Source: Variovorax paradoxus B4
GTDB lineage: Bacteria > Pseudomonadota > Gammaproteobacteria > Burkholderiales > Burkholderiaceae_C
NCBI RefSeq assembly: GCF_000463015.1
Contig: NC_022247.1
Span: forward strand, 5,331,501-5,395,500
Direction of reading: 5' to 3'
Length of the DNA stretch: 64,000 bases
Shown: positions 1 through 64,000 of the stretch, piece after piece
How positions within the stretch are numbered: position 1 is the stretch's first letter
How the letters are laid out: the number at the start of each line of letters is the position of its first letter
Notes under the pieces: model-generated
Told to the model about the DNA's origin: nothing
Databases searched by the model: none
The model's input: the letters and a program-made list of their open reading frames with translations, nothing else
Made by a program: the position numbers and the translations under genes

Positions 1-252
1 ACGACCGTTGTCCAGGAGCGCACCCAGGAAGTTCTGGGCATGGGCGGCCAGTGGCGCACCGAAGACACCGGCGACCACGCCGAGAACCTGCTCGGCCGTG
101 GCCTTGGGGTTGTCGGCGAACTGCTGGAGCTGCGGATTGGCCGCGATGGCGGCCATCTTGTCGAGCCAGACGCTGGTGCCGGCGACGTCGGACGACGAGG
201 CCTTGAAAAGCGCCTCGGCGTAGGGGCGTGCAATGGTGGCGAGTTCTGCCAT
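1..252 (-). CDS. atpH: ATP synthase F1 subunit delta (partial, N-terminal part)
   Basis: The first 84 codons of a minus-strand gene that runs off the left edge of the window. The N-terminus ([18 protein letters not shown]) is the typical start of subunit delta/OSCP, the stalk protein that ties the F1 head to the two b subunits. The start lies 8 bp after the atpF stop, which fits the usual atpBEFH order. The family is about 175-180 residues long, so roughly half of the protein is visible. Identification rests on the N-terminal signature and on synteny. Confidence 0.93.
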
Positions 253-260
253 GGCTTCTA

Positions 261-731
261 TCAGAGTTCGGTCTGCAGGCGGGCGAGCAAATCGGCGTGA
301 ACGCCCGCATTCACTTCCTTGCGCAGGATCTGCTCTGCGCCCTTGACAGCCAGTGCCGCGACTTGTTCGCGCAGTGCTTCGCGCGCCTTCAGTGCCTGCT
401 GGTCGGCTTCGACGCGGGCAGCCGCAACGATCTTGTTGCCTTCTTCGGTCGCGCGGGCCTTGGCCTCTTCAACGATGGCCTGGGCGCGACGTTCGGCGTC
501 GGCAAGACGTTGCGCGGACTCGTTGCGTGCCTGGCCCAGTTCGGCTTCCACGCGCTTGTTGGCGGCGGAGAGTTCGGACTTGGCCTTGTCGGCGGCAGCG
601 AGGCCTTCGGCGATCTTCGCAGCGCGGTCGTCCAGCGCCTTCGCGATCGGCGGCCACACGAACTTCATCGTGAACCCGACCAGGATCAGGAACACGATCA
701 TCTGAACGATCAGGGTACCGGTAATGCTCAC
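261..731 (-). CDS. atpF: ATP synthase Fo subunit b
   Basis: A 156-residue subunit b, the peripheral stalk of F1Fo ATP synthase. One N-terminal membrane segment (about residues 5-25) is followed by a long charged Ala/Glu/Lys/Arg-rich helix that would form the b-b coiled coil contacting delta. Its length matches the 156 residues of the E. coli protein. It lies between atpE and atpH on the minus strand, in the standard operon order. Nothing odd is seen. Confidence 0.97.
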
Positions 732-808
732 TTTTCACCCTCTCTTTGGGATTGAATGCGAAGCCATTCCACAGAGGGGAACGACGACACGGGTCCGACG
801 AGAAAGAC

Positions 809-1132
<324 letters not shown>

Positions 1133-2002
1133 TCAGTGGTGATCGTGGGCCTGGCCGATGTAGACCAGCGCCAGCATCATGAACACGAACGCCTGCAGCG
1201 TGATGATCAGGATGTGGAAGATGGCCCAGGCCGTGCCCGCGATGATGTGGCCGATGGCCAGGCCGATGCCGGTGGCCGACAGCGACCAGGCACCGCCCAT
1301 CAGCGCGATCAGCAGGAAGATCAGTTCGCCGGCGTACATGTTGCCGAACAGCCGCATGCCGTGCGAGACGGTCTTGGCGACGAACTCGATCATCTGCATT
1401 GCGAAGTTGAACGGATACAGCGCCCAGTGGTTGCCGAACGGCGCAGTGAAGAGCTCGTGCACCCAGCCGCCCAGGCCCTTGATCTTGATGTTGTAGTAGA
1501 GGCAGACCAGCAGCACGGCAACCGACATGCCCATTGTCACCGAGAGGTCGGCCGTGGGCACGACGCGCAGATAGGCATGGTGCGGGTCTTCGCCGGCGAT
1601 GCCGAAGATCTTGGCCCAGATCGCCGGGAACAAATCGACCGGGAACAGGTCCATTGCATTCAGCAGGAAGATCCAGACGAAGATCGTGAGCGCCAGCGGG
1701 GCAACGAACTTGCGGCTGGTGGCGTTGTGGACGATGCCCTTGGCTTGCTGGTCGACCATTTCCACCAGCAGTTCGACGGCCGCTTGAAAACGGCCGGGAA
1801 CGCCCGAAGTAGCCTTGCGGGCAGCCAGCCAGAGCAGCCAGCAACCCAGAATGCCGAGTGCGATCGAGAAAAAGAGCGAGTCGAAATTGAAAACCGAAAA
1901 ATCCGCAACACCCCCAGGCTTGGAGCTTTGCAGGTGCGTCAAGTGGTGAATGATGTATTCACCCGCGGTCTGACCATGTTCCGCAGCGTTTTCAGCAGCC
2001 AT
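1133..2002 (-). CDS. atpB: ATP synthase Fo subunit a
   Basis: A 289-residue polytopic subunit a, the proton channel stator facing the c-ring. The essential arginine is Arg217 in the conserved segment [12 protein letters not shown], and the following helices are strongly hydrophobic. The hydrophilic N-terminal part is His-rich. It starts 4 bp after the atpI stop, so the two are probably translationally linked. The C-terminus ends with His-Asp-His-His, which is unremarkable. Confidence 0.97.
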
Positions 2003-2006
2003 TCAG

Positions 2007-2492
2007 TTACTCGTCTCTATGTTGCCGGCGCCGGGGCGAGAACATCACCGCCAACCAGGCCGCCTTCATTGTCACCACCAAACCGATCAGCATTGCTGGC
2101 CAGCTCAGCGCCGTTATCAGCCTTGGCGCTGCGAACAACATCGCAATCGACAAGGCCATCTTGACCATTTCCCACAGGAAGAATCCAACCACCGCAGTGC
2201 CCGGATTCAGGGAAGAAAACCGGCCGGTCAGCCCGCGTGCAAACACCGCAGCAGGAATGACCACTGCGATCGCACCGTAAGCGGCGGACCATCCCAGATT
2301 TTGCCTCCCCGTCAGTCCCCAGGCGGCCAAAGCCACCAGCAGACCGACAACCAACTGCCCCGCGATGACCCACCAGGGGGAAATCGAGGGATGCCTTGCA
2401 CGCAGTTCACGCGCCTCATCGGCGGTCAACGGCTTGTATTCTGCGTCGAGGTCTTCAGCGACTTCCTCATCTTTTCGGGCGATTGTTTTCAT
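2007..2492 (-). CDS. atpI: ATP synthase subunit I (AtpI-like assembly factor)
   Basis: A 161-residue membrane protein at the head of the atp operon. A charged cytoplasmic N-terminus (about 45 residues) is followed by four predicted membrane helices and a short Arg-rich tail. Proteins at this position assist c-ring assembly or Mg2+ supply and are poorly conserved, so the call leans mainly on position directly upstream of atpB and on the helix pattern. It is somewhat longer than E. coli AtpI (about 126 residues) because of the N-terminal extension. Confidence 0.85.
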   Translation of the reverse strand: MKTIARKDEEVAEDLDAEYKPLTADEARELRARHPSISPWWVIAGQLVVGLLVALAAWGLTGRQNLGWSAAYGAIAVVIPAAVFARGLTGRFSSLNPGTAVVGFFLWEMVKMALSIAMLFAAPRLITALSWPAMLIGLVVTMKAAWLAVMFSPRRRQHRDE

Positions 2493-2539
2493 TTCGAATG
2501 AAGCCCGGATGACGACCCAGAATTTCTACAAAGCCATTG

Positions 2540-2545
2540 ATTATA
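2540..2545 (-). promoter_or_regulatory. Candidate -10 box of the atp operon promoter
   Basis: Read on the minus strand, a perfect TATAAT lies about 48 bp upstream of the atpI start, within the divergent gap to the aminotransferase gene. No good -35 hexamer is found at 16-18 bp, so recognition may rely on the T-rich spacer or an activator. Only the -10 is visible; the start of transcription is inferred. Confidence 0.5.
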
Positions 2546-2649
2546 AGTAAAAACCCAGCCCGTCCGGCCGCCTGAGCTGTCGCGTTTGCAAATCGAGGCT
2601 TCGTTGGCTGACGAGAACCCGACCTGGCGCGCGCAACCATAATTCCAGC

Positions 2650-3543
2650 ATGCACCCTCTTACCGCCGCACTCCCCTCCACGCTCTGCTACCTCGACGGC
2701 GAATACACCGCACTCAAAGACGCACGCGTCAGCGTCCTCGACCGCGGCTTCATCTTCGGCGACGGCGTCTATGAAGTCGTCCCCGTCTACGCAGGCCAGC
2801 CCTTCTGCTTCGATGAACACATGGCCCGGCTCGATCGCTCGCTGGCCGAGCTGCAGATTGCCAATCCACTCACGCTCGCCCAGTGGCGCGACATCGTGAT
2901 GCGGCTCATCGAGCCGGGCGGCGATGCGCCCCAGGCCGTGTACTTTCAAATTACCCGCGGTGTTGCGCCGCGCGATCATGCCATGACCAAGGGTGTGCGC
3001 CCGACCGTGTTCGTGATGGTGAATCCGCTGCCGCCGGTGGCCGATGCCGTGCGCGCCAAGGGCGTGGCCTGCGTGAGCGCGGCCGACTTCCGCTGGCAGA
3101 AGGCGCACATCAAGAGCACCAGCCTGCTGGGTGCGGTGCTGGCGCGGCAGATCAGCGTCGAGGCCGGCGCGGCCGAGACCATCATGTTCAGGGACGAATG
3201 GCTCAGCGAGGCATCGTCCAGCAATGTGTGGATCGCCAAGGACGGCGGCCTCGTCGGACCGCCCAAGGACAACCTGGTGCTGACCGGCATCCGCTACGGC
3301 CTGCTCGAACGCCTGTGCGCCGAGTGCGGCATCCCGTTTGCGCTGCGCCGCATTTCCCGCGACGAGGTGTTCGGTGCCGACGAGCTGCTGCTTTCGTCAG
3401 CCAGCAAGGAGGTGCTGCCGGTCGTGACGCTCGATGGCCAGGTGATTGGAAATGGCCGCCCCGGCCCCATCTATCAAGCCTTGTACGCGGCCTACCAGAA
3501 GGCCAAGCTGCACAACGCGCAAACGCAAGGAGTTCCCGCATGA
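2650..3543 (+). CDS. D-amino acid aminotransferase / class IV PLP aminotransferase
   Basis: A 297-residue fold-type IV PLP enzyme, related to D-alanine transaminase and branched-chain aminotransferases. The DRGF...GDGVYEV motif (31-43) and the PLP-binding lysine Lys155 in HIKSTSLL are present, followed by the conserved EASSSNVW segment. This motif set is closer to D-amino-acid transaminase than to IlvE or PabC. The product would interconvert D-alanine and D-glutamate for cell-wall synthesis. It overlaps the next gene by 4 bp (ATGA), and lipB and lipA follow, so it probably heads a four-gene operon. Confidence 0.85.
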   Translation: MHPLTAALPSTLCYLDGEYTALKDARVSVLDRGFIFGDGVYEVVPVYAGQPFCFDEHMARLDRSLAELQIANPLTLAQWRDIVMRLIEPGGDAPQAVYFQITRGVAPRDHAMTKGVRPTVFVMVNPLPPVADAVRAKGVACVSAADFRWQKAHIKSTSLLGAVLARQISVEAGAAETIMFRDEWLSEASSSNVWIAKDGGLVGPPKDNLVLTGIRYGLLERLCAECGIPFALRRISRDEVFGADELLLSSASKEVLPVVTLDGQVIGNGRPGPIYQALYAAYQKAKLHNAQTQGVPA

Positions 3544-3854
3544 CCGACACCAACGACAAGATCGAAACCGCTACCGTTCACGTTCCCGATCCGCGCAAGG
3601 AATCGCTGATCGAGTACCCCTCGCAGTTCCCGATCAAGGTCATGGGCGCCAAGGCCGATGGCTTCGTGCACGCCATCACCCAGATTGCCGAACGCTTCGA
3701 TCCGGTCTTCGACGCCACCACCATCGAGCTGCGCGACAGCAAGGCGGGCAACTACCTCGGCGTGACGATCACCGTCACCGCCACCAGCCGCGAGCAGCTC
3801 GACGATCTCTACCGCGCGCTCTCGGGCCATCCGATGGTCAAGGTCGTTCTCTGA
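3540..3854 (+). CDS. DUF493 family protein (YbeD-like)
   Basis: A 104-residue small alpha-beta protein of the YbeD/DUF493 family, recognised by the [13 protein letters not shown] core and the C-terminal [15 protein letters not shown]. The ATG overlaps the preceding stop (ATGA). Members are almost always found between the D-Ala transaminase or dacA and lipB, as here, and are thought to have a regulatory ACT-like fold; the exact role is unknown. A short GTG gap leads into lipB. Confidence 0.9.
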
Positions 3855-3858
3855 GGCA

Positions 3859-4557
3859 GTGAGCGCCGAGCACGCCATGCGCACGGGCATCGAACTGAAA
3901 TGGCTCGGCCCAGCCGACTACGCCGCCACCTACGGCGCGATGAAGCAGTTCACGCTCGAGCGCCTGCCCGAGACGCCCGATGCGCTGTGGATGTGCGAAC
4001 ACGCCCCGGTCTTCACGCAGGGCATTGCGGGCAAGCAGGACCACATCCTGAACCCCGGCTCGATCCCCGTCGTGCAGACCGACCGCGGCGGCCAGGTCAC
4101 CTTCCACGGTCCGGGCCAGGTGGTGGCCTACCCGCTGATCGATCTTCGGCGCGCGGGCTACTTCGTGAAGGAATACGTCTACCGCATCGAGGAATCGGTG
4201 CTGCGCACGCTGGCCCATTTCGGCGTGACGGGCCACCGCGTGGCGGGTGCGCCGGGCATCTACGTGCGGCTCGACGACCCTTTTTCGCATGCCGCGCTGA
4301 CCGGCCCGCTGCCCGCCGGCGACCCGTTTCGCGGCCTCGGCAAGATCGCCGCGCTCGGCATCAAGGTAAGCCGCCACGCCACCTACCACGGCGTGGCGCT
4401 CAACGTCGAGATGGACCTCGAACCCTTCTCGCGCATCAACCCTTGTGGCTATGCGGGGCTGCAAACGGTCGATCTTTCTACAATCGGGGTCCAAACCACA
4501 TGGGAAGAAGCCGCCCGGGTCCTGAGCCAGAAGCTCACCACCTACCTGGCGCCTTAG
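3859..4557 (+). CDS. lipB: Octanoyl-[ACP]:protein N-octanoyltransferase
   Basis: A 232-residue LipB that transfers octanoate from acyl carrier protein to lipoyl domains, the first step of lipoate synthesis. The [12 protein letters not shown] motif (77-88), the catalytic lysine Lys162 ([11 protein letters not shown]) and the thiol Cys196 in the NPCGY motif are all present. The GTG at 3859 is 4 bp after the upstream stop; an ATG at 3877 is an alternative that removes six residues. lipA follows after 7 bp, so both lipoate enzymes are made together. Confidence 0.96.
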
Positions 4558-4564
4558 CAATCCA

Positions 4565-5548
4565 ATGAGCACCACAGAAGTCGTCCGCGACGCGCAAAGC
4601 GCCGAAAACTACAACCCGCTGGCCAAGCAGAAGGCCGCGGCCAAGCTCTCGCGCATCCCCGTCAAGGTGGTGCAGCAGGGCGAGGTGCTCAAGAAGCCCG
4701 AGTGGATCCGCGTGAAGGCCGGAAGCCCCACCACGCGCTTCTACGAGATCAAGCAGATCCTGCGCGAGAGCAACCTGCACACGGTCTGCGAAGAAGCCTC
4801 GTGCCCGAACATCGGCGAATGCTTCGGCAACGGCACGGCCACCTTCATGATCATGGGCGACAAGTGCACGCGCCGCTGCCCGTTCTGCGACGTGGGCCAC
4901 GGCCGCCCCGACCCGCTCGACAAGGACGAGCCGCTCAACCTCGCGAAGACCATCGCCAAGCTGCGCCTGAAGTACGTGGTGATCACCAGCGTCGACCGCG
5001 ACGACCTGCGCGACGGCGGCAGCCAGCATTTCGTCGACTGCATCAGGAACATCCGCGAGCTCTCGCCGATGACGCAGATCGAGATCCTGGTGCCCGACTT
5101 CCGCGGCCGCGACGACCGCGCCCTCGAAATCCTCAAGGCCGCGCCGCCGGACGTGATGAACCACAACCTCGAGACCGCGCCGCGCCTCTACAAGGAAGCG
5201 CGCCCCGGCAGCGACTACCAGTTCAGCCTCAACCTGCTGAAGAAGTTCAAGGCGCTGCACCCCGACGTGCCGACCAAGAGCGGCATCATGGTGGGCCTGG
5301 GGGAAACCGACGAAGAGATCCTTCAGGTGATGCGCGACATGCGCGCCCACGACATCGACATGCTGACCATCGGCCAGTACCTGTCGCCGTCGGGCTCGCA
5401 CCTGCCGGTGCGCCGCTACGTGCACCCCGACACCTTCAAGATGTTCGAGGAAGAGGCCTACAAGATGGGCTTCAGCCACGCGGCCGTGGGCGCGATGGTG
5501 CGCTCGAGCTACCACGCGGACCAGCAGGCGCACGCCGCCGGCGTCTGA
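4565..5548 (+). CDS. lipA: Lipoyl synthase
   Basis: A 327-residue radical SAM enzyme that inserts two sulfurs into protein-bound octanoate. Both iron-sulfur sites are visible: the auxiliary cluster cysteines Cys75, Cys80 and Cys86, and the radical SAM CxxxCxxC (Cys101, Cys105, Cys108). The C-terminal RSSY motif supplies the serine ligand of the auxiliary cluster. Length and motif order are normal. It ends the plus-strand lipoate operon. Confidence 0.98.
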
Positions 5549-5563
5549 GAGAACCAACGCCCA

Positions 5564-7132
5564 TCAGCGCCCGCCGGCCATCCGAGGCGAGGCGTCCCGC
5601 GCGGCCGGAGCCTGCCGGCGGCCGAACACCGCGAAGCTGAGCACCGCAGTCAGCCAGGCGCCGAGCCCGCCGTACAGCATGACCCATCCGAAGCCATGGG
5701 TCATGGCGGCCTGCAGGAGCGCAGCGGAGGCATCCGGCAGGGCCAGCGTCGCCAACGCTTGCTGCGCGCCCGCCACGTCCCCTCCCGCGAGCTGCTCGGC
5801 CAATGCGCGCAGCCGCGCCGCATCCAGCGTCGTTCCCAGCGTCGCACGCAGCGCGGCCAGGATCCCCGCCACCAGCACCAGGCCCATCACCGCGATGTTG
5901 ATGGCCAGGGAGATGAGGCGCGCGCTGACGTCCATGCCCGAGGCCATGCCGGCGCGATGGGCGGGCACCGAGGCGGTGGTCATGTTGGTCGCGGGCGTGG
6001 TGGTCAGGCCCAGGCCGATGCCGGCGATCAGCGCACCGGGCAATACCGTCCAGCCGCCCAGATGCGCGAGGCCGCTGCCCCACTTCATCGACATGAAGCC
6101 CAGGCCGATCAGGAACAGCCCGGCGGGAATCACGAAGCGCGCCTGGTAGCGCAGCAGCAGCCATTGCGCGATCGGCGGCATCACCAGGAAAGGCACCGTG
6201 TAGACCAGGAGCGCCAGCCCGACGGTGGTCGTGCCGTAGCCCAGGCCGGCGGAGAAGTACAGCGGCAGGTAGATCATGAACGGCCAGTAGCTGCAGTTCA
6301 TGCCGATGCAACCGAGGATGGCGCCCGAGAAGTCGCGGATGCGGAATACCGCGAAGTCGAACATCGGGTGCGGATGGAAGCGCTCGACCGCGACGAAGGC
6401 CACGAGGCCCACCACCGACACGGCCATCAGGCCCAGCGCGGCCGGGCTGGTCCAGCCCAGGCCGCCGCCCTGCGTGATCAACCAGGTGAGCCCGAGCACC
6501 GCGATGGTCAGCGTGACGATGCCCGCCAGGTCCAGCTTCTGCTGCCTGGCCAGTGGATCGCGAGACTCCGTCACGCCGGCCATGATCAGCGCCAGCCCCA
6601 GCAGCGCCAGCGGCGCATGCGCGAGGAAGACCCAGTGCCAGCTGGCCAGCGCAATGATCGCGCTGCCCACCACCGGTCCGAAACCCAGGCCGATGCCGGC
6701 CACCACGCCCCAGATCGCGAAGGCGCGGCCGCGCGCCTTGCCGTCGGGAAACTGGTGCGACAGGATCGCAATGGAGCAGATGAACATCGCGCCGCCCGCC
6801 ATGCCCTGCAGGAAGCGCGCGGCAATCAGCATCGGCGTGCTGGGCGCCAGGCCGCACAGCAGCGAGGCCATGCCGAAGGCCAGCACCGTGAACGCGAACA
6901 TGCGACGCCGTCCGTAGCGGTCGGCCAAGGTACCGGTGGCCATCAGCACCGTCGTGCAGGCGATGGTGTAGGCGTTCATGATCCATTGCAGGTCCTGGAA
7001 ATCGGCGTGCAGCCGCGCCTCCAGCACCGGCAGGATGATCGGCACACTGGAAATCTCCAGGCCGAACATCAGCGCCGCCAGGCAGATGGCGGCCAGCGCG
7101 AGGGTGGGATGGCGGGGGGCGGAAGAGGACAT
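5564..7132 (-). CDS. MFS multidrug exporter, DHA2/14-TMS type
   Basis: A 522-residue major facilitator with about 14 hydrophobic segments, resembling EmrB/QacA proton-drug antiporters. The DRYGRRRMF loop between helices 2 and 3 is the MFS motif A. I start it at the ATG at 7132 (MSSSAPRHPTLAL), just before helix 1; an in-frame extension upstream lacks membrane character and crosses the divergent promoter. It is transcribed away from a LysR gene 122 bp apart, its likely regulator. The substrate is not known. Confidence 0.88.
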   Translation of the reverse strand: MSSSAPRHPTLALAAICLAALMFGLEISSVPIILPVLEARLHADFQDLQWIMNAYTIACTTVLMATGTLADRYGRRRMFAFTVLAFGMASLLCGLAPSTPMLIAARFLQGMAGGAMFICSIAILSHQFPDGKARGRAFAIWGVVAGIGLGFGPVVGSAIIALASWHWVFLAHAPLALLGLALIMAGVTESRDPLARQQKLDLAGIVTLTIAVLGLTWLITQGGGLGWTSPAALGLMAVSVVGLVAFVAVERFHPHPMFDFAVFRIRDFSGAILGCIGMNCSYWPFMIYLPLYFSAGLGYGTTTVGLALLVYTVPFLVMPPIAQWLLLRYQARFVIPAGLFLIGLGFMSMKWGSGLAHLGGWTVLPGALIAGIGLGLTTTPATNMTTASVPAHRAGMASGMDVSARLISLAINIAVMGLVLVAGILAALRATLGTTLDAARLRALAEQLAGGDVAGAQQALATLALPDASAALLQAAMTHGFGWVMLYGGLGAWLTAVLSFAVFGRRQAPAARDASPRMAGGR

Positions 7133-7191
7133 CGGCGGGTCGTGAAAGAGAAGGTGGGAACGGGAGGTTCCAGGCATTCTCAAGACCCTTG

Positions 7192-7213
7192 TTTCATTAC
7201 GCAAATGATGAAA
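7192..7213. promoter_or_regulatory. Candidate LysR operator between the MFS and LysR genes
   Basis: Inside the 122 bp divergent gap there is an interrupted palindrome TCATT-N5-AATGA (7194-7208), with a partly overlapping TTTCAT...ATGAAA pair on the same centre region. Its size and AT-rich symmetry suit a LysR recognition site. The region is conspicuously AT-rich against its GC-rich surroundings. No binding evidence exists. Confidence 0.45.
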
Positions 7214-7254
7214 ATTCCTTTGATTCAACGATCGAATTCATTAATCTGACGGCC

Positions 7255-8160
7255 ATGAGCTTCGACACCGGCCTCCTGCAGGCCTTCATCGCCGTCCACC
7301 AGGCCAATGGCTTCACCCGCGCCGCCGAGCAACTGCACCTGACGCAATCGGCGGTCAGCCACCAGATCCGCCGGCTGGAGGAACGGGTCGGACGCCCGCT
7401 GTTCCACCGCACCACGCGGCGCCTCAGCCTGACCGCCGACGGCGAGGACTTCCTGCGCCATGCCGAACGCATCCTGCAGGCGCAGGACGCGCTGACGCGG
7501 CACTTCCGCTGCTCGCCCATCGAAGGCACGGTGCGCTTCGGCGTGCCCGAGAGCTTCATGAGCGAGGGCCTGCCGCAGCTCTTGCGCCAGTTCTCGCGCA
7601 GTTGCCCCAACGTGAGGCTGGAAGTGAGCGTGGGCCTGACGCTCGACCTGGCCACGATGGTGCGCGAGCGCGAACTCGACCTGGCGGTGGTGGTGTCGGT
7701 CTCGGGCACGGTCGAAGGAGCGCTGCTTCGGCGCCTGCCGATGGTGTGGGCCGCGGCCGAGGGCTTCGAGCGCTCCGACGATGCCTCGCTGCCGCTGGCC
7801 TATTCGCCAACGCCCTGCGTGTGCCGCCAGGTCAGCATCGATGCGCTGAACAAGGCCGGCATCCCCTGGCACGGCGCCTTCAGCTCGCACAGCCTGCAGG
7901 ACCTGCGCACGGTCGCGCTGAGCGGCCTCGCGGTAGCCACGTTCACCCGCGACAACCTGCGCCCGGGCATGGCGGTGCTGGACGAGCGCGACGGCCTGCC
8001 CGCGCTGCCGATGCTGGACTTCACTCTGGCCTACAGCGAAGGCGATGCCGGGGAGCGCAGCCCGGCCGTGGTCGAGCTCGGCCGCCTGATCGAGCAGGCT
8101 GAGTGGGCGCGCCAGGACAAGCCGGCGCGGCGGTCGCGCCGCACCCTGCGCGCGGCGTAG
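7255..8160 (+). CDS. LysR-family transcriptional regulator
   Basis: A 301-residue LysR protein: an N-terminal winged helix-turn-helix (about 18-37, with FTRAAEQLHLTQSAVSHQI) and a C-terminal periplasmic-binding-protein-like effector domain. The ATG at 7255 fits the family start (FDTGLLQAFIAVH). It lies divergent from the MFS exporter, the standard arrangement for a regulator and its target. The C-terminal tail is Arg-rich. The ligand cannot be predicted. Confidence 0.93.
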   Translation: MSFDTGLLQAFIAVHQANGFTRAAEQLHLTQSAVSHQIRRLEERVGRPLFHRTTRRLSLTADGEDFLRHAERILQAQDALTRHFRCSPIEGTVRFGVPESFMSEGLPQLLRQFSRSCPNVRLEVSVGLTLDLATMVRERELDLAVVVSVSGTVEGALLRRLPMVWAAAEGFERSDDASLPLAYSPTPCVCRQVSIDALNKAGIPWHGAFSSHSLQDLRTVALSGLAVATFTRDNLRPGMAVLDERDGLPALPMLDFTLAYSEGDAGERSPAVVELGRLIEQAEWARQDKPARRSRRTLRAA

Positions 8161-8240
8161 GGCCCCGCCCGTCGCGTGCGGCTCACCGCCAGGCCGGGGT
8201 CTTCGCTATCCTGCTGTCTGGCCAAGACGAAGGATCGATT

Positions 8241-9803
8241 TTGCAAACGCACCCTGCCATTCGAACTGCCATGGAGCGCGGCTTCGGCGCCATCGCCGAC
8301 CTGGTTCGCCTCCATGCGCAGCACACCCCCGGCCACGCCGCGCTCGCGGACGCGCAACAGGCACTGAACTATGGCGCGCTCGACGCGCTGATGGACCGCG
8401 TCGCGGCCAGCCTGCAGCGCGACGGGCTCCAGCCCGGCGATGCCATCGCGGTCTGCGCGGCTTCCTCGGTGAACTATGCGGCGGTGTTCCTTGGCGCGTT
8501 GCGCGCGGGCGTCGCGGTCGCGCCGCTGGCGCCCGGGTCCACGCCGGCCAGCCTGGCGCGCATGATCGAGGATGCCGATGCACGCATTCTCTTCACCGAC
8601 GCCTCGGCGGCCGAGGTCGTCGGCCCCGTGAAGGAAGGCGGCATCCCGCGCGTGGCGCTCGACGGCTCCGCCGCCGGGCAGGGCCTCGAGCGCTGGCTGG
8701 CCCCGGCCGGCACGCAGCCGCGCGCCGTCGAAGCGCAGCCTTCCTGGCCCTTCAACATCATCTATTCGTCGGGCACCACCGGCGAGCCCAAGGGCATCGT
8801 GCAGGGCCACGGCATGCGCTGGGCCCATGTGCAGCGCGGCGCCAAGTACGGGTATGGCCCGGACACCGTCACGCTGCTGTCGACGCCGCTCTATTCCAAC
8901 ACCACGCTGGTGGTGTTCTTCCCGACCCTCGCCTTCGGCGGCTGCGTGGTGCTGATGCCCAAGTTCGACGCGCTCGGCTACCTGCAGCTGGCCCAGCAGC
9001 GCCGCGTCACGCACACCATGCTGGTGCCGGTGCAGTACCAGCGCCTGATGGCGCACCCGCGCTTCGACGCGCACGACCTCTCGTCGTTCCGTTTCAAGTT
9101 CAGCACCAGCGCGCCCTTCAGCGCCGCACTCAAGGCCGACGTGCTCAAGCGCTGGCCCGGCGGGCTGATCGAGTTCTACGGCATGACCGAGGGCGGCGGC
9201 ACCTGCATCCTCGAAGCGCACCTGTACCCGAACAAGCTGCACACGGTCGGCTGCCCGGCCGAAGGCAGCGACATCCGCCTGATCGACGAGGACGGCAACG
9301 AGATCCCGCGCGGCAACATCGAACTGGCCGGCGAGGTGGTGGGCCATTCGGCCGGCATGATGACCGGCTACCACCGCCAGCCCGACAAGACGCGCGAGGC
9401 CGAGTGGTTCGATGCCACCGGCAAGCGCTTCATCCGCACCGGCGACGTCGGACGCTTCGATGCCGACGGCTTCCTGACGCTGTTCGACCGCAAGAAGGAC
9501 ATGATCATCAGCGGCGGCTTCAACATCTATCCGAGCGATCTCGAAGCGGTGCTGCGCGGCCATGCGGCCGTGGCCGACGTGGCGGTGATCGGCGTGCCTT
9601 CGGAGCAGTGGGGCGAGACGCCGGTGGCCTTCGTGGTGCGCCGCGAGGGCGACGGCACCGCCGCCGACGCACTGCTGCGATGGGCCAACGCCCAGCTCGG
9701 AAAAACCCAGCGCCTGGCGCGCCTGAGCTTCATCGACGAACTGCCGCGCAGCGCCATCGGCAAGGTGCTCAAGCGCGAACTGCGTGAACTTGCCGGCCGC
9801 TGA
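8241..9803 (+). CDS. AMP-dependent acyl-CoA synthetase / ligase
   Basis: About 520 residues of the ANL superfamily. The P-loop-like YSSGTTGEPKG (about 174-184), the YGMTEGG motif (about 312-318) and the C-terminal GWxxTGD-like and IGKVLK lysine region are visible, so it should adenylate a carboxylic acid and load CoA. I favour the TTG at 8241 because AAGGA stands 6 bp before it; the ATG at 8271 is the alternative. It overlaps the next transporter gene by 20 bp, suggesting joint expression. Substrate is unknown. Confidence 0.85.
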   Translation: MQTHPAIRTAMERGFGAIADLVRLHAQHTPGHAALADAQQALNYGALDALMDRVAASLQRDGLQPGDAIAVCAASSVNYAAVFLGALRAGVAVAPLAPGSTPASLARMIEDADARILFTDASAAEVVGPVKEGGIPRVALDGSAAGQGLERWLAPAGTQPRAVEAQPSWPFNIIYSSGTTGEPKGIVQGHGMRWAHVQRGAKYGYGPDTVTLLSTPLYSNTTLVVFFPTLAFGGCVVLMPKFDALGYLQLAQQRRVTHTMLVPVQYQRLMAHPRFDAHDLSSFRFKFSTSAPFSAALKADVLKRWPGGLIEFYGMTEGGGTCILEAHLYPNKLHTVGCPAEGSDIRLIDEDGNEIPRGNIELAGEVVGHSAGMMTGYHRQPDKTREAEWFDATGKRFIRTGDVGRFDADGFLTLFDRKKDMIISGGFNIYPSDLEAVLRGHAAVADVAVIGVPSEQWGETPVAFVVRREGDGTAADALLRWANAQLGKTQRLARLSFIDELPRSAIGKVLKRELRELAGR

Positions 9804-10914
9804 AGCACAGGCGGCAGCGCCGTCCGAGCAGGGCGGCGGCAACGGCCTGCTGTGGCTGCTGGCTGCCGTCGCGCTCTTGTTCGCCTTCCTGCGCCCGCGC
9901 GCGCCGATGGACTGGCTGAAGCTGGTCGACTGGCAGACCGTGGGGGCGCTGGCCGGACTGCTCGCGATCACGCAGGGGGTGGAGAAAAGCGGCATGCTGC
10001 AGGCCGCCGCGCAGCGCCTGCTCGCGCGCACGCACAACCAGCGCAGCCTGGCGCTGCTGCTGACCGCCAGCGCGGCGTTCCTGTCCGCGCTGGTGACCAA
10101 CGACGTGAGCCTGTTCCTGCTGGTGCCGCTGACACGCGTGCTCGCCAACCAGGCCCACCTGCCGCTCGCGCGGCTGGTGGTGCTCGAGGCGCTGGCGGTC
10201 AATGCGGGCTCTGCGCTCACGCCCATCGGCAATCCGCAGAACCTCTATCTGTGGCATCGCTCGGGCGAGAGCTTCGTCGCCTTCACGGGGATGATGCTGC
10301 CGACCGTGGCCGTGATGCTGTTCTGGCTCTTCGCGGCGGCCTGGCTGCTGGTGCCGCGCACGCCCATCGCGCTCAAGCCCGAGACCGAAGCCGCGCCGGT
10401 GCAGCCGCGACTGCTGGCATTGGCGGGAGCTCTGTTCGTCGGCTTCGTGGTCGCGCTCGACCGGCACTGGCTGCTGGCAGGCCTGGGCGTGGTGTTCGCG
10501 GTGTTCCTGGTGTCGTATCCGCGCGTCCTGCGAGACATCGACTGGACGCTGCTCGCGATCATTGCGCTGATGTTCGTTGACCTGCGCCAGCTGGCCGAGC
10601 TGCCGGCGGTCCAATCGCTGCTGAACCTCTGGCCCATTACCGAAGGATGGCGCGCCTACCTCGCCGCCATCGTCGCCTCGCAGCTCATCAGCAACGTGCC
10701 CGCGGCAATCCTGCTCGACGGCCATGTGCGCGACCTGCCCGCGCTCGCCGCCGGCGTGAGCGTGGGCGGCTTCGGCTGCGTGCTGGGCTCGCTGGCCAAC
10801 CTGATCGCGCTGCGGCTGGCCAAGTTGCCGCACGGGCTGCGCGAGTTCCATCGCATCAGCATCCCGTTCCTGCTGGTGTGCGCGGCCTCGGCGCTGCTGC
10901 TGCGGCTGGGGTGA
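9784..10914 (+). CDS. SLC13/ArsB-like anion permease
   Basis: A 376-residue integral membrane protein with about ten hydrophobic segments and the ion-transporter signature TNDVSLFLLVPLT plus a GNPQNLYLW motif, both typical of the CitT/ArsB/NhaD superfamily. It is a little shorter than the usual 420-470. It starts with GTG inside the end of the acyl-CoA synthetase gene, so it may import the acid that enzyme activates; that link is inference. Confidence 0.8.
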   Translation: MNLPAAEAQAAAPSEQGGGNGLLWLLAAVALLFAFLRPRAPMDWLKLVDWQTVGALAGLLAITQGVEKSGMLQAAAQRLLARTHNQRSLALLLTASAAFLSALVTNDVSLFLLVPLTRVLANQAHLPLARLVVLEALAVNAGSALTPIGNPQNLYLWHRSGESFVAFTGMMLPTVAVMLFWLFAAAWLLVPRTPIALKPETEAAPVQPRLLALAGALFVGFVVALDRHWLLAGLGVVFAVFLVSYPRVLRDIDWTLLAIIALMFVDLRQLAELPAVQSLLNLWPITEGWRAYLAAIVASQLISNVPAAILLDGHVRDLPALAAGVSVGGFGCVLGSLANLIALRLAKLPHGLREFHRISIPFLLVCAASALLLRLG

Positions 10915-10950
10915 CAGGCAGGGAGCGCCGCAGGACAATAGCCCCTCTTC

Positions 10951-11652
10951 ATGCCCCAGCCCGCCACGCCCACCCTTTCGCTGCGCAACTACGGCGCCTC
11001 GCGCGGCAGCCATGCGCATGACCACTTCCAGGTGCTGATCGGCCTCGAGGGCGTGCTGGAGATCGAGGTCGAGGGCCGCGGTGCCGGCGTCGGCGCCGGC
11101 CAGGCGCAGGTGGTCGCGCCGGGCGACCGGCACGACTTCGAAGCGCGCGGCAGCGGCAGCATGTGCCTCGTGCTCGACACCACGCATGCGCGCTGGGCCC
11201 GGTGTGCCGAGCGCGCGCCGGCCGACCTGCCGCAGCTGCATGCGCTGGCGCGCTATCTCGCGCACTGCATGAAGCAGCCGCAGCAGTTCGCGCTCGCGCT
11301 GCAGCAGGGCCCCGCGCTGTTGCTGGAAGCCTGGAGCCCCGCGCCTTCCCTGCCGCACAAGCGTCGCCGTCGCATCGAGTGGCCGGCGCTCGCGGCGTGG
11401 GCCAGGGCCCGGTGGCACGAGCCGCTCACGGTCGCCGACCTGGCCACGGTCGCCTGCCTGAGCCCCAGCCAGCTCGCGCAGCGCTGCCGCGAGGAACAGG
11501 GCATGAGCGCGATGCACTGGCTGCGCCGGCTGCGGCTGGCGCATGCGCGCGAACTGCGGCTCGAAGGCGTCGGCGTCGCGGAAACCGCGCGCCGCACGGG
11601 CTACCGCTCACCCTCGGCGCTCACCGCCGCGCTGCGCCGGCTCGACTCCTGA
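10951..11652 (+). CDS. AraC-family transcriptional regulator
   Basis: A 233-residue protein. A small N-terminal cupin-like domain (HAHDHFQVLIGLEG...PGDRHDF) is followed by a C-terminal pair of helix-turn-helix motifs (about 155-230, VADLATVACLSPSQLAQRC and VAETARRTGYRSPSALTAALRR). The gene ends 70 bp before an EamA exporter on the same strand, a common regulator-exporter pair. The cupin part points to a small-molecule effector. Confidence 0.85.
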   Translation: MPQPATPTLSLRNYGASRGSHAHDHFQVLIGLEGVLEIEVEGRGAGVGAGQAQVVAPGDRHDFEARGSGSMCLVLDTTHARWARCAERAPADLPQLHALARYLAHCMKQPQQFALALQQGPALLLEAWSPAPSLPHKRRRRIEWPALAAWARARWHEPLTVADLATVACLSPSQLAQRCREEQGMSAMHWLRRLRLAHARELRLEGVGVAETARRTGYRSPSALTAALRRLDS

Positions 11653-11722
11653 CGGCAAGACCGTCGTTTCGCGACGACGCACCGGCGCTGCGCGACGGCC
11701 GGCCGGGTTAGCCTCTTTGTTC

Positions 11723-12568
11723 ATGTCGCCCACCTTCCACGCCCTGCTCGCGATCGCGCTCTGGGCCACGCTCGCCTCGCTCGGCACCGCCCTCTCGCAC
11801 TTGCCGCCGTTCCTTCTGACCGGGCTCGCGCTGATCATCGGCAGCGTGCCGAGCTGGCCGCTGGTGCTGCGCGACCGCGCGGCCTGGCGCGTGCCGCCGC
11901 GCGCGCTGGCCCTGGGCGTCTACGGCCTGTTCGGTTTCCACTTCCTGCTGTTCATCGCGCTGCGGCACGCACCGCCGGTCGAGGCCAACCTCGTCAACTA
12001 CCTGTGGCCGCTGTTCATGGTGGTGCTCGCGCCGGTGCTGCTGCCCGGCGTGTCGCTGCGGCCGCTGCACGTGGTGGCAGCCCTGCTGGGCTTCGCGGGC
12101 GCGGCGGTCGCCATCCTCGGCACGCGCAGCGGCGGCGGCACAAGCGCGCTCCAAGGCTACTGGGGTTTCCTGCCGGCGCTGGGCTCGGCCTTCATCTGGG
12201 CCAGCTATTCGCTGTGGACGAAGCGCGTGGCGGCCTTTCCGACCTCGGCCATTGGCCTGTTCGGGCTGGTCTCGGGGGTGCTCTCGCTGGCCTGCCATGC
12301 CGTGCTCGAAGCGCCGGTCGCGCTGTCCGGCAAGGACTGGCTGCTGCTCGTGCTGTGCGGCCTCGGCCCGCTCGGCGCGGCCTTCTTCGTGTGGGACATG
12401 GCGCTCAAGCGCGGCGACCCGCGGCGCATCGGCATCCTGAGCTATCTCACTCCCTTGGGCTCGACGGCGCTGCTGCTGCTCGTGACCGGCCGGCCGCTGA
12501 CCTGGACCATCGCGCTGGCCGCCCTGCTCATCATCTCGGCGGCCGTCATGGGCACGCGCGCCCGCTGA
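11723..12568 (+). CDS. EamA/DMT-superfamily exporter
   Basis: A 281-residue membrane protein with ten hydrophobic segments in two EamA repeats, which marks the drug/metabolite transporter superfamily (RhaT/YdcZ/YddG-like). The ATG at 11723 precedes the first helix; the in-frame open stretch further upstream overlaps the AraC gene and is not membrane-like. Members export amino acids or aromatic compounds. The adjacent AraC gene is the likely regulator. Confidence 0.88.
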   Translation: MSPTFHALLAIALWATLASLGTALSHLPPFLLTGLALIIGSVPSWPLVLRDRAAWRVPPRALALGVYGLFGFHFLLFIALRHAPPVEANLVNYLWPLFMVVLAPVLLPGVSLRPLHVVAALLGFAGAAVAILGTRSGGGTSALQGYWGFLPALGSAFIWASYSLWTKRVAAFPTSAIGLFGLVSGVLSLACHAVLEAPVALSGKDWLLLVLCGLGPLGAAFFVWDMALKRGDPRRIGILSYLTPLGSTALLLLVTGRPLTWTIALAALLIISAAVMGTRAR

Positions 12569-12641
12569 GTGGTTCCTGTCCGACGGAGCCGCGCGTTTTT
12601 ATGGCTAGAGTGGAGGTTCAGGAAAAAAGGAGCCCCCACTC

Positions 12642-12965
12642 ATGGAAGACAAGAACAAGAACGAAGATTTCGAGGTCACGCCCAAGCTGGTGTTCGACCT
12701 GAACCTGGCGCTGTACCTCGACCTGGTGGCCGCACTCGAGGGCGCGGGCGCCATCACCTACCGCCAGATGGCGGCGCGGGTGCTCAACATCAGCATGGAC
12801 GCGCGCGCCGACGGCGAAACCGGCCTCGCAACGGCGCTGGAAGGCGTTGCCAAGGGCTTCGCCGGCCAGGGCGGCGGCCTGTCGATCGAACTGCTGAAGG
12901 CCGCGCGCAGCCTGCGCGAGGACGATGCGATGGGCGACATCCCGATGCGGCCCGACGAAGGCTGA
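12642..12965 (+). CDS. Small hypothetical protein
   Basis: A 107-residue acidic protein that I do not recognise. It starts with a good AAGGAG site 9-14 bp upstream and has no signal peptide or membrane segment. The N-terminal half carries an amphipathic Leu/Val-rich helix (LVFDLNLALYLDLVAALE); the rest is Ala/Gly-rich, suggesting a small helical protein or regulatory subunit. Codon use matches the neighbours. It sits between the EamA exporter and a convergent reductase gene. Confidence 0.6.
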   Translation: MEDKNKNEDFEVTPKLVFDLNLALYLDLVAALEGAGAITYRQMAARVLNISMDARADGETGLATALEGVAKGFAGQGGGLSIELLKAARSLREDDAMGDIPMRPDEG

Positions 12966-13040
12966 ACCGCAGCGCCCCCCGGAGAGAGACCTGGGTTGTC
13001 GCCGGGGCCCGGCTTGCGGCCAGCCGTTCGACGCCTGCGC

Positions 13041-14084
13041 TCAGGCCTCGGCCACCTGCAGCACCAGCTTGCCGAAGTTCTCGCCGCTGAAGAGTCGGTT
13101 CAGCGCCTCGGGGAAGGTGTCGAGCCCCACGACCACATCCTCCTTGCTCTTCATGCGGCCATCCTTGAGGTAGCCGGCGAGTTCGGCCACGGCAATGGGG
13201 AAGCGGTCTGCATAGTCGAACACCACGATGCCTTCCATGCGCGCGCGGTTCACCAGCAGGCTCAGGTAGTTCCGCGGGCCGGCCGCGGGCATGCTGTTGG
13301 CGTTGTTGTACTGGCTGATGGCACCGCAGATGATCACGCGGGCCTTGCGCGCGAGCCGCGCCAGCACCGCGTCGAGGATCTCGCCGCCGACGTTGTCGAA
13401 GTAGATGTCCACGCCCTTGGGGCAGTGCGCCTTGAGGCCGTCGCGCACGGCAGCGGCGCCGGCCTTGTAGTCGATGCAGGCGTCGAAGCCCAGCTCCTTC
13501 ACCACCCAGTCGCACTTGGCCTGCCCGCCGGCGATGCCGACCACGCGGCAGCCCTTGATCCTGGCCAGCTGCCCGACCGTCTGCCCCACGGCGCCCGCGG
13601 CACCGGAGATGACCACGGTTTCGCCCGCCTTGGGCTGGCCCACGTCCATCAGCCCGAAGTAGCCGGTCATGCCCGGCATGCCGAGCACGTTGAGCCACTG
13701 GTGGATGATGCCCGCGCGCAGGTCGATCTTGGCGAGTCCGCTGCGCTTGATCTCCTCCTTGGGAACGAGCATGTATTCCTGCACGCCCAGCGTGCCGTAG
13801 ACCGTGTCGCCGACCGCGAAGTCCGGGTTCTTCGAGGCGATGACGCGGCCGATGCCGCCCGCGCGCATCACGGCGCCGATTTCCACCGGCGCGATGTAGC
13901 TCTTGGCATCGTTGAGCCAGCCGCGCATGGCGGGGTCGAGCGAGAGCGAGAGCGTCTTGACCAGCACGCCGCCGTCGGCGGGTTCGCCGACCGGTTCGGT
14001 CGTGAACTGCCAGTGTTCGCGCGTTGCCGCGCCCTCGGGCCGCTTGGCGAGCCTGACCTGGTGATTGACGGGCGTTGGGGCCAT
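13041..14084 (-). CDS. NADP-dependent MDR-family oxidoreductase (CurA/PTGR-like)
   Basis: A 347-residue zinc-independent medium-chain reductase of the curcumin/leukotriene-B4 reductase group. The PTPVNHQVRLAKRP start, the glycine-rich Rossmann motif GAAGAVGQTVGQLARIKG (about 160-177) and the C-terminal NFGKLVLQV signature are characteristic. Such enzymes reduce the double bond of alpha-beta unsaturated ketones and aldehydes with NADPH. It is a single gene with no obvious partner. Exact substrate is unknown. Confidence 0.9.
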   Translation of the reverse strand: MAPTPVNHQVRLAKRPEGAATREHWQFTTEPVGEPADGGVLVKTLSLSLDPAMRGWLNDAKSYIAPVEIGAVMRAGGIGRVIASKNPDFAVGDTVYGTLGVQEYMLVPKEEIKRSGLAKIDLRAGIIHQWLNVLGMPGMTGYFGLMDVGQPKAGETVVISGAAGAVGQTVGQLARIKGCRVVGIAGGQAKCDWVVKELGFDACIDYKAGAAAVRDGLKAHCPKGVDIYFDNVGGEILDAVLARLARKARVIICGAISQYNNANSMPAAGPRNYLSLLVNRARMEGIVVFDYADRFPIAVAELAGYLKDGRMKSKEDVVVGLDTFPEALNRLFSGENFGKLVLQVAEA

Positions 14085-14199
14085 GGGAGGTCTCCTTGGA
14101 AAGGTCGTTGTTGCGGCGCCATGCTAGCGGCGCGCGGCGCTGCAGCCCGTAGCGCAGGCGACAGCACCGCGCCGGCACCCAGCCCGGTCCGGTGGCCGG

Positions 14200-15597
14200 T
14201 CAGGCCAGACGGACGACGATCCGCAGGCCCGGATTCGCGTTGCGCACCGCGAGGCTCCCGCCGTGTGCCTCCGCGATCAGCCGGCAAAGGTACATGCCCA
14301 GCCCGACGCCGCCGGTGGCACGCTGGCGCGCGCCGTCGGTGCGGTAGAACGCCTCGGTCAGGCGTTCGAGCTGGGCCTCGTCGACACCGGGGCCGTGGTC
14401 GCGGACCTCGATCTCCACCCCCTGCGCCGGCCCGTCGACCACGGCGCGCAGCGCCACGCAGGGCGGACGGGGCGCATCGGTGCTGTAGCGCAAGGCGTTG
14501 TCCAGCAGGTTGCGCACCAGCAGGCGAATGCGCATGCGGTCGACGGCGTGGGGGGGCAATCCCTCGGCAAGATCCAGATGCACGTGCTGGGCGCCCGGCA
14601 TCTCGGCCGCGACTTCGCGCACCAGCGCCGCCAGGTCCACAGGCTCGCGCTGCAGCGCCACGTGGGGGCTCGCGAGCCGCTCGCTCTCGAGCAGGTCGCT
14701 GATCAGGTCGCGCATCTCGTTGAGGTCGCGCAGCAGCGCCTCGCGCTCGGCCTGGCTTTCGGGCGTGACCGGCAGCAGCTCGGCATTGAGCCGGGCGCGC
14801 GTGAGCGGCGAGCGCAGCTCATGGCTCAACGCCAGCAGCAGCCCGCGCTTGGCATCGAGCATGGCCTGGATGTCGTCGGCCATGGTGTTGATGTGCTCCG
14901 CAAGGTCGCCGAGGTCGTCGTTGCGGCGGATCGGGATCGGTTGCATGAACTCGCCGCGGCCGAAGCGCTGCGCGCCTTCGCGGATGTCGATCAGCGGCCG
15001 CAGCAGCCGGCTGACATAGGCATAGCCCAGCACCATGAGCAGCAGCAGCGCGCAGAGCGTGGCCCAGCCGACGACGCGCGGCGCGAGCTGCCAGAGCCTG
15101 GGCGACCAGCCGAAGATGACGCGATGACCGTCGGCCGTGGGGCGGATGAACCATTTGTCGCTCCACGGCTCCTCGTCGCGGTCATGCATCCAGCCGCCGC
15201 GGCTCTGGACGCCGCCGGGGTTCGAGTCCCAGTTGACCTTGGGACCGGTGATGCGGATCGTGATCGGCAGCCGGTTCACCAGCGCCTGCGCGCGCGCGAC
15301 GTCGGGCGGCGTGCCGATCTCGGCGACGAGCCGGTCGGCATAGTCGACCAGCATCGGCTTGGCGGCCTCGGCCCAGCCGGTGGAAAAGGACTTCTTCATG
15401 CCGCCCATGAACACGGCCGCCATCACCAGCGCCAGCATCACGAACATCATGACCAGCCGGATGCGCAGCGAGCGGCGCCAGCGGCGCTTGCCCTGCACCT
15501 TTTCGTGCCACTGCGCGTGCCATTGCCTGTGCAGCTCTTCGCGGCGGCATGCGATCTCGCGCAATGCCTCGCGGAAACCCCGCCGCCGAAGCCTCAT
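14200..15597 (-). CDS. Two-component sensor histidine kinase
   Basis: A 465-residue HPK. An Arg-rich cytoplasmic N-terminus leads to one membrane segment (about 45-68), a periplasmic sensor region, a second membrane helix, a HAMP linker, the HisKA box with phospho-accepting His259 (LSHELRSPLTRARLN) and an HATPase domain with DHGPGV. Its ATG overlaps the regulator stop (ATGA), so both are translated together. The set-up resembles CpxA/RstB kinases for envelope stress; the nearby CpxP-like gene supports this. Confidence 0.9.
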   Translation of the reverse strand: MRLRRRGFREALREIACRREELHRQWHAQWHEKVQGKRRWRRSLRIRLVMMFVMLALVMAAVFMGGMKKSFSTGWAEAAKPMLVDYADRLVAEIGTPPDVARAQALVNRLPITIRITGPKVNWDSNPGGVQSRGGWMHDRDEEPWSDKWFIRPTADGHRVIFGWSPRLWQLAPRVVGWATLCALLLLMVLGYAYVSRLLRPLIDIREGAQRFGRGEFMQPIPIRRNDDLGDLAEHINTMADDIQAMLDAKRGLLLALSHELRSPLTRARLNAELLPVTPESQAEREALLRDLNEMRDLISDLLESERLASPHVALQREPVDLAALVREVAAEMPGAQHVHLDLAEGLPPHAVDRMRIRLLVRNLLDNALRYSTDAPRPPCVALRAVVDGPAQGVEIEVRDHGPGVDEAQLERLTEAFYRTDGARQRATGGVGLGMYLCRLIAEAHGGSLAVRNANPGLRIVVRLA

Positions 15598-16298
15598 GCG
15601 GGCTCGCTGCGCGCCACGGCCAGCGCATAGCCGGCGTTGCGCAGCGTCTTGATGCAATCCAGCGGCTCGAGCTTCTTGCGCAGGCGGCTCACCACGATGT
15701 CGACCGCCCGGGTGTAGAGCTCGGCTTCATGGCCGCGCAGGCGGTTCAGGATGTCGTCGCGGCTGAACACCTTGCCGGGCTCGGCCGCCAGCAGCGCCAG
15801 CAGCTCGAACTCGGTGCCGGTGAGCTCGACGCGCTCGCCGTGGCGCAGCACCTGGCGCCGGTCGAGGTCGATCGACAGCCCGTCGAACACGCGGTGCTGC
15901 GTGCCGTTGCCGTTGCCGTTGGCGGCCGCCGGCGTGCTGCGCTGGCGGCGCAGGATGGTCTGCACGCGCGCCACCAGCTCGCGCGGCTCGAAGGGCTTGG
16001 GCACGTAGTCGTCGGCGCCCAGCTCGAGGCCGACCACGCGGTCCATCACCTCGCCGCGCGCGGTGAGCATCACGATGGGAATGTCGCTCTCCTTGCGGAT
16101 CTCGCGGCACAGCGCGAAGCCGTCCATCTCGGGCAGCATCACGTCGAGAATCGCCGCGTCGTACGGGCCCGCACGCAGCTTGGCGAGCCCTTCGCTCGGG
16201 CGCACCGCGTTCTCCAGCGTGTAGCCGAAGCGGGCGAAGTAGGTGGTCAGCGGCGCGGCGAGATGTTCGTCGTCGTCGATCAGCAGGATGCGCGGCAT
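15594..16298 (-). CDS. OmpR-family response regulator
   Basis: A 234-residue regulator with an N-terminal receiver domain (acidic pocket IDDDEH, phospho-acceptor Asp in AILDVMLPEMDG at about residue 53, conserved lysine in VPKPFEPREL) and a C-terminal OmpR winged-helix domain. The ATG at 16298 (MPRILLIDDDEH) is the family start; the longer open frame upstream is not homologous. A linker rich in Ala/Asn/Gly (GNGNGT) separates the domains. It pairs with the downstream kinase. Confidence 0.93.
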   Translation of the reverse strand: MPRILLIDDDEHLAAPLTTYFARFGYTLENAVRPSEGLAKLRAGPYDAAILDVMLPEMDGFALCREIRKESDIPIVMLTARGEVMDRVVGLELGADDYVPKPFEPRELVARVQTILRRQRSTPAAANGNGNGTQHRVFDGLSIDLDRRQVLRHGERVELTGTEFELLALLAAEPGKVFSRDDILNRLRGHEAELYTRAVDIVVSRLRKKLEPLDCIKTLRNAGYALAVARSEPA

Positions 16299-16407
16299 GG
16301 CGGGATTGTGCCTCCTGGCGAACAATTGGCTGACGATCAGGCCCGCGGGCATTGCACCGCCGTTTCCGTCCGCTGCAAGGCGCGCCACCGCGCGGCCTTC
16401 GCTGCGC

Positions 16408-16764
16408 TCACCACGGATCGGCCCGTCCGATGCGGCCCAGGTGCGTCGAGCCGAAGCCCGCGCCGTACTTGAGGCCGTAGCCGAGCGCGCGGTCGAGGCC
16501 GATGTGGGCGCACCAGATCAGGCCGCCGGTCACGGCCCACGGGATGGCCGCGAGCGCGCCGACGGCCAGCAGCACGATGGCGCCGAGGTAAGAATGCGTG
16601 GCGTTGTAGAAGGCGGCGCCGATGCGCGGCCCGGCCAGATAGCCCAGCATCGCGAGATCGGGTGCCAGCAGCCAGAGCGCGAACACACCCCAGCCGGCAC
16701 CGAACTGCGCGTAGGCGGCCAGCGATGCGGCGAGCACCACCACGCCTTCCACACGCAGCAGCAT
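16408..16764 (-). CDS. DUF4260 family membrane protein
   Basis: A 118-residue protein with three or four membrane helices, recognised by the LLRVEG...VFALWLLAPDLAMLGYL pattern and the YNATHSYLGA motif. Function is unknown; the family occurs near stress and transport genes. The ATG at 16764 marks the real start, because upstream in-frame sequence falls into an intergenic repeat element. It lies between the CpxP-like gene and the response regulator on the same strand. Confidence 0.8.
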   Translation of the reverse strand: MLLRVEGVVVLAASLAAYAQFGAGWGVFALWLLAPDLAMLGYLAGPRIGAAFYNATHSYLGAIVLLAVGALAAIPWAVTGGLIWCAHIGLDRALGYGLKYGAGFGSTHLGRIGRADPW

Positions 16765-16806
16765 GCGCACGCCGCCCGCCGCTGGCACTGCCTGGTCGTG
16801 GGATAC

Positions 16807-16896
16807 CGCGGAACCGGCTTCGCCGGGCCGCAGGTATCGCCCCCTTGCAGGGGGTTGGCGAAGCGACACGAAGTGCGCAAAGCCTGGGAGTGAGCC
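16807..16896 (-). repeat. Intergenic repeat element, copy 1
   Basis: A GC-rich block of about 90 bp between the CpxP-like gene (stop at 16901) and the DUF4260 gene. It shares long near-identical runs with the copy at 48396-48484: CGCGGAACCGGCT, CGCCGGGCCGC, a CCCCC...GGGGG hairpin and GAAGCGACACGAAGTGCGC. On the minus strand it begins within about 5 bp of a stop codon, which all the copies in this window do. Confidence 0.8.
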
Positions 16897-16900
16897 AAGC

Positions 16901-17368
16901 CTAGCCATGATGGCCCCAGCGGCGGCCGCCGCGATCCATGAAGTCGCGCACCTTCTGCTGCTGCGCTGCATTCAGGCTGTCGAAGAAATCGGCGGCGGCC
17001 GCGATGATCTCCGGGCTGCCGTTGCGCACGGCCGCGGTCTTCTCGTCGACGAGCCGCGTGGCGGCGGCCTGGTCGAGCTTGTTGCCCGCGAACAGCGCCT
17101 TGAACTGCGAACGCGGATCGCCCGAACCGCCTGCACCGCGCATGGCTTCGCGCTGTGCCTGCAGCTTCTCGGACAGCACGGCGAGCTTCTGCTTCTGCGA
17201 AGCGTCGAGTTCCAGCTTGCTGCCGACGCGCTCGACCATCTTCGTGCGGAACTCGGCGGAGTCGCCGCCGCCCCAGCCGTGTCGATGACCGGCGCAGCCG
17301 GCAATGCTGCCCGCCACCACCGCAAGGCCGGCGAAACCGAAGAGAGTGCGTTTGATCCAGTGTTTCAT
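16901..17368 (-). CDS. CpxP/Spy-like periplasmic lipoprotein
   Basis: A 155-residue envelope protein with a lipoprotein signal (lipobox IAGC, Cys at about 25) followed by His/Gly-rich HRHGWGGG and a helical Spy/LTXXQ-type domain with two repeats (LDASQKQKLAVLSEKL and LNAAQQQKVRDFM). Such proteins chaperone or sense misfolded periplasmic proteins. A classical Spy/CpxP is not lipidated, so the lipobox is a variation. It lies upstream of a two-component pair on the same strand, which it may help control. Confidence 0.8.
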   Translation of the reverse strand: MKHWIKRTLFGFAGLAVVAGSIAGCAGHRHGWGGGDSAEFRTKMVERVGSKLELDASQKQKLAVLSEKLQAQREAMRGAGGSGDPRSQFKALFAGNKLDQAAATRLVDEKTAAVRNGSPEIIAAAADFFDSLNAAQQQKVRDFMDRGGRRWGHHG

Positions 17369-17410
17369 GATGTTCCTTGCGGCCCCAGGGGTGCCCTGTG
17401 GGCGTGGGTC

Positions 17411-17782
17411 TTAGAGCTTGTTGCTGTTGCCGGCCGCTGCGGCACGTGCATCGACGGGGTTCTGCATGGTCGAGACGACCTTGCTGTTCACGCGCGAGCC
17501 CGAGGTCACGTTCTGGTCGGGTGCGGCGGCGGTGCGCATGGCTTCGAAGACGACGCCCGCGCGGTCCCTGGAAACGGCCATGGTCTCGGCGCCGCGCGAA
17601 CCGCGCACGACGTTCTGGTCCGGTGCGGAAGCCTCGCGAGCGGCCTCGGCGTTGACTTCGGCGCGGCTCTTTGCCGAGGTGAGCGGCTGGACGCCTTCGT
17701 AGGATTCAGCCTTGGCGCCGGCTGCAGCGAGCAGCGCGAAGGAGCCGATGGCAACGACTTGGGTCAGGGAGAGAGATTTCAT
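17411..17782 (-). CDS. Small secreted protein with two internal repeats (paralog 1)
   Basis: A 123-residue exported protein: a signal peptide (about 1-25, cut after AKA) and then two repeats of about 30 residues. Each repeat has SR, an Ala/Glu-rich helix, the block APDQNV and then GSR. Function is unknown to me. A second member with the same architecture lies at 43493-43861 in this window. It is monocistronic and starts 129 bp upstream of the ptsI stop region on the same strand. Confidence 0.8.
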   Translation of the reverse strand: MKSLSLTQVVAIGSFALLAAAGAKAESYEGVQPLTSAKSRAEVNAEAAREASAPDQNVVRGSRGAETMAVSRDRAGVVFEAMRTAAAPDQNVTSGSRVNSKVVSTMQNPVDARAAAAGNSNKL

Positions 17783-17918
17783 GATCAGGCCTTTCTGTGG
17801 TGGAAGAGGAGACCTGATGGTGCTTGCCGCGGCGCGGCAAGTCCTTTCGCCGCAGTTTCGGCGTGTTTCGTTTTATTTCGATTCCGCCCTGCCTTCGAGC
17901 GAATTGAATAGCTAAGAA

Positions 17919-19715
17919 CTAACTTCCGGCGAGGACCGACGCCGGATCGTCCGACTCGAGCACGCCCTTCGCCCAGACTTCGAGCTTGCTGGTGTCGGCG
18001 CGCAGCACTTCCTGCTTGACGGCGAGGATGCGCGAAGGATGCATCGAGAAGCTGCGCAATCCCAGGCCGAGCAAGAGGCGCGTGAAGGCCACGTCGCCCG
18101 CCATTTCGCCGCACACCGCCACGCTCTTGCCCTGGCGGCGGCATTCGGCAATGGTGTCGGCCACGAGCTTCAGCACCGCGGGGTGGGCCGGGTCGTAGAG
18201 GTGGGCCACGGCTTCGTCGGCCCGGTCGATGGCCAGCGTGTACTGGATCAGGTCGTTGGTGCCGATCGACAGGAAGTCGAAGTACTTCAGGAAGGTCTTG
18301 AGCGTGAGCGCGGCGGCGGGAATCTCGATCATCGCGCCGAGCTTCACCTTGCCGTACACGGCACCGCGGCTGTCGAGTTCCGAGCGCGCGAAGTCGATCA
18401 GCGACAGCGTCTGGCGGATCTCGCTGACGTGCGCGAGCATCGGAATCAGCAGGTGGATTTCGCCGTGCGCCGCCGCACGCAGGATGGCGCGCAGTTGCGT
18501 GAGGAACATGGCCGGATCGGCCAGGCTCCATCGAATGGCGCGCAGGCCGAGCGCGGGGTTCAGGTGCTCCTGCTTGCTGGCCACCTTGCCGTCGATGGGC
18601 TTGTCGGCGCCCACGTCGATGGTGCGGATGGTGACCGGCATGCCCTGCATGCCCTCGACGGCACGCTTGTAGGCCTGGTACTGCTCTTCCTCGTCGGGCA
18701 GGCGGGTCTGGCGCTGCGACTCGCGGCCCATGAAAAGGAACTCGCTGCGAAACAGCCCGACACCCACCGCGCCGGCCTTGACGGCGCCGACGGTGTCCTC
18801 GGGCATCTCGATGTTGGCGAGCAGATCCACGCGCTGGCCGTCGAGCGTCACCGCGGGCTTGTGGCGCAGCCGCGCGAGCCGGCCGCGCTCCAGATCGCCC
18901 TGCCGCTGCTTGAAGCCGTACTCGGCCAGGATGATCGGCGAGGGGTCGACGATCACCACGCCGGCATCGCCGTCGATGATCACCCAGTCGTCCTGGCGCA
19001 CCAGCTGGCTCGCGGTGCGCGCGCCCACCACGGCCGGAATGTCCATGCTGCGCGCGACGATGGCGGTGTGCGAGGTGCGCCCGCCCACGTCGGTCACGAA
19101 GCCGGCGAACACGCTCTTCTTGAACTGGAGCATGTCGGCCGGCGAAAGGTCATGCGCAATCAGCACCAGCGGCGCATCGATGCCGTCGCCCGCGGTGGGG
19201 TCGTCATCGTCCTCGGCAGCGGGGCGCTTGCGGCGCGGCGGGCTCGGCGCGAGCACCGCGGCCGTGCCTTTCATGCGGTGCAGCAGCCGTTCGACCACCT
19301 GCTCGAGGTCGGCCTTGCGCTCGCGCAGGTACTCGTCCTCCATCTCGTCGAACTGGCGCGCGATGATTTCGAGCTGCGTGGTCAGGGCCCATTCGGCGTT
19401 GTAGAGCCGGTCGGTGATCCAGTGCTTCACGCCGCCGGTGAGCGCTTCGTCCTGCAGCAGCATCTGGTGCACTTCGAGCAGCGCCGCGAGCTCGTGCGGC
19501 GCATCGTTCGGGCCCATCAGCGCCACGTTGGTCTGCAGCTTGGCGAGCTCGTCGGCCACGGCGTTGCGGGCCGTGCGCACCCGGTCGATCTCGGTGTCGA
19601 TCTCCTCGGGCTTGATGAAATAGTGGGCCACGTCGATGCGGCTCGACACCACCAGCACCGCGCGGCCAATGGCAATGCCACGGGCAACAGGGAGGCCGTG
19701 GACTGCGAAGGTCAT
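17919..19715 (-). CDS. ptsI: PTS enzyme I (phosphoenolpyruvate-protein phosphotransferase)
   Basis: A 598-residue enzyme I, which takes phosphate from phosphoenolpyruvate and passes it to HPr. The active-site histidine is His216 in GGRTSHTAIVARSM, and the C-terminal PEP-binding barrel with GTNDLIQYTLAIDR and the CGEMAGD motif is intact. Relative to E. coli (His189) there is an extra segment at about 156-178, Pro/Arg/Asp-rich. The real ATG at 19715 follows the HPr gene after 157 bp that hold a repeat element. Confidence 0.97.
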   Translation of the reverse strand: MTFAVHGLPVARGIAIGRAVLVVSSRIDVAHYFIKPEEIDTEIDRVRTARNAVADELAKLQTNVALMGPNDAPHELAALLEVHQMLLQDEALTGGVKHWITDRLYNAEWALTTQLEIIARQFDEMEDEYLRERKADLEQVVERLLHRMKGTAAVLAPSPPRRKRPAAEDDDDPTAGDGIDAPLVLIAHDLSPADMLQFKKSVFAGFVTDVGGRTSHTAIVARSMDIPAVVGARTASQLVRQDDWVIIDGDAGVVIVDPSPIILAEYGFKQRQGDLERGRLARLRHKPAVTLDGQRVDLLANIEMPEDTVGAVKAGAVGVGLFRSEFLFMGRESQRQTRLPDEEEQYQAYKRAVEGMQGMPVTIRTIDVGADKPIDGKVASKQEHLNPALGLRAIRWSLADPAMFLTQLRAILRAAAHGEIHLLIPMLAHVSEIRQTLSLIDFARSELDSRGAVYGKVKLGAMIEIPAAALTLKTFLKYFDFLSIGTNDLIQYTLAIDRADEAVAHLYDPAHPAVLKLVADTIAECRRQGKSVAVCGEMAGDVAFTRLLLGLGLRSFSMHPSRILAVKQEVLRADTSKLEVWAKGVLESDDPASVLAGS

Positions 19716-19744
19716 GGGCGCCTGCCGAAGGTCATCGGCCGCCG

Positions 19745-19868
19745 CCGAAGGCAGCGACGACACGCAGTGCGGAGCGTGGGGGGCACACCGGCCGCCGCCG
19801 GGCCGCCCCAAGGCGGCCGAGCCCCCTCGGGGGGCAGCGACGACACGCGGTGCGGGAGCGCGGGGGCC
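19745..19868 (-). repeat. Intergenic repeat element, compound copy 2
   Basis: The gap between ptsH and ptsI holds two partial units in tandem. The end motif GGCAGCGACGACACGC-(A/G)-GTGCGG occurs at about 19750 and again at about 19833, with the core GCCGGGCCGCCCCAAGGCGG and a CCCCCTCGGGGGG hairpin between them. It is the same family as the other copies; the block begins directly behind the ptsH stop codon at 19873. Confidence 0.75.
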
Positions 19869-19872
19869 ACAT

Positions 19873-20142
19873 TCATTCGCCTTCGCCGAACTTGTCGTTC
19901 ATCAGCTGGATGATGGCGTCCATTGCCTCTTCCTCCTGCTGGCCGTTGGTTTCGAGCTCGACGGTCGAGCCGAGCCCGGCCGCAAGCATCATGACGCCCA
20001 TGATGCTCTTGGCATTGATGCGGCGGTCGCCGCGCGAGAGCCACACCTCGCAAGGAAAGCTGCCTGCGATTTTGGTCAGCTTGGCCGATGCACGCGCATG
20101 CAGGCCCAACTTATTGCTGATGGTCACGGATTTCTTGATCAC
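19873..20142 (-). CDS. ptsH: Phosphocarrier protein HPr
   Basis: An 89-residue HPr. The phosphorylatable His15 (NKLGLHARASAK) and the regulatory Ser46 (NAKSIMGVMML) are both present; Ser46 is the site used by HPr kinase/phosphorylase in proteobacteria. The start is GTG at 20142, giving MIKKSVTISN. It overlaps the EIIA gene by 32 bp, so the three PTS genes form one translational unit. No membrane PTS permease gene is in the window. Confidence 0.96.
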   Translation of the reverse strand: MIKKSVTISNKLGLHARASAKLTKIAGSFPCEVWLSRGDRRINAKSIMGVMMLAAGLGSTVELETNGQQEEEAMDAIIQLMNDKFGEGE

Positions 20143-20566
20143 TGTGCTTTCTCTTCGCCTGATTCTGGGGTGCCGCGACGGCCACCTGCATGACACCCGC
20201 GGTGCCGCCCGCGATGGCGCGCTGCACCAGCGTTTCGAGCGGTTCGTGGCGGTAGGTCACCGCACGCAGCAACATCGGCAGATTGACGCCTGCCACCAGC
20301 CGCGAGCGGACGCCGTCCACCAGTTTCTGGGCCACGTTGCAGGGCGTTGCGCCGAACACGTCGGCCAGCACCAGCACCTGCGAGCGCGGTGCATTGAGCT
20401 GCTGCGCGAGCGTGATGCGGGCGGCAGCCAGCGTTTCTTCGGGCGATACGTTGGGCAGCACGTCGAGTGCGACGACGGCCTGCTCGCAATCGGGGAACAC
20501 ATGCAGCGCGCACCGCCGCAGCGCCTGCGCGAACGGTGAGTGGGCGATGATGAGGATGCTGTTCAT
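20111..20566 (-). CDS. PTS EIIA component, mannose type (EIIA-Man-like)
   Basis: A 151-residue EIIA of the mannose family, with the phospho-accepting histidine His9 in MNSILIIAHSPFAQAL and the family motif VLVLADVFGATPCNVAQ. In Burkholderiales this protein belongs to a regulatory phosphorelay (EI-HPr-EIIA) rather than sugar uptake. Its ATG overlaps the stop of the upstream MFS gene (ATGA) and its end overlaps ptsH. Confidence 0.92.
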   Translation of the reverse strand: MNSILIIAHSPFAQALRRCALHVFPDCEQAVVALDVLPNVSPEETLAAARITLAQQLNAPRSQVLVLADVFGATPCNVAQKLVDGVRSRLVAGVNLPMLLRAVTYRHEPLETLVQRAIAGGTAGVMQVAVAAPQNQAKRKHSDQEIRDHQQ

Positions 20567-21807
20567 GCGGGTCGGGGAACTACGCTCCGATTATGCGGGG
20601 GCGCCCAAAGGAAGTAGACATACGACATAACGCAGCAGGCCAGGAAAACGGACAGGGCCGCACGGAACGAGGCCACCGGATCGAGCCCGGCGCTGGCGAA
20701 CAGGTCGATCAGCAAGCCGATGCCCCACTGCACGACAAATACGCCTGCAAAGACCACCAGGTTGTAGGCCGACAGCGCGCGGCCCGCGAGCGCCGTCGGC
20801 AAGGCCAGGGCGACGGCGGGCTGGGCCAGCGTGACAACGGTGGAGACGCACAGGAAAATCACCCAGGCCACCGTCCCCGCCGCGGGACCAGCTATCAAAA
20901 CAAGAGCAAGCACCAGCATCCCGAGCGGCATTCCCCAACCCAGGAGCCGGGCGGCGGAAATGCCGCGGTGCGCGAGCCGCGGATTGACCACGCCCCAGAG
21001 CCAATAGGTCGCGAGCAGCGCGATGCTGATCCAGAACAGGGCGCCGGCGGCCTCCTGCGGGGTGTGGCCCGCCACGCGCGTGAGCCACGGCACGACCCAG
21101 AGCGTCTGCATCGCGACGAAGCCGCCATAGTTGAAGAACCCGATCGGCGCGAGCTTGCGGAAGAAGGGATCGCGCCATACGGCCGCATAGCTGCCCTCGT
21201 CCTGACTCTTTTCCTGGGCGGCGGTGCCATGCCACGCCGGCGCGGCCCATGCGATCAGCGCCATCGACACGAGCACGCCCGCCGCCAGGAGCCAGAACAA
21301 CGGCCGCCAGCCGAGGTAGGGCATGAGCCACTGCACCGGCAAGGTCGCGCCGACAAGGCCGAAGGAGCCCACCATCAGCATCCACGAGTTGCTGCGCAGC
21401 TGCATGGGCGGCGTCAGCCAGCGCCGATAGCCGGTGAGCGGCGCCATCAGGCAGGCGCTCACGCCGACGCCGGTCAGCACGCGCGCCGCCAGCAACAGCC
21501 AGAAATGCGTGGCCACCGAGAACAGCAGGCAGCCGGCCACCGCGGCGGACAGGAAGCTGACGATCACGCGCTTGGGCCCATGGCGGTCGAGCCAGGTGCC
21601 CATGGGCAGCTGCGTGAACGCGAAACCCAGGAAATAGCCGCCCGCGAGCAATCCAAGATCGCGCGATTCGAGTCCGAACTCGGCGGTGAGCGCAGGCGAC
21701 AGCGTGGCCGTGATGGCACGCACCAGCGTCGAGAAGAAATAGGCGAAGGCAAAGGCCAGGAAGACGGTGGCGATCCGCCGCCGTCCGGCAAGCAGGCTGC
21801 CGCTCAT
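20563..21807 (-). CDS. MFS transporter
   Basis: A 414-residue major facilitator with twelve hydrophobic segments, an N-terminal Arg-rich start (MSGSLLAGRRRIAT) and the MFS signature PMGTWLDRHGPKRVI between helices 2 and 3. It is flanked by ATGA overlaps on both sides (lipoprotein upstream, EIIA downstream), so it is translationally part of the PTS cluster. The substrate is unknown. Confidence 0.87.
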   Translation of the reverse strand: MSGSLLAGRRRIATVFLAFAFAYFFSTLVRAITATLSPALTAEFGLESRDLGLLAGGYFLGFAFTQLPMGTWLDRHGPKRVIVSFLSAAVAGCLLFSVATHFWLLLAARVLTGVGVSACLMAPLTGYRRWLTPPMQLRSNSWMLMVGSFGLVGATLPVQWLMPYLGWRPLFWLLAAGVLVSMALIAWAAPAWHGTAAQEKSQDEGSYAAVWRDPFFRKLAPIGFFNYGGFVAMQTLWVVPWLTRVAGHTPQEAAGALFWISIALLATYWLWGVVNPRLAHRGISAARLLGWGMPLGMLVLALVLIAGPAAGTVAWVIFLCVSTVVTLAQPAVALALPTALAGRALSAYNLVVFAGVFVVQWGIGLLIDLFASAGLDPVASFRAALSVFLACCVMSYVYFLWAPPHNRSVVPRPA

Positions 21808-22346
21808 GGGAGGCGCAGGCCCTCGAAGAAGGTATTGGCCGCCTCGGGCGCAGAAGGCCGACCGAGCACGGTGGCCTGGTAGAGCGAGACACTGCCGTCT
21901 TTCTTCGACTGGGCGAACCAGAGCACCTGGACCGGTGCGGCGCCCTGGCGCGGCGGCTGGGCGTCGAGCCGCACCGGTGCGGGCACGGCGGTCGCGCGTT
22001 TCAGTGCAGCGGGGGCTTCGGTCATCTGCGCCTCGCCCAGCTGACTGCGGGTGGCAGCGCGCCACGCCTTGAGCCAGGCCTCGGCCTGCGCCGGACCGCT
22101 GGCGGACGCGTGGGCCACGGCGAAGGTCGCACCGCCCGTTTCGCAGCCCGCCATGTCGACCTGCACGGACTCGGCGCCGAGCGGCAAGGCGCGATCGGCG
22201 CGGTCCGGCTTGCAGGGCAGCAGGACGACCAGGCCGTCATCGGCAACCGGCACCTCGCGCCAGTTGAAGGTGGGGCTGCAGGCGGCAAGCACGAGCGCGG
22301 CGGCTGCGGCCAGCAGGGGCCGAAAACGGGAATCGGACGATGGCAT
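21804..22346 (-). CDS. Hypothetical lipoprotein
   Basis: A 180-residue exported protein with a lipoprotein signal (lipobox LAAC, Cys near 22). It has a conserved-looking segment after the signal (FNWREVPVADDGLVVLLPCKPD) and no recognisable domain. It heads the minus-strand cluster lipoprotein-MFS-EIIA-HPr-EI, overlapping the MFS start by 4 bp. Function is unknown. It is divergent from the redoxin gene at 22436. Confidence 0.75.
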   Translation of the reverse strand: MPSSDSRFRPLLAAAAALVLAACSPTFNWREVPVADDGLVVLLPCKPDRADRALPLGAESVQVDMAGCETGGATFAVAHASASGPAQAEAWLKAWRAATRSQLGEAQMTEAPAALKRATAVPAPVRLDAQPPRQGAAPVQVLWFAQSKKDGSVSLYQATVLGRPSAPEAANTFFEGLRLP

Positions 22347-22435
22347 CGGAAAGCCATTATCGAGCCGCGCGGAGGCGCCCCGGCACGATCCGGCCGGCGG
22401 AACTAAAATCGCCCGGCCCCTCTCCATCCGCTGCC

Positions 22436-22933
22436 ATGAAAAAATACATCGCCGTCGCCGCAGTCGCCCTTGCATTGGCCGCTGGCGTGGGGGTGTACTT
22501 CGGCTCCGGCGCCACCGCGGCACCGGCCTCGACCTTCGTGCTGCTCGACGGCAGCAAGAAAAGCACCGACGACCTGAAGGGCAAGGTCACCCTGGTGAAC
22601 TTCTGGGCCACGAGCTGCGTGACCTGCGTGGCTGAAATGCCCAAGGTCATCGCCACCTACGACAAGTACAAGTCGAAGGGCTACGACACGCTGGCAGTGG
22701 CCATGAGCTACGACCCGCCGAGCTACGTCGTCAACTTTGCCGAAACCCGCAAGCTGCCGTTCAAGGTGGCGATCGACAACACCGGCAGCGTGGCGCAGGC
22801 CTGGGGCGACGTGAAGCTCACGCCCACCACCTACCTGGTCAACAAGAAGGGCGAGATCGTGAAGCGCTACGTGGGCGAGCCCGATTTCGCCGAACTCCAC
22901 AAGCTGATCGAGAAACTGCTCGCGGAGGCTTGA
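22436..22933 (+). CDS. TlpA/ResA-like thiol-disulfide redoxin
   Basis: A 165-residue thioredoxin-fold protein anchored or exported by an N-terminal hydrophobic segment (about 4-22). The core NFWATSCVTCVAEMP carries the active cysteines Cys61 and Cys64 as CVTC, where most TlpA/ResA proteins have CxPC, so the redox potential may differ. The cis-proline segment TPTTYLVNKKG is intact. It probably reduces periplasmic disulfides. An independent terminator follows 20 bp after the stop. Confidence 0.88.
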   Translation: MKKYIAVAAVALALAAGVGVYFGSGATAAPASTFVLLDGSKKSTDDLKGKVTLVNFWATSCVTCVAEMPKVIATYDKYKSKGYDTLAVAMSYDPPSYVVNFAETRKLPFKVAIDNTGSVAQAWGDVKLTPTTYLVNKKGEIVKRYVGEPDFAELHKLIEKLLAEA

Positions 22934-22952
22934 TCCCCATCCCCGGATCCAC

Positions 22953-22984
22953 AAAGGCGCTCCCTTCGGCAGCGCTTTTTTTGT
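22953..22984 (+). terminator. Rho-independent terminator of the redoxin gene
   Basis: A GCGCT/AGCGC stem with flanking A and T pairs and a loop CCCTTCGGC, followed by a run of T residues, 20 bp after the stop codon on the plus strand. Confidence 0.8.
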
Positions 22985-23105
22985 TTCTGCAGCACGGGGC
23001 GCAGGGGCAGCGTAGCGGGGCGTATAGCAACAACCCGATGCATGCTGCGGCCCGGACTTTGCTAATCTGCGTCTTCCGCAGCTTCTTGCGCACCTTGCCT
23101 CCTCG

Positions 23106-23243
23106 ATGACCGACTCCTCCGTGGCCGCCATGCAGGCCGCAGCGTCCGCCCCTCTCCCCCGAGCACGCATCGAGCGGCAGCGCCCGGCACGGCCCGCATG
23201 CGCAGGCCTGGCGCACCGGATTTCATCGCTGCTGCGCGTATGA
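23106..23243 (+). CDS. Short 45-residue open frame coupled to the acetyltransferase
   Basis: A 45-codon frame whose TGA overlaps the ATG of the downstream acetyltransferase (ATGA). The peptide is Ala/Arg-rich (MTDSSVAAMQAAASAPLPRA start) with no recognisable motif. Overlap with a start is suggestive of translational coupling, but GC-rich DNA yields such frames easily. The preceding 120 bp hold the redoxin terminator and nothing else that I recognise. Confidence 0.35.
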   Translation: MTDSSVAAMQAAASAPLPRARIERQRPARPACAGLAHRISSLLRV

Positions 23244-23827
23244 GCTTCTCGGTTTCACGCCCCCTGCCGCTGGCCGACACGCCGGCCGTCGTGCTTCTGA
23301 CGCCCGACGAAGCCCATGAGATCGATGCCGCGCGCGCGATCTTCCGCGACTACGCCGCCTCGCTGGGCATCGACCTGTGCTTCCAGAACTTCGACGGGGA
23401 AGTGGCCGGCTTGCCGGGCGATTACGCCGAGCCGCGCGGCGCGCTGCTGCTCGCGCTGGTCGATGAGGCGCATATCAAGGAGGCGGCCGGACAACAGACG
23501 CCGACCCTCTTGCGCCCCGATGGAACGGTGGCGCACGTGGCCGGCTGCTGCGCCCTGCGCCCGCTCGACAATGCCGACTACGCCAATGCCGCGGAGATGA
23601 AGCGCCTGTTCGTGCGGCCCGGCTTTCGCGGGCTGGGCGTCGGGCGGCAGCTCGCCGAAGCCATCCTCGACGCCGCGCGCGGCGCGGGTTATGCCTGTGT
23701 GCTGCTCGACACGCTGGACGACATGGAGTCGGCCCGCGCACTCTACGAAGACCTGGATTTCGAGGAAGTGCCGCCCTACTATCACAACCCGATTGCGGGC
23801 GCGCACTACCTCAAGGTGGATCTCTAG
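23240..23827 (+). CDS. GNAT-family N-acetyltransferase
   Basis: A 195-residue acetyltransferase. The acetyl-CoA-binding core is in EMKRLFVRPGFRGLGVGRQLAEAIL (about 123-147; R/QxxGxG/A as RGLGVG), followed by the GNAT strand-helix motif VLLDTLDDMESARALYEDLDF. It transfers an acetyl group to an amine. The substrate cannot be told. The ATG at 23240 overlaps a short upstream frame; the next gene is convergent. Confidence 0.87.
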   Translation: MSFSVSRPLPLADTPAVVLLTPDEAHEIDAARAIFRDYAASLGIDLCFQNFDGEVAGLPGDYAEPRGALLLALVDEAHIKEAAGQQTPTLLRPDGTVAHVAGCCALRPLDNADYANAAEMKRLFVRPGFRGLGVGRQLAEAILDAARGAGYACVLLDTLDDMESARALYEDLDFEEVPPYYHNPIAGAHYLKVDL

Positions 23828-24334
23828 TCAGCCGCGGGCCTGGGCCAGCAGCGTCTCTGCGTTGCTGACCTCGAACTTGCCCGGTGCCTCGACGTTGAGC
23901 GAGGCGACCTTGCCGTCTTTCACGAGCATCGAATAGCGATTGCTGCGCAGACCCATGCCGCGGCCGGTCAGGTCGAGCGTGAGGCCGGTCGCCTTGGCGA
24001 AGTCGGCGCTGCCGTCGGCCAGCATGCGCACCTTGGTGCCGGTTTTTTGATCGCGCGCCCAGGCACCCATCACGAAGGCGTCGTTCACGCTCACGCACCA
24101 GATCTCGTCCACGCCGGCAGCCTTGAAGTCGTCGAAGTGCTGCACATAGCCGGGCACATGCTTGGCCGAGCAGGTCGGCGTGAAGGCACCGGGCAGCGCG
24201 AACAGCGCAATGGTCTTGCCGGCCGTGGCCTTGCTCACGTCCACCGGGTTCGGGCCGATGCTGCAGCCTTCGCCTTCGACCTCGGAATATTCCTGCAGGG
24301 TTGCCGAAGGAAGGGTGTCGCCGACTTTGATCAT
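23828..24334 (-). CDS. Peroxiredoxin (Prx5-type, AhpC/TSA)
   Basis: A 168-residue peroxiredoxin that reduces hydroperoxides. The peroxidatic cysteine is Cys55 in PGAFTPTCSAKHVPGY, the Prx5 signature, with the conserved Arg in the SNRYSMLV segment. The ATG at 24334 gives the typical MIKVGDTLP start. It is separated from the ribosomal operon by a terminator, so it is an independent unit. Confidence 0.92.
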   Translation of the reverse strand: MIKVGDTLPSATLQEYSEVEGEGCSIGPNPVDVSKATAGKTIALFALPGAFTPTCSAKHVPGYVQHFDDFKAAGVDEIWCVSVNDAFVMGAWARDQKTGTKVRMLADGSADFAKATGLTLDLTGRGMGLRSNRYSMLVKDGKVASLNVEAPGKFEVSNAETLLAQARG

Positions 24335-24353
24335 CTGAGTGCTCCTGAAAAAG

Positions 24354-24380
24354 AAAAACGGCCCACATTGTGGGCCGTTT
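24354..24380 (-). terminator. Terminator after the S10 operon
   Basis: A strong hairpin (AAACGGCCCAC paired with GTGGGCCGTTT) that on the minus strand is followed by TTTTTCTTTTTC. It closes the ribosomal operon 40 bp after the rpsQ stop and separates it from the peroxiredoxin gene. Confidence 0.85.
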
Positions 24381-24419
24381 CCGGATGGGTCGCCTCTTGC
24401 AAGGCCGATCAACCCGTGA

Positions 24420-24695
24420 TCAGACCAGCACGGCCTTCTCGACCAGGCGGGTCACGACCCAGTTCTTGGTCTTCGAGATCGGACGGCTTTCCGTGATCTC
24501 GATGGTGTCGCCCAGCTTGTACTCGCCCTTTTCGTCATGGGCGTGGTACTTGCTCGTCTTGGCCACGATCTTGCCGTAGAGCTCGTGCTTCACACGGCGC
24601 TCGACCAGCACGGTCACGGTCTTGGCACGCTTGTCGCTGACCACCTTGCCGATCAAGGTGCGCTTGAGGGATTTTTTAGCTTCCGTCATGTTCAC
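24420..24695 (-). CDS. rpsQ: 30S ribosomal protein S17
   Basis: A 91-residue S17, an early-assembling 16S rRNA-binding protein with an OB fold. The segment [25 protein letters not shown] is typical, as is the conserved YHAHDE. It is the last gene of the S10 group here, 3 bp after rpmC; in most bacteria rplN of the spc group follows directly, but in this window a terminator does. Confidence 0.98.
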
Positions 24696-24698
24696 TCC

Positions 24699-24950
24699 TT
24701 ACTTGGCGGCTTGGGTTTCTTGCTGCTTCTGAGCAAGAATGGTCTTGGCGCGCGCGATGTCGCGGCGCGTCACGCGCAGCGTCGAGGTGTTCGACAGCTG
24801 TTGCGTGGCTTTCTGCATGCGCAGGCCGAAATGGGCCTTCTGCAGTTCCTTGACTTCGGTTTGCAGCGCTGCGACGTCCTTCGTGCGCAGGGTTGCAGCC
24901 TTGGTCACCTTGGCCGGAGCCGCGGTTTCTTTTTTCTTACGTGTTGCCAT
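24699..24950 (-). CDS. rpmC: 50S ribosomal protein L29
   Basis: An 83-residue L29 that binds 23S rRNA near the peptide exit. The family core is about 63-65 residues ([41 protein letters not shown] region). Here an extra Lys/Ala-rich N-terminus of about 20 residues ([20 protein letters not shown]) precedes it; ATG at 24950 is the only start with good spacing. Confidence 0.96.
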
Positions 24951-24963
24951 GGATGTTCTCCTC

Positions 24964-25380
24964 TCAGGCGCCGAGCTGGCGCGCGACGAACGTCGTACGC
25001 AGCGGAAGCTTGGCGGCGGCCAGGCGGAACGCTTCGCGGGCGAGTTCTTCGGGCACGCCGACGATCTCGAACACGATCTTGCCAGGCTGGATTTCAGCGA
25101 CGTAGTACTCGGGGTTGCCCTTACCGTTACCCATCCGCACTTCGGCGGGCTTGGTAGAGATCGGCTTGTCCGGGAACACGCGGATCCAGATACGGCCACC
25201 GCGCTTCACGTGACGCGAAATCGCGCGGCGAGCGGCTTCGATCTGGCGCGCCGTGAGGCGGCCGCGGTCGGTGCATTTGAGACCGAAGTCACCGAAGGCA
25301 ACCGAGTTGCCCCGGGTTGCGATGCCGGTGTTGCGGCCCTTTTGTTCCTTGCGGAACTTTCTGCGTGCAGGTTGCAGCAT
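24964..25380 (-). CDS. rplP: 50S ribosomal protein L16
   Basis: A 138-residue L16, which binds 5S and 23S rRNA near the A site. It begins [21 protein letters not shown] and carries the [24 protein letters not shown] signature. Length and position are standard ([12 protein letters not shown]). Confidence 0.98.
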
Positions 25381-25408
25381 TTTTAATACTCCGTAGTTCT
25401 AAGACCGA

Positions 25409-26335
25409 TCACTCGGTCTTGGCACCGTCAGCTGCTGCAGCTGGCGCGGCTTTGCGGACGCGCTTAACGGCGGGTTTCGAGTCTGCACCCGGTGCTGCGG
25501 GAGCGGCACCAGTGGCTTCTGCGGGCTTGTCGCTGCCGTCGGCCGGGGCGGTGTTGCCACCGATCGGGCCACGGGCACCGGCGCGCGGGCCAGGACCACG
25601 ACGGTCCGAACCCGGACGGTCGCCACCCGGGCGGCCGTCGCGGCGCGGACCACGCGGACGACGCTCGTCGTCGGGACGCGGCGTTTCGACGGCCGGCAGG
25701 TCGTTGCGACCCAGCGTGTCGCCCTTGTAGACCCAGACCTTGACGCCGATGACGCCGTAGGTGGTCTTGGCTTCCGAGGTGCCGTAGTCGATGTCGGCGC
25801 GCAGCGTGTGGAGGGGCACGCGACCTTCGCGGTACCACTCGGTACGGGCAATTTCGATGCCGTTCAGGCGGCCAGCCGACATGATCTTGATGCCCTGGGC
25901 ACCCAGACGCATGGCGTTCTGCATGGCGCGCTTCATGGCGCGGCGGAACATGATCCGCTTTTCGAGCTGCTGCGTGATGCTGTCGGCGATCAGCTGGGCA
26001 TCGATTTCAGGCTTGCGCACTTCTTCGATGTTCACTGCCACCGGCACGCCGAGCTGCTTGCCCAGTTCGCGCTTGAGGTTCTCGATGTCTTCGCCCTTCT
26101 TGCCGATCACGACGCCCGGACGAGCCGAGTAGATCGTGATGCGTGCGTTCTTGGCGGGACGCTCGATCATGACGCGCGACACCGAAGCGTTCTTCAGCTT
26201 CTTCTTGAGGTATTCGCGAACCTTGATGTCTTCGGCCAGCATGCCCGCGAAATCGCGGTCGCTTGCGTACCAGCGGCTGGACCAGTTACGGGTAACCGCA
26301 AGGCGGAAGCCGGTCGGATGGATTTTCTGTCCCAT
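25409..26335 (-). CDS. rpsC: 30S ribosomal protein S3 with long C-terminal extension
   Basis: A 308-residue S3. The N-terminal KH domain and the [19 protein letters not shown] start are typical and the core is about 210-220 residues. A long low-complexity tail of roughly 85 residues follows (Arg/Gly/Pro-rich, [17 protein letters not shown], then Ala/Pro/Lys-rich). The tail is disordered by composition and probably binds RNA non-specifically. ATG at 26335 is the family start. Confidence 0.97.
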
Positions 26336-26352
26336 ATTTCTTCCAGGCGTTC

Positions 26353-26685
26353 TTAGTTGCCAACCGTCACGTACACATGGCACGTGGGCTTGCTGATGCG
26401 GTTACCGCGACCCTTGGCTCGCGCCGTGAAGCGCTTGAGCGTTGCGCCCTGTTCGACGTAGATGGTCTTGACCTTCAGTTCGTCGATATCGGCGCCATCG
26501 TTGTGCTCGGCGTTGGCAATTGCCGACTCGAGCACCTTCTTGATGATCACAGCGGCCTTTTTCTGCGTGAATTGCAGAACGTTGAGCGCTTGATCAACCT
26601 TCTTGCCGCGGATCAGGTCAGCGACCAGACGGCCCTTGTCGACCGAGAGGCGGACACCGCGGAGGACTGCACGTGTTTCAGACAT
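26353..26685 (-). CDS. rplV: 50S ribosomal protein L22
   Basis: A 110-residue L22, which lines the exit tunnel. Starts [30 protein letters not shown] and ends with the conserved TSHVYVTV-like loop ([12 protein letters not shown]). Lies 9 bp after rpsS in normal order. Confidence 0.98.
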
Positions 26686-26694
26686 GGTCGTTCC

Positions 26695-26973
26695 TTACTT
26701 CTTCTGGACTTTCTTGTCCGCGGGGTGCCCCTTGAACGTGCGCGTGAGCGCAAATTCGCCGAGCTTGTGGCCGACCATCTGGTCGGTGATGTAGACAGGC
26801 ACGTGCTGCTTGCCGTTGTGCACGGCAATGGTCAGACCGATGAACTCGGGCAGAACCATCGAGCGGCGCGACCAGGTCTTGATCGGCTTCTTGTCCTTCG
26901 TCGTCACAGCCTTGTCGGCCTTGGCCACGAGGTGATGGTCAACAAACGGACCCTTTTTGAGAGAGCGAGTCAT
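26695..26973 (-). CDS. rpsS: 30S ribosomal protein S19
   Basis: A 92-residue S19 that contacts tRNA anticodon ends. [18 protein letters not shown] and the GRVPVYIT-type [17 protein letters not shown] motif identify it. In the standard order between rplB and rplV. Confidence 0.98.
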
Positions 26974-26983
26974 TTGCTATCCC

Positions 26984-27808
26984 TTACTTCTTGCGGCGCG
27001 ACACGATGAAGACCTGCGTGCGCTTGTTGTTACGGGTACGGTAGCCCTTGGTCAGGTTGCCCCATGGGTCGACAGGATGGCGGCCTTCGCCGGTCTTGCC
27101 TTCGCCACCACCGTGCGGGTGGTCGACAGGATTCATCACCACACCGCGAACGGTCGGGCGAATACCCATGTGACGCTTCACACCGGCCTTGCCGAGTTGG
27201 CGCAGGCTGTGCTCTTCGTTCGCGACTTCACCGATGGTGGCGCGGCATTCGATGTGGATGCGGCGCACCTCACCCGAACGCATGCGGACCTGGGCGTAGA
27301 CGCCTTCGCGAGCCAGCAGCGTGGCCGACGTGCCGGCCGAACGCGCGATCTGCGCACCCTTGCCAGGTTGCAGTTCGATGCAGTGGATCGTCGAGCCGAC
27401 CGGAATGTTGCGGATCGGCAGCGTGTTGCCGGCGCGGATCGGGGCTTCCGAACCGCTCAGCAGCGTTGCACCAGCCTCAAGACCGCGCGGGGCGATGATG
27501 TAGCGGCGCTCGCCGTCGGCGTAGCAGACCAGAGCGATGTGGGCGGTACGGTTCGGGTCGTATTCGATGCGTTCGACCTTGGCCGGGATGCCGTCCTTGT
27601 TGCGCACGAAGTCGACAACGCGGTAGTGGTGCTTGGCACCGCCGCCACGATGACGGATCGTGATGTGGCCGTTGTTGTTACGGCCGGCCTTCTGGAACTG
27701 GGGTTCCAGCAGAGGCGCGTGAGGAGCACCCTTGAAGAGGTGATCCCGCGAGATCTTCACCGCGCCGCGTTGGCCCGGCGAAGTGGGTTTCATCTTGATG
27801 ACGGCCAT
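26984..27808 (-). CDS. rplB: 50S ribosomal protein L2
   Basis: A 274-residue L2, essential for subunit association and peptidyl transfer. It has the [22 protein letters not shown] signature near the C-terminus with the functionally required His. Typical length. It starts 2 bp after rplW, overlapping spacing usual for this operon. Confidence 0.99.
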
Positions 27809-27810
27809 GA

Positions 27811-28146
27811 TTAAGCGCCTTCCCCGACGAGGTTGAGCTCTTGACCGGGCTTCAGCGTCACATAGGCCTTGCGAACGTTGTCGCGGCGGCCGATGGACTT
27901 GCCAAAGCGCTTGGTCTTGCCCTTGGTGTTGAGCACCGACACGCCCTGGACTTCGACCTTGAACATCAGTTCGACAGCGGCCTTGATCTCGGGCTTGGTG
28001 GCGTCTTGCAGCACCTTGAAAGTGACAGCGTTCGACTTCTCGCCGACCATCGTTGCCTTTTCGGACACGATCGGGGCGACCAGCACCGCCATCAGGCGGC
28101 CTTCTTCGAACGTACGTTCAGCGGCGGTAGGGTTCACGCGGCTCAT
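27811..28146 (-). CDS. rplW: 50S ribosomal protein L23
   Basis: A 111-residue L23, which lies at the exit tunnel and anchors trigger factor and [29 protein letters not shown] is the C-terminal signature. The ATG at 28146 overlaps the rplD stop by 4 bp; an internal ATG 18 residues later is an alternative that matches the usual family start ([12 protein letters not shown]). Confidence 0.97.
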
Positions 28147-28763
28147 GCGAACATCTCCTTGAGCTTGTCGACGGCACCCTTGGTGACCAGCACCTTCTTG
28201 TAGTGGACCAGCGACACCGGATCGGCGTAGCGGGGTTCGACCACGAGAATGTTCACCAGATTGCGCGAGGCAAGGTACAGGTTTTCGTCGACTTCTTCGG
28301 CGATCACGAGCACGGACTCGAGATTCATTGCCTTGAAACGGGCTGCCAGCGGCTTCGTCTTGGGCGAGTCCACGGTCAGCGAATCCACCACGGCCAGACG
28401 GCCTTCGCGAGCGAGCTGCGAGAAGATGGCGGCCATGCCGGCGCGGTACATCTTCTTGTTGATCTTCTGCGAGAAGTTTTCGTCAGGCATGTTCGGGAAA
28501 ATCCGGCCACCCCCGCGCCACAGCGGCGAGGACGTCATACCGGCACGGGCGCGGCCCGTTCCCTTTTGCTTGAAAGGCTTCTTGGTCGAGTGCTTGACCT
28601 GCTCGCGGTCCTTCTGGGCGCGCGTGCCTTGGCGGGCGTTGGCCTGGAATGCAACGACGATCTGGTGGACCAGGTCTTCGTTGTAGTCACGGCCGAACAC
28701 GGTTTCGGGGGCGTCGTACTTCGACGCGGCCTGGCCTTGTTCGTTCAGGAGTTCGAGTTGCAT
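28143..28763 (-). CDS. rplD: 50S ribosomal protein L4
   Basis: A 206-residue L4. In E. coli this protein also represses its own operon by binding the S10 leader. [32 protein letters not shown] is the conserved internal loop that reaches the exit tunnel. It overlaps rplC by one base. Confidence 0.98.
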
Positions 28764-29443
28764 TACTTCGCTCCTTCAGCCGCTTGCGGCTTGGCCTTGA
28801 TGGCGGGACGCACGGTGACGAAGCCACCCTTCGAACCCGGGATCGCGCCCTTGATGAGCAACAGTTGACGCGCTTCGTCGATGCGGAAGACGTCGAGGTT
28901 CTGGGTGGTCTTGGTGACATCGCCCAGATGGCCCGTCATGCGCTTGCCGGGGAACACGCGACCAGGGTCTTGTGCCATGCCGATCGAGCCGGGAACGTTG
29001 TGCGAACGGCTGTTGCCGTGCGACGCGCGTTGCGAGCTCATGTTGTGGCGCTTGATGGTGCCGGCGTAGCCCTTGCCGATCGAGGTGCCTTGCACGTCGA
29101 CCTTCTGGCCCACCGAGAACACGCTGCTCGCGGCGATGACGCCACCAGCCTTGTGCTGGCCTGCGGTATCGGCGGTCACGCGGAATTCGCGGATGATTTC
29201 ACCAGCTTCGACACCCGCCTTGGCGAGGTGGCCGGCTTGGGGCTTGGTCACGCGCGATGCCTTGCGCGAACCGAACGTCACTTGCAGTGCGACGTAGCCG
29301 TCGGTCTCTTGCGACTTGATCTGGGTCACACGGTTGTTGGACACATCCACCACCGTGACAGGAACTGCGTCCCCGTCATCGGTGAAGAGACGCATCATCC
29401 CCACCTTGCGGCCCAGCAACCCGAGGGAGTTGCTCAGACTCAT
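28763..29443 (-). CDS. rplC: 50S ribosomal protein L3
   Basis: A 226-residue L3 with [34 protein letters not shown], the family signature around the glutamine that is N5-methylated by PrmB. In most bacteria rplC follows rpsJ directly. Here 2.5 kb with two unrelated genes separates them, and rplC has its own promoter (29590-29619). Confidence 0.98.
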
Positions 29444-29589
29444 TTGTTTTCTCCAAAAATGGAAACTCCCCTCGCCGCTGCCACTTCAATTGGCGACAGC
29501 GTTTGGCCAGTTTCCCGACCTGCGAAAGAAGGTTGATAAATCTCTGCTCTCGCGGCACCCAAATGGACGCACGAAGGGCAGAGCCAGCG

Positions 29590-29619
29590 ATTATAGCCCG
29601 CGATGCGGGCGCAGTGCAA
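29590..29619 (-). promoter_or_regulatory. Near-consensus sigma-70 promoter for the rplC-rpsQ group
   Basis: On the minus strand, TTGCAC (29614-29619) and a perfect TATAAT (29590-29595) are 18 bp apart, about 150 bp upstream of the rplC ATG. It supports an independent transcription start for the S10 group after the inserted genes. The 240 bp non-coding gap is otherwise without a gene; it gives a leader of about 140 nt. Confidence 0.75.
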
Positions 29620-29638
29620 GCAGCATTGCGGAGCGGCC

Positions 29639-29663
29639 CGGAGGGCGCTTGCCCTCCGTTTTT
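29639..29663 (+). terminator. Plus-oriented hairpin with T run, no plus gene upstream
   Basis: A hairpin with 8 bp arms (CGGAGGGC / GCCCTCCG) followed by TTTTT on the plus strand, in the rplC leader gap. In the minus direction the stem is followed by G/C, so it is a poor terminator there. No plus-strand gene precedes it; it may stop antisense transcription. Confidence 0.5.
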
Positions 29664-29687
29664 GCCTGCTTTTTACCTACTTTTGCC

Positions 29688-30224
29688 CTATTTGACGGGC
29701 ATCGTGATGATGCTGTCGCCACCCGGCGTGGACTTCATTTCGCCGCTGGATTTCAAGGCCGGCGCAGCCGTGCCGGTCTGGATGGGGACCGAAACCGCGC
29801 TCGAGGCGCCGCCCTGCTTGATGAACACATTGAGATAGGCCAGCCCCTCGGCCTCGCTCACCACGATGACGGTGGCCGTGGTCCGCTTGCCGGCCGGCAA
29901 CGCGATGGTGCTGCTTCCCTGGAGCGTCAGCCCCTTGTCGGCGCTCAGGCGGACCGTGGCCCCGTCGGCCTCGGTCACGCCGTCGAATTGCAGCACGACA
30001 GGCGTGGCCTGGCCCAGCTGCGGCGTGGCATCGAGGCGATATTCGAGCTTGACGCCAGCGCCGCCGGGCTTCTGCGGCGCCGTGGTCATCGGGGCGGAAT
30101 GCCGCTGCGACGCCGGATGCCTGGCGCCGCGCGGCGCGGACTCGCCGTCTGCCGCGGCCGGCGCCGACAGCGTTGCCAGTGCGAGGCACGCGAGAGCCAT
30201 CATCGAATTCGAACGGATGTTCAT
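29688..30224 (-). CDS. Exported protein of unknown function, partner of the HExxH lipoprotein
   Basis: A 178-residue protein with a signal peptide (about 1-25, cut after APAAA) and a His/Ala-rich linker. The rest alternates Val/Thr/Leu/Gly in the way of a beta-sandwich domain (LEYRLDATPQLGQATPVVLQF). No known motif is seen. It starts 14 bp after the HExxH lipoprotein gene, so they form an operon. It could assist, inhibit or present the protease; that is speculation. Confidence 0.7.
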   Translation of the reverse strand: MNIRSNSMMALACLALATLSAPAAADGESAPRGARHPASQRHSAPMTTAPQKPGGAGVKLEYRLDATPQLGQATPVVLQFDGVTEADGATVRLSADKGLTLQGSSTIALPAGKRTTATVIVVSEAEGLAYLNVFIKQGGASSAVSVPIQTGTAAPALKSSGEMKSTPGGDSIITMPVK

Positions 30225-30238
30225 GGCGGCCTTTCTTG

Positions 30239-31825
30239 CTACTGAATGGAGACGTAGACGTTGAAGCATGCGTCGAGACTGCTGAGGTCCGTCACTGCAA
30301 GAACGTACTCACCAGCCGACAGGCTGACCGTATTGCCGGTCCGGGCAATCAGTCCGCCCCTGAAGATGTCGAAATCGGGATTGGATCCCGGCGGACCGCC
30401 GTTCACGACGATCTGGTAGCTGCGGTTGGCGGGCGCGCTGAAGCGAACGTAGGAGAAGTTGCCGAGCTTGTTGCCCGTGCCGGCGTCGTTGGAGACGCAG
30501 GTCTGGGTCACGGCGCCGCCCACGGTCGCCACCCTGTACATCGGGATCGTGACCGGAATTCCGCCGTCGTTCGTTTCCGCACCGCCGAACGGATCGTTGT
30601 CCGTCGCGTTGATGCTCTGCCCGCCAAGCAAGGCGGCCAGAGCCGGAGCGCTGCCCGGAGCGGTCGCGTTGAAGGCCGCCGAGAAGGGATGGATCGAAGT
30701 GACGGCCGCACCGCTCCTGAACTGGAAGCCGGTCAGCGTGTCGTGGATCGGCTTGAAGCCCACCTGCTGGTTGAGGTTCCAGAAAATCGACTGGATCGAC
30801 GTCTCGCGGTACCAGCCCGGCACGGTTGCCGCACCGGCGGAGAGATCGATGTTGATGCTCTCCCGCGCGGACGCCTGCTGCGCGCCGGCCGAATCGACAT
30901 AGTTCCGGCGCCCCAGCGCGATGCCCGACCAGGCGTTGCCCCAGCCCTCCGAAAAGGCGAGCCGGCGATCGGTGCGCTGGCTCTGACTGTGGTCTCCGCC
31001 CATCGAGTCGTCGCGGCTGAAGGAAGACTGGTAGTAGTGCCCCCATTCGTGAGCGATCACCGAGGTGTCGTATTCATCGGTATCGACGTCTTCCTTGCCC
31101 AGCACGTAGATTTCACGGCCGTTGCTGCCTCTGTCGACGAAGAAGGTGGTGCCGATCTGCCCGGCCGCGATACTGCCCGAGGATGGCGCATTGTTGGGAC
31201 TCCAGAACACGCGCAACACCGGAAACGCCGTTGCAGGCGCAACCGACGCCACTTTCTGCATCGCGGTGTAGACCGTATCGAGTATGGCGAAAGGTGCCGC
31301 CACTCTGTCCTCGGTGTAGCTCGAACCGCCCCAGCCCGACGGTGCGTAAAGGTCGCGCACCAAGGCGACCGCACCGGACGAGAAGGCAGGGCTCTGCATG
31401 GTGTACAGGCCGCCGGAGCGCGTGTTGTCGCGCACCGTCACATCCCAGCTTGCGCCCGGGCCGCTTCGAACCAGCTGGGCCTTGACCCGCACCGCGATCA
31501 TCGTGTTTGCGGGCACGGACACCGCATAGGCGCCGGTGTCGTCGGTGGTTGCCGTGGCCAGTTGCGCAGATGTTGCTGCATTGAGCACCTCCACCATGGC
31601 CCCGCGCACGGGCTTGGGGGCGGCGTTGGCATAGGCCAGGGTGCCGCTCGGATTCGGCACGGCTTCATAGGTGGCCGTGCCGCTCAGGGTCACCGGACCC
31701 GCCACCGGCAGCGGGAAGCCGGCCAGGCCGCCACCACCTCCCCCGCCGCCGCCGCCACCGCAGCCGGCCAGCAACGTCACGGCGACGCATGCCGCGATCC
31801 ATGCAGAAGTGCTCTTGTAGCTCAT
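30239..31825 (-). CDS. Putative zinc metalloprotease lipoprotein with a poly-glycine segment
   Basis: A 528-residue exported protein. A lipobox LLAGC (Cys22) is followed by eleven glycines (23-33), then a beta-rich domain, then a catalytic-type segment: the zinc motif HEWGH (259-263) and, 30 residues further, FSEGWGNAWSG with Glu293. HExxH plus EGW resembles the fungalysin-like gluzincins, so Glu293 would be the third zinc ligand. A second beta-rich region, possibly a prepeptidase C-terminal-like domain, closes it. It is inserted in the ribosomal operon. Confidence 0.7.
   Translation of the reverse strand: MSYKSTSAWIAACVAVTLLAGCGGGGGGGGGGGLAGFPLPVAGPVTLSGTATYEAVPNPSGTLAYANAAPKPVRGAMVEVLNAATSAQLATATTDDTGAYAVSVPANTMIAVRVKAQLVRSGPGASWDVTVRDNTRSGGLYTMQSPAFSSGAVALVRDLYAPSGWGGSSYTEDRVAAPFAILDTVYTAMQKVASVAPATAFPVLRVFWSPNNAPSSGSIAAGQIGTTFFVDRGSNGREIYVLGKEDVDTDEYDTSVIAHEWGHYYQSSFSRDDSMGGDHSQSQRTDRRLAFSEGWGNAWSGIALGRRNYVDSAGAQQASARESINIDLSAGAATVPGWYRETSIQSIFWNLNQQVGFKPIHDTLTGFQFRSGAAVTSIHPFSAAFNATAPGSAPALAALLGGQSINATDNDPFGGAETNDGGIPVTIPMYRVATVGGAVTQTCVSNDAGTGNKLGNFSYVRFSAPANRSYQIVVNGGPPGSNPDFDIFRGGLIARTGNTVSLSAGEYVLAVTDLSSLDACFNVYVSIQ
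31723..31766 (-). repeat. Simple GGN tract encoding poly-glycine
   Basis: A run of glycine codons (GGC/GGT/GGA, one CCC interruption on the plus strand) codes the eleven-glycine stretch just after the lipobox cysteine of the metalloprotease. Tracts like this can slip in replication and would change linker length in steps of one residue without breaking the frame. Confidence 0.6.
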
Positions 31826-31910
31826 AGCTTGTACTGCCCTCGTTTCAGCCCCGGCCCTTGTTGGCCCCGAAGAATACCGGTGCGCGAGGATGCCACAGTC
31901 GGGAGACAAA

Positions 31911-31948
31911 TAAAAAAAGCCCGCTTGCATTTCTGCAAGCGGGCTTTT
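31911..31948 (-). terminator. Terminator after rpsJ
   Basis: A perfect 15 bp stem (AAAAGCCCGCTTGCA against its complement) with a four-base loop, followed on the minus strand by T7 and more T. It lies 25 bp after the rpsJ stop and should end the str operon before the inserted genes. Its symmetry lets it act in both directions. Confidence 0.88.
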
Positions 31949-31972
31949 CAGGAAACGCAGCGCGAGGCCGGT

Positions 31973-32287
31973 TTACTGCAGCTTGATTTCGACGTCCACG
32001 CCGGCCGGCAGGTCGAGCTTCATCAGCGCGTCCACGGTCTTGTCGGTCGGGTCGACGATGTCCATCAGGCGCTGGTGCGTGCGGATCTCGAGCTGGTCGC
32101 GCGAGGTCTTGTTGACGTGCGGCGAACGCAGGATGTCGAAACGCTTCATGCGGGTCGGCAGGGGCACGGGGCCCTTGACGATCGCGCCGGTGCGCTTGGC
32201 GGTATCAACGATTTCGGCCGCCGACTGGTCGATCAGCTTGTAGTCGAACGCCTTCAGGCGGATGCGGATTTTTTGCTTGGTAGCCAT
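31973..32287 (-). CDS. rpsJ: 30S ribosomal protein S10 (NusE)
   Basis: A 104-residue S10. It carries the tail and loop typical of NusE ([15 protein letters not shown] start; [18 protein letters not shown]). It also serves in transcription antitermination. In this genome it ends the str group after tuf and is followed by a strong terminator instead of rplC. Confidence 0.98.
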
Positions 32288-32308
32288 GGTGATTCCTTTG
32301 CGTATGGC

Positions 32309-33502
<1,194 letters not shown>

Positions 33503-33643
33503 TTTTCAATCCTTGAAAGAGCATTCCCGTGTATTGGTTTTATGTCTGCACCCGATTGCTGGTTCGCCTCGCACGGGAACGCGGCGGCACCGGATCGCAG
33601 ACAACGAGGGCCACGCACTGCGGGGCCCTGCATTCTTGAAAAC

Positions 33644-35743
33644 TTACTTAGCGCGAGCAGCCACGATGGCTTCGGCAACGTTACGGGGGGCTTCGGCGTA
33701 GTGCTTGAACTCCATCGTGTACGTGGCGCGGCCTTGCGACATCGAACGCAGCGTGGTCGAGTAGCCGAACATTTCCGACAGCGGCACTTCAGCCTTGATG
33801 GACTTGCCGCCACCGATCATGTCGTCCATGCCCTGCACCATGCCGCGGCGTGACGAGAGGTCGCCCATCACGTTGCCGGCGTAGTCTTCGGGGGTTTCGA
33901 CTTCCACGGCCATCATCGGCTCGAGGATCACGGGGTTGGCCTTGCGGGCGCCTTCCTTGAAACCGAAGATCGCGGCCATCTTGAACGCCATTTCGTTCGA
34001 GTCCACGTCGTGGTACGAGCCGAAGTGCAGCGTGACCTTGACGTCGACGACGGGGTAGCCCGCCAGCACGCCCTGCGTCAGCGCTTCCACAACGCCCTTT
34101 TCCACCGCGGGGATGTATTCGCGAGGAACCACGCCGCCCTTGATGGCGTCGACGAACTCGAAGCCCTTGCCGGCTTCCTGCGGCTCGAGCTTGAGCACGA
34201 CGTGGCCGTACTGGCCCTTGCCGCCCGACTGGCGAACGAACTTGCCTTCGGCTTCTTCGACGGTCTTGCGGATCGTTTCGCGGTAAGCCACCTGCGGCTT
34301 GCCCACGTTGGCTTCCACGCCGAACTCGCGCTTCATGCGGTCCACGATGATTTCGAGGTGCAGCTCGCCCATGCCGGCGATGATGGTCTGGCCCGATTCC
34401 TCGTCGGTCTTGACGCGGAACGACGGGTCTTCCTGAGCGAGGCGCTGCAGGGCGATGCCCATCTTTTCCTGGTCGGCCTTGGTCTTGGGCTCGACGGCCT
34501 GCGAGATCACCGATTCCGGGAACACCATGCGCTCGAGCGTCACGATGGCCGCGGGGTCGCACAGGGTTTCGCCCGTGGTGACTTCCTTCAGGCCCACGCA
34601 GGCGGCGATGTCGCCGGCGCGGATTTCGTTGACTTCTTCGCGGTTGTTCGCGTGCATCTGCACGATACGGCCGATGCGCTCCTTCTTGCCGCGCACCGGG
34701 TTGTAAACGCTGTCGCCCTTGGTCAGCACGCCCGAGTAGACGCGCACGAAGGTCAGCTGGCCCACGAACGGGTCGGTCATCAGCTTGAACGCGAGCGCCG
34801 AGAACTTCTCGTTGTCGTCAGCCTTGCGGGTGACGGGCGCTTCGTCTTCGTCGAGGCCGTTGACCGGGGGAATGTCGGTCGGTGCCGGCATGTATTCGAC
34901 GACGGCGTCGAGCATGGCCTGCACGCCCTTGTTCTTGAAGGCCGAGCCGCACAGCATCGGCTGGATCTCGCCGGCGATGGTGCGCTGGCGGATGGCCTTC
35001 TTGATTTCTTCCTCGGTCAGCTCGTTGCCTTCGAGGTACTTGTTCATCAGCTCTTCGCTCGCTTCGGCAGCGGCTTCGACGAGCTTTTCGCGGTATTCGT
35101 TGCAGACGTCGGTCAGGTTCGCGGGGATTTCACCGTAGGTGAAGGTCACGCCCTTGTCCTCGTCCCAGATGATCGCCTTCATCTTCACGAGGTCGACGAT
35201 GCCCTGGAAGTGCTCTTCGGCACCGATCGGGATCTGGATCACGACAGGGTTGGCCTTCAGGCGGTCCACCATCATCTGGCGCACGCGCAGGAAGTCGGCG
35301 CCGGTGCGGTCCATCTTGTTGACGAACGCAAGGCGCGGAACCTTGTACTTGTTGGCCTGGCGCCAGACGGTTTCCGACTGGGGCTGCACGCCGCCGACCG
35401 CGTCGTACACCATGACGGCGCCGTCCAGCACGCGCATCGAGCGCTCGACTTCAATCGTGAAGTCCACGTGGCCGGGGGTGTCGATGATGTTGATGCGGTG
35501 TTCGTCGAACTTGCCGGCCATGCCCTTCCAGAAGCAGGTGGTGGCAGCCGAGGTGATCGTGATGCCACGCTCCTGCTCCTGCTCCATCCAGTCCATCGTG
35601 GCGGCGCCATCGTGCACTTCACCGATCTTGTGGTTCACACCGGTGTAGAACAGGATGCGCTCGGTCGTCGTGGTCTTGCCGGCGTCGATGTGCGCGGAGA
35701 TGCCGATGTTGCGGTAGCGCTCGATGGGGGTCTTGCGGGACAT
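33644..35743 (-). CDS. fusA: Elongation factor G
   Basis: A 699-residue EF-G, the translocase GTPase. P-loop [13 protein letters not shown] (about 17-29), DTPGHVDF and NKMDRTGAD motifs are intact. Normal length for betaproteobacteria. It is followed by tuf after 141 bp and preceded by rpsG after 96 bp. Confidence 0.99.
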
Positions 35744-35839
35744 GATTTACTTTCGGGTTAAATGCGTTGAGCGCTGGGCCTTGAGCACGGGCGACGTCGC
35801 CCGACACTCAACACCCAACGCCCAAGCGAAGTTTGATTC

Positions 35840-36313
35840 TTAGAAGCGGAAGTGGCTGAATGCCCGGTTGGCTTCTGCCATGCGGTGCACTTCGTCGCGC
35901 TTCTTCATGGCACCGCCACGGCCTTCCGTGGCTTCCATCAGTTCGTTGGCCAGACGCAGGGCCATCGACTTCTCGCCGCGCTTGCGAGCGGCTTCCTTGA
36001 TCCAGCGCATCGAGAGCGCCAGACGGCGCACGGGACGCACTTCGACCGGCACCTGGTAGTTCGCACCACCGACGCGGCGCGACTTGACTTCGACCATCGG
36101 CTTCACGTTGTTGATGGCAACGGTGAAAGCTTCGAGCGGGTCCTTGTCAGGGTTCTTCTTTTCGATGAAGTCGAGCGCGCCATAAATGATGCGCTCGGCG
36201 ATCGCCTTCTTGCCGCCTTCCATGATCACGTTCATGAACTTCGACAGCTCGACATTGCCGTACTTGGGATCCGGCAGGATTTCACGTTTGGGGACTTCGC
36301 GACGACGTGGCAT
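35840..36313 (-). CDS. rpsG: 30S ribosomal protein S7
   Basis: A 157-residue S7, the primary organiser of the 16S rRNA 3' domain and feedback repressor of the str operon in E. coli. [19 protein letters not shown] and [22 protein letters not shown] segment identify it. The gap to rpsL is 156 bp, long for this pair. Confidence 0.98.
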
Positions 36314-36469
36314 TTTTCTAACCTCTTTGCTTCAGTTGGCATCGTTTCCGATACCGCGAGAGCCATTCCGGACTCTCACTTACTCGACCCGACATTGGGT
36401 CACTTCGTTCGATGTGCCCGCCAAGGCAACCGAACACCGTTTGTTTGCTTCTTACGACAAGAAGAAGGC
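36314..36469 (-). other. rpsL-rpsG intercistronic region
   Basis: A 156 bp spacer, the region where S7 binds to regulate the operon in E. coli (there about 96 nt). A small hairpin is visible at 36358-36377 (GAGAG...CTCTC around CC/GG) and the neighbouring stretch contains a GACCC/GGGTC pair. No gene. That it is the S7 target here is inference from position. Confidence 0.4.
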
Positions 36470-36847
<378 letters not shown>

Positions 36848-36974
36848 GAATGAATTAGTCCCAAAACAACCCGGCCCTGGCTGTGAAGCCGCCCCTGCCT
36901 TGTCGTGACGCAAGGCAAGGAAACCGGGAATAACGAAAACGTGAAACCCTTCGGAAAATTCCGAAAAGCCCACG

Positions 36975-37003
36975 AGTATAGCAGTCCGCCCCGCCGTCAG
37001 CAA
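36975..37003 (-). promoter_or_regulatory. Sigma-70 promoter of the str operon
   Basis: On the minus strand TTGCTG (36998-37003) and TATACT (36975-36980) are exactly 17 bp apart, about 130 bp upstream of rpsL. It lies directly beyond the end of dacC. The leader has small hairpins: TTCGGAA...TTCCGAA and a TGCCTTG/CAAGGCA pair. Confidence 0.75.
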
Positions 37004-37019
37004 TTGCCATGCGCGGGCA

Positions 37020-38189
37020 TCACTTGATCCAGAGCCGCACGGCATCCCAGGCGCGGCCAAGGACGCCCGCCTGCTCGACGCCTTCCAGCGCCACCAGCGG
37101 CACGTCCGCCAGGGGCTGGTCGTCCAGGGTCACCTTGAGCGAGCCCACCGGCTGGTATTTGGTGAACGGCGCCACCAGTGGATCGGGGCGCGCCACCTGG
37201 GTCTTGATCTTGTTGGCGGTACCGGCCGGTACCGCGACCACGATGGCTTCCGGGCGGCCCAGCTTGAGCGTGTTGGCCTTGCCCTTCCAGACCGCGGGTG
37301 TGGCGGCCGGCTGGCCGGCATCGAACAGGCGCACCGCGTCGTAGGCGGTATAGCCCCAGTTCAGGAGCTTTTGCGACTCGTTCGCGCGCACGGTTTCGCC
37401 CGAGGTGCCCAGCACGATCGACAGCAGCCGGCGCCCGCCGGTCAGGTTGGGGAAGTCGCGCTTGGCGGTGGCGATCATGCAGTAGCCGGCCGCTTCGGTG
37501 TGGCCGGTCTTGAGGCCGTCGACGGTCGGGTCGCGGAACAGCAGCAGGTTGCGGTTGGTGTCGTTGGTCGACGGCGTGCCCGGGTAGCGGTATTTCTTGA
37601 TCGCGTAGTACTTGGCTTCCTCCGGGAAGTCGCGCACCAGGCGCGTCGCGAGGATGCTCAGGTCGCGCGCCGTGGTGGTGTGGCCGGGCGCGGTGAGGCC
37701 TTCGGGGTTCTTGTAGGTCGTGTTCTTCATTCCCAGCGCCTTGGCCTGCGCATTCATGAGCTCGACGAAATGCTCCACGGTGCCGCCCACGCCTTCGGCC
37801 AGCGCCACGGTGGCGTCGTTGCCCGACTGCACGATGAGCCCCTTGATCAGGTCTTCGACCGGCACCTGCATCTTGGGATCGATGAACATGCGCGAGCCGG
37901 GCATCTTCCAGGCGCGCTGGCTGACCGGCATCGTCTGGGTCAGCGTGATCTTCTTGGCGCGCAGCGCGTCGAACACGATGTAGGCCGACATCAGCTTGGT
38001 GAGCGACGCCGGCTCGACCGGGCTGTCGATGTCCTTCTGCGCGAGGATCTGGTTGGCCGTGACATCGAGCAGCAGGTAGCTGCGCGCGGCAATTTCGGGC
38101 GGCGCCGGCACCTGGGCAGCGGCAATCATGCAAACCGATGCGGCGGCGCCCAGCACCAGCGCGCGAAACGCGTCAAGAAAACGATTCAT
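37020..38189 (-). CDS. dacC: D-alanyl-D-alanine carboxypeptidase (PBP5/6 type)
   Basis: A 389-residue class-C low-molecular-weight PBP that trims pentapeptides in peptidoglycan. Signal peptide (about 1-26), catalytic SxxK as Ser62-Leu-Thr-Lys65, SGN motif at 122-124, KTG at 227-229, and a C-terminal region typical of PBP5 with an amphipathic end ([12 protein letters not shown]) for membrane binding. DacA, DacC and DacD are close relatives; the symbol dacC is my choice. It is 44 bp from the next hydrolase gene on the same strand. Confidence 0.9.
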
Positions 38190-38233
38190 GGGAGAGATGG
38201 GGAGGAGACGAAAACACAAGCCCGTGAGGCTTT

Positions 38234-38866
38234 TCATGCGATGCCTGCGCGAAGATGGCGGACAACCAGACTTTTGAGGAGCGGCAATTGTCCGTGAAAG
38301 AAATGGCCGCCCCCCGGAATAACCGTGACAGGGAGTGACTGCGGCCGCGCCCAGTCCATGACCGCCGCCAGCGGCACCGTGTCGTCGGCCTCGCCGTGGA
38401 CCACCAGCGTGCGCTCGTGCGCCTCGGCCGGCAGCGTGGCCACGGAGAAGCGCGAAGCCGCCGTTCCAACGAGCACGAGCTGCCGCACGTCGCGGGCAGC
38501 CCAGAGCTTTTCGGCTGCGCAGCTGGCCACGAAGGCGCCGAACGAAAAGCCGGCAATGGCCAGCGGGCCCTCGGGCGCGAGCTGGGCAACGACGTTCAGC
38601 ATGTCCTCGCACTCGCCGCGCCCCTCGTCGTGCACGCCTTCGCTCGCACCCACGCCGCGGAAGTTGAAGCGCACCGCGGTCCAGCCGCAGGAGACGAACG
38701 CGCGCGCCAGGGTCTGCACCACCTTGTTGTCCATGGTGCCGCCGAACAGCGGATGCGGATGGGCGATCACGGCGATGCCGCGCGCGGCATCGGACGGCTG
38801 ATTGCGCTGCACCTCGATGACGCCGGCGGCGCCCTGGAGGCGGATCTTTTCGGTCTGGGAATTCAT
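38234..38866 (-). CDS. Alpha/beta hydrolase
   Basis: A 210-residue small alpha/beta hydrolase, with the nucleophile Ser108 in GFSFGA, HPHPLFGGTMDNKVV near the N-terminus and a GGGHFFHG segment near the C-terminal histidine. Related proteins act on small esters or peptides; the HPHP-MDNK group is a widespread bacterial family of unknown substrate. It stands upstream of dacC and downstream of a ferredoxin-like gene. Confidence 0.83.
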   Translation of the reverse strand: MNSQTEKIRLQGAAGVIEVQRNQPSDAARGIAVIAHPHPLFGGTMDNKVVQTLARAFVSCGWTAVRFNFRGVGASEGVHDEGRGECEDMLNVVAQLAPEGPLAIAGFSFGAFVASCAAEKLWAARDVRQLVLVGTAASRFSVATLPAEAHERTLVVHGEADDTVPLAAVMDWARPQSLPVTVIPGGGHFFHGQLPLLKSLVVRHLRAGIA

Positions 38867-38938
38867 GGTGCGAGGAATGGAACTGCCCGGCCTCGAGGGC
38901 ATGGGTGCACGGTACGAGCGCGGGATCTCGCCAAAAGT

Positions 38939-39292
38939 TCAGCGGCCGACATCGGGAGGCAGCAACAGGCGCTCGACGACCTGGCCATTCTTCAGATGCG
39001 ACTCGACGATCTCGTCGATGTCGTCGGCATCGACGAAGGTGTACCAGACCGCTTCGGGATAGACCACCGCCACCGGTCCACCAGCGCAACGGTCGAGGCA
39101 GCCCGCCTTGTTGACGCGCACCTTGCCGGGGCCGGCCAGCCCCGCCTCCTTGACCTTCGCCTTGCAGCGGTCGAAACCTTCCTGGGCGTTGTGCAGGGCG
39201 CAGCAGTCTTCCCCGTTCTTGCGCTCGTTCAGGCAGAAGAAGATGTGGCGACCGTAGTAGCCGCGCGGCGCGGCGGAAGAGGAAGTGGGCAT
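38939..39292 (-). CDS. Thioredoxin-like [2Fe-2S] ferredoxin
   Basis: A 117-residue protein with the thin (thioredoxin-fold) 2Fe-2S pattern: Cys20 in HIFFCLNERK, Cys30/31 in GEDCCAL, and Cys65/Cys69 in KAGCLDRCAGGP. Resembles NuoE-like/Azotobacter ferredoxin II-type proteins. It likely carries electrons; partner unknown. It lies between the hydrolase and the VanZ-like gene. Confidence 0.83.
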   Translation of the reverse strand: MPTSSSAAPRGYYGRHIFFCLNERKNGEDCCALHNAQEGFDRCKAKVKEAGLAGPGKVRVNKAGCLDRCAGGPVAVVYPEAVWYTFVDADDIDEIVESHLKNGQVVERLLLPPDVGR

Positions 39293-39330
39293 CGGGGGAT
39301 TTTAGTGACGCCCGCCGCCGGCCATCACCA

Positions 39331-40446
39331 TCAGCCTGCCGGCCGCCCCCGGCGCGACAGCGTGGCCACCACATAGGCGAGCACCGCGAACGGCCAGAGC
39401 CATCCCAGCCACTGTGCCAGGCCGTGGAAGCGAATGAAGCGCCCCTGCTCCCAGGTGGCGAGGGTCTGTGCGAAATACGCGCTCTCGGGTGCCTGGTTCA
39501 GCAGGCTCAGCTGGATCACCAGGCCCACCAGCAGCAAGGCCGCGCACAGCCGGCGCGGCGCTCCGAGCAGCAGCACACCGGCAACGAGTGCCGTTGCGAT
39601 ACCGACCTGCACCGGCAGGCCCAGCCAGGCCCATGCGTGCTCGGGGCCGTAGCTCAACGCCGCCGACAGCGCCGAGGCGCCGATGCCCGCCAGCAGCGTG
39701 AGCGGCAGCAGCACGGCACGCCGGGCGACCGTGCGCGTCACCATGAAAGCCAGCAGGCACGGCACCAGGGCGCCGAGCATCACGCACAGCAGCTCGACGG
39801 CGGGCACCAGCGGCTCCAGTTCGAACTGGCGCAGCGGCATCCAGTCGATGAAGGGCGTGTCGAGCAGCCACTCCGAAATCGCGACTTCGAGCCGCTCGAA
39901 CACCTGGCCGAGCCCGAAGGTCACGGCGGCCGGGAACAGCAGCGCCAGGGGCCACAGCGCGAGCAGCACCAGCGCGCCGCGGGAGTCGTCGACGAACCAC
40001 TGCGAACGCGTGCGGCTCCAGTGCGCGACTGCGCCGAGCCGCTCCAGCCCGGCCGCCAGCAGGGCGCCCAGCAGCGCGCCAGAGGTGTTCAGGCCCAGGT
40101 CGACATTGGAAGGAATGCGCGCGGGGAGATAGCTCTGCAGCGTTTCCATCGCGAATGCCACGGCTGCGCCGGCCACCGTTGCGCGCAGCACCGCACGCCA
40201 GACGCTCGCGTCGTGCCTTGTTCGCAGCGCCGCCAGCGCACACAGGAAGCCGAACGGCACGTAGCCGCCCACGTTGACCGCGAAATCGAAGCCCGTCCAG
40301 TACTTGGGCCACGACGCCGACAGGTAGGCCCACGGCGCAATGCCCTGGTCGCGCCAGTCGGCAAACGGGTACAGGCTGGCATAGACGATCAGCGCCGCAT
40401 AGGCGAGCGCCAGGGGCAGCGCGGCGGTTTTGTGCTGCGTCTCCAC
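39331..40446 (-). CDS. VanZ-like family membrane protein
   Basis: A 371-residue polytopic protein with an N-terminal VanZ-type domain: YASLYPFADWR, then GFDFAVNVGGYVPFGFLCAL and SNVDLGLNTSGALLGALLA, ahead of further membrane helices. VanZ members modify cell-envelope resistance to glycopeptides in Gram-positives but the role in proteobacteria is unknown. Lies between hemJ and the ferredoxin on one strand. Confidence 0.8.
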   Translation of the reverse strand: METQHKTAALPLALAYAALIVYASLYPFADWRDQGIAPWAYLSASWPKYWTGFDFAVNVGGYVPFGFLCALAALRTRHDASVWRAVLRATVAGAAVAFAMETLQSYLPARIPSNVDLGLNTSGALLGALLAAGLERLGAVAHWSRTRSQWFVDDSRGALVLLALWPLALLFPAAVTFGLGQVFERLEVAISEWLLDTPFIDWMPLRQFELEPLVPAVELLCVMLGALVPCLLAFMVTRTVARRAVLLPLTLLAGIGASALSAALSYGPEHAWAWLGLPVQVGIATALVAGVLLLGAPRRLCAALLLVGLVIQLSLLNQAPESAYFAQTLATWEQGRFIRFHGLAQWLGWLWPFAVLAYVVATLSRRGRPAG

Positions 40447-40460
40447 CGTGGCTTTCGGGC

Positions 40461-42241
<1,781 letters not shown>

Positions 42242-42244
42242 CGC

Positions 42245-43405
42245 ATGCGCATCTTCGAAATCAACCGCTCGCGGGTGAGCGAGCACCCGGCGCTGGCCCC
42301 CCTCGCGCTGCCCGGGGCCTGCGCCGCGCAAGGCTATCTCTGGATTTCGCTCACGCGCGAGGAATTCCGCGCCTCGCTGCCCGAGGTCCAGCAGATCCTG
42401 CAGTCGCTCTGCCTGACACAGCTGGTCGACCTGCATGTGGCGGACCTGCTCAACGACCAGTTGCCGTCGCACTACGACTACACCTCGCAATACGACGTGC
42501 TGGTGTTCCGGCGCCTCTCGAGCGGGCCTGGCCAGGCGGCGCTGGGCAACGGCAAGGGCACCACGGGCGGCGAGCCGCCCCTTCCCGCGCCATTGCGCCG
42601 CGGCCCTCCCGTACTGCGCCGGGTCGACACCCGCCCGGTGGGTTTCGCGGTGTTCGACCGCGTGCTGCTGTCGGTGCACCCCGAGGACGGCGCGGTGCGC
42701 GACGCCTTTGCCGCCCGGCTGCTCGCCGCCGGATCGCCCGACGACCATGGCGCCCCGGCGCTCGACGTGCGCGCCACCTCGGCCCGCGTGCCGACCGGCA
42801 CCGCCGACCTGATGCTGCGCGTCATCAACCAGATCGTCGACGGCTACCTGGACATGCGCCGCGAACTCACGCGCCAGCTCGATCACTGGCAGACCGAGCT
42901 GATCGATCCGCGCAGCCGCTTCACCAACTGGGGCGCACTGATGGAAGCCCGGCAGTCGCTGCACCATCTGGACGAAATCTGCGAAGACCAGCGCGCGGCC
43001 ATCCAGGACTGGATCGACTCGCTGGAGACGCTGCCTCCTGCCAAGGGCGAGGCGGAGCAGCGCGAGCGGGAACTGATCATGGTGCGAAGCCGCGACGTGC
43101 TCGAGCACATCGAGCGGGTAGTGCACCACGTGCACCGGCTCGAGCAGAACGCGGAAACCGCGGTGCAGATGCATTTCAGCGTGCAAGGCCACCGCGCCAA
43201 CGACATCATGCGGGTGCTCACCGTGCTGACCGCCATCTTCCTGCCGCTCAATCTCATCGCCGGCATCTTCGGCATGAACTTCGAGTTCATTCCGCTGGTG
43301 CACAAGGCGGACGGCTTCTGGATTGCCATGATGGCGATGCTGGTCATCGCGCTGCTGCTGGTGCTGGTGTTCTGGCGCAAGCGCTACCTGGCGCGCACGC
43401 GCTGA
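42245..43405 (+). CDS. corA: CorA-family magnesium/divalent-cation transporter
   Basis: A 386-residue CorA protein. A long cytoplasmic N-terminal domain is followed by two C-terminal membrane helices; the GMN signature (about 342-344 in GIFGMNFEF) ends the first helix and marks the pore mouth. It starts 3 bp after hemB, so both are co-transcribed; the Mg-dependent HemB type may profit from this pairing. ZntB is a related possibility. Confidence 0.9.
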   Translation: MRIFEINRSRVSEHPALAPLALPGACAAQGYLWISLTREEFRASLPEVQQILQSLCLTQLVDLHVADLLNDQLPSHYDYTSQYDVLVFRRLSSGPGQAALGNGKGTTGGEPPLPAPLRRGPPVLRRVDTRPVGFAVFDRVLLSVHPEDGAVRDAFAARLLAAGSPDDHGAPALDVRATSARVPTGTADLMLRVINQIVDGYLDMRRELTRQLDHWQTELIDPRSRFTNWGALMEARQSLHHLDEICEDQRAAIQDWIDSLETLPPAKGEAEQRERELIMVRSRDVLEHIERVVHHVHRLEQNAETAVQMHFSVQGHRANDIMRVLTVLTAIFLPLNLIAGIFGMNFEFIPLVHKADGFWIAMMAMLVIALLLVLVFWRKRYLARTR

Positions 43406-43430
43406 GGGCCTCGAACCCGCCCGCTCAAAG

Positions 43431-43460
43431 CAAAAAGGCCACGCATGCGTGGCCTTTTTG
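43431..43460. terminator. Bidirectional terminator, perfect 30 bp palindrome
   Basis: A perfect inverted repeat, AAAAAGGCCACGCATGCG and complement, with A5 on one side and T5 on the other, between corA and the convergent small secreted-protein gene. It serves both strands. Confidence 0.85.
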
Positions 43461-43492
43461 CTTGCCCACGAGGGGCAGCGGTTTCGCCGGTC

Positions 43493-43861
43493 TTACTTGG
43501 CGACGGCGCCCGAGCCTTGCTGGGCTTGAACGCGTGCGTCCATCGGGTGGGCCATCGTCGAGATGACCTTGCTGTTGACGCGCGAGCCGCCGGTCACGTT
43601 CTGGTCGGGAGCGTAGGCCGTACGGACGGCTTCGGCTTCGACGAGCGCACGGTCCTTCGACACGGCGACCGTTTCCGGGCCGCGCGAACCGCGGGTCACG
43701 TTCTGGTTCGGAGCCGATGCGGTGCGCACGGCTTCGGCGTTGACTTCGTCGCGGCTCTTGGTCGAGACGGCGGTGTTCACGCCTTCGTAGGTTTCAGCTT
43801 GAGCGCCGGTGGCGGCCAGCAGGGTCAGGGCAGCGGCGGCGAGGATGTGCGAGGTCTTCAT
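43493..43861 (-). CDS. Small secreted protein with two internal repeats (paralog 2)
   Basis: A 122-residue exported protein: signal peptide (about 1-23, AQA) and two repeats of about 30 residues with SRDEVNAEA, AP(N/D)QNV and GSR, as in the paralog at 17411-17782. The two share about half of their residues over the repeat part. Function unknown to me; no partner gene. The ATG at 43861 is chosen because the longer frame lacks a signal peptide. Divergent from a LysR gene. Confidence 0.8.
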   Translation of the reverse strand: MKTSHILAAAALTLLAATGAQAETYEGVNTAVSTKSRDEVNAEAVRTASAPNQNVTRGSRGPETVAVSKDRALVEAEAVRTAYAPDQNVTGGSRVNSKVISTMAHPMDARVQAQQGSGAVAK

Positions 43862-44109
43862 TTTCAATTCCTTGTGTTCGTTGGATGGTTCGTCCACCAG
43901 GCTCGCTCGTTCGCTCACCTGTGCGGTGAGTTTCCAACTGAACGGCTTCTGTAAAACGCATGGAACAGAGACACCGTGTTTCCTCTATTGAAACAATCAC
44001 ACCCTCGCGGCATGCACTCGATCAAAAGCGCGTCGGCGGCTGCAAAAGGCGGTCTTCCCGGAAAATCGAGGCAGGCCGGTCATGGAACGGAAACAATGGG
44101 CGCTTTGAC

Positions 44110-45018
44110 ATGGACAGTCTCGATCTGATCAGAACCTTCCGGGAAGTGGCCTCGCATGGCAGCTTCTCGCACGCGGCCAAGAAGCTCGACATGTCGAAAG
44201 CGACGGTCAGCAAGTACGTGGCGGAACTCGAAACGCGCTTCGGCGTGCGTCTTCTCAACCGCTCCACGCGCTCCGTGAGCCTGACCGATGCCGGGCAGTT
44301 GCTGCTCGAACGCAGCACCCCGGTGCTGGAAATGGTGGAGCTCACGCAGGCCGAGCTGCAGGAGCGCGCCAGGCAGCCCGGCGGCCGGCTGCGGATTTCG
44401 GCGCCGCACGGCATGGGCAACGGCGAGTTTCCGAGCCTGCTGGCCGACTTCATGCGCTACTACCCGGAGGTGAGCATCAGCCTGCAGCTGACCAACCGCG
44501 CGGTGGACCTCGCGGAAGAAGGCATCGACGTCGACATCCGCAGCGGCCCGGTCGCGGACGCCAACCTGATCGTGCGCAAGCTGATGCTCATGGAGATGGT
44601 CGTCTGCGCCTCGCCGGTGTACTGGAAGAAGCACGGCAAGCCCGAGCATCCGCGCGAGCTCGCGGGACACGAGGCGCTCACGCATTCGCTGCTGGGCGCC
44701 CAGCCGGTCTGGCGCTTCGACGACGGCGGCGAGCCGCTGGACGTGCCGGTGAAGAGCCGCATGGACTGCACCGAGGGCGCGCCGCTGATCCGGGTCGCGA
44801 TGCGCGGCTTCGGCGTGCTCTACCTGCCCTCGATCCTCGTGCAATCGCACATCGACCATGGCGAGCTGGTGCCGGTGTTGCAGGGCTATGCGCGCAAGGA
44901 CATGTGGCTCTCGGCCGCCTATCTGCAGCGGCGCCACAACAGCGCCGCGCTGCGTGCGCTGCTCGACTTTCTCCAGACCCGCGTCGGCACGGGGCCGGGC
45001 TCGCAAAAGAAGAAATAG
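44110..45018 (+). CDS. LysR-family transcriptional regulator
   Basis: A 302-residue LysR protein of the CrgA/DsdC-like class: N-terminal HTH (SFSHAAKKLDMSKATVSKYVAELE) and an effector domain. ATG at 44110 gives the typical MDSLDLIRTFREVASHGSFS. A tail of lysines ends it. It might control the adjacent convergent hydrolase or the divergent secreted protein. Confidence 0.92.
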   Translation: MDSLDLIRTFREVASHGSFSHAAKKLDMSKATVSKYVAELETRFGVRLLNRSTRSVSLTDAGQLLLERSTPVLEMVELTQAELQERARQPGGRLRISAPHGMGNGEFPSLLADFMRYYPEVSISLQLTNRAVDLAEEGIDVDIRSGPVADANLIVRKLMLMEMVVCASPVYWKKHGKPEHPRELAGHEALTHSLLGAQPVWRFDDGGEPLDVPVKSRMDCTEGAPLIRVAMRGFGVLYLPSILVQSHIDHGELVPVLQGYARKDMWLSAAYLQRRHNSAALRALLDFLQTRVGTGPGSQKKK

Positions 45019-45046
45019 GGCAAGGCCCGGGACGCCGGGCCTTGCC
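45019..45046. other. Perfect 12 bp hairpin between convergent genes
   Basis: GGCAAGGCCCGG and its exact complement with a GACG loop, directly at the LysR stop codon and 5 bp before the hydrolase stop on the other strand. No T run, so it would act as a 3' end stabiliser or a weak terminator. Confidence 0.55.
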
Positions 45047-45050
45047 GCGC

Positions 45051-45734
45051 TCAGCCGACGTGCCTGGCGAAGAACTCGAGCGTGCGCGCGCGTGCCAGCT
45101 TGGCGGCCTCGGCGTTGTAGGAGCCGCGCTGGTCGCAGTTGAAGCCGTGGCCCGATTCGTAGACGTGCACCTCCACCTCGGGATGTGCCTTTTTGAAGGC
45201 TTCGATGGTGCCCAGCGGGATCCAGTGGTCCTGGTTGCCGAAATGCGCGAGCACCGGCACCTTGGGCTGGCGCGCGGTTTCTTCCGGCGTGGTCATGCCG
45301 CCGCCGTAGTACGGCGCCGCGGCAGCAAGCCCCGGAACCAGGCTGGCGGCGCGCCAGACCAGCAGGCCGCCCCAGCAATAGCCCACGATGCCCACCTTGC
45401 CGGCCTTGGAGGCATAGGCAATGGCGGCCTCGATGTCCTGCAGCACGCCGGGCGCGGGCAGCGCCTCGACCGCGGTCTTCAGCGCGAAGCCGGCCTTCAT
45501 GTCTTCCTCGCTGTAGCCGAGCTCGACGCCGGGCTTCACGCGATGGAAGGTCGAAGGCGACACCGCCAGGTAGCCGTCCGCCGCATAGCCGTCGGCCACC
45601 GAGCGGATGTGCGAATTGACGCCGAAGATCTCCGGCACCACGACCACCGCGCCGCGCGGCTTGCCCGCCGGCTCGGCCACGTAGGCCGGGAAGGTGAAGC
45701 CGTCCTTGGCTTTCAGATCGATGAATTGACCCAT
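45051..45734 (-). CDS. Dienelactone hydrolase family protein
   Basis: A 227-residue dienelactone hydrolase-type alpha/beta hydrolase. The nucleophile is Cys120 in GYCWGG, with Asp in GNQDHWIP and His in YESGHGFNCDQRG completing the triad. These enzymes open 4-carboxymethylenebutenolides in aromatic degradation. ATG at 45734. It is followed upstream by an isomerase gene on the same strand. Confidence 0.9.
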   Translation of the reverse strand: MGQFIDLKAKDGFTFPAYVAEPAGKPRGAVVVVPEIFGVNSHIRSVADGYAADGYLAVSPSTFHRVKPGVELGYSEEDMKAGFALKTAVEALPAPGVLQDIEAAIAYASKAGKVGIVGYCWGGLLVWRAASLVPGLAAAAPYYGGGMTTPEETARQPKVPVLAHFGNQDHWIPLGTIEAFKKAHPEVEVHVYESGHGFNCDQRGSYNAEAAKLARARTLEFFARHVG

Positions 45735-45774
45735 GTTGTCTTGCTCCTTGATGGCAACTGAAAAGAATGGCGGA

Positions 45775-46380
45775 TTACGGGCGCAGCGCCCGCTCGACGA
45801 AGTCGAGCCGGTCCTGGCCCCAGAATATCTCGCCATCGATGACATAACTTGGCGCACCGAACACCTGGATGTCGATGGCCTCCTGCGTGTAAGCCTCGTA
45901 ACGCTCCTGCACCGCCTGGCTCTGCGACTGCTCCGCGCGCTTGGGCGACAGCCCGCATTCGACGACCAGCGAATCGAGCACCTTCGGGTCGCCGATGTTG
46001 CGCTCCTGCACCCACACGGCCGCGAACACCGCCGCGCACATGCGCATGGCGGCCTCGGTGCCGTCGTGCATGTCGACCGCGATGATGACCCGGGCCGCGT
46101 CGTCGCTGGCCACCGGAAAGAACTTCGGCCTGGTGTTCAGCGGCAGGCCGAGGTGGCGCGAACAGCGTGCGAGGTCGACCAGCCGGTACGCCTGGCGCTG
46201 CGGCGCGCGCTTGCCCAACGGCAGCCCGCCCGACACCGGGAACACGCTGCCCAGGTCGATCGGCCGCACGCGCACCGTGGCGCCGGCGGCCGCGGCAATC
46301 GCCGCAAAGCGGGAATGCCCCAGATAGGTCCACGGGCTCTGTGGCGCAAAGTAATAGTCAATCGTCTTGCTGGTGCTCAT
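45775..46380 (-). CDS. DsbA-fold 2-hydroxychromene-2-carboxylate isomerase-like protein
   Basis: A 201-residue DsbA/kappa-GST-fold protein without the CxxC motif. Start IDYYFAPQSPWTYLGHSRF and the VFGAPSYVIDGEIFWGQDRLDFVERAL end are typical of HCCA isomerases in naphthalene and chromene degradation. Second of two nearby ATGs (46380) has the G-rich site at the right distance (7 bp); 46386 is the alternative. Forms a minus-strand pair with the dienelactone hydrolase, pointing to aromatic catabolism. Confidence 0.85.
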   Translation of the reverse strand: MSTSKTIDYYFAPQSPWTYLGHSRFAAIAAAAGATVRVRPIDLGSVFPVSGGLPLGKRAPQRQAYRLVDLARCSRHLGLPLNTRPKFFPVASDDAARVIIAVDMHDGTEAAMRMCAAVFAAVWVQERNIGDPKVLDSLVVECGLSPKRAEQSQSQAVQERYEAYTQEAIDIQVFGAPSYVIDGEIFWGQDRLDFVERALRP

Positions 46381-46453
46381 GCGCATGCCCCCGATGATGT
46401 AATCCAAGCCGACGGTTTTAACTGACACGCAGTTTCTCTGCAGGAGGTGGGTT

Positions 46454-47200
46454 TTGGACCAGGTGCTCTTGATCACGGGCGGCGGCCGCGGCATCGGCGC
46501 CGCCACCGCCCTGCTGGCGGCACAGCGCGGCTACGCGGTGGCCGTCAATTACGCGAGCAACTCGCTCGCCGCCGACGAGGTGGTGCGCGCCATCCGCGCA
46601 GGCGGCGGCACCGCCATGGCCGTGCAGGCCGACGTGGGCGACGAGGCCCAGGTGCTCGCCATGTTCGAGAAGGTCGATGCGAGGCTCGGCCGCCTCACGG
46701 CGCTGGTCAACAACGCCGGGGTGGTCGACGTTCAGGCCCGCGTCGACGAAATGAGCGTGGCACGCCTGGAACGCATGTTCCGCATCAACGTGATCGGCAG
46801 TTTCATCTGCGCGCGAGAGGCGGTGCGGCGCATGAGCACCCGGCACAGTGGATCGGGCGGCGCCATCGTCAATGTTTCCAGCGCCGCCGCGCGGCTGGGC
46901 TCGCCCGGCCAGTACGTCGACTACGCAGCCAGCAAAGGCGCCATCGACACCTTCACCATCGGCCTGGCCAAGGAAGTGGCCGCCGAGGGCATCCGCGTCA
47001 ACGCCGTGCGCCCGGGCCTGATCGACACCGAGATCCACGCCTCCGGCGGCATGCCCGACCGGGCCTTCGAGCTGGCGCCCACCGTGCCCATGCAGCGCAC
47101 CGGCAGCGCGGAGGAAATTGCCGGCGCGATCCTGTGGCTGCTGTCCGCCGAAGCGAGCTACACCACCATGGCCCTGCTGGACGTGGCCGGAGGGAGGTAG
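46454..47200 (+). CDS. SDR-family oxidoreductase (FabG-like)
   Basis: A 248-residue short-chain dehydrogenase with GGGRGIG (about 9-15), NNAGV, catalytic Ser-Tyr-Lys as NVSSAAARLGSPGQYVDYAASKGA, and the PG motif (RPGLIDTEI). Begins with TTG at 46454, supported by AGGAGGT 5 bp earlier, while no ATG lies nearby. The downstream MarC gene starts 2 bp after the stop. Substrate unknown. Confidence 0.9.
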   Translation: MDQVLLITGGGRGIGAATALLAAQRGYAVAVNYASNSLAADEVVRAIRAGGGTAMAVQADVGDEAQVLAMFEKVDARLGRLTALVNNAGVVDVQARVDEMSVARLERMFRINVIGSFICAREAVRRMSTRHSGSGGAIVNVSSAAARLGSPGQYVDYAASKGAIDTFTIGLAKEVAAEGIRVNAVRPGLIDTEIHASGGMPDRAFELAPTVPMQRTGSAEEIAGAILWLLSAEASYTTMALLDVAGGR

Positions 47201-47202
47201 AA

Positions 47203-47856
47203 ATGAGCACCTCGATGGACCTGATCAAGCCGCTGGTCACGCTGGTGGCCATCGTCAACCCGCTGGCCATCGTGCCCTTCTTCATCCACTACACGCAGGG
47301 CTATTCCGATGCACAGCGCCGGCACACCGTGCGCATGTCGGCCTTCAGCGCCTTCGTGGTGATTGCGGTCAGCGCGCTGATCGGGCTGCAGCTGCTGGCG
47401 TTCTTCGGCATCTCGATTGCCAGCTTCCAGGTGGGCGGCGGCCTGCTGCTGCTCATGAGTTCGCTGTCGATGCTCAATGCGAAGCCGGCCGAGAGCAAGA
47501 CCAACGTCGAGGAGTTGCGCGCCACCGAGGTCAAGGCCTCCATGGGCGCCTCCATCGCGGTGGTGCCGCTCACCATTCCGCTGCTCACCGGGCCAGCCAC
47601 GATCTCCACCGTGGTGATCTATGCCGACAAGACGCAGCACCTGTGGGAGCTCGGGCTGCTGGTGGGCTACGGCGTGGTGGTGGCGCTGGCCACCGCGCTG
47701 GCGTTTTCGCTCGCGCAGCCGATCGCGCGCGTGCTCGGCAAGACCGGCATCAACATCATGACGCGGCTCATGGGCCTGATCCTCGCGGCGCTCGCGGTCG
47801 AGGTCATGGCCGACGGCCTGGGCAAGCTGTTTCCGATCCTGCAGCGCGTGGGCTGA
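47203..47856 (+). CDS. MarC family integral membrane protein
   Basis: A 217-residue protein of the MarC/UPF0056 family, with six membrane helices and the motif VNPLAIVPFFIHYTQGYS near the start and PLTIPLLTGPATIST near the middle. Function unknown (formerly linked to multiple antibiotic resistance). ATG at 47203 follows the SDR stop by 2 bp with an AGGGAGG site. Confidence 0.9.
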   Translation: MSTSMDLIKPLVTLVAIVNPLAIVPFFIHYTQGYSDAQRRHTVRMSAFSAFVVIAVSALIGLQLLAFFGISIASFQVGGGLLLLMSSLSMLNAKPAESKTNVEELRATEVKASMGASIAVVPLTIPLLTGPATISTVVIYADKTQHLWELGLLVGYGVVVALATALAFSLAQPIARVLGKTGINIMTRLMGLILAALAVEVMADGLGKLFPILQRVG

Positions 47857-47868
47857 CTGATTCAGCCC
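47850..47868. other. Hairpin spanning the stop codons of convergent genes
   Basis: GGGCTGA and TCAGCCC with a short loop across the ends of marC and the EVE gene. 7 bp arms; no T run. Confidence 0.4.
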
Positions 47869-48323
47869 AGCATCTCCTCGATGACCCGCCAGTGCGCGGG
47901 CTCGACCGGCGTGATCGACAGCCGGTTGCCCTTGCGCAGCACGACCAGGTCGGCCAGCTCGGGTCTGGCGCGCAGCTCGGGCAGCGCGAGCAGGCGCGTC
48001 TTGCGCACCGCCTGCACATCGACCAGCAGCCAGCGCGGATCGTCCTTCTTCGAGGCCGCATCGTAGTAGGGCGACTTCGGGTCGAACTGCGTCGGGTCGG
48101 GCTTGATGCCCGAGGCCACGCGCGCAATGCCCGCGATGCCGGGCTCGGGGCAGCTCGAGTGATAGAACAGCACGCCGTCGCCGACCTTCATGCCGTCGCG
48201 CATGAAGTTGCGTGCCTGATAGTTGCGCACGCCGGTCCACGCCACGGTGGCGCCGGGTGCGGCAAGCGCGTCGTCGATCGAGACCTCGTCGGGCTCGGAT
48301 TTCATCAACCAATACTGGGGCAT
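47862..48323 (-). CDS. EVE-domain protein
   Basis: A 153-residue single EVE domain (PUA-like fold), recognised by MPQYWLMKSEPDEVSIDDAL, TGVRNYQARNFMRD and the VGDGVLFYHSS segment. EVE proteins bind modified DNA or RNA bases and occur in methyl-dependent restriction and stress functions. Convergent with marC, with a short hairpin between them. Confidence 0.9.
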   Translation of the reverse strand: MPQYWLMKSEPDEVSIDDALAAPGATVAWTGVRNYQARNFMRDGMKVGDGVLFYHSSCPEPGIAGIARVASGIKPDPTQFDPKSPYYDAASKKDDPRWLLVDVQAVRKTRLLALPELRARPELADLVVLRKGNRLSITPVEPAHWRVIEEMLG

Positions 48324-48395
48324 TGCGTACTCGTCACGGGAGTTCGCCGCAAATATAAACCCGCCTCGGCCTGCGCATCCTCATCGGGGAACGCC

Positions 48396-48484
48396 GCGGA
48401 ACCGGCTACGCCGGGCCGCTGGCGTTGCCCCCGGCGAGGGGGTGTGAGAAGCGACACGAAGTGCGCGGAGCATGGGGGAGAGCC
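48396..48484 (-). repeat. Intergenic repeat element, copy 3
   Basis: About 90 bp in the gap between the ABC binding-protein gene (stop at 48487) and the EVE gene; directly behind the stop codon of the binding protein. Near identical in many stretches to the copy at 16807-16896 (CGCGGAACCGGCT, CGCCGGGCCGC, GAAGCGACACGAAGTGCGC) with a CCCCC...GGGGG hairpin. Confidence 0.8.
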
Positions 48485-48486
48485 AA

Positions 48487-49650
48487 TTACGGCGTCACAT
48501 AGTCGGAGACCACGACCCATTTCCCATCCTTGATCTGGGACAAACGGGACTGGTCGTTGCCCAGGCGCTTGGTGGCGGTGTAGCTGCTCTTCGGGCTGCC
48601 GAACATGTCGGGCTCGAAGGTCATGCTGTCCATGGCCTTGATGAAGCTGTCGGTCGTCAGGTTCGGGCCGGCCTTCTGCGCCGCCTTGATGAACGAATCG
48701 ATGATGACGTAGCCATACACCGAGAACACCGTCGGGTCTTCGTTGAACTTGGTCTTGTACTTGTTGGCCCAGAAGCGCAGCGGCTGCGACTGCTCGTCGG
48801 TGTAGGGGTTCTGCACCGTCATGGTGGCGTAGATGCCGTCCATCGCCTTGCCGCCGAGCTTGTGGATCAGGTCGGTGTAGGACGCGCTCGATCCCAGGAA
48901 GGTCGGGTTGAAGCCGGTCTTGCGCGACTCCCCCACGGTGCCGATGGTCTCGCGGATGATGGTGCCGAGCACCACGAGGTCGCAGTTGGCGGCCTTCATC
49001 CTGGCGACCTGGGAGCTGAAGTCGGTGGCGCCGCGCTTGAAGGATGTCTTTTCGGCGAGCTCCATGCCGGCGGTCTTCAGGCCCGCCTCTGCACCGCGCT
49101 GCACCTCGAGGCCGAACTCGTCGTCTTGGTAGATGGTGCAGACCTTCTTGGCGCCCTTCTCCTTGATCATCTTGGGCAGGGCCAGGCGGATCTGGTCGTA
49201 GTAGGTGGCCGCGAACGAATACTTGAGCCGGTTCAGCGGCTCGTACATCTCGCGCGCCGCCGTGATCGGCATGAAGTTGACGATGTTCTTCTCGAACTGC
49301 ACCGGCATGGCCGCCATGTTCTGCGCCGTGCCGATGTGGCCGGCCATGATGAATATCTTTTCCTGGTTGACCAGCTTCTGCGCCGCGAGCACGGCCTTCT
49401 TCGGGTCGTAGCCCGAGTCCTCCACGAAGAGCTTGAGCTTGCGGCCGTTGATGTTGCCCTGCTCGTTGAGTTCGTCCACGCGCAGCTGCATGCCGTTGCG
49501 CGCCTGCTTGCCGAAGCCCGCGAGCGGACCCGACAGGTCCTGGATGGTGCCGATGCGGATCTCGTCCTTGCTCACGCCCTGTTGCTGCGCGGACGCGAAC
49601 GTTGCAACCAGGCCCAGCACGGCCAGGGTCGTCACTGTCTTGAGCTTCAT
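48487..49650 (-). CDS. Branched-chain-type ABC transporter substrate-binding protein
   Basis: A 387-residue LivJ/LivK-like periplasmic binding protein with signal peptide (about 1-21, MKLKTVTTLAVLGLVATFASA) and the typical IRIGTIQDLSGPLAGFGKQARNG start. It is separate from the livF end by the acyl-CoA ligase gene. Substrate probably an acid or amino acid; the ligase suggests a carboxylic acid. A repeat element directly follows the stop. Confidence 0.92.
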   Translation of the reverse strand: MKLKTVTTLAVLGLVATFASAQQQGVSKDEIRIGTIQDLSGPLAGFGKQARNGMQLRVDELNEQGNINGRKLKLFVEDSGYDPKKAVLAAQKLVNQEKIFIMAGHIGTAQNMAAMPVQFEKNIVNFMPITAAREMYEPLNRLKYSFAATYYDQIRLALPKMIKEKGAKKVCTIYQDDEFGLEVQRGAEAGLKTAGMELAEKTSFKRGATDFSSQVARMKAANCDLVVLGTIIRETIGTVGESRKTGFNPTFLGSSASYTDLIHKLGGKAMDGIYATMTVQNPYTDEQSQPLRFWANKYKTKFNEDPTVFSVYGYVIIDSFIKAAQKAGPNLTTDSFIKAMDSMTFEPDMFGSPKSSYTATKRLGNDQSRLSQIKDGKWVVVSDYVTP

Positions 49651-49682
49651 GGGGTTGTCTCCTCGGGTTGACGAAAAATGAA

Positions 49683-51563
49683 TCAGCGATACATGGCGTC
49701 GATGCGCTCGGCGTACTTGGCCTGGACCAGCTTGCGCTTGAGCTTCATCGTCGGCGTGAGCTCTTCGTCCTCGGCGCTCAACTGGGTTTCGAGCAGGAAG
49801 AACTTCTTGATCTGCTCGACCCGCGCAAACCTGGCGTTGACACGGTCGATCTCGCCCTGGATCAGGTCGAGCACCTCTTGCGCACGCGTCAGGCTTTCGT
49901 AGTTGCTGAACGGCACATCGTGGTCCTGCGCAAACTTCTCGACGTTCTCCTGGTCGATCATGACGATCACCGTCAGGTAGGGTTTCTTGTCGCCGATCAC
50001 CACTGCGTCGGTGATGTAGGGGCTGAACTTGAGCTCGTTCTCCAGCTCGCTCGGCGTGATGTTCTTCCCCCCTGCCGTGATGATGATGTCCTTCATGCGG
50101 TCGGTGATGCGGAAATACCCTCCCGCGTCGACCGTTCCCACGTCGCCGGTGTGCAGCCAGCCGTCGGCGTCGATGGTCTCGGCGGTCTTCTCCGGCAGGT
50201 TGAGGTAACCCATGAAGACATTGGGGCCGCGCACCAGGATTTCGCCGGTCTGGGGATCGAGGCGAACCTCGTTGTAGCTGGTGGCCGGGCCGATCGAGCC
50301 CGGCATGATGCGCGACGGCGGCACGCCCGTGGAGGCGCCGCACGATTCCGTCATGCCCCAGACCTCCAGCATGGGCACGCCCAGCGCAAGGTACCAGCGC
50401 ACGAGCTCGGGCGAGATCGGCGCCGCGCCGGTGACGAGGAAGCGCGCGCGGTGGATGCCGATGAGCTTGCGCACGTTGTCCAGCGCCAGCCAGCGCGCCA
50501 GGCGGAACTTGAAGCGCAGCCAAGCGCCCACCGGCTGGCCCTGGAGCACGCGCTCGGCAATCTGCCGGCCGACGCCGATGCTCCAGCCGTAGGCGGCCTG
50601 CTGCAGCCGGCTGGCTTCCTTCAGCGCGATCATCACACCCGAATAGAACTTCTCCCACACGCGCGGCACGGCGGTGAAGACGGTGGGCGAAATCTCGCGC
50701 ACGTTCTCGGGCACCGTCTCCGGGTTCTCGACGAAGTTGAGGATCGAGCCGGTGTACATCGCGAAGTACTCGCCGCCCATGCGCTCGGCGATGTGGCACA
50801 GCGGCAGGAAGCACATGCGCTCGTCGCCCTCGCCCTGCGCCAGCAGGGTGTTGTAGCCGCGCATGGTGTAGACCAGCCCGCGGTGACTGTGCATCGCGCC
50901 CTTGGGCTTGCCGGTGGTGCCCGAGGTGTAGACCAGGATCGCGAGGTCTTCGGGACGGCACTCGGCAATGCGCTGATCCAGCGCCTGCGGATGGGCCTGC
51001 AGGTGATCGCGGCCGAGTGCGCGCAGTGCGTCCAGGCTGACGACACCGGGGTCGTCGAGATCGCGCAGGCCTTCCATGTCGAACACGACGATCTTGCGCA
51101 GCATCGGCAGTTGCGCGCGCACTTCGAGCGCCTTGTCGAGCTGCTCGTCGTCCTCGACGAAGAGCACGGTGGTGCGCGAATCCTCGCAGAGGTAGTGCAC
51201 CTGCGAGGCCGCGTCGGTGGGATAGATGCCGTTGGACACGCCGCCGCAGCTGAGCACGGCGACATCGCACAGCACCCATTCGATGACGGTATTGGCAAGG
51301 ATCGACGCGCACTCGCCCGGCCCGAAGCCGAGCGCCAGCAGGCCGCCCGCAATCTCGCGCACGGCCTCGGCGGTTTGCCGCCAGGTCCAGGCGCGCCAGA
51401 TGCCGAATTCCTTCTGCCGCATCCAGACCTTGTCGGCGCGCAGCTCCACGGCCTTCCAGAAAACGGCCGGGATGGTGTCGCCCGGCACGACGATCCCCGG
51501 ACTCGGCTGCAGATGCGCCAGGTCCCAGAGGCCGGCGGGGGCGCGCAGGGCGGGGGTGGTCAT
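49683..51563 (-). CDS. Long-chain acyl-CoA ligase (AMP-dependent synthetase)
   Basis: A 626-residue ANL enzyme with TSGTTGKPKG (about 211-220), LEVWGMTES and GWLHTGDVG motifs plus a C-terminal lysine region. Embedded in the liv transporter operon between livF and the binding-protein gene. This arrangement, common in betaproteobacteria, indicates that the transported compound is activated with CoA (aromatic or aliphatic acid). ATG at 51563 has a GAGG site upstream. Confidence 0.93.
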   Translation of the reverse strand: MTTPALRAPAGLWDLAHLQPSPGIVVPGDTIPAVFWKAVELRADKVWMRQKEFGIWRAWTWRQTAEAVREIAGGLLALGFGPGECASILANTVIEWVLCDVAVLSCGGVSNGIYPTDAASQVHYLCEDSRTTVLFVEDDEQLDKALEVRAQLPMLRKIVVFDMEGLRDLDDPGVVSLDALRALGRDHLQAHPQALDQRIAECRPEDLAILVYTSGTTGKPKGAMHSHRGLVYTMRGYNTLLAQGEGDERMCFLPLCHIAERMGGEYFAMYTGSILNFVENPETVPENVREISPTVFTAVPRVWEKFYSGVMIALKEASRLQQAAYGWSIGVGRQIAERVLQGQPVGAWLRFKFRLARWLALDNVRKLIGIHRARFLVTGAAPISPELVRWYLALGVPMLEVWGMTESCGASTGVPPSRIMPGSIGPATSYNEVRLDPQTGEILVRGPNVFMGYLNLPEKTAETIDADGWLHTGDVGTVDAGGYFRITDRMKDIIITAGGKNITPSELENELKFSPYITDAVVIGDKKPYLTVIVMIDQENVEKFAQDHDVPFSNYESLTRAQEVLDLIQGEIDRVNARFARVEQIKKFFLLETQLSAEDEELTPTMKLKRKLVQAKYAERIDAMYR

Positions 51564-51570
51564 GCGCTCC

Positions 51571-52344
51571 TCATCTCCAGGTCTTCTTCTTTTTCCAGCG
51601 CCGCTCGCCGCGCACGCCGTCGTCCTTGACGCCCAGGTAGAACTCCTTGATGTCTTCCTTCTCGCGCAGGCGTTCGCAGGTGTCTTCCATGACGATGCGG
51701 CCGTTCTCGAGCACGTAGCCGTGGTCGGAGGCGTTGAGCGCCATGTTGGCGTTCTGCTCCACAAGCAGGATGGTGGTGCCGCGTTCGCGGTTGATGCGCA
51801 CGACGATCTCGAAGATCTCTTTCGTCAGCTTGGGGCTCAAGCCGAGGCTGGGCTCGTCGAGCAGGATGAGATGCGGCGCGGCCATGATGGCGCGCGAGAT
51901 GGCGAGCATCTGCTGCTGGCCGCCCGAGAGCAGGCCGGCATCCTGCGTGGCGCGCTCGCGCAGGATGGGGAAGTAGGCATAGACGCTCTCCATGTCGCGC
52001 GCCACGCCGTCGCGGTCCTTGCGGGTGTAGGCACCCATCAGCAGGTTGTCTCTCACCGACAGCAGCGGGAACACCTCGCGGCCTTCGGGCACGTGGCTCA
52101 GGCCCTGCTGCACGATGTGGGCCGGATCCTTGGCGGTGATGTCCTTGCCCTGGAATTCGATGCTGCCTTTTCGGGGGTCGATGATTCCGGAGATCGTTTT
52201 CAGGATCGTTGTTTTTCCTGCGCCGTTGGAGCCAAGGACCGTCACGATCTCGCCCTGCCTGACTTTCAGGCTCACGCCTCTTATGGCTTTGATGGGGCCG
52301 TAGGCGCTTTCGACGTTGAGCAGCTGGAGGACGACGTCGGTCAT
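51571..52344 (-). CDS. livF: Branched-chain-type ABC transporter ATP-binding protein LivF
   Basis: A 257-residue ABC ATPase: Walker A GSNGAGKTT (about 39-47), LSGGQQQ signature, Walker B LILLDEPSLGL and a Lys/Arg-rich tail (RRWKKKKTWR). The start at 52344 (MTDVVLQLLNVESAYG) is standard LivF. It lies after a 202 bp gap behind livG that holds a large hairpin. Confidence 0.95.
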   Translation of the reverse strand: MTDVVLQLLNVESAYGPIKAIRGVSLKVRQGEIVTVLGSNGAGKTTILKTISGIIDPRKGSIEFQGKDITAKDPAHIVQQGLSHVPEGREVFPLLSVRDNLLMGAYTRKDRDGVARDMESVYAYFPILRERATQDAGLLSGGQQQMLAISRAIMAAPHLILLDEPSLGLSPKLTKEIFEIVVRINRERGTTILLVEQNANMALNASDHGYVLENGRIVMEDTCERLREKEDIKEFYLGVKDDGVRGERRWKKKKTWR

Positions 52345-52546
52345 GGCGTTGTCCCTCGAGGGTTTGACAAGGGCGGGGAGCGCAGCGTTTCGCGGATCAG
52401 GGCTCGCAGCTGTTTGAGCGAAGCGAGTTCTGCGAGCCTCCGCAAAACGCGAGCACCGCAGGGGAGCCGCGAAGCGGCCGGCACAGTGGGGGCGACCGCG
52501 CCGCACCGCATACCGGGCGCCTCCAACGAAGCAGCGAACAGGACAT
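52345..52546 (-). repeat. Structured intergenic element between livG and livF
   Basis: A 202 bp gap dominated by an inverted repeat: GCGTTTCGCGG / CCGCAAAACGC (52385-52395 and 52440-52450, one mismatch) and, inside it, GGCTCGCAG / CTGCGAGCC (52401-52409 and 52430-52438, perfect), loop with GAGCGAAGCGAGTT. The rest is GC-rich with further small repeats. It follows the livG stop. No gene. Confidence 0.65.
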
Positions 52547-53374
52547 TCACGCCGCCACCCTCCTCAAGCTGCTCACGTCATCCACAGTCCCAAGGTAAGC
52601 CTCGACAACCCGCGCATCCGCCTGCACCTCGCGCGGAGTGCCAGTCGCCAGCACCTCGCCCATGTTCATGGCCAGCAAGCGATCCGACACCTTCGACACC
52701 AGAGACATGTCGTGCTCGACCATCAGCACGGAGACTCCCAGCTCATGCTGGATGTCCTGGATCCAGAACGCCATGTCCGCCGTCTCCTCGACGTTGAGCC
52801 CGGACGACGGCTCGTCGAGCAGCAGCAGCTTGGGCTCGGTGCACAGCGCACGCGCGAGCTCCACCACCTTGCGCACGCCGTACGGCAGGCCGGCCACCAT
52901 CGAGTCGCGGTGATGCTGCAAGTCCAGCAGGTCGATCACCTGCTCCGCTTTCTCGCGCGCCGCAATCTCCGCGCGCCGCGTGGCGGGCGTGAAGAACACC
53001 TCGCTCCAGAACCCCGTCTGCCGGTGCGTGTGACGGCCGATCAGCAGGTTGTGAAGGACAGTGGCATGTTCGAACAGCTCGATGTTCTGGAAAGTGCGCG
53101 CAATGCCGAGCGCCGCAATCGCATGGGGCGCCTGCTGCGTCAGCGCCAGCGGCCCCGACGTATCCCCATGCCACATGATCTCGCCCATCGTCGGCGTGTA
53201 GATCCGGCTGATCAGGTTGAACACCGTCGTCTTGCCCGCGCCGTTCGGGCCGATCAGCGTGAACACCTCGCCGCGGCGCACATCGAAGCTCACCTTGTTG
53301 ACCGCGAGCACGCCGCCGAAGCGCACGCTCAGGTCCTTGGCCGAAAGAAGAATGTCGCCGCTGCTGCTCGTCAT
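52547..53374 (-). CDS. livG: Branched-chain-type ABC transporter ATP-binding protein LivG
   Basis: A 275-residue ABC ATPase: Walker [10 protein letters not shown] (about 43-51), [14 protein letters not shown] as the signature region, Walker [12 protein letters not shown], and the LivG-typical ending VEAYLG. It overlaps the livM stop by 4 bp (ATGA) and so is translated together with it. Confidence 0.95.
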
Positions 53375-54447
53375 CTCAATCGGTCCGACTTGGTGAACGA
53401 CTTCTGCCGCTTGAACAGCCCCTTGCGGTAGAACGGGAAGAGTTGCAGCCAGGTACGGATCTTGAGCCAGCGGCCATACAGCCCCAGCGGCTCGAACAGC
53501 ACGAACGCGATCAGCACCACGCCGTACACCAGCCCCTGCAGCCCCGGCGCCTGGCCGATCACGGCCGGCAGCCAGTCCTTGCCCATCGAGATCAGCTGCG
53601 GCATCGCAATCAGGAAGATCGCGCCCAGGAATGCACCATGCACCGAGCCCAGGCCGCCGATCACCACCATCAGCAGCAGGTCGATCGACTGCAGGATGTT
53701 GAACTGGTCCGGCGAGATGAAGCTCAGCTTGTGCGCATACAGCGCGCCGCCCAGGCCCGCGAGCGCGGCCGAGATCGCGAACGACATCGTCTTGTAGCGC
53801 GCAAGGTGAATGCCCATGCTCTGCGCCGAGATCTCCGAATCGCGAATCGCGACGAAGGCGCGGCCGGTCGGCGAACGCAGCAGGTTCAGGATGCCGAGCG
53901 TGCTGAGCACCGCCACCACCAGGCACAAGAAGTAGAAGCCGTTGCCCGACCCGAGCGACCAGCCGAAGAGCTGCGGCGACTTCACATGCAGCCCCGCGTT
54001 GCCGCCCGTCACGCTCTCCCAGCGCGCGAACACTTCCTCGACGATGAAGCCGAACGACAGCGTGGCGATGCCCAGGTAGATGCCCTTCACGCGCAAGGCC
54101 GGCAGCGCGACCACCACGCCCACCGCCGCCGACAGCGCCGCGGCCGCCAGCAGAGCAATCGGGAACGGCACGCCCAGGTTGGTCAGCACGCCTTGCGTGT
54201 AGGCGCCAGCACCGAGGAACGCCGCATGCCCGATGGAGAACTGCCCCGTGAAGCCCGCCAGCAGCATCAAGCCCAAGCCGACGATGCCGTAGATCAGCAC
54301 GAAGGTCAGCTGCGCGAGCCAGTACTCGTCGATCGCCCATGGCGCGACGATGAGGAACGCGACCAGCAGGCCGTACCAGAACACATGCCCGCCGTGCCGC
54401 GCGAGGCGGATGTCCTGGTCGTAGCTGGTCTTGAAGATGAAGCGCAT
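53371..54447 (-). CDS. livM: Branched-chain-type ABC transporter permease LivM
   Basis: A 358-residue membrane permease of the LivM family with about ten helices, [19 protein letters not shown] typical of the family and a Lys/Arg-rich C-terminus. Forms the translocation pore with LivH. ATG at 54447; the gap to livH holds a repeat element. Confidence 0.94.
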
Positions 54448-54460
54448 GGGTCAGGTCCGT

Positions 54461-54536
54461 CGCCGGGCCGCCCCAAGGCGGACCTGCGCCCCCTCGGGGG
54501 ACAGCGAGTACACGAAGTGACGAGCGTGGGGGCACA
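54461..54536 (-). repeat. Intergenic repeat element, copy 4
   Basis: About 75 bp between livH (stop at 54542) and livM. Shares GCCGGGCCGCCCCAAGGCGG, GCCCCCTCGGGGG, ACACGAAGTG and GAGCGTGGGGG with the copy near ptsH and, in the outer parts, with the others. Directly behind the livH stop. Confidence 0.75.
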
Positions 54537-54541
54537 TGCGT

Positions 54542-55417
54542 CTACACCTTCTTGCGCAGCTTCTCGCCGAACAGGCCGTTGGGCTTGATCATCAGCATCA
54601 GCAGCACCACGATGTACGGGGCCGTGTCCTTGAAGCCGTCGGGCAGGTAGAAGCCCGCGAACGATTCGACGATGCCGATCACCAGCCCGCCGACGATCGC
54701 GCCCGGCAGGCTGCCGAAGCCACCCACCACCGCGGCCGGAAAGGCCTTGAGCCCGATGAAACCCATGTTCGCGTGCACGAAGGTGATGGGCGCGAGCAGC
54801 ATGCCGGCAATGGCGGCAACCGCCGCCGCGAGCCCCCACACCAATCCATTCAGGCGCTTCACCGGAATGCCCATGTAGTACGCCGCGAGCTGGTTCTGCG
54901 ACGAGGCCTGCATCGCGATGCCCAGCTTGCTGTAGCGGAACATCGCGAACAAAAGGCCGCACAGGATGGCGGTGGCGATGATGATCGCGAGCTGTTCGAG
55001 GTTGACCACCAGCCCGCCCAGCTTCCAGATCTGGTCCTTGTAGGGCACCGGCAGCGTGTGGGTGTCGGTGCCGATGCCCGGCACCATGGTGATGAGCCCG
55101 CGCGCCACGTAGGCGATGCCGATGGTGAGCATCACGATCGAGAATTGCGGCTGCCCGAGGATCGGGCGGATCACCACCAGCTCGAGCAGCACGCCGAAGG
55201 CCGCCATCGCCACCACCGCAAGGATGGCCGCGAGCCAGAACGGCAAGCCGAACAGCGACATGCCGGCAAACGCGCCGAAGGCGCCGAGCATCATCAGGTC
55301 GCCCTGCGCGAAGCTCACGGTTTCGGTGGCCTTGTAGATCAGCACGAAGCCCAGTGCGATCAGCCCATAGATGCAACCTTGCGCAATGCCCGACAGCAGG
55401 AGTTGGAGGATCTGCAT
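54542..55417 (-). CDS. livH: Branched-chain-type ABC transporter permease LivH
   Basis: A 291-residue permease with eight or nine membrane helices, starting MQILQLLLSGIAQGCIYGLIALGFVLIYKATETVSFAQGDLMML, typical of LivH. First gene of the transporter operon. An AraC regulator lies 15 bp upstream on the same strand, possibly sharing transcription. Confidence 0.95.
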   Translation of the reverse strand: MQILQLLLSGIAQGCIYGLIALGFVLIYKATETVSFAQGDLMMLGAFGAFAGMSLFGLPFWLAAILAVVAMAAFGVLLELVVIRPILGQPQFSIVMLTIGIAYVARGLITMVPGIGTDTHTLPVPYKDQIWKLGGLVVNLEQLAIIIATAILCGLLFAMFRYSKLGIAMQASSQNQLAAYYMGIPVKRLNGLVWGLAAAVAAIAGMLLAPITFVHANMGFIGLKAFPAAVVGGFGSLPGAIVGGLVIGIVESFAGFYLPDGFKDTAPYIVVLLMLMIKPNGLFGEKLRKKV

Positions 55418-55432
55418 GGGGCCTCTTCGCGC

Positions 55433-56263
55433 CTACTGCCTGAGGCCGCCGGCCGCGTCGTGCAGCGCGAGGCGGCGCGAGCCGGCCAGGATGTCGCTGG
55501 GCTTCAGGCCGTAGACCTGGCGGATCGAATGGCTGAAGTGCGTCGAGTCGGGGTAGCCGGTGTCCAGCGCGATGTCGGTCAGCGTGCTGGCCTGGCGCAC
55601 GTAGCGCAGCAGGCTGCGCGCGCGCTTCCAGGCGCGGAAGGCGCGAAACGCCATGCCGGTTTCCTGCTTGAACAGATGCAGGAAGCGCGAGAAGGAAAGA
55701 TGCACCGAAGCCGCGCAGTCTTCGGCCGAAGTGGGTGCGGCCGGGTCGGCGTTGATGGCGTCGATGACCTTGCGGATGCGCGCATCGAGCGCACGCGGTG
55801 CCAGTGGCTCGCCGAAGAACAGGGCATCGAAATCGAAGCCGTCGAAGTTCATGCCGCGGCCCGACGCGGCGAGCAGGTGCGCATGGGCATCGCGCATGTG
55901 CCGCACGAAGACCGGTGCATCGACCGGCCCGCAGTGCTGCATGAAGGCCGGCATGCGGGCGGGATCGACCGACTCCGATTCGATCAGCAGGTTGAAGACG
56001 AGCGGATGCGCGCTTTCCACCCGGTGCGGCACCTGTGGCGGCACCACCAGCAGTTCGCCCGTCTGCCAGGCGCCCCCGCCGATGCGCAGGCGGTTCGGCG
56101 GCGCGCCCGCGGGCGACACGTACACGCCGTGCCCGCCCATCGTGCGCTCGGCGGCGGCCCCGAGCAGCCCGGCGTAGAACACGCGCTGGTGCGTGAGCCA
56201 CATCAGGCGCTCCCCGCGCTGCGCGCCGCCGCTTTCCGGCGGCGCCGTCTTCGTTCGCTGCAT
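55433..56263 (-). CDS. AraC-family transcriptional regulator
   Basis: A 276-residue regulator with an N-terminal cupin-like region (QTGELLVVPPQVPHRVESAH) and a C-terminal AraC DNA-binding domain (about 180-260, SFSRFLHLFKQETGMAFRAFRAWKR and DSTHFSHSIRQVYGLKPSD). The ATG at 56263 has a GGAG site 9 bp upstream. It lies directly before livH, so it may control the transporter. Confidence 0.87.
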   Translation of the reverse strand: MQRTKTAPPESGGAQRGERLMWLTHQRVFYAGLLGAAAERTMGGHGVYVSPAGAPPNRLRIGGGAWQTGELLVVPPQVPHRVESAHPLVFNLLIESESVDPARMPAFMQHCGPVDAPVFVRHMRDAHAHLLAASGRGMNFDGFDFDALFFGEPLAPRALDARIRKVIDAINADPAAPTSAEDCAASVHLSFSRFLHLFKQETGMAFRAFRAWKRARSLLRYVRQASTLTDIALDTGYPDSTHFSHSIRQVYGLKPSDILAGSRRLALHDAAGGLRQ

Positions 56264-56373
56264 GGTGTCTGTCTCCTGCATCGGGCCGCCGTCGGCCAGG
56301 GGCCGGCGTTGCGTTGGCTGGATCGTAGCGGCGAGGGCCGGCTGCGCGGCGTGCATTTGCGCGGGGACTTTCC

Positions 56374-57318
56374 CTAGGCCGGCGCCAGCGCGCGGCGGAG
56401 TTCGGCGCTGCACAGCGCAACGGCCGTATCGGCCTCGTCGAGCACCTTGCCCATGGTGATGAAGCCGTGGATCTGGCGCTCGAAGCAGACGTACGCGGCG
56501 CGGTTGCCGGCGGCGGTCAATGCCTCGGCGTAGGCCATGCCTTCGTCGCGCAGCGGGTCGTAGCCGGCCGTGAGCACCAGCGCGGGCGGCAGGCCCGAGA
56601 GATCGGCGTGCAGCAGCGGCGATGCGCGCCAGTCGAGGTCGCTCCCGGCGTCCTCGATGTAGTGATCGTGGAAGTAGGTCATCGTGTCGCGGGTCAGCAG
56701 GTAGCCCTGGCCATTGGCCTGGTGCGAGGGATGGCCGCGGCGCATGTCGGTGGCGGGATAGATCAGCAGCTGGAAGGCGATGGGCAGGTCGCCGGCATCG
56801 CGCGCGGCAATGGCCGCCACCGCCGCCAGGTTGCCGCCCGCACTGTCGCCGCCCACCGCGAGGCGGCCTGCATCGAGACCGAGCGAGTCGGCCTCGCGAC
56901 GCACCCAGCGGGTGGCGGCCAGCACGTCGTCGACCGCGGCCGGGAAGCGATGCTCCGGCCCCATGCGGTAGTCGATCGACGCGACCGCGCAGCCCGCGCC
57001 GTTGGCGAACGAGCGGCACAGCACGTCGTGCGTGTCGAGGTCGCCGATGACCCAGCCACCACCGTGGAAGTACACGAGCACCGGCAGCGCGGCATGGGCG
57101 GAGGTGCCCAGCGGACGATAGAGGCGCATCGGGATGGTGCCGTGCGGCCCCTCGGCCTTCAGGTCGCGAACTTCGGCGACCGGCGGGGGCTCGGGTTGCG
57201 TGGCGGCACGCCGCTCGCGATAGAAGGCGCGCGCCTCGGCCGGCGAAAGCGTGTGGGTCGGCGGGATGCCGCGCGCCTCGATGAAGTCGAGCAAGGCGCG
57301 CGCCTGGGGGTGCAGCAT
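56374..57318 (-). CDS. Alpha/beta hydrolase, hormone-sensitive-lipase family
   Basis: A 314-residue HSL-type esterase/lipase: oxyanion motif HGGGWVIGD (about 85-93), nucleophile GDSAGGN (about 160-166), Asp-His pair in TAGYDPLRDEG and QIHGF. It hydrolyses short-to-medium esters. On the same strand as the AraC and liv genes; the ester acid product may feed the ligase. Confidence 0.9.
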   Translation of the reverse strand: MLHPQARALLDFIEARGIPPTHTLSPAEARAFYRERRAATQPEPPPVAEVRDLKAEGPHGTIPMRLYRPLGTSAHAALPVLVYFHGGGWVIGDLDTHDVLCRSFANGAGCAVASIDYRMGPEHRFPAAVDDVLAATRWVRREADSLGLDAGRLAVGGDSAGGNLAAVAAIAARDAGDLPIAFQLLIYPATDMRRGHPSHQANGQGYLLTRDTMTYFHDHYIEDAGSDLDWRASPLLHADLSGLPPALVLTAGYDPLRDEGMAYAEALTAAGNRAAYVCFERQIHGFITMGKVLDEADTAVALCSAELRRALAPA

Positions 57319-57435
57319 GGTGTCTCCGGTGGGGTCGGGTGGCGTTCGCCCGATCTCATCCGCACGATGCCCGTGCGCTCCCGGCGCGGCTTGCGAAAAC
57401 TGGCTGTGCTGGGGCTGTGCTGGGGCTCGTGCCGC

Positions 57436-58650
57436 TCAGGCCTTGCGCGGCTTCACGCGCGAGGCGGCTTCCTTCGCGAGCTTGCGGGCGGTGCCGGTGT
57501 CGGCCGCATGCACCAGCGCCACGCCCATGCGGCGCTTCGCAAAGCTCTCGGGCTTGCCGAACAGGCGGATGTCGCTGCCGGGCACCTGCAAGGCGTCGGC
57601 CACGCCGTCGAAGGCGATGCCGGCGGCGTCGACGCCGCCATAGATCACCGCGCTGGCGCCCGGGCTCTTGAGCGAGGTGTCCACCGGCAGGCCGAGGATG
57701 GCGCGGGCATGCAGCTCGAATTCGTTCTGCCATTGCGTGGCCATGGTCACCATGCCGGTGTCGTGCGGACGCGGGCTCACTTCGCTGAACCAGACCTCGT
57801 CGCCCTTCACGAACAGCTCGACGCCGAACAACCCCTGGCCACCAAGATCGGACGTGACGGCCTGCGCGATCTGCTGCGCCTTCTGCAGCGCGGCCGTCGC
57901 CATGGGGTGCGGCTGCCAGCTTTCCACATAGTCGCCGCTGACCTGCACATGGCCGATGGGTTCGCAGAACTGGGTCTGCACCGCACCGGCCGCGTCCTTG
58001 GCGCGCACGGTCAGGAGCGTGATCTCGTAGTCGAAGTCGATGAAGCCTTCGACGATCACGCGGCCGTGGCTCACGCGGCCGCCGGCCATGGCGTAGTCCC
58101 AGGCCTTCTGCACGTCGGCCGGGCCGTCGATCTTGCTCTGGCCCTTGCCGGAGCTGCTCATCACGGGCTTGACGATGCAGGGGTACCCAATTCCTTTTCC
58201 ATCCACCCCGTCGATCGCCGCCTGCAGCTCGGCCAGCGAGTCGCAGAACTTGTAGGGGCTGGTCGGCACGCCCAGCGTCTCGGCGGCCAGGCGGCGGATG
58301 CCTTCGCGGTCCATCGTGAGGCGGGCGGCGCGGGCCGTGGGAATGACGCGCACCACGCCCGCGTCCTCCAGCTGCTGCAGCATCGGCGTGGCGATGGCCT
58401 CGATCTCGGGCACCACGAGCTGCGGCTTCTCGGCCTCGATCAGCGCCTTGAGCTGCTCGGGGTCGCTCATGGTGATGGTGCGCGCGTGGTGGGCCACCTG
58501 CTGGCCGGGCGCGTTCTCGTAGCGGTCGACCGCGATGGTCTCTACGCCGAGGCGCTGCAGGGCAATCAGCACCTCCTTGCCGAGTTCGCCGGAGCCGAGC
58601 AGCATCACGCGGGTGGCGGAGGGGGAAAGAGGGGTGCCGAGGGTGGTCAT
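57436..58650 (-). CDS. purT: Phosphoribosylglycinamide formyltransferase 2
   Basis: A 404-residue ATP-grasp PurT, which formylates GAR with formate and ATP in purine synthesis. [29 protein letters not shown] at the N-terminus, [15 protein letters not shown] and [13 protein letters not shown] are specific. ATG at 58650. Divergent from the hydroxyacyl-CoA dehydrogenase gene. Confidence 0.97.
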
Positions 58651-58836
58651 GGTCGGGATCGGAAAGAGAGAAGAAAAAGCAATCGCCGCACTGTAAGCCA
58701 CCCGCGGGCCACCCGTGTCACGCGCGGCAACGGCGGCCCGGCGGGGCTGCTTCACAATCGATCTCCTGCCGCGGTGGCGGCCTGGCGCCCCACCCGCTCC
58801 CCCTTTCCTTTTTTTTGTTCTTCAAGGAGTTTTCTC

Positions 58837-59685
58837 ATGACTATCCAGACCGTCGGCATCATCGGTGCCGGAACAATGGGCAACGGCATCGCGCAGGCCT
58901 GCGCGGTGTCGGGCGTCAACGTGGTGATGATCGATGTCGCCCAGGCGGCGGTCGACAAGGGCCTGGCCACCGTGTCGGGCAGCCTCGACCGCCTGATCAA
59001 GAAAGAGAAGCTCACGGCCGAGCAGAAGGCCGCGGCGCTCGCACTGATCAAGGGCTCGACCAACTACGACGACCTGAAGGGCGCGCAACTGGTGATCGAG
59101 GCCGCCACCGAGAACCACGCGCTCAAGCTCAAGATCCTGAAGCAGGTCGACGAACTGGTGGCGCCCGAGGTGATCATTGCCTCCAACACCTCGTCGATCT
59201 CGATCACCCAGCTCGCGGCCGCCACCTCGCGCGCCGACCGCTTCATCGGCATGCACTTCTTCAACCCGGTGCCGATGATGGCGCTGGTGGAGCTGATCCG
59301 CGGCTACCTCACGAGCGACGCCACGCACGATGCCGTCAAGGCGCTGGCCGAGAAGCTGGGCAAGTCGCCGATCACGGTGAAGAACGCGCCGGGCTTCGTG
59401 GTCAACCGCATCCTGGTGCCGATGATCAACGAGGCCTTCTTCGTGCTGTCCGAAGGCATCGCCACGGCCGAGGACATCGATGCCGGCATGAAGCTGGGCT
59501 GCAACCAGCCCATCGGCCCGCTGGCGCTGGCCGACATGATCGGGCTGGACGTGTGCCTGGCCGTGATGGAGGTGTACCTCGAACAGTTCGGCGACTCCAA
59601 GTACCGGCCGTGCCCGCTGCTGAAGGAGATGGTGGCGGCCGGCCAGCTGGGCCGCAAGACCGGACGCGGCGTCTATACGTACTGA
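58837..59685 (+). CDS. 3-hydroxybutyryl-CoA dehydrogenase
   Basis: A 282-residue NAD-linked 3-hydroxyacyl-CoA dehydrogenase: GIIGAGTMGNGIA (about 8-20), catalytic His140 in GMHFFNPVPMMALVE, and the C-terminal FVVNRILVPMINEA. Resembles Hbd/PaaH single-domain enzymes. An AAGGAG site precedes ATG at 58837. Likely co-transcribed with the crotonase 36 bp later; serves acyl-CoA oxidation or butyrate/PHB metabolism. Confidence 0.94.
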   Translation: MTIQTVGIIGAGTMGNGIAQACAVSGVNVVMIDVAQAAVDKGLATVSGSLDRLIKKEKLTAEQKAAALALIKGSTNYDDLKGAQLVIEAATENHALKLKILKQVDELVAPEVIIASNTSSISITQLAAATSRADRFIGMHFFNPVPMMALVELIRGYLTSDATHDAVKALAEKLGKSPITVKNAPGFVVNRILVPMINEAFFVLSEGIATAEDIDAGMKLGCNQPIGPLALADMIGLDVCLAVMEVYLEQFGDSKYRPCPLLKEMVAAGQLGRKTGRGVYTY

Positions 59686-59721
59686 GCGCGCAAGCCAGGA
59701 ACAACAAAGGAGACAAGCGCC

Positions 59722-60537
59722 ATGACCGTGACACCCACCACGCCGCCTGCGGAAGGCTGCATCGACACCCAGGTGATCGATCACGTGCTGCTGATCGGCA
59801 TCAACCGCCCCGCCAAGCGCAACGGCTGGACGCCGCCGATGTTCAGGCAGCTGGCCGAGGCCTACACCCGGCTCGACGACGACCCGACGCTGCGCGTGGG
59901 CGTGCTGCATGCCTTCGGCGACCATTTCACGGCGGGCCTCGACCTGCCGGCGGTCACCGAGTACATGAAGCGCGGCGAGAAGGCCATTCCGGCCGGGCTG
60001 GTGGAGCCGCACGACTTCGGCCTGCCCGACTACCGCCGCCGCACCAAGCCGATGGTGGTGGCGGTGAAGGGCATCTGCTTCACGGTGGGCATCGAACTGA
60101 TGCTGGGTGCCGACATCGTGGTGGCGGCCGACAATTGTCGCTTCTCGCAGATGGAAGTGCAGCGCGGCATCATGGCCACGGGCGGCGCCACGCTGCGCAT
60201 GGCCGAGCGCGCGGGCGTGGGCAATGCCATGCTGCACCTGCTGACGGCCGACGAGTTCGACAGCGCCGAAGCCTACCGGCTCCACTTCGTGCAGAAGGTG
60301 GTGCCGGCCGGGCAGGAGCTCGACGCGGCGCTGGCCATCGCGCAGCGCATCGCGGCACAAGCCCCGCTGGCGGTGGTGGCCACGCGGCTCAACGTGATCA
60401 AGGCCGTGGAACACGGCCCGCTTGCGGCCGTGTCGGAATTCATCGAGACGCAGAAGCGCCTGTCGAACAGCGAAGACGCAGCCGAAGGCGTGCGCTCCTT
60501 CGTCGAGCGGCGGCCCGCGCGCTTCAGCGGCCGCTGA
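59722..60537 (+). CDS. Enoyl-CoA hydratase/isomerase (crotonase family)
   Basis: A 271-residue crotonase. Oxyanion-hole glycine region in FGDHFTAGLDLP (about 72-83) and the segment NCRFSQMEVQRGIMATGGATLRM (about 138-158). The exact catalytic acids are not typical of enoyl-CoA hydratase 1, so it may be a hydratase, isomerase or hydrolase. Its stop overlaps an ATG at 60537, coupling it to the next gene. Confidence 0.88.
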   Translation: MTVTPTTPPAEGCIDTQVIDHVLLIGINRPAKRNGWTPPMFRQLAEAYTRLDDDPTLRVGVLHAFGDHFTAGLDLPAVTEYMKRGEKAIPAGLVEPHDFGLPDYRRRTKPMVVAVKGICFTVGIELMLGADIVVAADNCRFSQMEVQRGIMATGGATLRMAERAGVGNAMLHLLTADEFDSAEAYRLHFVQKVVPAGQELDAALAIAQRIAAQAPLAVVATRLNVIKAVEHGPLAAVSEFIETQKRLSNSEDAAEGVRSFVERRPARFSGR

Positions 60538-60586
60538 TGACCTTTTCAAACGCACGGCGCTCGCCGCTGCCTTCACACTGTTCGCC

Positions 60587-61879
60587 GTGAACACCACCAC
60601 CTCCTGCGCCCAGACGCCCGCGCCCGCCACGCCGCCCGATCCCACGGCCACCTCGGTCGGGGCCCTGGGGTGGATGAAGGGCTTTCCGCCCCCGCCCGAC
60701 AGGCTGATCACCTTCGACGACCCGGCCGGCGGCGTGTTTCCGCGCACGCGCTGGAGCTTCTCGCATGTGCGCGAAACCGTGCCCACCGCCAACGTGTGGC
60801 GCGGCAGCAGCGCGGCCAGCCCGCTTCCGGCGGCGCCGCGCAGCGACATCGAGGCCGTCACCTTCAAGCCCCTGGGAAATGCCGGCAGCGACGAGACGCT
60901 GACCTTCGCCCAGATGATTCCGCGCACCTACACCGACGGCATCCTGGTGCTGCACCGCGGCCGCGTGGTCTACGAGAGGTACTTCGGCGCGCTCACGCCC
61001 GAGCGGCCGCACATCGCGATGTCGGTCACCAAGTCCTTCGTCGGCACGCTGGCGGCCATCCTCGCGGACGAAGGCAGGCTCGACCCGTCGGTGCCGGTCA
61101 CCCGCTACCTGCCAGAACTCAAGGACACGGCCTATGGCGACGCCACGGTGCGCCAGGTGATGGACATGACCATCGGCGTGCACTACTCGGAAAACTACGC
61201 GGACCCGAAGGCCGAAATCTGGGACTATGCACGCGCCGGCGGCATGCTGGCGCAGGGCCCGAACTACGCGGGCCCGAAGTCCTTCTACGAATTTCTCGCG
61301 ACGCTGAAGAAGAAGGAGGGCGCGCACGACGCCGCCTTTGCCTACAAGACGGTGAATGCCGAGGTGCTCGCCTGGATCCTGCGCCGCGCCAGCAACCGGT
61401 CGCTGGCCGACCTGCTGAGCGAGAAGATCTGGCGCCGCATCGGCGCCGAGCAGGACGCCTACTTCATGGTCGACCGCATCGGCACCGAGTCGGGCGGCGG
61501 CGGGCTCAATACCGTGCTGCGCGACCTCGCGCGCTTCGGCGAGACCATGCGCGACGGCGGGCGCGCGCCCAACGGGCTGCAGGCCATTCCAAAGGCGGTG
61601 GTCGAAGACATCACACGCGGCGGCGACCCCGCCAGGTTCGCCAAGGCCGGCTATGCGCTGCTGCCGGGCTGGTCGTACCGCAACATGTGGTGGGTCACGC
61701 ACAACCCGCATGGCGCCTACATGGCGCGCGGCATCCACGGCCAGAGCATCTACGTCGATCCGAAGGCGGAAATGGTGATCGTGCGCTACGCCGCGCACCC
61801 GGTGGCGGCCAATGCGGACAACGATCCGCTGACGCTGCCGGCATTCCAGGCCGTGGCCGAAGCGCTCATGCGCCCCTGA
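60587..61879 (+). CDS. Serine hydrolase (beta-lactamase/class-C family), probable frameshift at the signal peptide
   Basis: About 430 residues of a class-C beta-lactamase/esterase-type fold: SxxK as SVTKSF, YSEN at the Tyr position, and a KTG-like HGQS. I start at GTG 60587, just after a frame break. ATG at 60537 overlaps the crotonase stop, and adding one T to the TTTT at 60542-60545 would join it to this frame and give a normal signal peptide. So either a one-base deletion/sequencing error or slippage. An esterase is the likely activity. Confidence 0.75.
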   Translation: MNTTTSCAQTPAPATPPDPTATSVGALGWMKGFPPPPDRLITFDDPAGGVFPRTRWSFSHVRETVPTANVWRGSSAASPLPAAPRSDIEAVTFKPLGNAGSDETLTFAQMIPRTYTDGILVLHRGRVVYERYFGALTPERPHIAMSVTKSFVGTLAAILADEGRLDPSVPVTRYLPELKDTAYGDATVRQVMDMTIGVHYSENYADPKAEIWDYARAGGMLAQGPNYAGPKSFYEFLATLKKKEGAHDAAFAYKTVNAEVLAWILRRASNRSLADLLSEKIWRRIGAEQDAYFMVDRIGTESGGGGLNTVLRDLARFGETMRDGGRAPNGLQAIPKAVVEDITRGGDPARFAKAGYALLPGWSYRNMWWVTHNPHGAYMARGIHGQSIYVDPKAEMVIVRYAAHPVAANADNDPLTLPAFQAVAEALMRP

Positions 61880-61885
61880 GCTTTT

Positions 61886-62668
61886 TCAGGTCCATCCCGC
61901 GGCCCGCTCGCGGGCAATCACCAGCAGCCCGTCCATGATCAGGCTCTCGACCAGCTCGAAGTCCCCATTCATGACGGGCGCCATCTTCCAGCCCGCGCCG
62001 CCGGTCATGTAGCAGGCGGGCTCGGCGCCGCAATGCGAGCGCACGTGCTGCACCATGCGCTCGACGGCGCCGGCAATGGCATAGGTGCCGCCGCTGGTGA
62101 GCGCGTCACTCGTGTTGGTGGGGAATTCGCGCACCTCGCCGGTCGGCACATGCAGGCCCGCCGTGCCCGACTCCAGCGCGCGCAGCATGATGCCGTGGCC
62201 CGGCAGGATCAGGCCGCCCAGGAACTTGCCGCTGGCGTCGATGGCCTCGACCGTCACGGCGGTGCCGATCATCACCACCACCATCGGCCGCGCGGGGCCC
62301 GCGTCCAGCATCCGGTGGCGCGCGCCGATCATCGCCACCCAGCGGTCGGCGCCCAGCCGGGTCGGATGGTCGTAGCCGTTGACGATGCCGGCTTCGGCCG
62401 CGCTGGACACCACCCAGCGCGGCGCGCAATCGAAGCGCTCGACGATCTGCTCCTCGGCGCGGCGGCGCACCGCGTCGCCGGCCACCACGCAGCCCAGCAT
62501 GGAGCCGGGCGCGGGCAGGTCGGCCCAAGGGCCATCGGCCAGCCGTTCGATGTGGTCGAGAAACTCCGCACCATGCGCCTGCAGCGCAGCTCCCGGATGC
62601 GCCGCATCGTAGAGAGCCCATTTGAGGCGGGTATTGCCGATGTCGATCGCGAGGAAGGGGGATGCCAT
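61886..62668 (-). CDS. coaX: Type III pantothenate kinase
   Basis: A 260-residue CoaX that phosphorylates pantothenate in CoA synthesis. [17 protein letters not shown] (about 5-21), [11 protein letters not shown] and [10 protein letters not shown] are the ASKHA-fold motifs. ATG at 62668. Convergent with the serine hydrolase, 6 bp apart. Confidence 0.94.
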
Positions 62669-62802
62669 GGGCGGGATTATTGCGACTTTGTTGTTATTCA
62701 TGCTGGCACGTCTTTGACACACGCGGCGCGGGCCTACGCCGGTACATGCCATTGCGCCGCTACATTCGCCAGTTCCATCCACCACGGCACAAGGAGAAAT
62801 TC

Positions 62803-63264
62803 ATGGGATTGCTCAGTTTCATCAAGGAAGCAGGCGAAAAACTGTTCGGCGGATCGTCGGCCCAGGCGGCCGAGCCGGACGCCAACACCAAGGCCGCGGC
62901 GGCCATCAAGACTTACATCGAGACGCAGAATCTCGGGCTCACGGGCCTGGAAGTGACCTACACCGCCAGCAGCGGCGTGGTGACCCTGGCCGGCCAGGCG
63001 CCTTCGCAGGAAGCGAGCGAAAAAGCCGCGCTTGCCGCGGGCAACGTGGCCAATGTGACGAGCGTCGACAACAACCTGGTCGCCCCGCCCGCACCACCGG
63101 CCCAGTACCACGACGTGGTGAAGGGCGACACGCTGTCGGCCATCTCGAAGAAGTACTACGGCGACGCCAACAAGTACAACGCGATCTTCGAGGCGAACAA
63201 GCCGATGCTGAGCCATCCGGACAAGATCTACCCGGGGCAGAAGCTGCGCATTCCGGCGCTGTGA
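62803..63264 (+). CDS. BON/LysM-domain protein (YgaU/Kbp-like)
   Basis: A 153-residue protein with a BON-like domain (about 35-90) and a C-terminal LysM domain (about 102-152, YHDVVKGDTLSAISKKYYGDANKYNAIFEANKPML). No signal peptide; the E. coli relative Kbp is a cytoplasmic K+ binding protein. Good AAGGAG site before ATG 62803. Terminator follows. Confidence 0.9.
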   Translation: MGLLSFIKEAGEKLFGGSSAQAAEPDANTKAAAAIKTYIETQNLGLTGLEVTYTASSGVVTLAGQAPSQEASEKAALAAGNVANVTSVDNNLVAPPAPPAQYHDVVKGDTLSAISKKYYGDANKYNAIFEANKPMLSHPDKIYPGQKLRIPAL

Positions 63265-63286
63265 GCTGATTCGCTCGCCGCTGCAA

Positions 63287-63320
63287 CAAAAAGGCCCACT
63301 GGTTTCGGTGGGCCTTTTTG
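63287..63320. terminator. Bidirectional terminator after the LysM gene
   Basis: CAAAAAGGCCCAC and its complement (63287-63299, 63308-63320) with T5 on the plus side and A5 on the minus side. Confidence 0.85.
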
Positions 63321-63525
63321 TTTCTCTCGGGTTTTTATTCAGGGCGCCGGTGTTCGGGGCGCGTGCGCAGGCCACCGGGTACCCCCCTCCGCATAACGGT
63401 CACGTCGATGGGGTGCCTTGCGCAGCGAAATCAAGGAGGAGGCCGCAGGCCGGGGGACATTCGCTTCGCCGCGTACCCCATCGGCGGGATCGCGCCCCGA
63501 ACTGAGCCCGAATCCGTACCTGAAT
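63321..63525. repeat. Non-coding stretch with structured element before the rhodanese end
   Basis: About 205 bp without a gene between the terminator and the rhodanese stop. At 63406-63414 and 63475-63483 the exact 9 bp inverted repeat CGATGGGGT / ACCCCATCG encloses 60 bp with GGCCGCAGGCC and GGGGG and a GCGAA/TTCGC pair. A small element of unknown kind. Confidence 0.5.
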
Positions 63526-63939
63526 CTAGCTCTGCTTCCAGGGCAGCCCGCGCTTGCGCCAGCCGCCGATCTGCCCGCGGTGGCCGCTCTCGTCCGGATT
63601 GCCCTCGAAGCCTTCGAGGATGTTGTAGGCTTCCAGGCCCAGTTCGGTGGCGCGCCGGGCGGCGGCGATGGAGCGCACGCCGCTGCGGCACAGCAGCACC
63701 AGCTTCTTGTTGCCGTCCTCGCCCGCGGCGCGGATGCCGCCGTCGAAGGCCGGGTTGAGCGCCATGCCCGGCCACTGCTTCCAGGCCAGCGGCACGGCAC
63801 CGGGCACGTAGCCGACCCATTCGCGCTCGGCGTCGGTGCGCACATCGACCAGCACGGCCTCGCCGCTGGCCATCCACTGCGCGGCCTGCTCGGGCGTCAC
63901 GTCGCCGGCATAGCCCTTTTCCCCAACGGGTTCAGTCAT
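63526..63939 (-). CDS. Rhodanese-like sulfurtransferase
   Basis: A 137-residue single-domain rhodanese; Cys84 lies in the CRSGVRS active-site loop. MTEPVGEKGYAGDVTPEQAAQWM start, VDVRTDAEREWVGYVPGAVPL typical of the family. AAGGA site 8 bp upstream. The 61 bp to the window's right end show no clear gene. Confidence 0.92.
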   Translation of the reverse strand: MTEPVGEKGYAGDVTPEQAAQWMASGEAVLVDVRTDAEREWVGYVPGAVPLAWKQWPGMALNPAFDGGIRAAGEDGNKKLVLLCRSGVRSIAAARRATELGLEAYNILEGFEGNPDESGHRGQIGGWRKRGLPWKQS

Positions 63940-64000
63940 CTCTCTGCGTCCTTCTGATCAATAGGGTTACTTCACGGGCAACAGCCGTCTTTACGTTGCT

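Follow-up and report, generated by a model that had tools for sequence, protein, structure and literature searches.

Two genes between rpsJ and rplC in Variovorax occupy a probable older border with an S10-leader-like hairpin before rplC

Introduction

Why do two genes for putative exported proteins stand between rpsJ and rplC, two ribosomal protein genes that are only 32 nt apart in the E. coli annotation? This is the arrangement in Variovorax paradoxus B4, from which a window of 64,000 nucleotides was analyzed (contig NC_022247.1, positions 5,331,501 to 5,395,500). The initial annotation of this DNA held that a highly conserved, tight junction had been opened by unrelated genes and that transcription had afterwards been repaired with a new terminator and a new promoter. 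Below we trace the inserted pair, the signals on its two sides and the leader of rplC (Table 1) through the genus, the family and the order.

Table 1. Features of the rpsJ-rplC region, in positions of the window
Feature	Position	Strand	Remark
rpsJ (S10), presumed end of the str/tuf unit	31973..32287	-	
Intrinsic terminator 3' of rpsJ	31914..31949	-	Stem of 16 pairs, 4-nt loop, T-rich tail
LP, 528-aa lipoprotein, HEWGH and conserved downstream Glu, probable zinc metallopeptidase	30239..31825	-	Sub-threshold domain matches only
P2, putative partner protein of 178 aa, exported (by eye), conserved beside LP	29688..30224	-	
Promoter TTGCAC-N18-TATAAT of the rplC unit, predates the insertion	29590..29619	-	Window sequence; empty-site relatives
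Structured 5' leader of rplC	29444..29586	-	Start estimated from promoter; fold z-score, outer stem
Conserved leader hairpin CGCTGTCGCCAATTGAAGTGGCAGCG	29476..29501	-	Top genome-wide hit of model R2
Predicted hairpin pairing with the rplC Shine-Dalgarno sequence	29450..29465	-	MFE structure
rplC (L3), first gene of the putative leader-controlled unit	28763..29443	-	
rplD (L4), proposed feedback regulator	28143..28763	-	Role presumed from E. coli

The inserted pair and its distribution

Two unrelated genes do part rpsJ from rplC, and both are as first described, LP with a lipobox (by eye), a Gly run and the HEWGH motif, followed by P2. An assembly join error, named at the outset as a possible refutation, is ruled out: all 29 genus loci retrieved through their long LP matches (L014, L058-L085) show the identical order rpsJ-LP-P2-rplC. 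They come from the best-scoring 29 of the 86 other genus genomes with a long LP match (the locus stops before tuf in L061, L073 and L074 and holds only a tuf fragment in L014). The same order was found in 43 of the 48 named loci titled Variovorax.

The insertion is limited to a clade, an outcome that the initial annotation had named as support: a long LP match occurs in 87 of 101 genus genomes, whereas a sample of 200 genomes of the family has the pair at this place in G000, G122 and G177 alone, besides a likely contaminant contig of G150. G177 belongs to another genus. Six genus genomes (L266-L271) have the junction without the pair, and the occupied junction is a clade-limited derived state with empty-site relatives, as in an inter-operon insertion in the str-S10 cluster. 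In a single-gene tree the 51 LP copies at the junction form one clade (support 0.962) that also includes six copies from other places; the history of gain and loss proposed below, with its presumed number of events, is likewise read from single-gene trees.

Both genes are under purifying selection, with dN/dS values against eight relatives of 0.14-0.25 for LP and 0.19-0.40 for P2. His259, Glu260, His263 and Glu293 of LP, which make up the HExxH motif and the downstream Glu, are invariant in 51 aligned proteins; LP is probably a zinc metallopeptidase, with a predicted peptidase activity. Its match to Pfam M61 (E 0.036) is below the family cut-off, and a search by sequence found no relative in the PDB (best E 0.13). 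A P2 model matched 28 of 31 LP loci (L235-L265), eight of which had served to build it, and 20 of the 23 loci independent of it. P2 may be an exported partner of LP; both proteins appear, by eye, to bear export signals.

That LP and P2 belong to ribosomal regulation and are held at the junction by a need for co-expression with the rplC unit would be consistent with the selection on the pair and its retention there across most of the genus, and also with possible read-through into rplC, a terminator following P2 having been found in only 1 of 60 loci. We consider this very unlikely, since the pair adjoins other genes in other genera and also in MAGs from other phyla, the six genus genomes named above keep the junction without it, and both products seem to be exported. 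In L219 and L220 the gene ahead of LP looks, by eye, like one for a response regulator, and no rpsJ lies within about 4 kb. A mobile-element origin of the pair was also considered and set aside, as a reading by eye of the flanking open reading frames of 15 loci brought up no evident transposase or integrase.

The border before the insertion

Relatives without the pair suggest what the junction was like before the pair arrived. Of 107 junctions in the family that lack the pair, 106 already have an rpsJ-rplC gap of 87-368 nt (median 213), which does not bear out the opening of a tight junction. The promoter pattern TTGnnn-N16-18-TATAHT was seen in 66 of the 106 empty family junctions, where shuffling gives 0.32, and a terminator-like hairpin 3' of rpsJ in 52 of 107 family junctions (8.3 when shuffled) and in 51 of 60 LP-bearing loci (5.2 when shuffled), all shuffles being base shuffles that preserve base composition only. 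About half of the family junctions have no terminator by the criterion used. All six empty genus junctions have, by eye, a GC-rich inverted repeat after rpsJ, a TATAAT and the leader hairpin described below; the T-rich tail of the repeat, also judged by eye, is present in L266-L269 and absent in L270 and L271.

In the window, the terminator reported after rpsJ was recovered on the minus strand; across the 9 kb scanned, terminator-like sites showed no overall enrichment (7 against 9.2 in shuffles). The promoter ahead of rplC had been called near-consensus, a description that holds for its -10 box but not for its -35 hexamer, which agrees with TTGACA at only 3 of 6 positions; a promoter scan requiring 4 of 6 in each hexamer reported none in the region.

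LP and P2 thus sit between the rpsJ terminator and an older rplC promoter. The flanking terminator and promoter, together with the E. coli gap of 32 nt, could suggest that the insertion broke a tight operon junction whose transcription was later repaired. Against this repair speak the promoter and leader in relatives without the pair, the six empty genus junctions with promoter, leader and terminator-like repeat, and the side of P2, where a terminator before the promoter is no more frequent (1 of 60 loci) than expected (1.4); we regard a repair as highly improbable. Judged by sequence signals, the pair has its place at the border of two transcription units and interrupts neither, and it is plausible that the rpsJ and rplC sides give separate transcripts, with ends presumably at these signals.

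When rpsJ and rplC separate, the signals stay with their own genes. In G058, where the two genes are 0.9 Mb apart, the hairpin is found beside rplC and a terminator-like repeat (by eye) beside rpsJ. This genome, G198 (L054) and G170 (L057) were chosen for their known odd distances and give no measure of how frequent such splits are.

A structured leader before rplC

A hairpin of the form stem-CAAUYGNN-stem precedes rplC in all 197 family loci (redundant genomes included; 136 distinct cores), 181 of them with at least 4 contiguous pairs in the stem. Of 30 loci fetched from the order's other families, 26 have it as well, 14-82 nt upstream of the start of rplC; of the four exceptions, L275 has no recognizable hairpin and three have variants. 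Two alignments were used, A1 with 99 of 101 distinct leader cores (L150 and L155 omitted; the window in place of L002, the locus of its own genome) and A4 with the 26 order-level loci passing the stem criterion and 25 hand-picked of the 197 family loci. The hairpin covaries, with 179 double-change cells against 67.8 ± 5.9 when shuffled and at most 90 when slid; for its core the values are 71 and 20.7 ± 3.5. The fold of the window leader has a z-score of -4.15, and an outer stem was present in 92 of 121 leaders (permuted mean 65, maximum 77). In the genome of the window the leader hairpin is the top match of model R2 (27.1 bits, E 0.05), the next match scoring 23.3 bits.

Counts at class level weigh against the arrangement proposed below. 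The family-level model R1 found matches at E ≤ 0.001 in only 2 of 184 class genomes, and among 30 class-level loci the hairpin lies within the rpsJ-rplC gap in only 5 and 5' of rpsJ in none. An Rfam 15 search of the leader (window, five relatives and E. coli) gave no relevant match at E ≤ 1; one sub-threshold match to P10 sRNA lay elsewhere.

Proposed arrangement

We hold it to be probable that the str/tuf unit of Burkholderiales has rpsJ as its last gene, that an L4-type leader opens the next unit at rplC, and that a free-standing LP-P2 module entered this border. The str/S10 border would fall between rpsJ and rplC, whereas in E. coli it precedes rpsJ. The tuf unit would stop with rpsJ, in many cases at a terminator, and rplC would open a new one with its own promoter and structured leader, probably under L4-type feedback, since the leader hairpin matches one of the E. 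coli S10 leader. Into the short space between terminator and promoter the LP-P2 cassette would have come in an ancestor of Variovorax and its close relatives; because neither ribosomal unit was damaged, it may have persisted, being lost several times and in places copied or moved elsewhere.

On balance we lean towards a wider claim: that the Burkholderiales (former Betaproteobacteria) have between rpsJ and rplC a previously unlisted L4-type leader, the hairpin that precedes rpsJ in E. coli, so that control by L4 begins one gene further on and leaves rpsJ outside it, and that the places open to foreign genes in this operon cluster, among the most conserved in bacteria, are set by where this shifting boundary of L4 feedback lies. 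What looked like a breach of a highly conserved operon order would then become a testable rule, by which the border between str and S10 goes with the leader and is the site of insertions and breaks. If the order-wide rplC leader responds to L4, two large bacterial groups would have one feedback element in front of different first genes, and S10 control as known from E. coli would not hold for Burkholderiales, in which rpsJ expression would go together with that of tuf. To our knowledge, L4 leaders have been thought to be limited to Gammaproteobacteria.

Comparison with known systems

The closest known counterpart of the rplC leader is the E. coli S10 leader, an L4-responsive attenuator, in which the matching hairpin is the one that we take to be stem E. 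Held out of R2, this leader was nevertheless found by the model with 17.1 bits and in the same register (E = 0.14 over the 82 kb searched), and the conserved hairpin agrees with it in loop and register; R1 gave no match to it at E ≤ 1. The E. coli loop CAATCGTA occurs in matching register in 10 of 26 order-level rplC leaders, 7 of these 10 hairpins also sharing the U-A closing pair. The window loop CAATTGAA differs from that of E. coli in two bases, the flanking structure differs, with an outer stem in the CAATTG-type leaders, and the hairpin precedes rpsJ in E. coli but rplC in Burkholderiales. Since the leader lies between rpsJ and rplC, not 5' of rpsJ, we call it S10-leader-like and not an S10 leader. 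rplD is the second gene 3' of it, and the leader therefore stands 5' of the L4-encoding unit.

By analogy the Burkholderiales leader would be of L4 type. It is possible, though we think it the less probable case, that the hairpin serves another ligand such as L3 or acts on translation or RNA stability, its likeness to E. coli being convergent: it lies close to the rplC start in the 26 order-level loci, L3 is the adjacent product, and the Shine-Dalgarno sequence in the window is predicted to be paired. A loop mimicking 23S rRNA was considered as well, but CAATTG and CAATCG are absent from the sense strand of the single 23S copy searched, and rRNA mimicry thus lends L4 no backing, which also suits another ligand. 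Speaking for L4 are the E. coli loop and register in 10 of the 26 hairpins, the closing pair in 7, and the L4 response of the S10 leader reported in PMC10578931.

As a structured, covarying 5' leader of a ribosomal protein unit, the element resembles those described by Eckert and Weinberg, 2020 (PMC7247131) and those of Rfam 15. Table 1 of the former lists 20 new leaders; L4 appears there for Archaeoglobi alone, and an rplC leader from beta-proteobacteria is not among them. Neither such a leader nor an LP-P2 insertion was found in a partial search of the literature that included parts of PMC2965389 and PMC2704228.

Gene insertions between the concatenated operons of the rpoBC-str-S10-spc-alpha cluster have been described, for example bfd-bfr between str and S10 in Gammaproteobacteria (PMC8046335). 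There, as here, the space between two operons has taken up a few genes unrelated to them, and in some descendants, here L219 and L220, the operons part further. Our case differs in that the inserted pair codes for an exported lipoprotein and its putative partner, and in that the border lies after rpsJ, because promoter and leader stand before rplC. Insertions between the str and S10 operons are thus of a known kind, and the place of the leader is the new part.

Gene order at the rpsJ-rplC junction

In the genome containing the window (7.15 Mb, two contigs) the genes of a 528-residue HEWGH lipoprotein (LP) and of a 178-residue exported protein (P2) lie between rpsJ and rplC. The order rpsJ-LP-P2-rplC, reported in the initial annotation, was borne out in 29/29 genus loci (L058-L085, 28 loci, and L014), taken from the 29 highest-scoring of the 86 other genomes whose LP match is long. 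At 29639-29658 on the plus strand, in the interval separating P2 from the rplC promoter, lies a GC-rich stem-loop that ends in a T-rich tail and points in the direction opposite to rpsJ, LP, P2 and rplC.

Features around the inserted pair, in the order tuf-rpsJ-terminator-LP-P2-promoter-rplC-rplD
Feature	Position	Strand	Placement
tuf		minus	upstream of rpsJ, first in order
rpsJ	31973-32287	minus	
Terminator	31949-31914	minus	after rpsJ
LP	30239-31825	minus	
P2	29688-30224	minus	
Promoter	29619-29590	minus	before rplC
rplC	28763-29443	minus	
rplD		minus	downstream of rplC

The junction without the pair

The initial annotation had also proposed that the two genes opened a highly conserved junction and that transcription was then repaired with a new terminator and a new promoter. 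The family comparison does not support this. Among 109 same-family regions downstream of rpsJ, hand-chosen from the matches of an rpsJ search, two (L057, L178) did not have rplC downstream, and in 106 of 107 junctions the gap, without the pair, already measured 87-368 nt (median 213); the annotated gap in E. coli is 32 nt. Of the 106 short gaps, 66 contained the promoter pattern TTGnnn-N16-18-TATAHT (0.32 in shuffled sequence), and a terminator-like hairpin lay 3' of rpsJ in 52 of the 107 junctions (8.3 shuffled). In LP-bearing loci with distinct rpsJ-LP gaps this hairpin followed rpsJ in 51/60 (vs 5.2). A terminator-like hairpin was found in the interval between P2 and the promoter in just 1/60 (1.4 expected), a pattern in the sequence that would make transcriptional read-through from LP-P2 into rplC possible.

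The sole exception among the 107 junctions, L054 from another genus, which was fetched for its already-seen odd rpsJ-rplC distance, has a gap of 2301 nt with a different gene inserted, an insertion that arose at this border independently of LP-P2. Its antisense ORF has an HEFGHLVHH-like motif (M3-type peptidase, by eye) and is flanked by a terminator-like hairpin after rpsJ and, on the rplC side, by a promoter and the leader hairpin.

About 0.9 Mb separates rpsJ from rplC in one genome (G058; L055, L056), where the leader hairpin remains beside rplC and a terminator-like repeat (by eye) beside rpsJ; in a second genome of that genus (G170, L057) the distance is about 80 kb on one contig.

A conserved leader of rplC

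In all 197 loci from the genus and the family (a redundant set with 136 distinct cores) the loop CAATYG lies upstream of rplC, with a contiguous stem of at least 4 pairs in 181. Covariation in 99 aligned leaders amounted to 179 double-change cells versus 67.8 ± 5.9 in shuffled and at most 90 in slid alignments. With its outer stem the window's leader folds with z = −4.15, and a 7-bp upstream partner for the 3' arm exists in 92 of 121 distinct CAATTG-type sequences (arms permuted: mean 65, maximum 77).

At the order level rplC was detected in 77/80 genomes. In the best 30 fetched loci the hairpin was present in 26, 14-82 nt before rplC, three had variants of it (by eye), and in one (L275) it was not found before rplC. 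The core alignment A4 (51 sequences) had 71 double-change cells versus 20.7 ± 3.5. Its order-level rows were chosen for the stem; the loop-closing pair (columns 10-19), which lay outside that selection, is standard in 49/49 distinct rows and changed on both sides in 16.

Three results with R1, the family-level model of the hairpin, count against a wider reach: it reached just 15/30 order-level loci, gave no E. coli match at E ≤ 1, and over 184 class genomes found two at E ≤ 0.001. R2, the core model made from A4 with E. coli left out, gave a match upstream of rpsJ in E. coli (17.1 bits; E 0.14 in the 82 kb searched), and among 30 class-level loci outside the order it matched between rpsJ and rplC in four; in the home genome its best match was the window's leader (E 0.05), followed by seven weaker ones (next E 0.4). 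A simpler hairpin pattern was found in the gap in 5/30 class-level loci and before rpsJ in 0/30. Since these five (L312, L313, L315, L321, L334) lie outside Burkholderiales, the hairpin's place in the gap may predate the order.

The inserted pair

LP has a lipobox and a Gly run, and its HExxH motif plus Glu (H259, E260, H263, E293) is invariant in 51 aligned proteins. Against Pfam and NCBIfam it gave sub-threshold matches only, and a solved structure with a sequence match was not found. The closest named matches are from Variovorax (identity up to 92%); further relatives occur in genomes and MAGs titled Sulfurovum, Endozoicomonas, Marinicaulis, Planctomycetota and others. A P2 model found a P2-like ORF, in most cases starting near the LP stop, in 28 of 31 loci (L235-L265; weakest L247, E 0.004); 8 of the 28 were among those used for building it. 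Away from the junction the neighbours of the pair are various genes (15 loci, by eye). LP-P2 is thus an independent two-gene module, in which LP is probably a metallopeptidase of the envelope and P2 its partner.

Distribution and history

LP was matched at E ≤ 0.001 in 95/101 genus genomes. Counted from the match listing, 87 have a long match (E ≤ 1e-136) and 14 a weak one or none; six of the 14 have an assembled rplC, and all six junctions are empty with gaps of 236-274 nt, while in eight rplC was unmatched. Additional long LP matches lie elsewhere in three of the genomes, on G223:C41, G218:C24 and G212:C1. Among named loci titled Variovorax, 43/48 have the order rpsJ-LP-P2-rplC. Two (L219, Variovorax sp. 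J22P271; L220, V. ginsengisoli) have LP-P2-rplC without rpsJ, which was not found within about 4 kb of LP, and a response-regulator-like gene (named by eye) upstream of LP; in three (L227, L237, L246) LP adjoins neither rpsJ nor rplC. The LP copy of L227 (V. paradoxus MEDvA23), away from the junction, is accompanied by P2.

In a 200-genome family sample the pair occupies the junction in the window's own genome (G000), in G122 and in G177, and in G150 on a single contig; in G140, G066, G054, G064 and G169 it is located elsewhere. The G150 contig (C98; L039, L216), from a MAG titled Paracidovorax wautersii, bears a second rpsJ and rplC with LP-P2. Because its record L216 groups inside Variovorax in the tree and another contig bears a normal junction, it is probably Variovorax contamination. 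In the G122 locus (L038, 10143-10373) the tuf match beside rpsJ is limited to residues 183-259, possibly a collapsed assembly repeat.

In a tree of 88 LP proteins all 51 copies with rplC in the locus share one clade (support 0.962), which also includes six non-junction copies; the rplC tree (93 sequences) requires seven presence/absence changes. Most simply, the pair entered once, was lost several times and was relocated in some cases, although single-gene trees do not fix the number of events.

Comparison with known leaders and operon insertions

In Rfam 15, searched at E ≤ 1 with the window, five relatives and E. coli, a matching leader was not found, and among the 20 new leaders of Eckert and Weinberg (2020; PMC7247131) an rplC leader of beta-proteobacteria is absent. 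The E. coli S10 leader, as described in a 2023 paper (PMC10578931), precedes rpsJ, and the binding of L4, which rplD encodes, leads to transcription termination; stem D is required for L4 and stem E is the attenuator. At 45-72 nt before E. coli rpsJ the sequence reads CCCAT-CAATCGTA-ATGGG, then CTGAGGAG, then a T-rich stretch. We take this hairpin to be stem E. Of the 26 order-level hairpins, 10 have the loop CAATCGTA, seven of them with the U-A closing pair of E. coli; the window's loop CAATTGAA departs from it at two bases. We infer that in Burkholderiales the L4-controlled unit begins at rplC.

According to Brandis (2021; PMC8046335), the entry of a few genes into the space between two operons of the cluster, such as bfd-bfr between str and S10, is a frequent first step to separation. 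The Variovorax event is, by that description, an inter-operon insertion of this kind, and differs in where the border lies.
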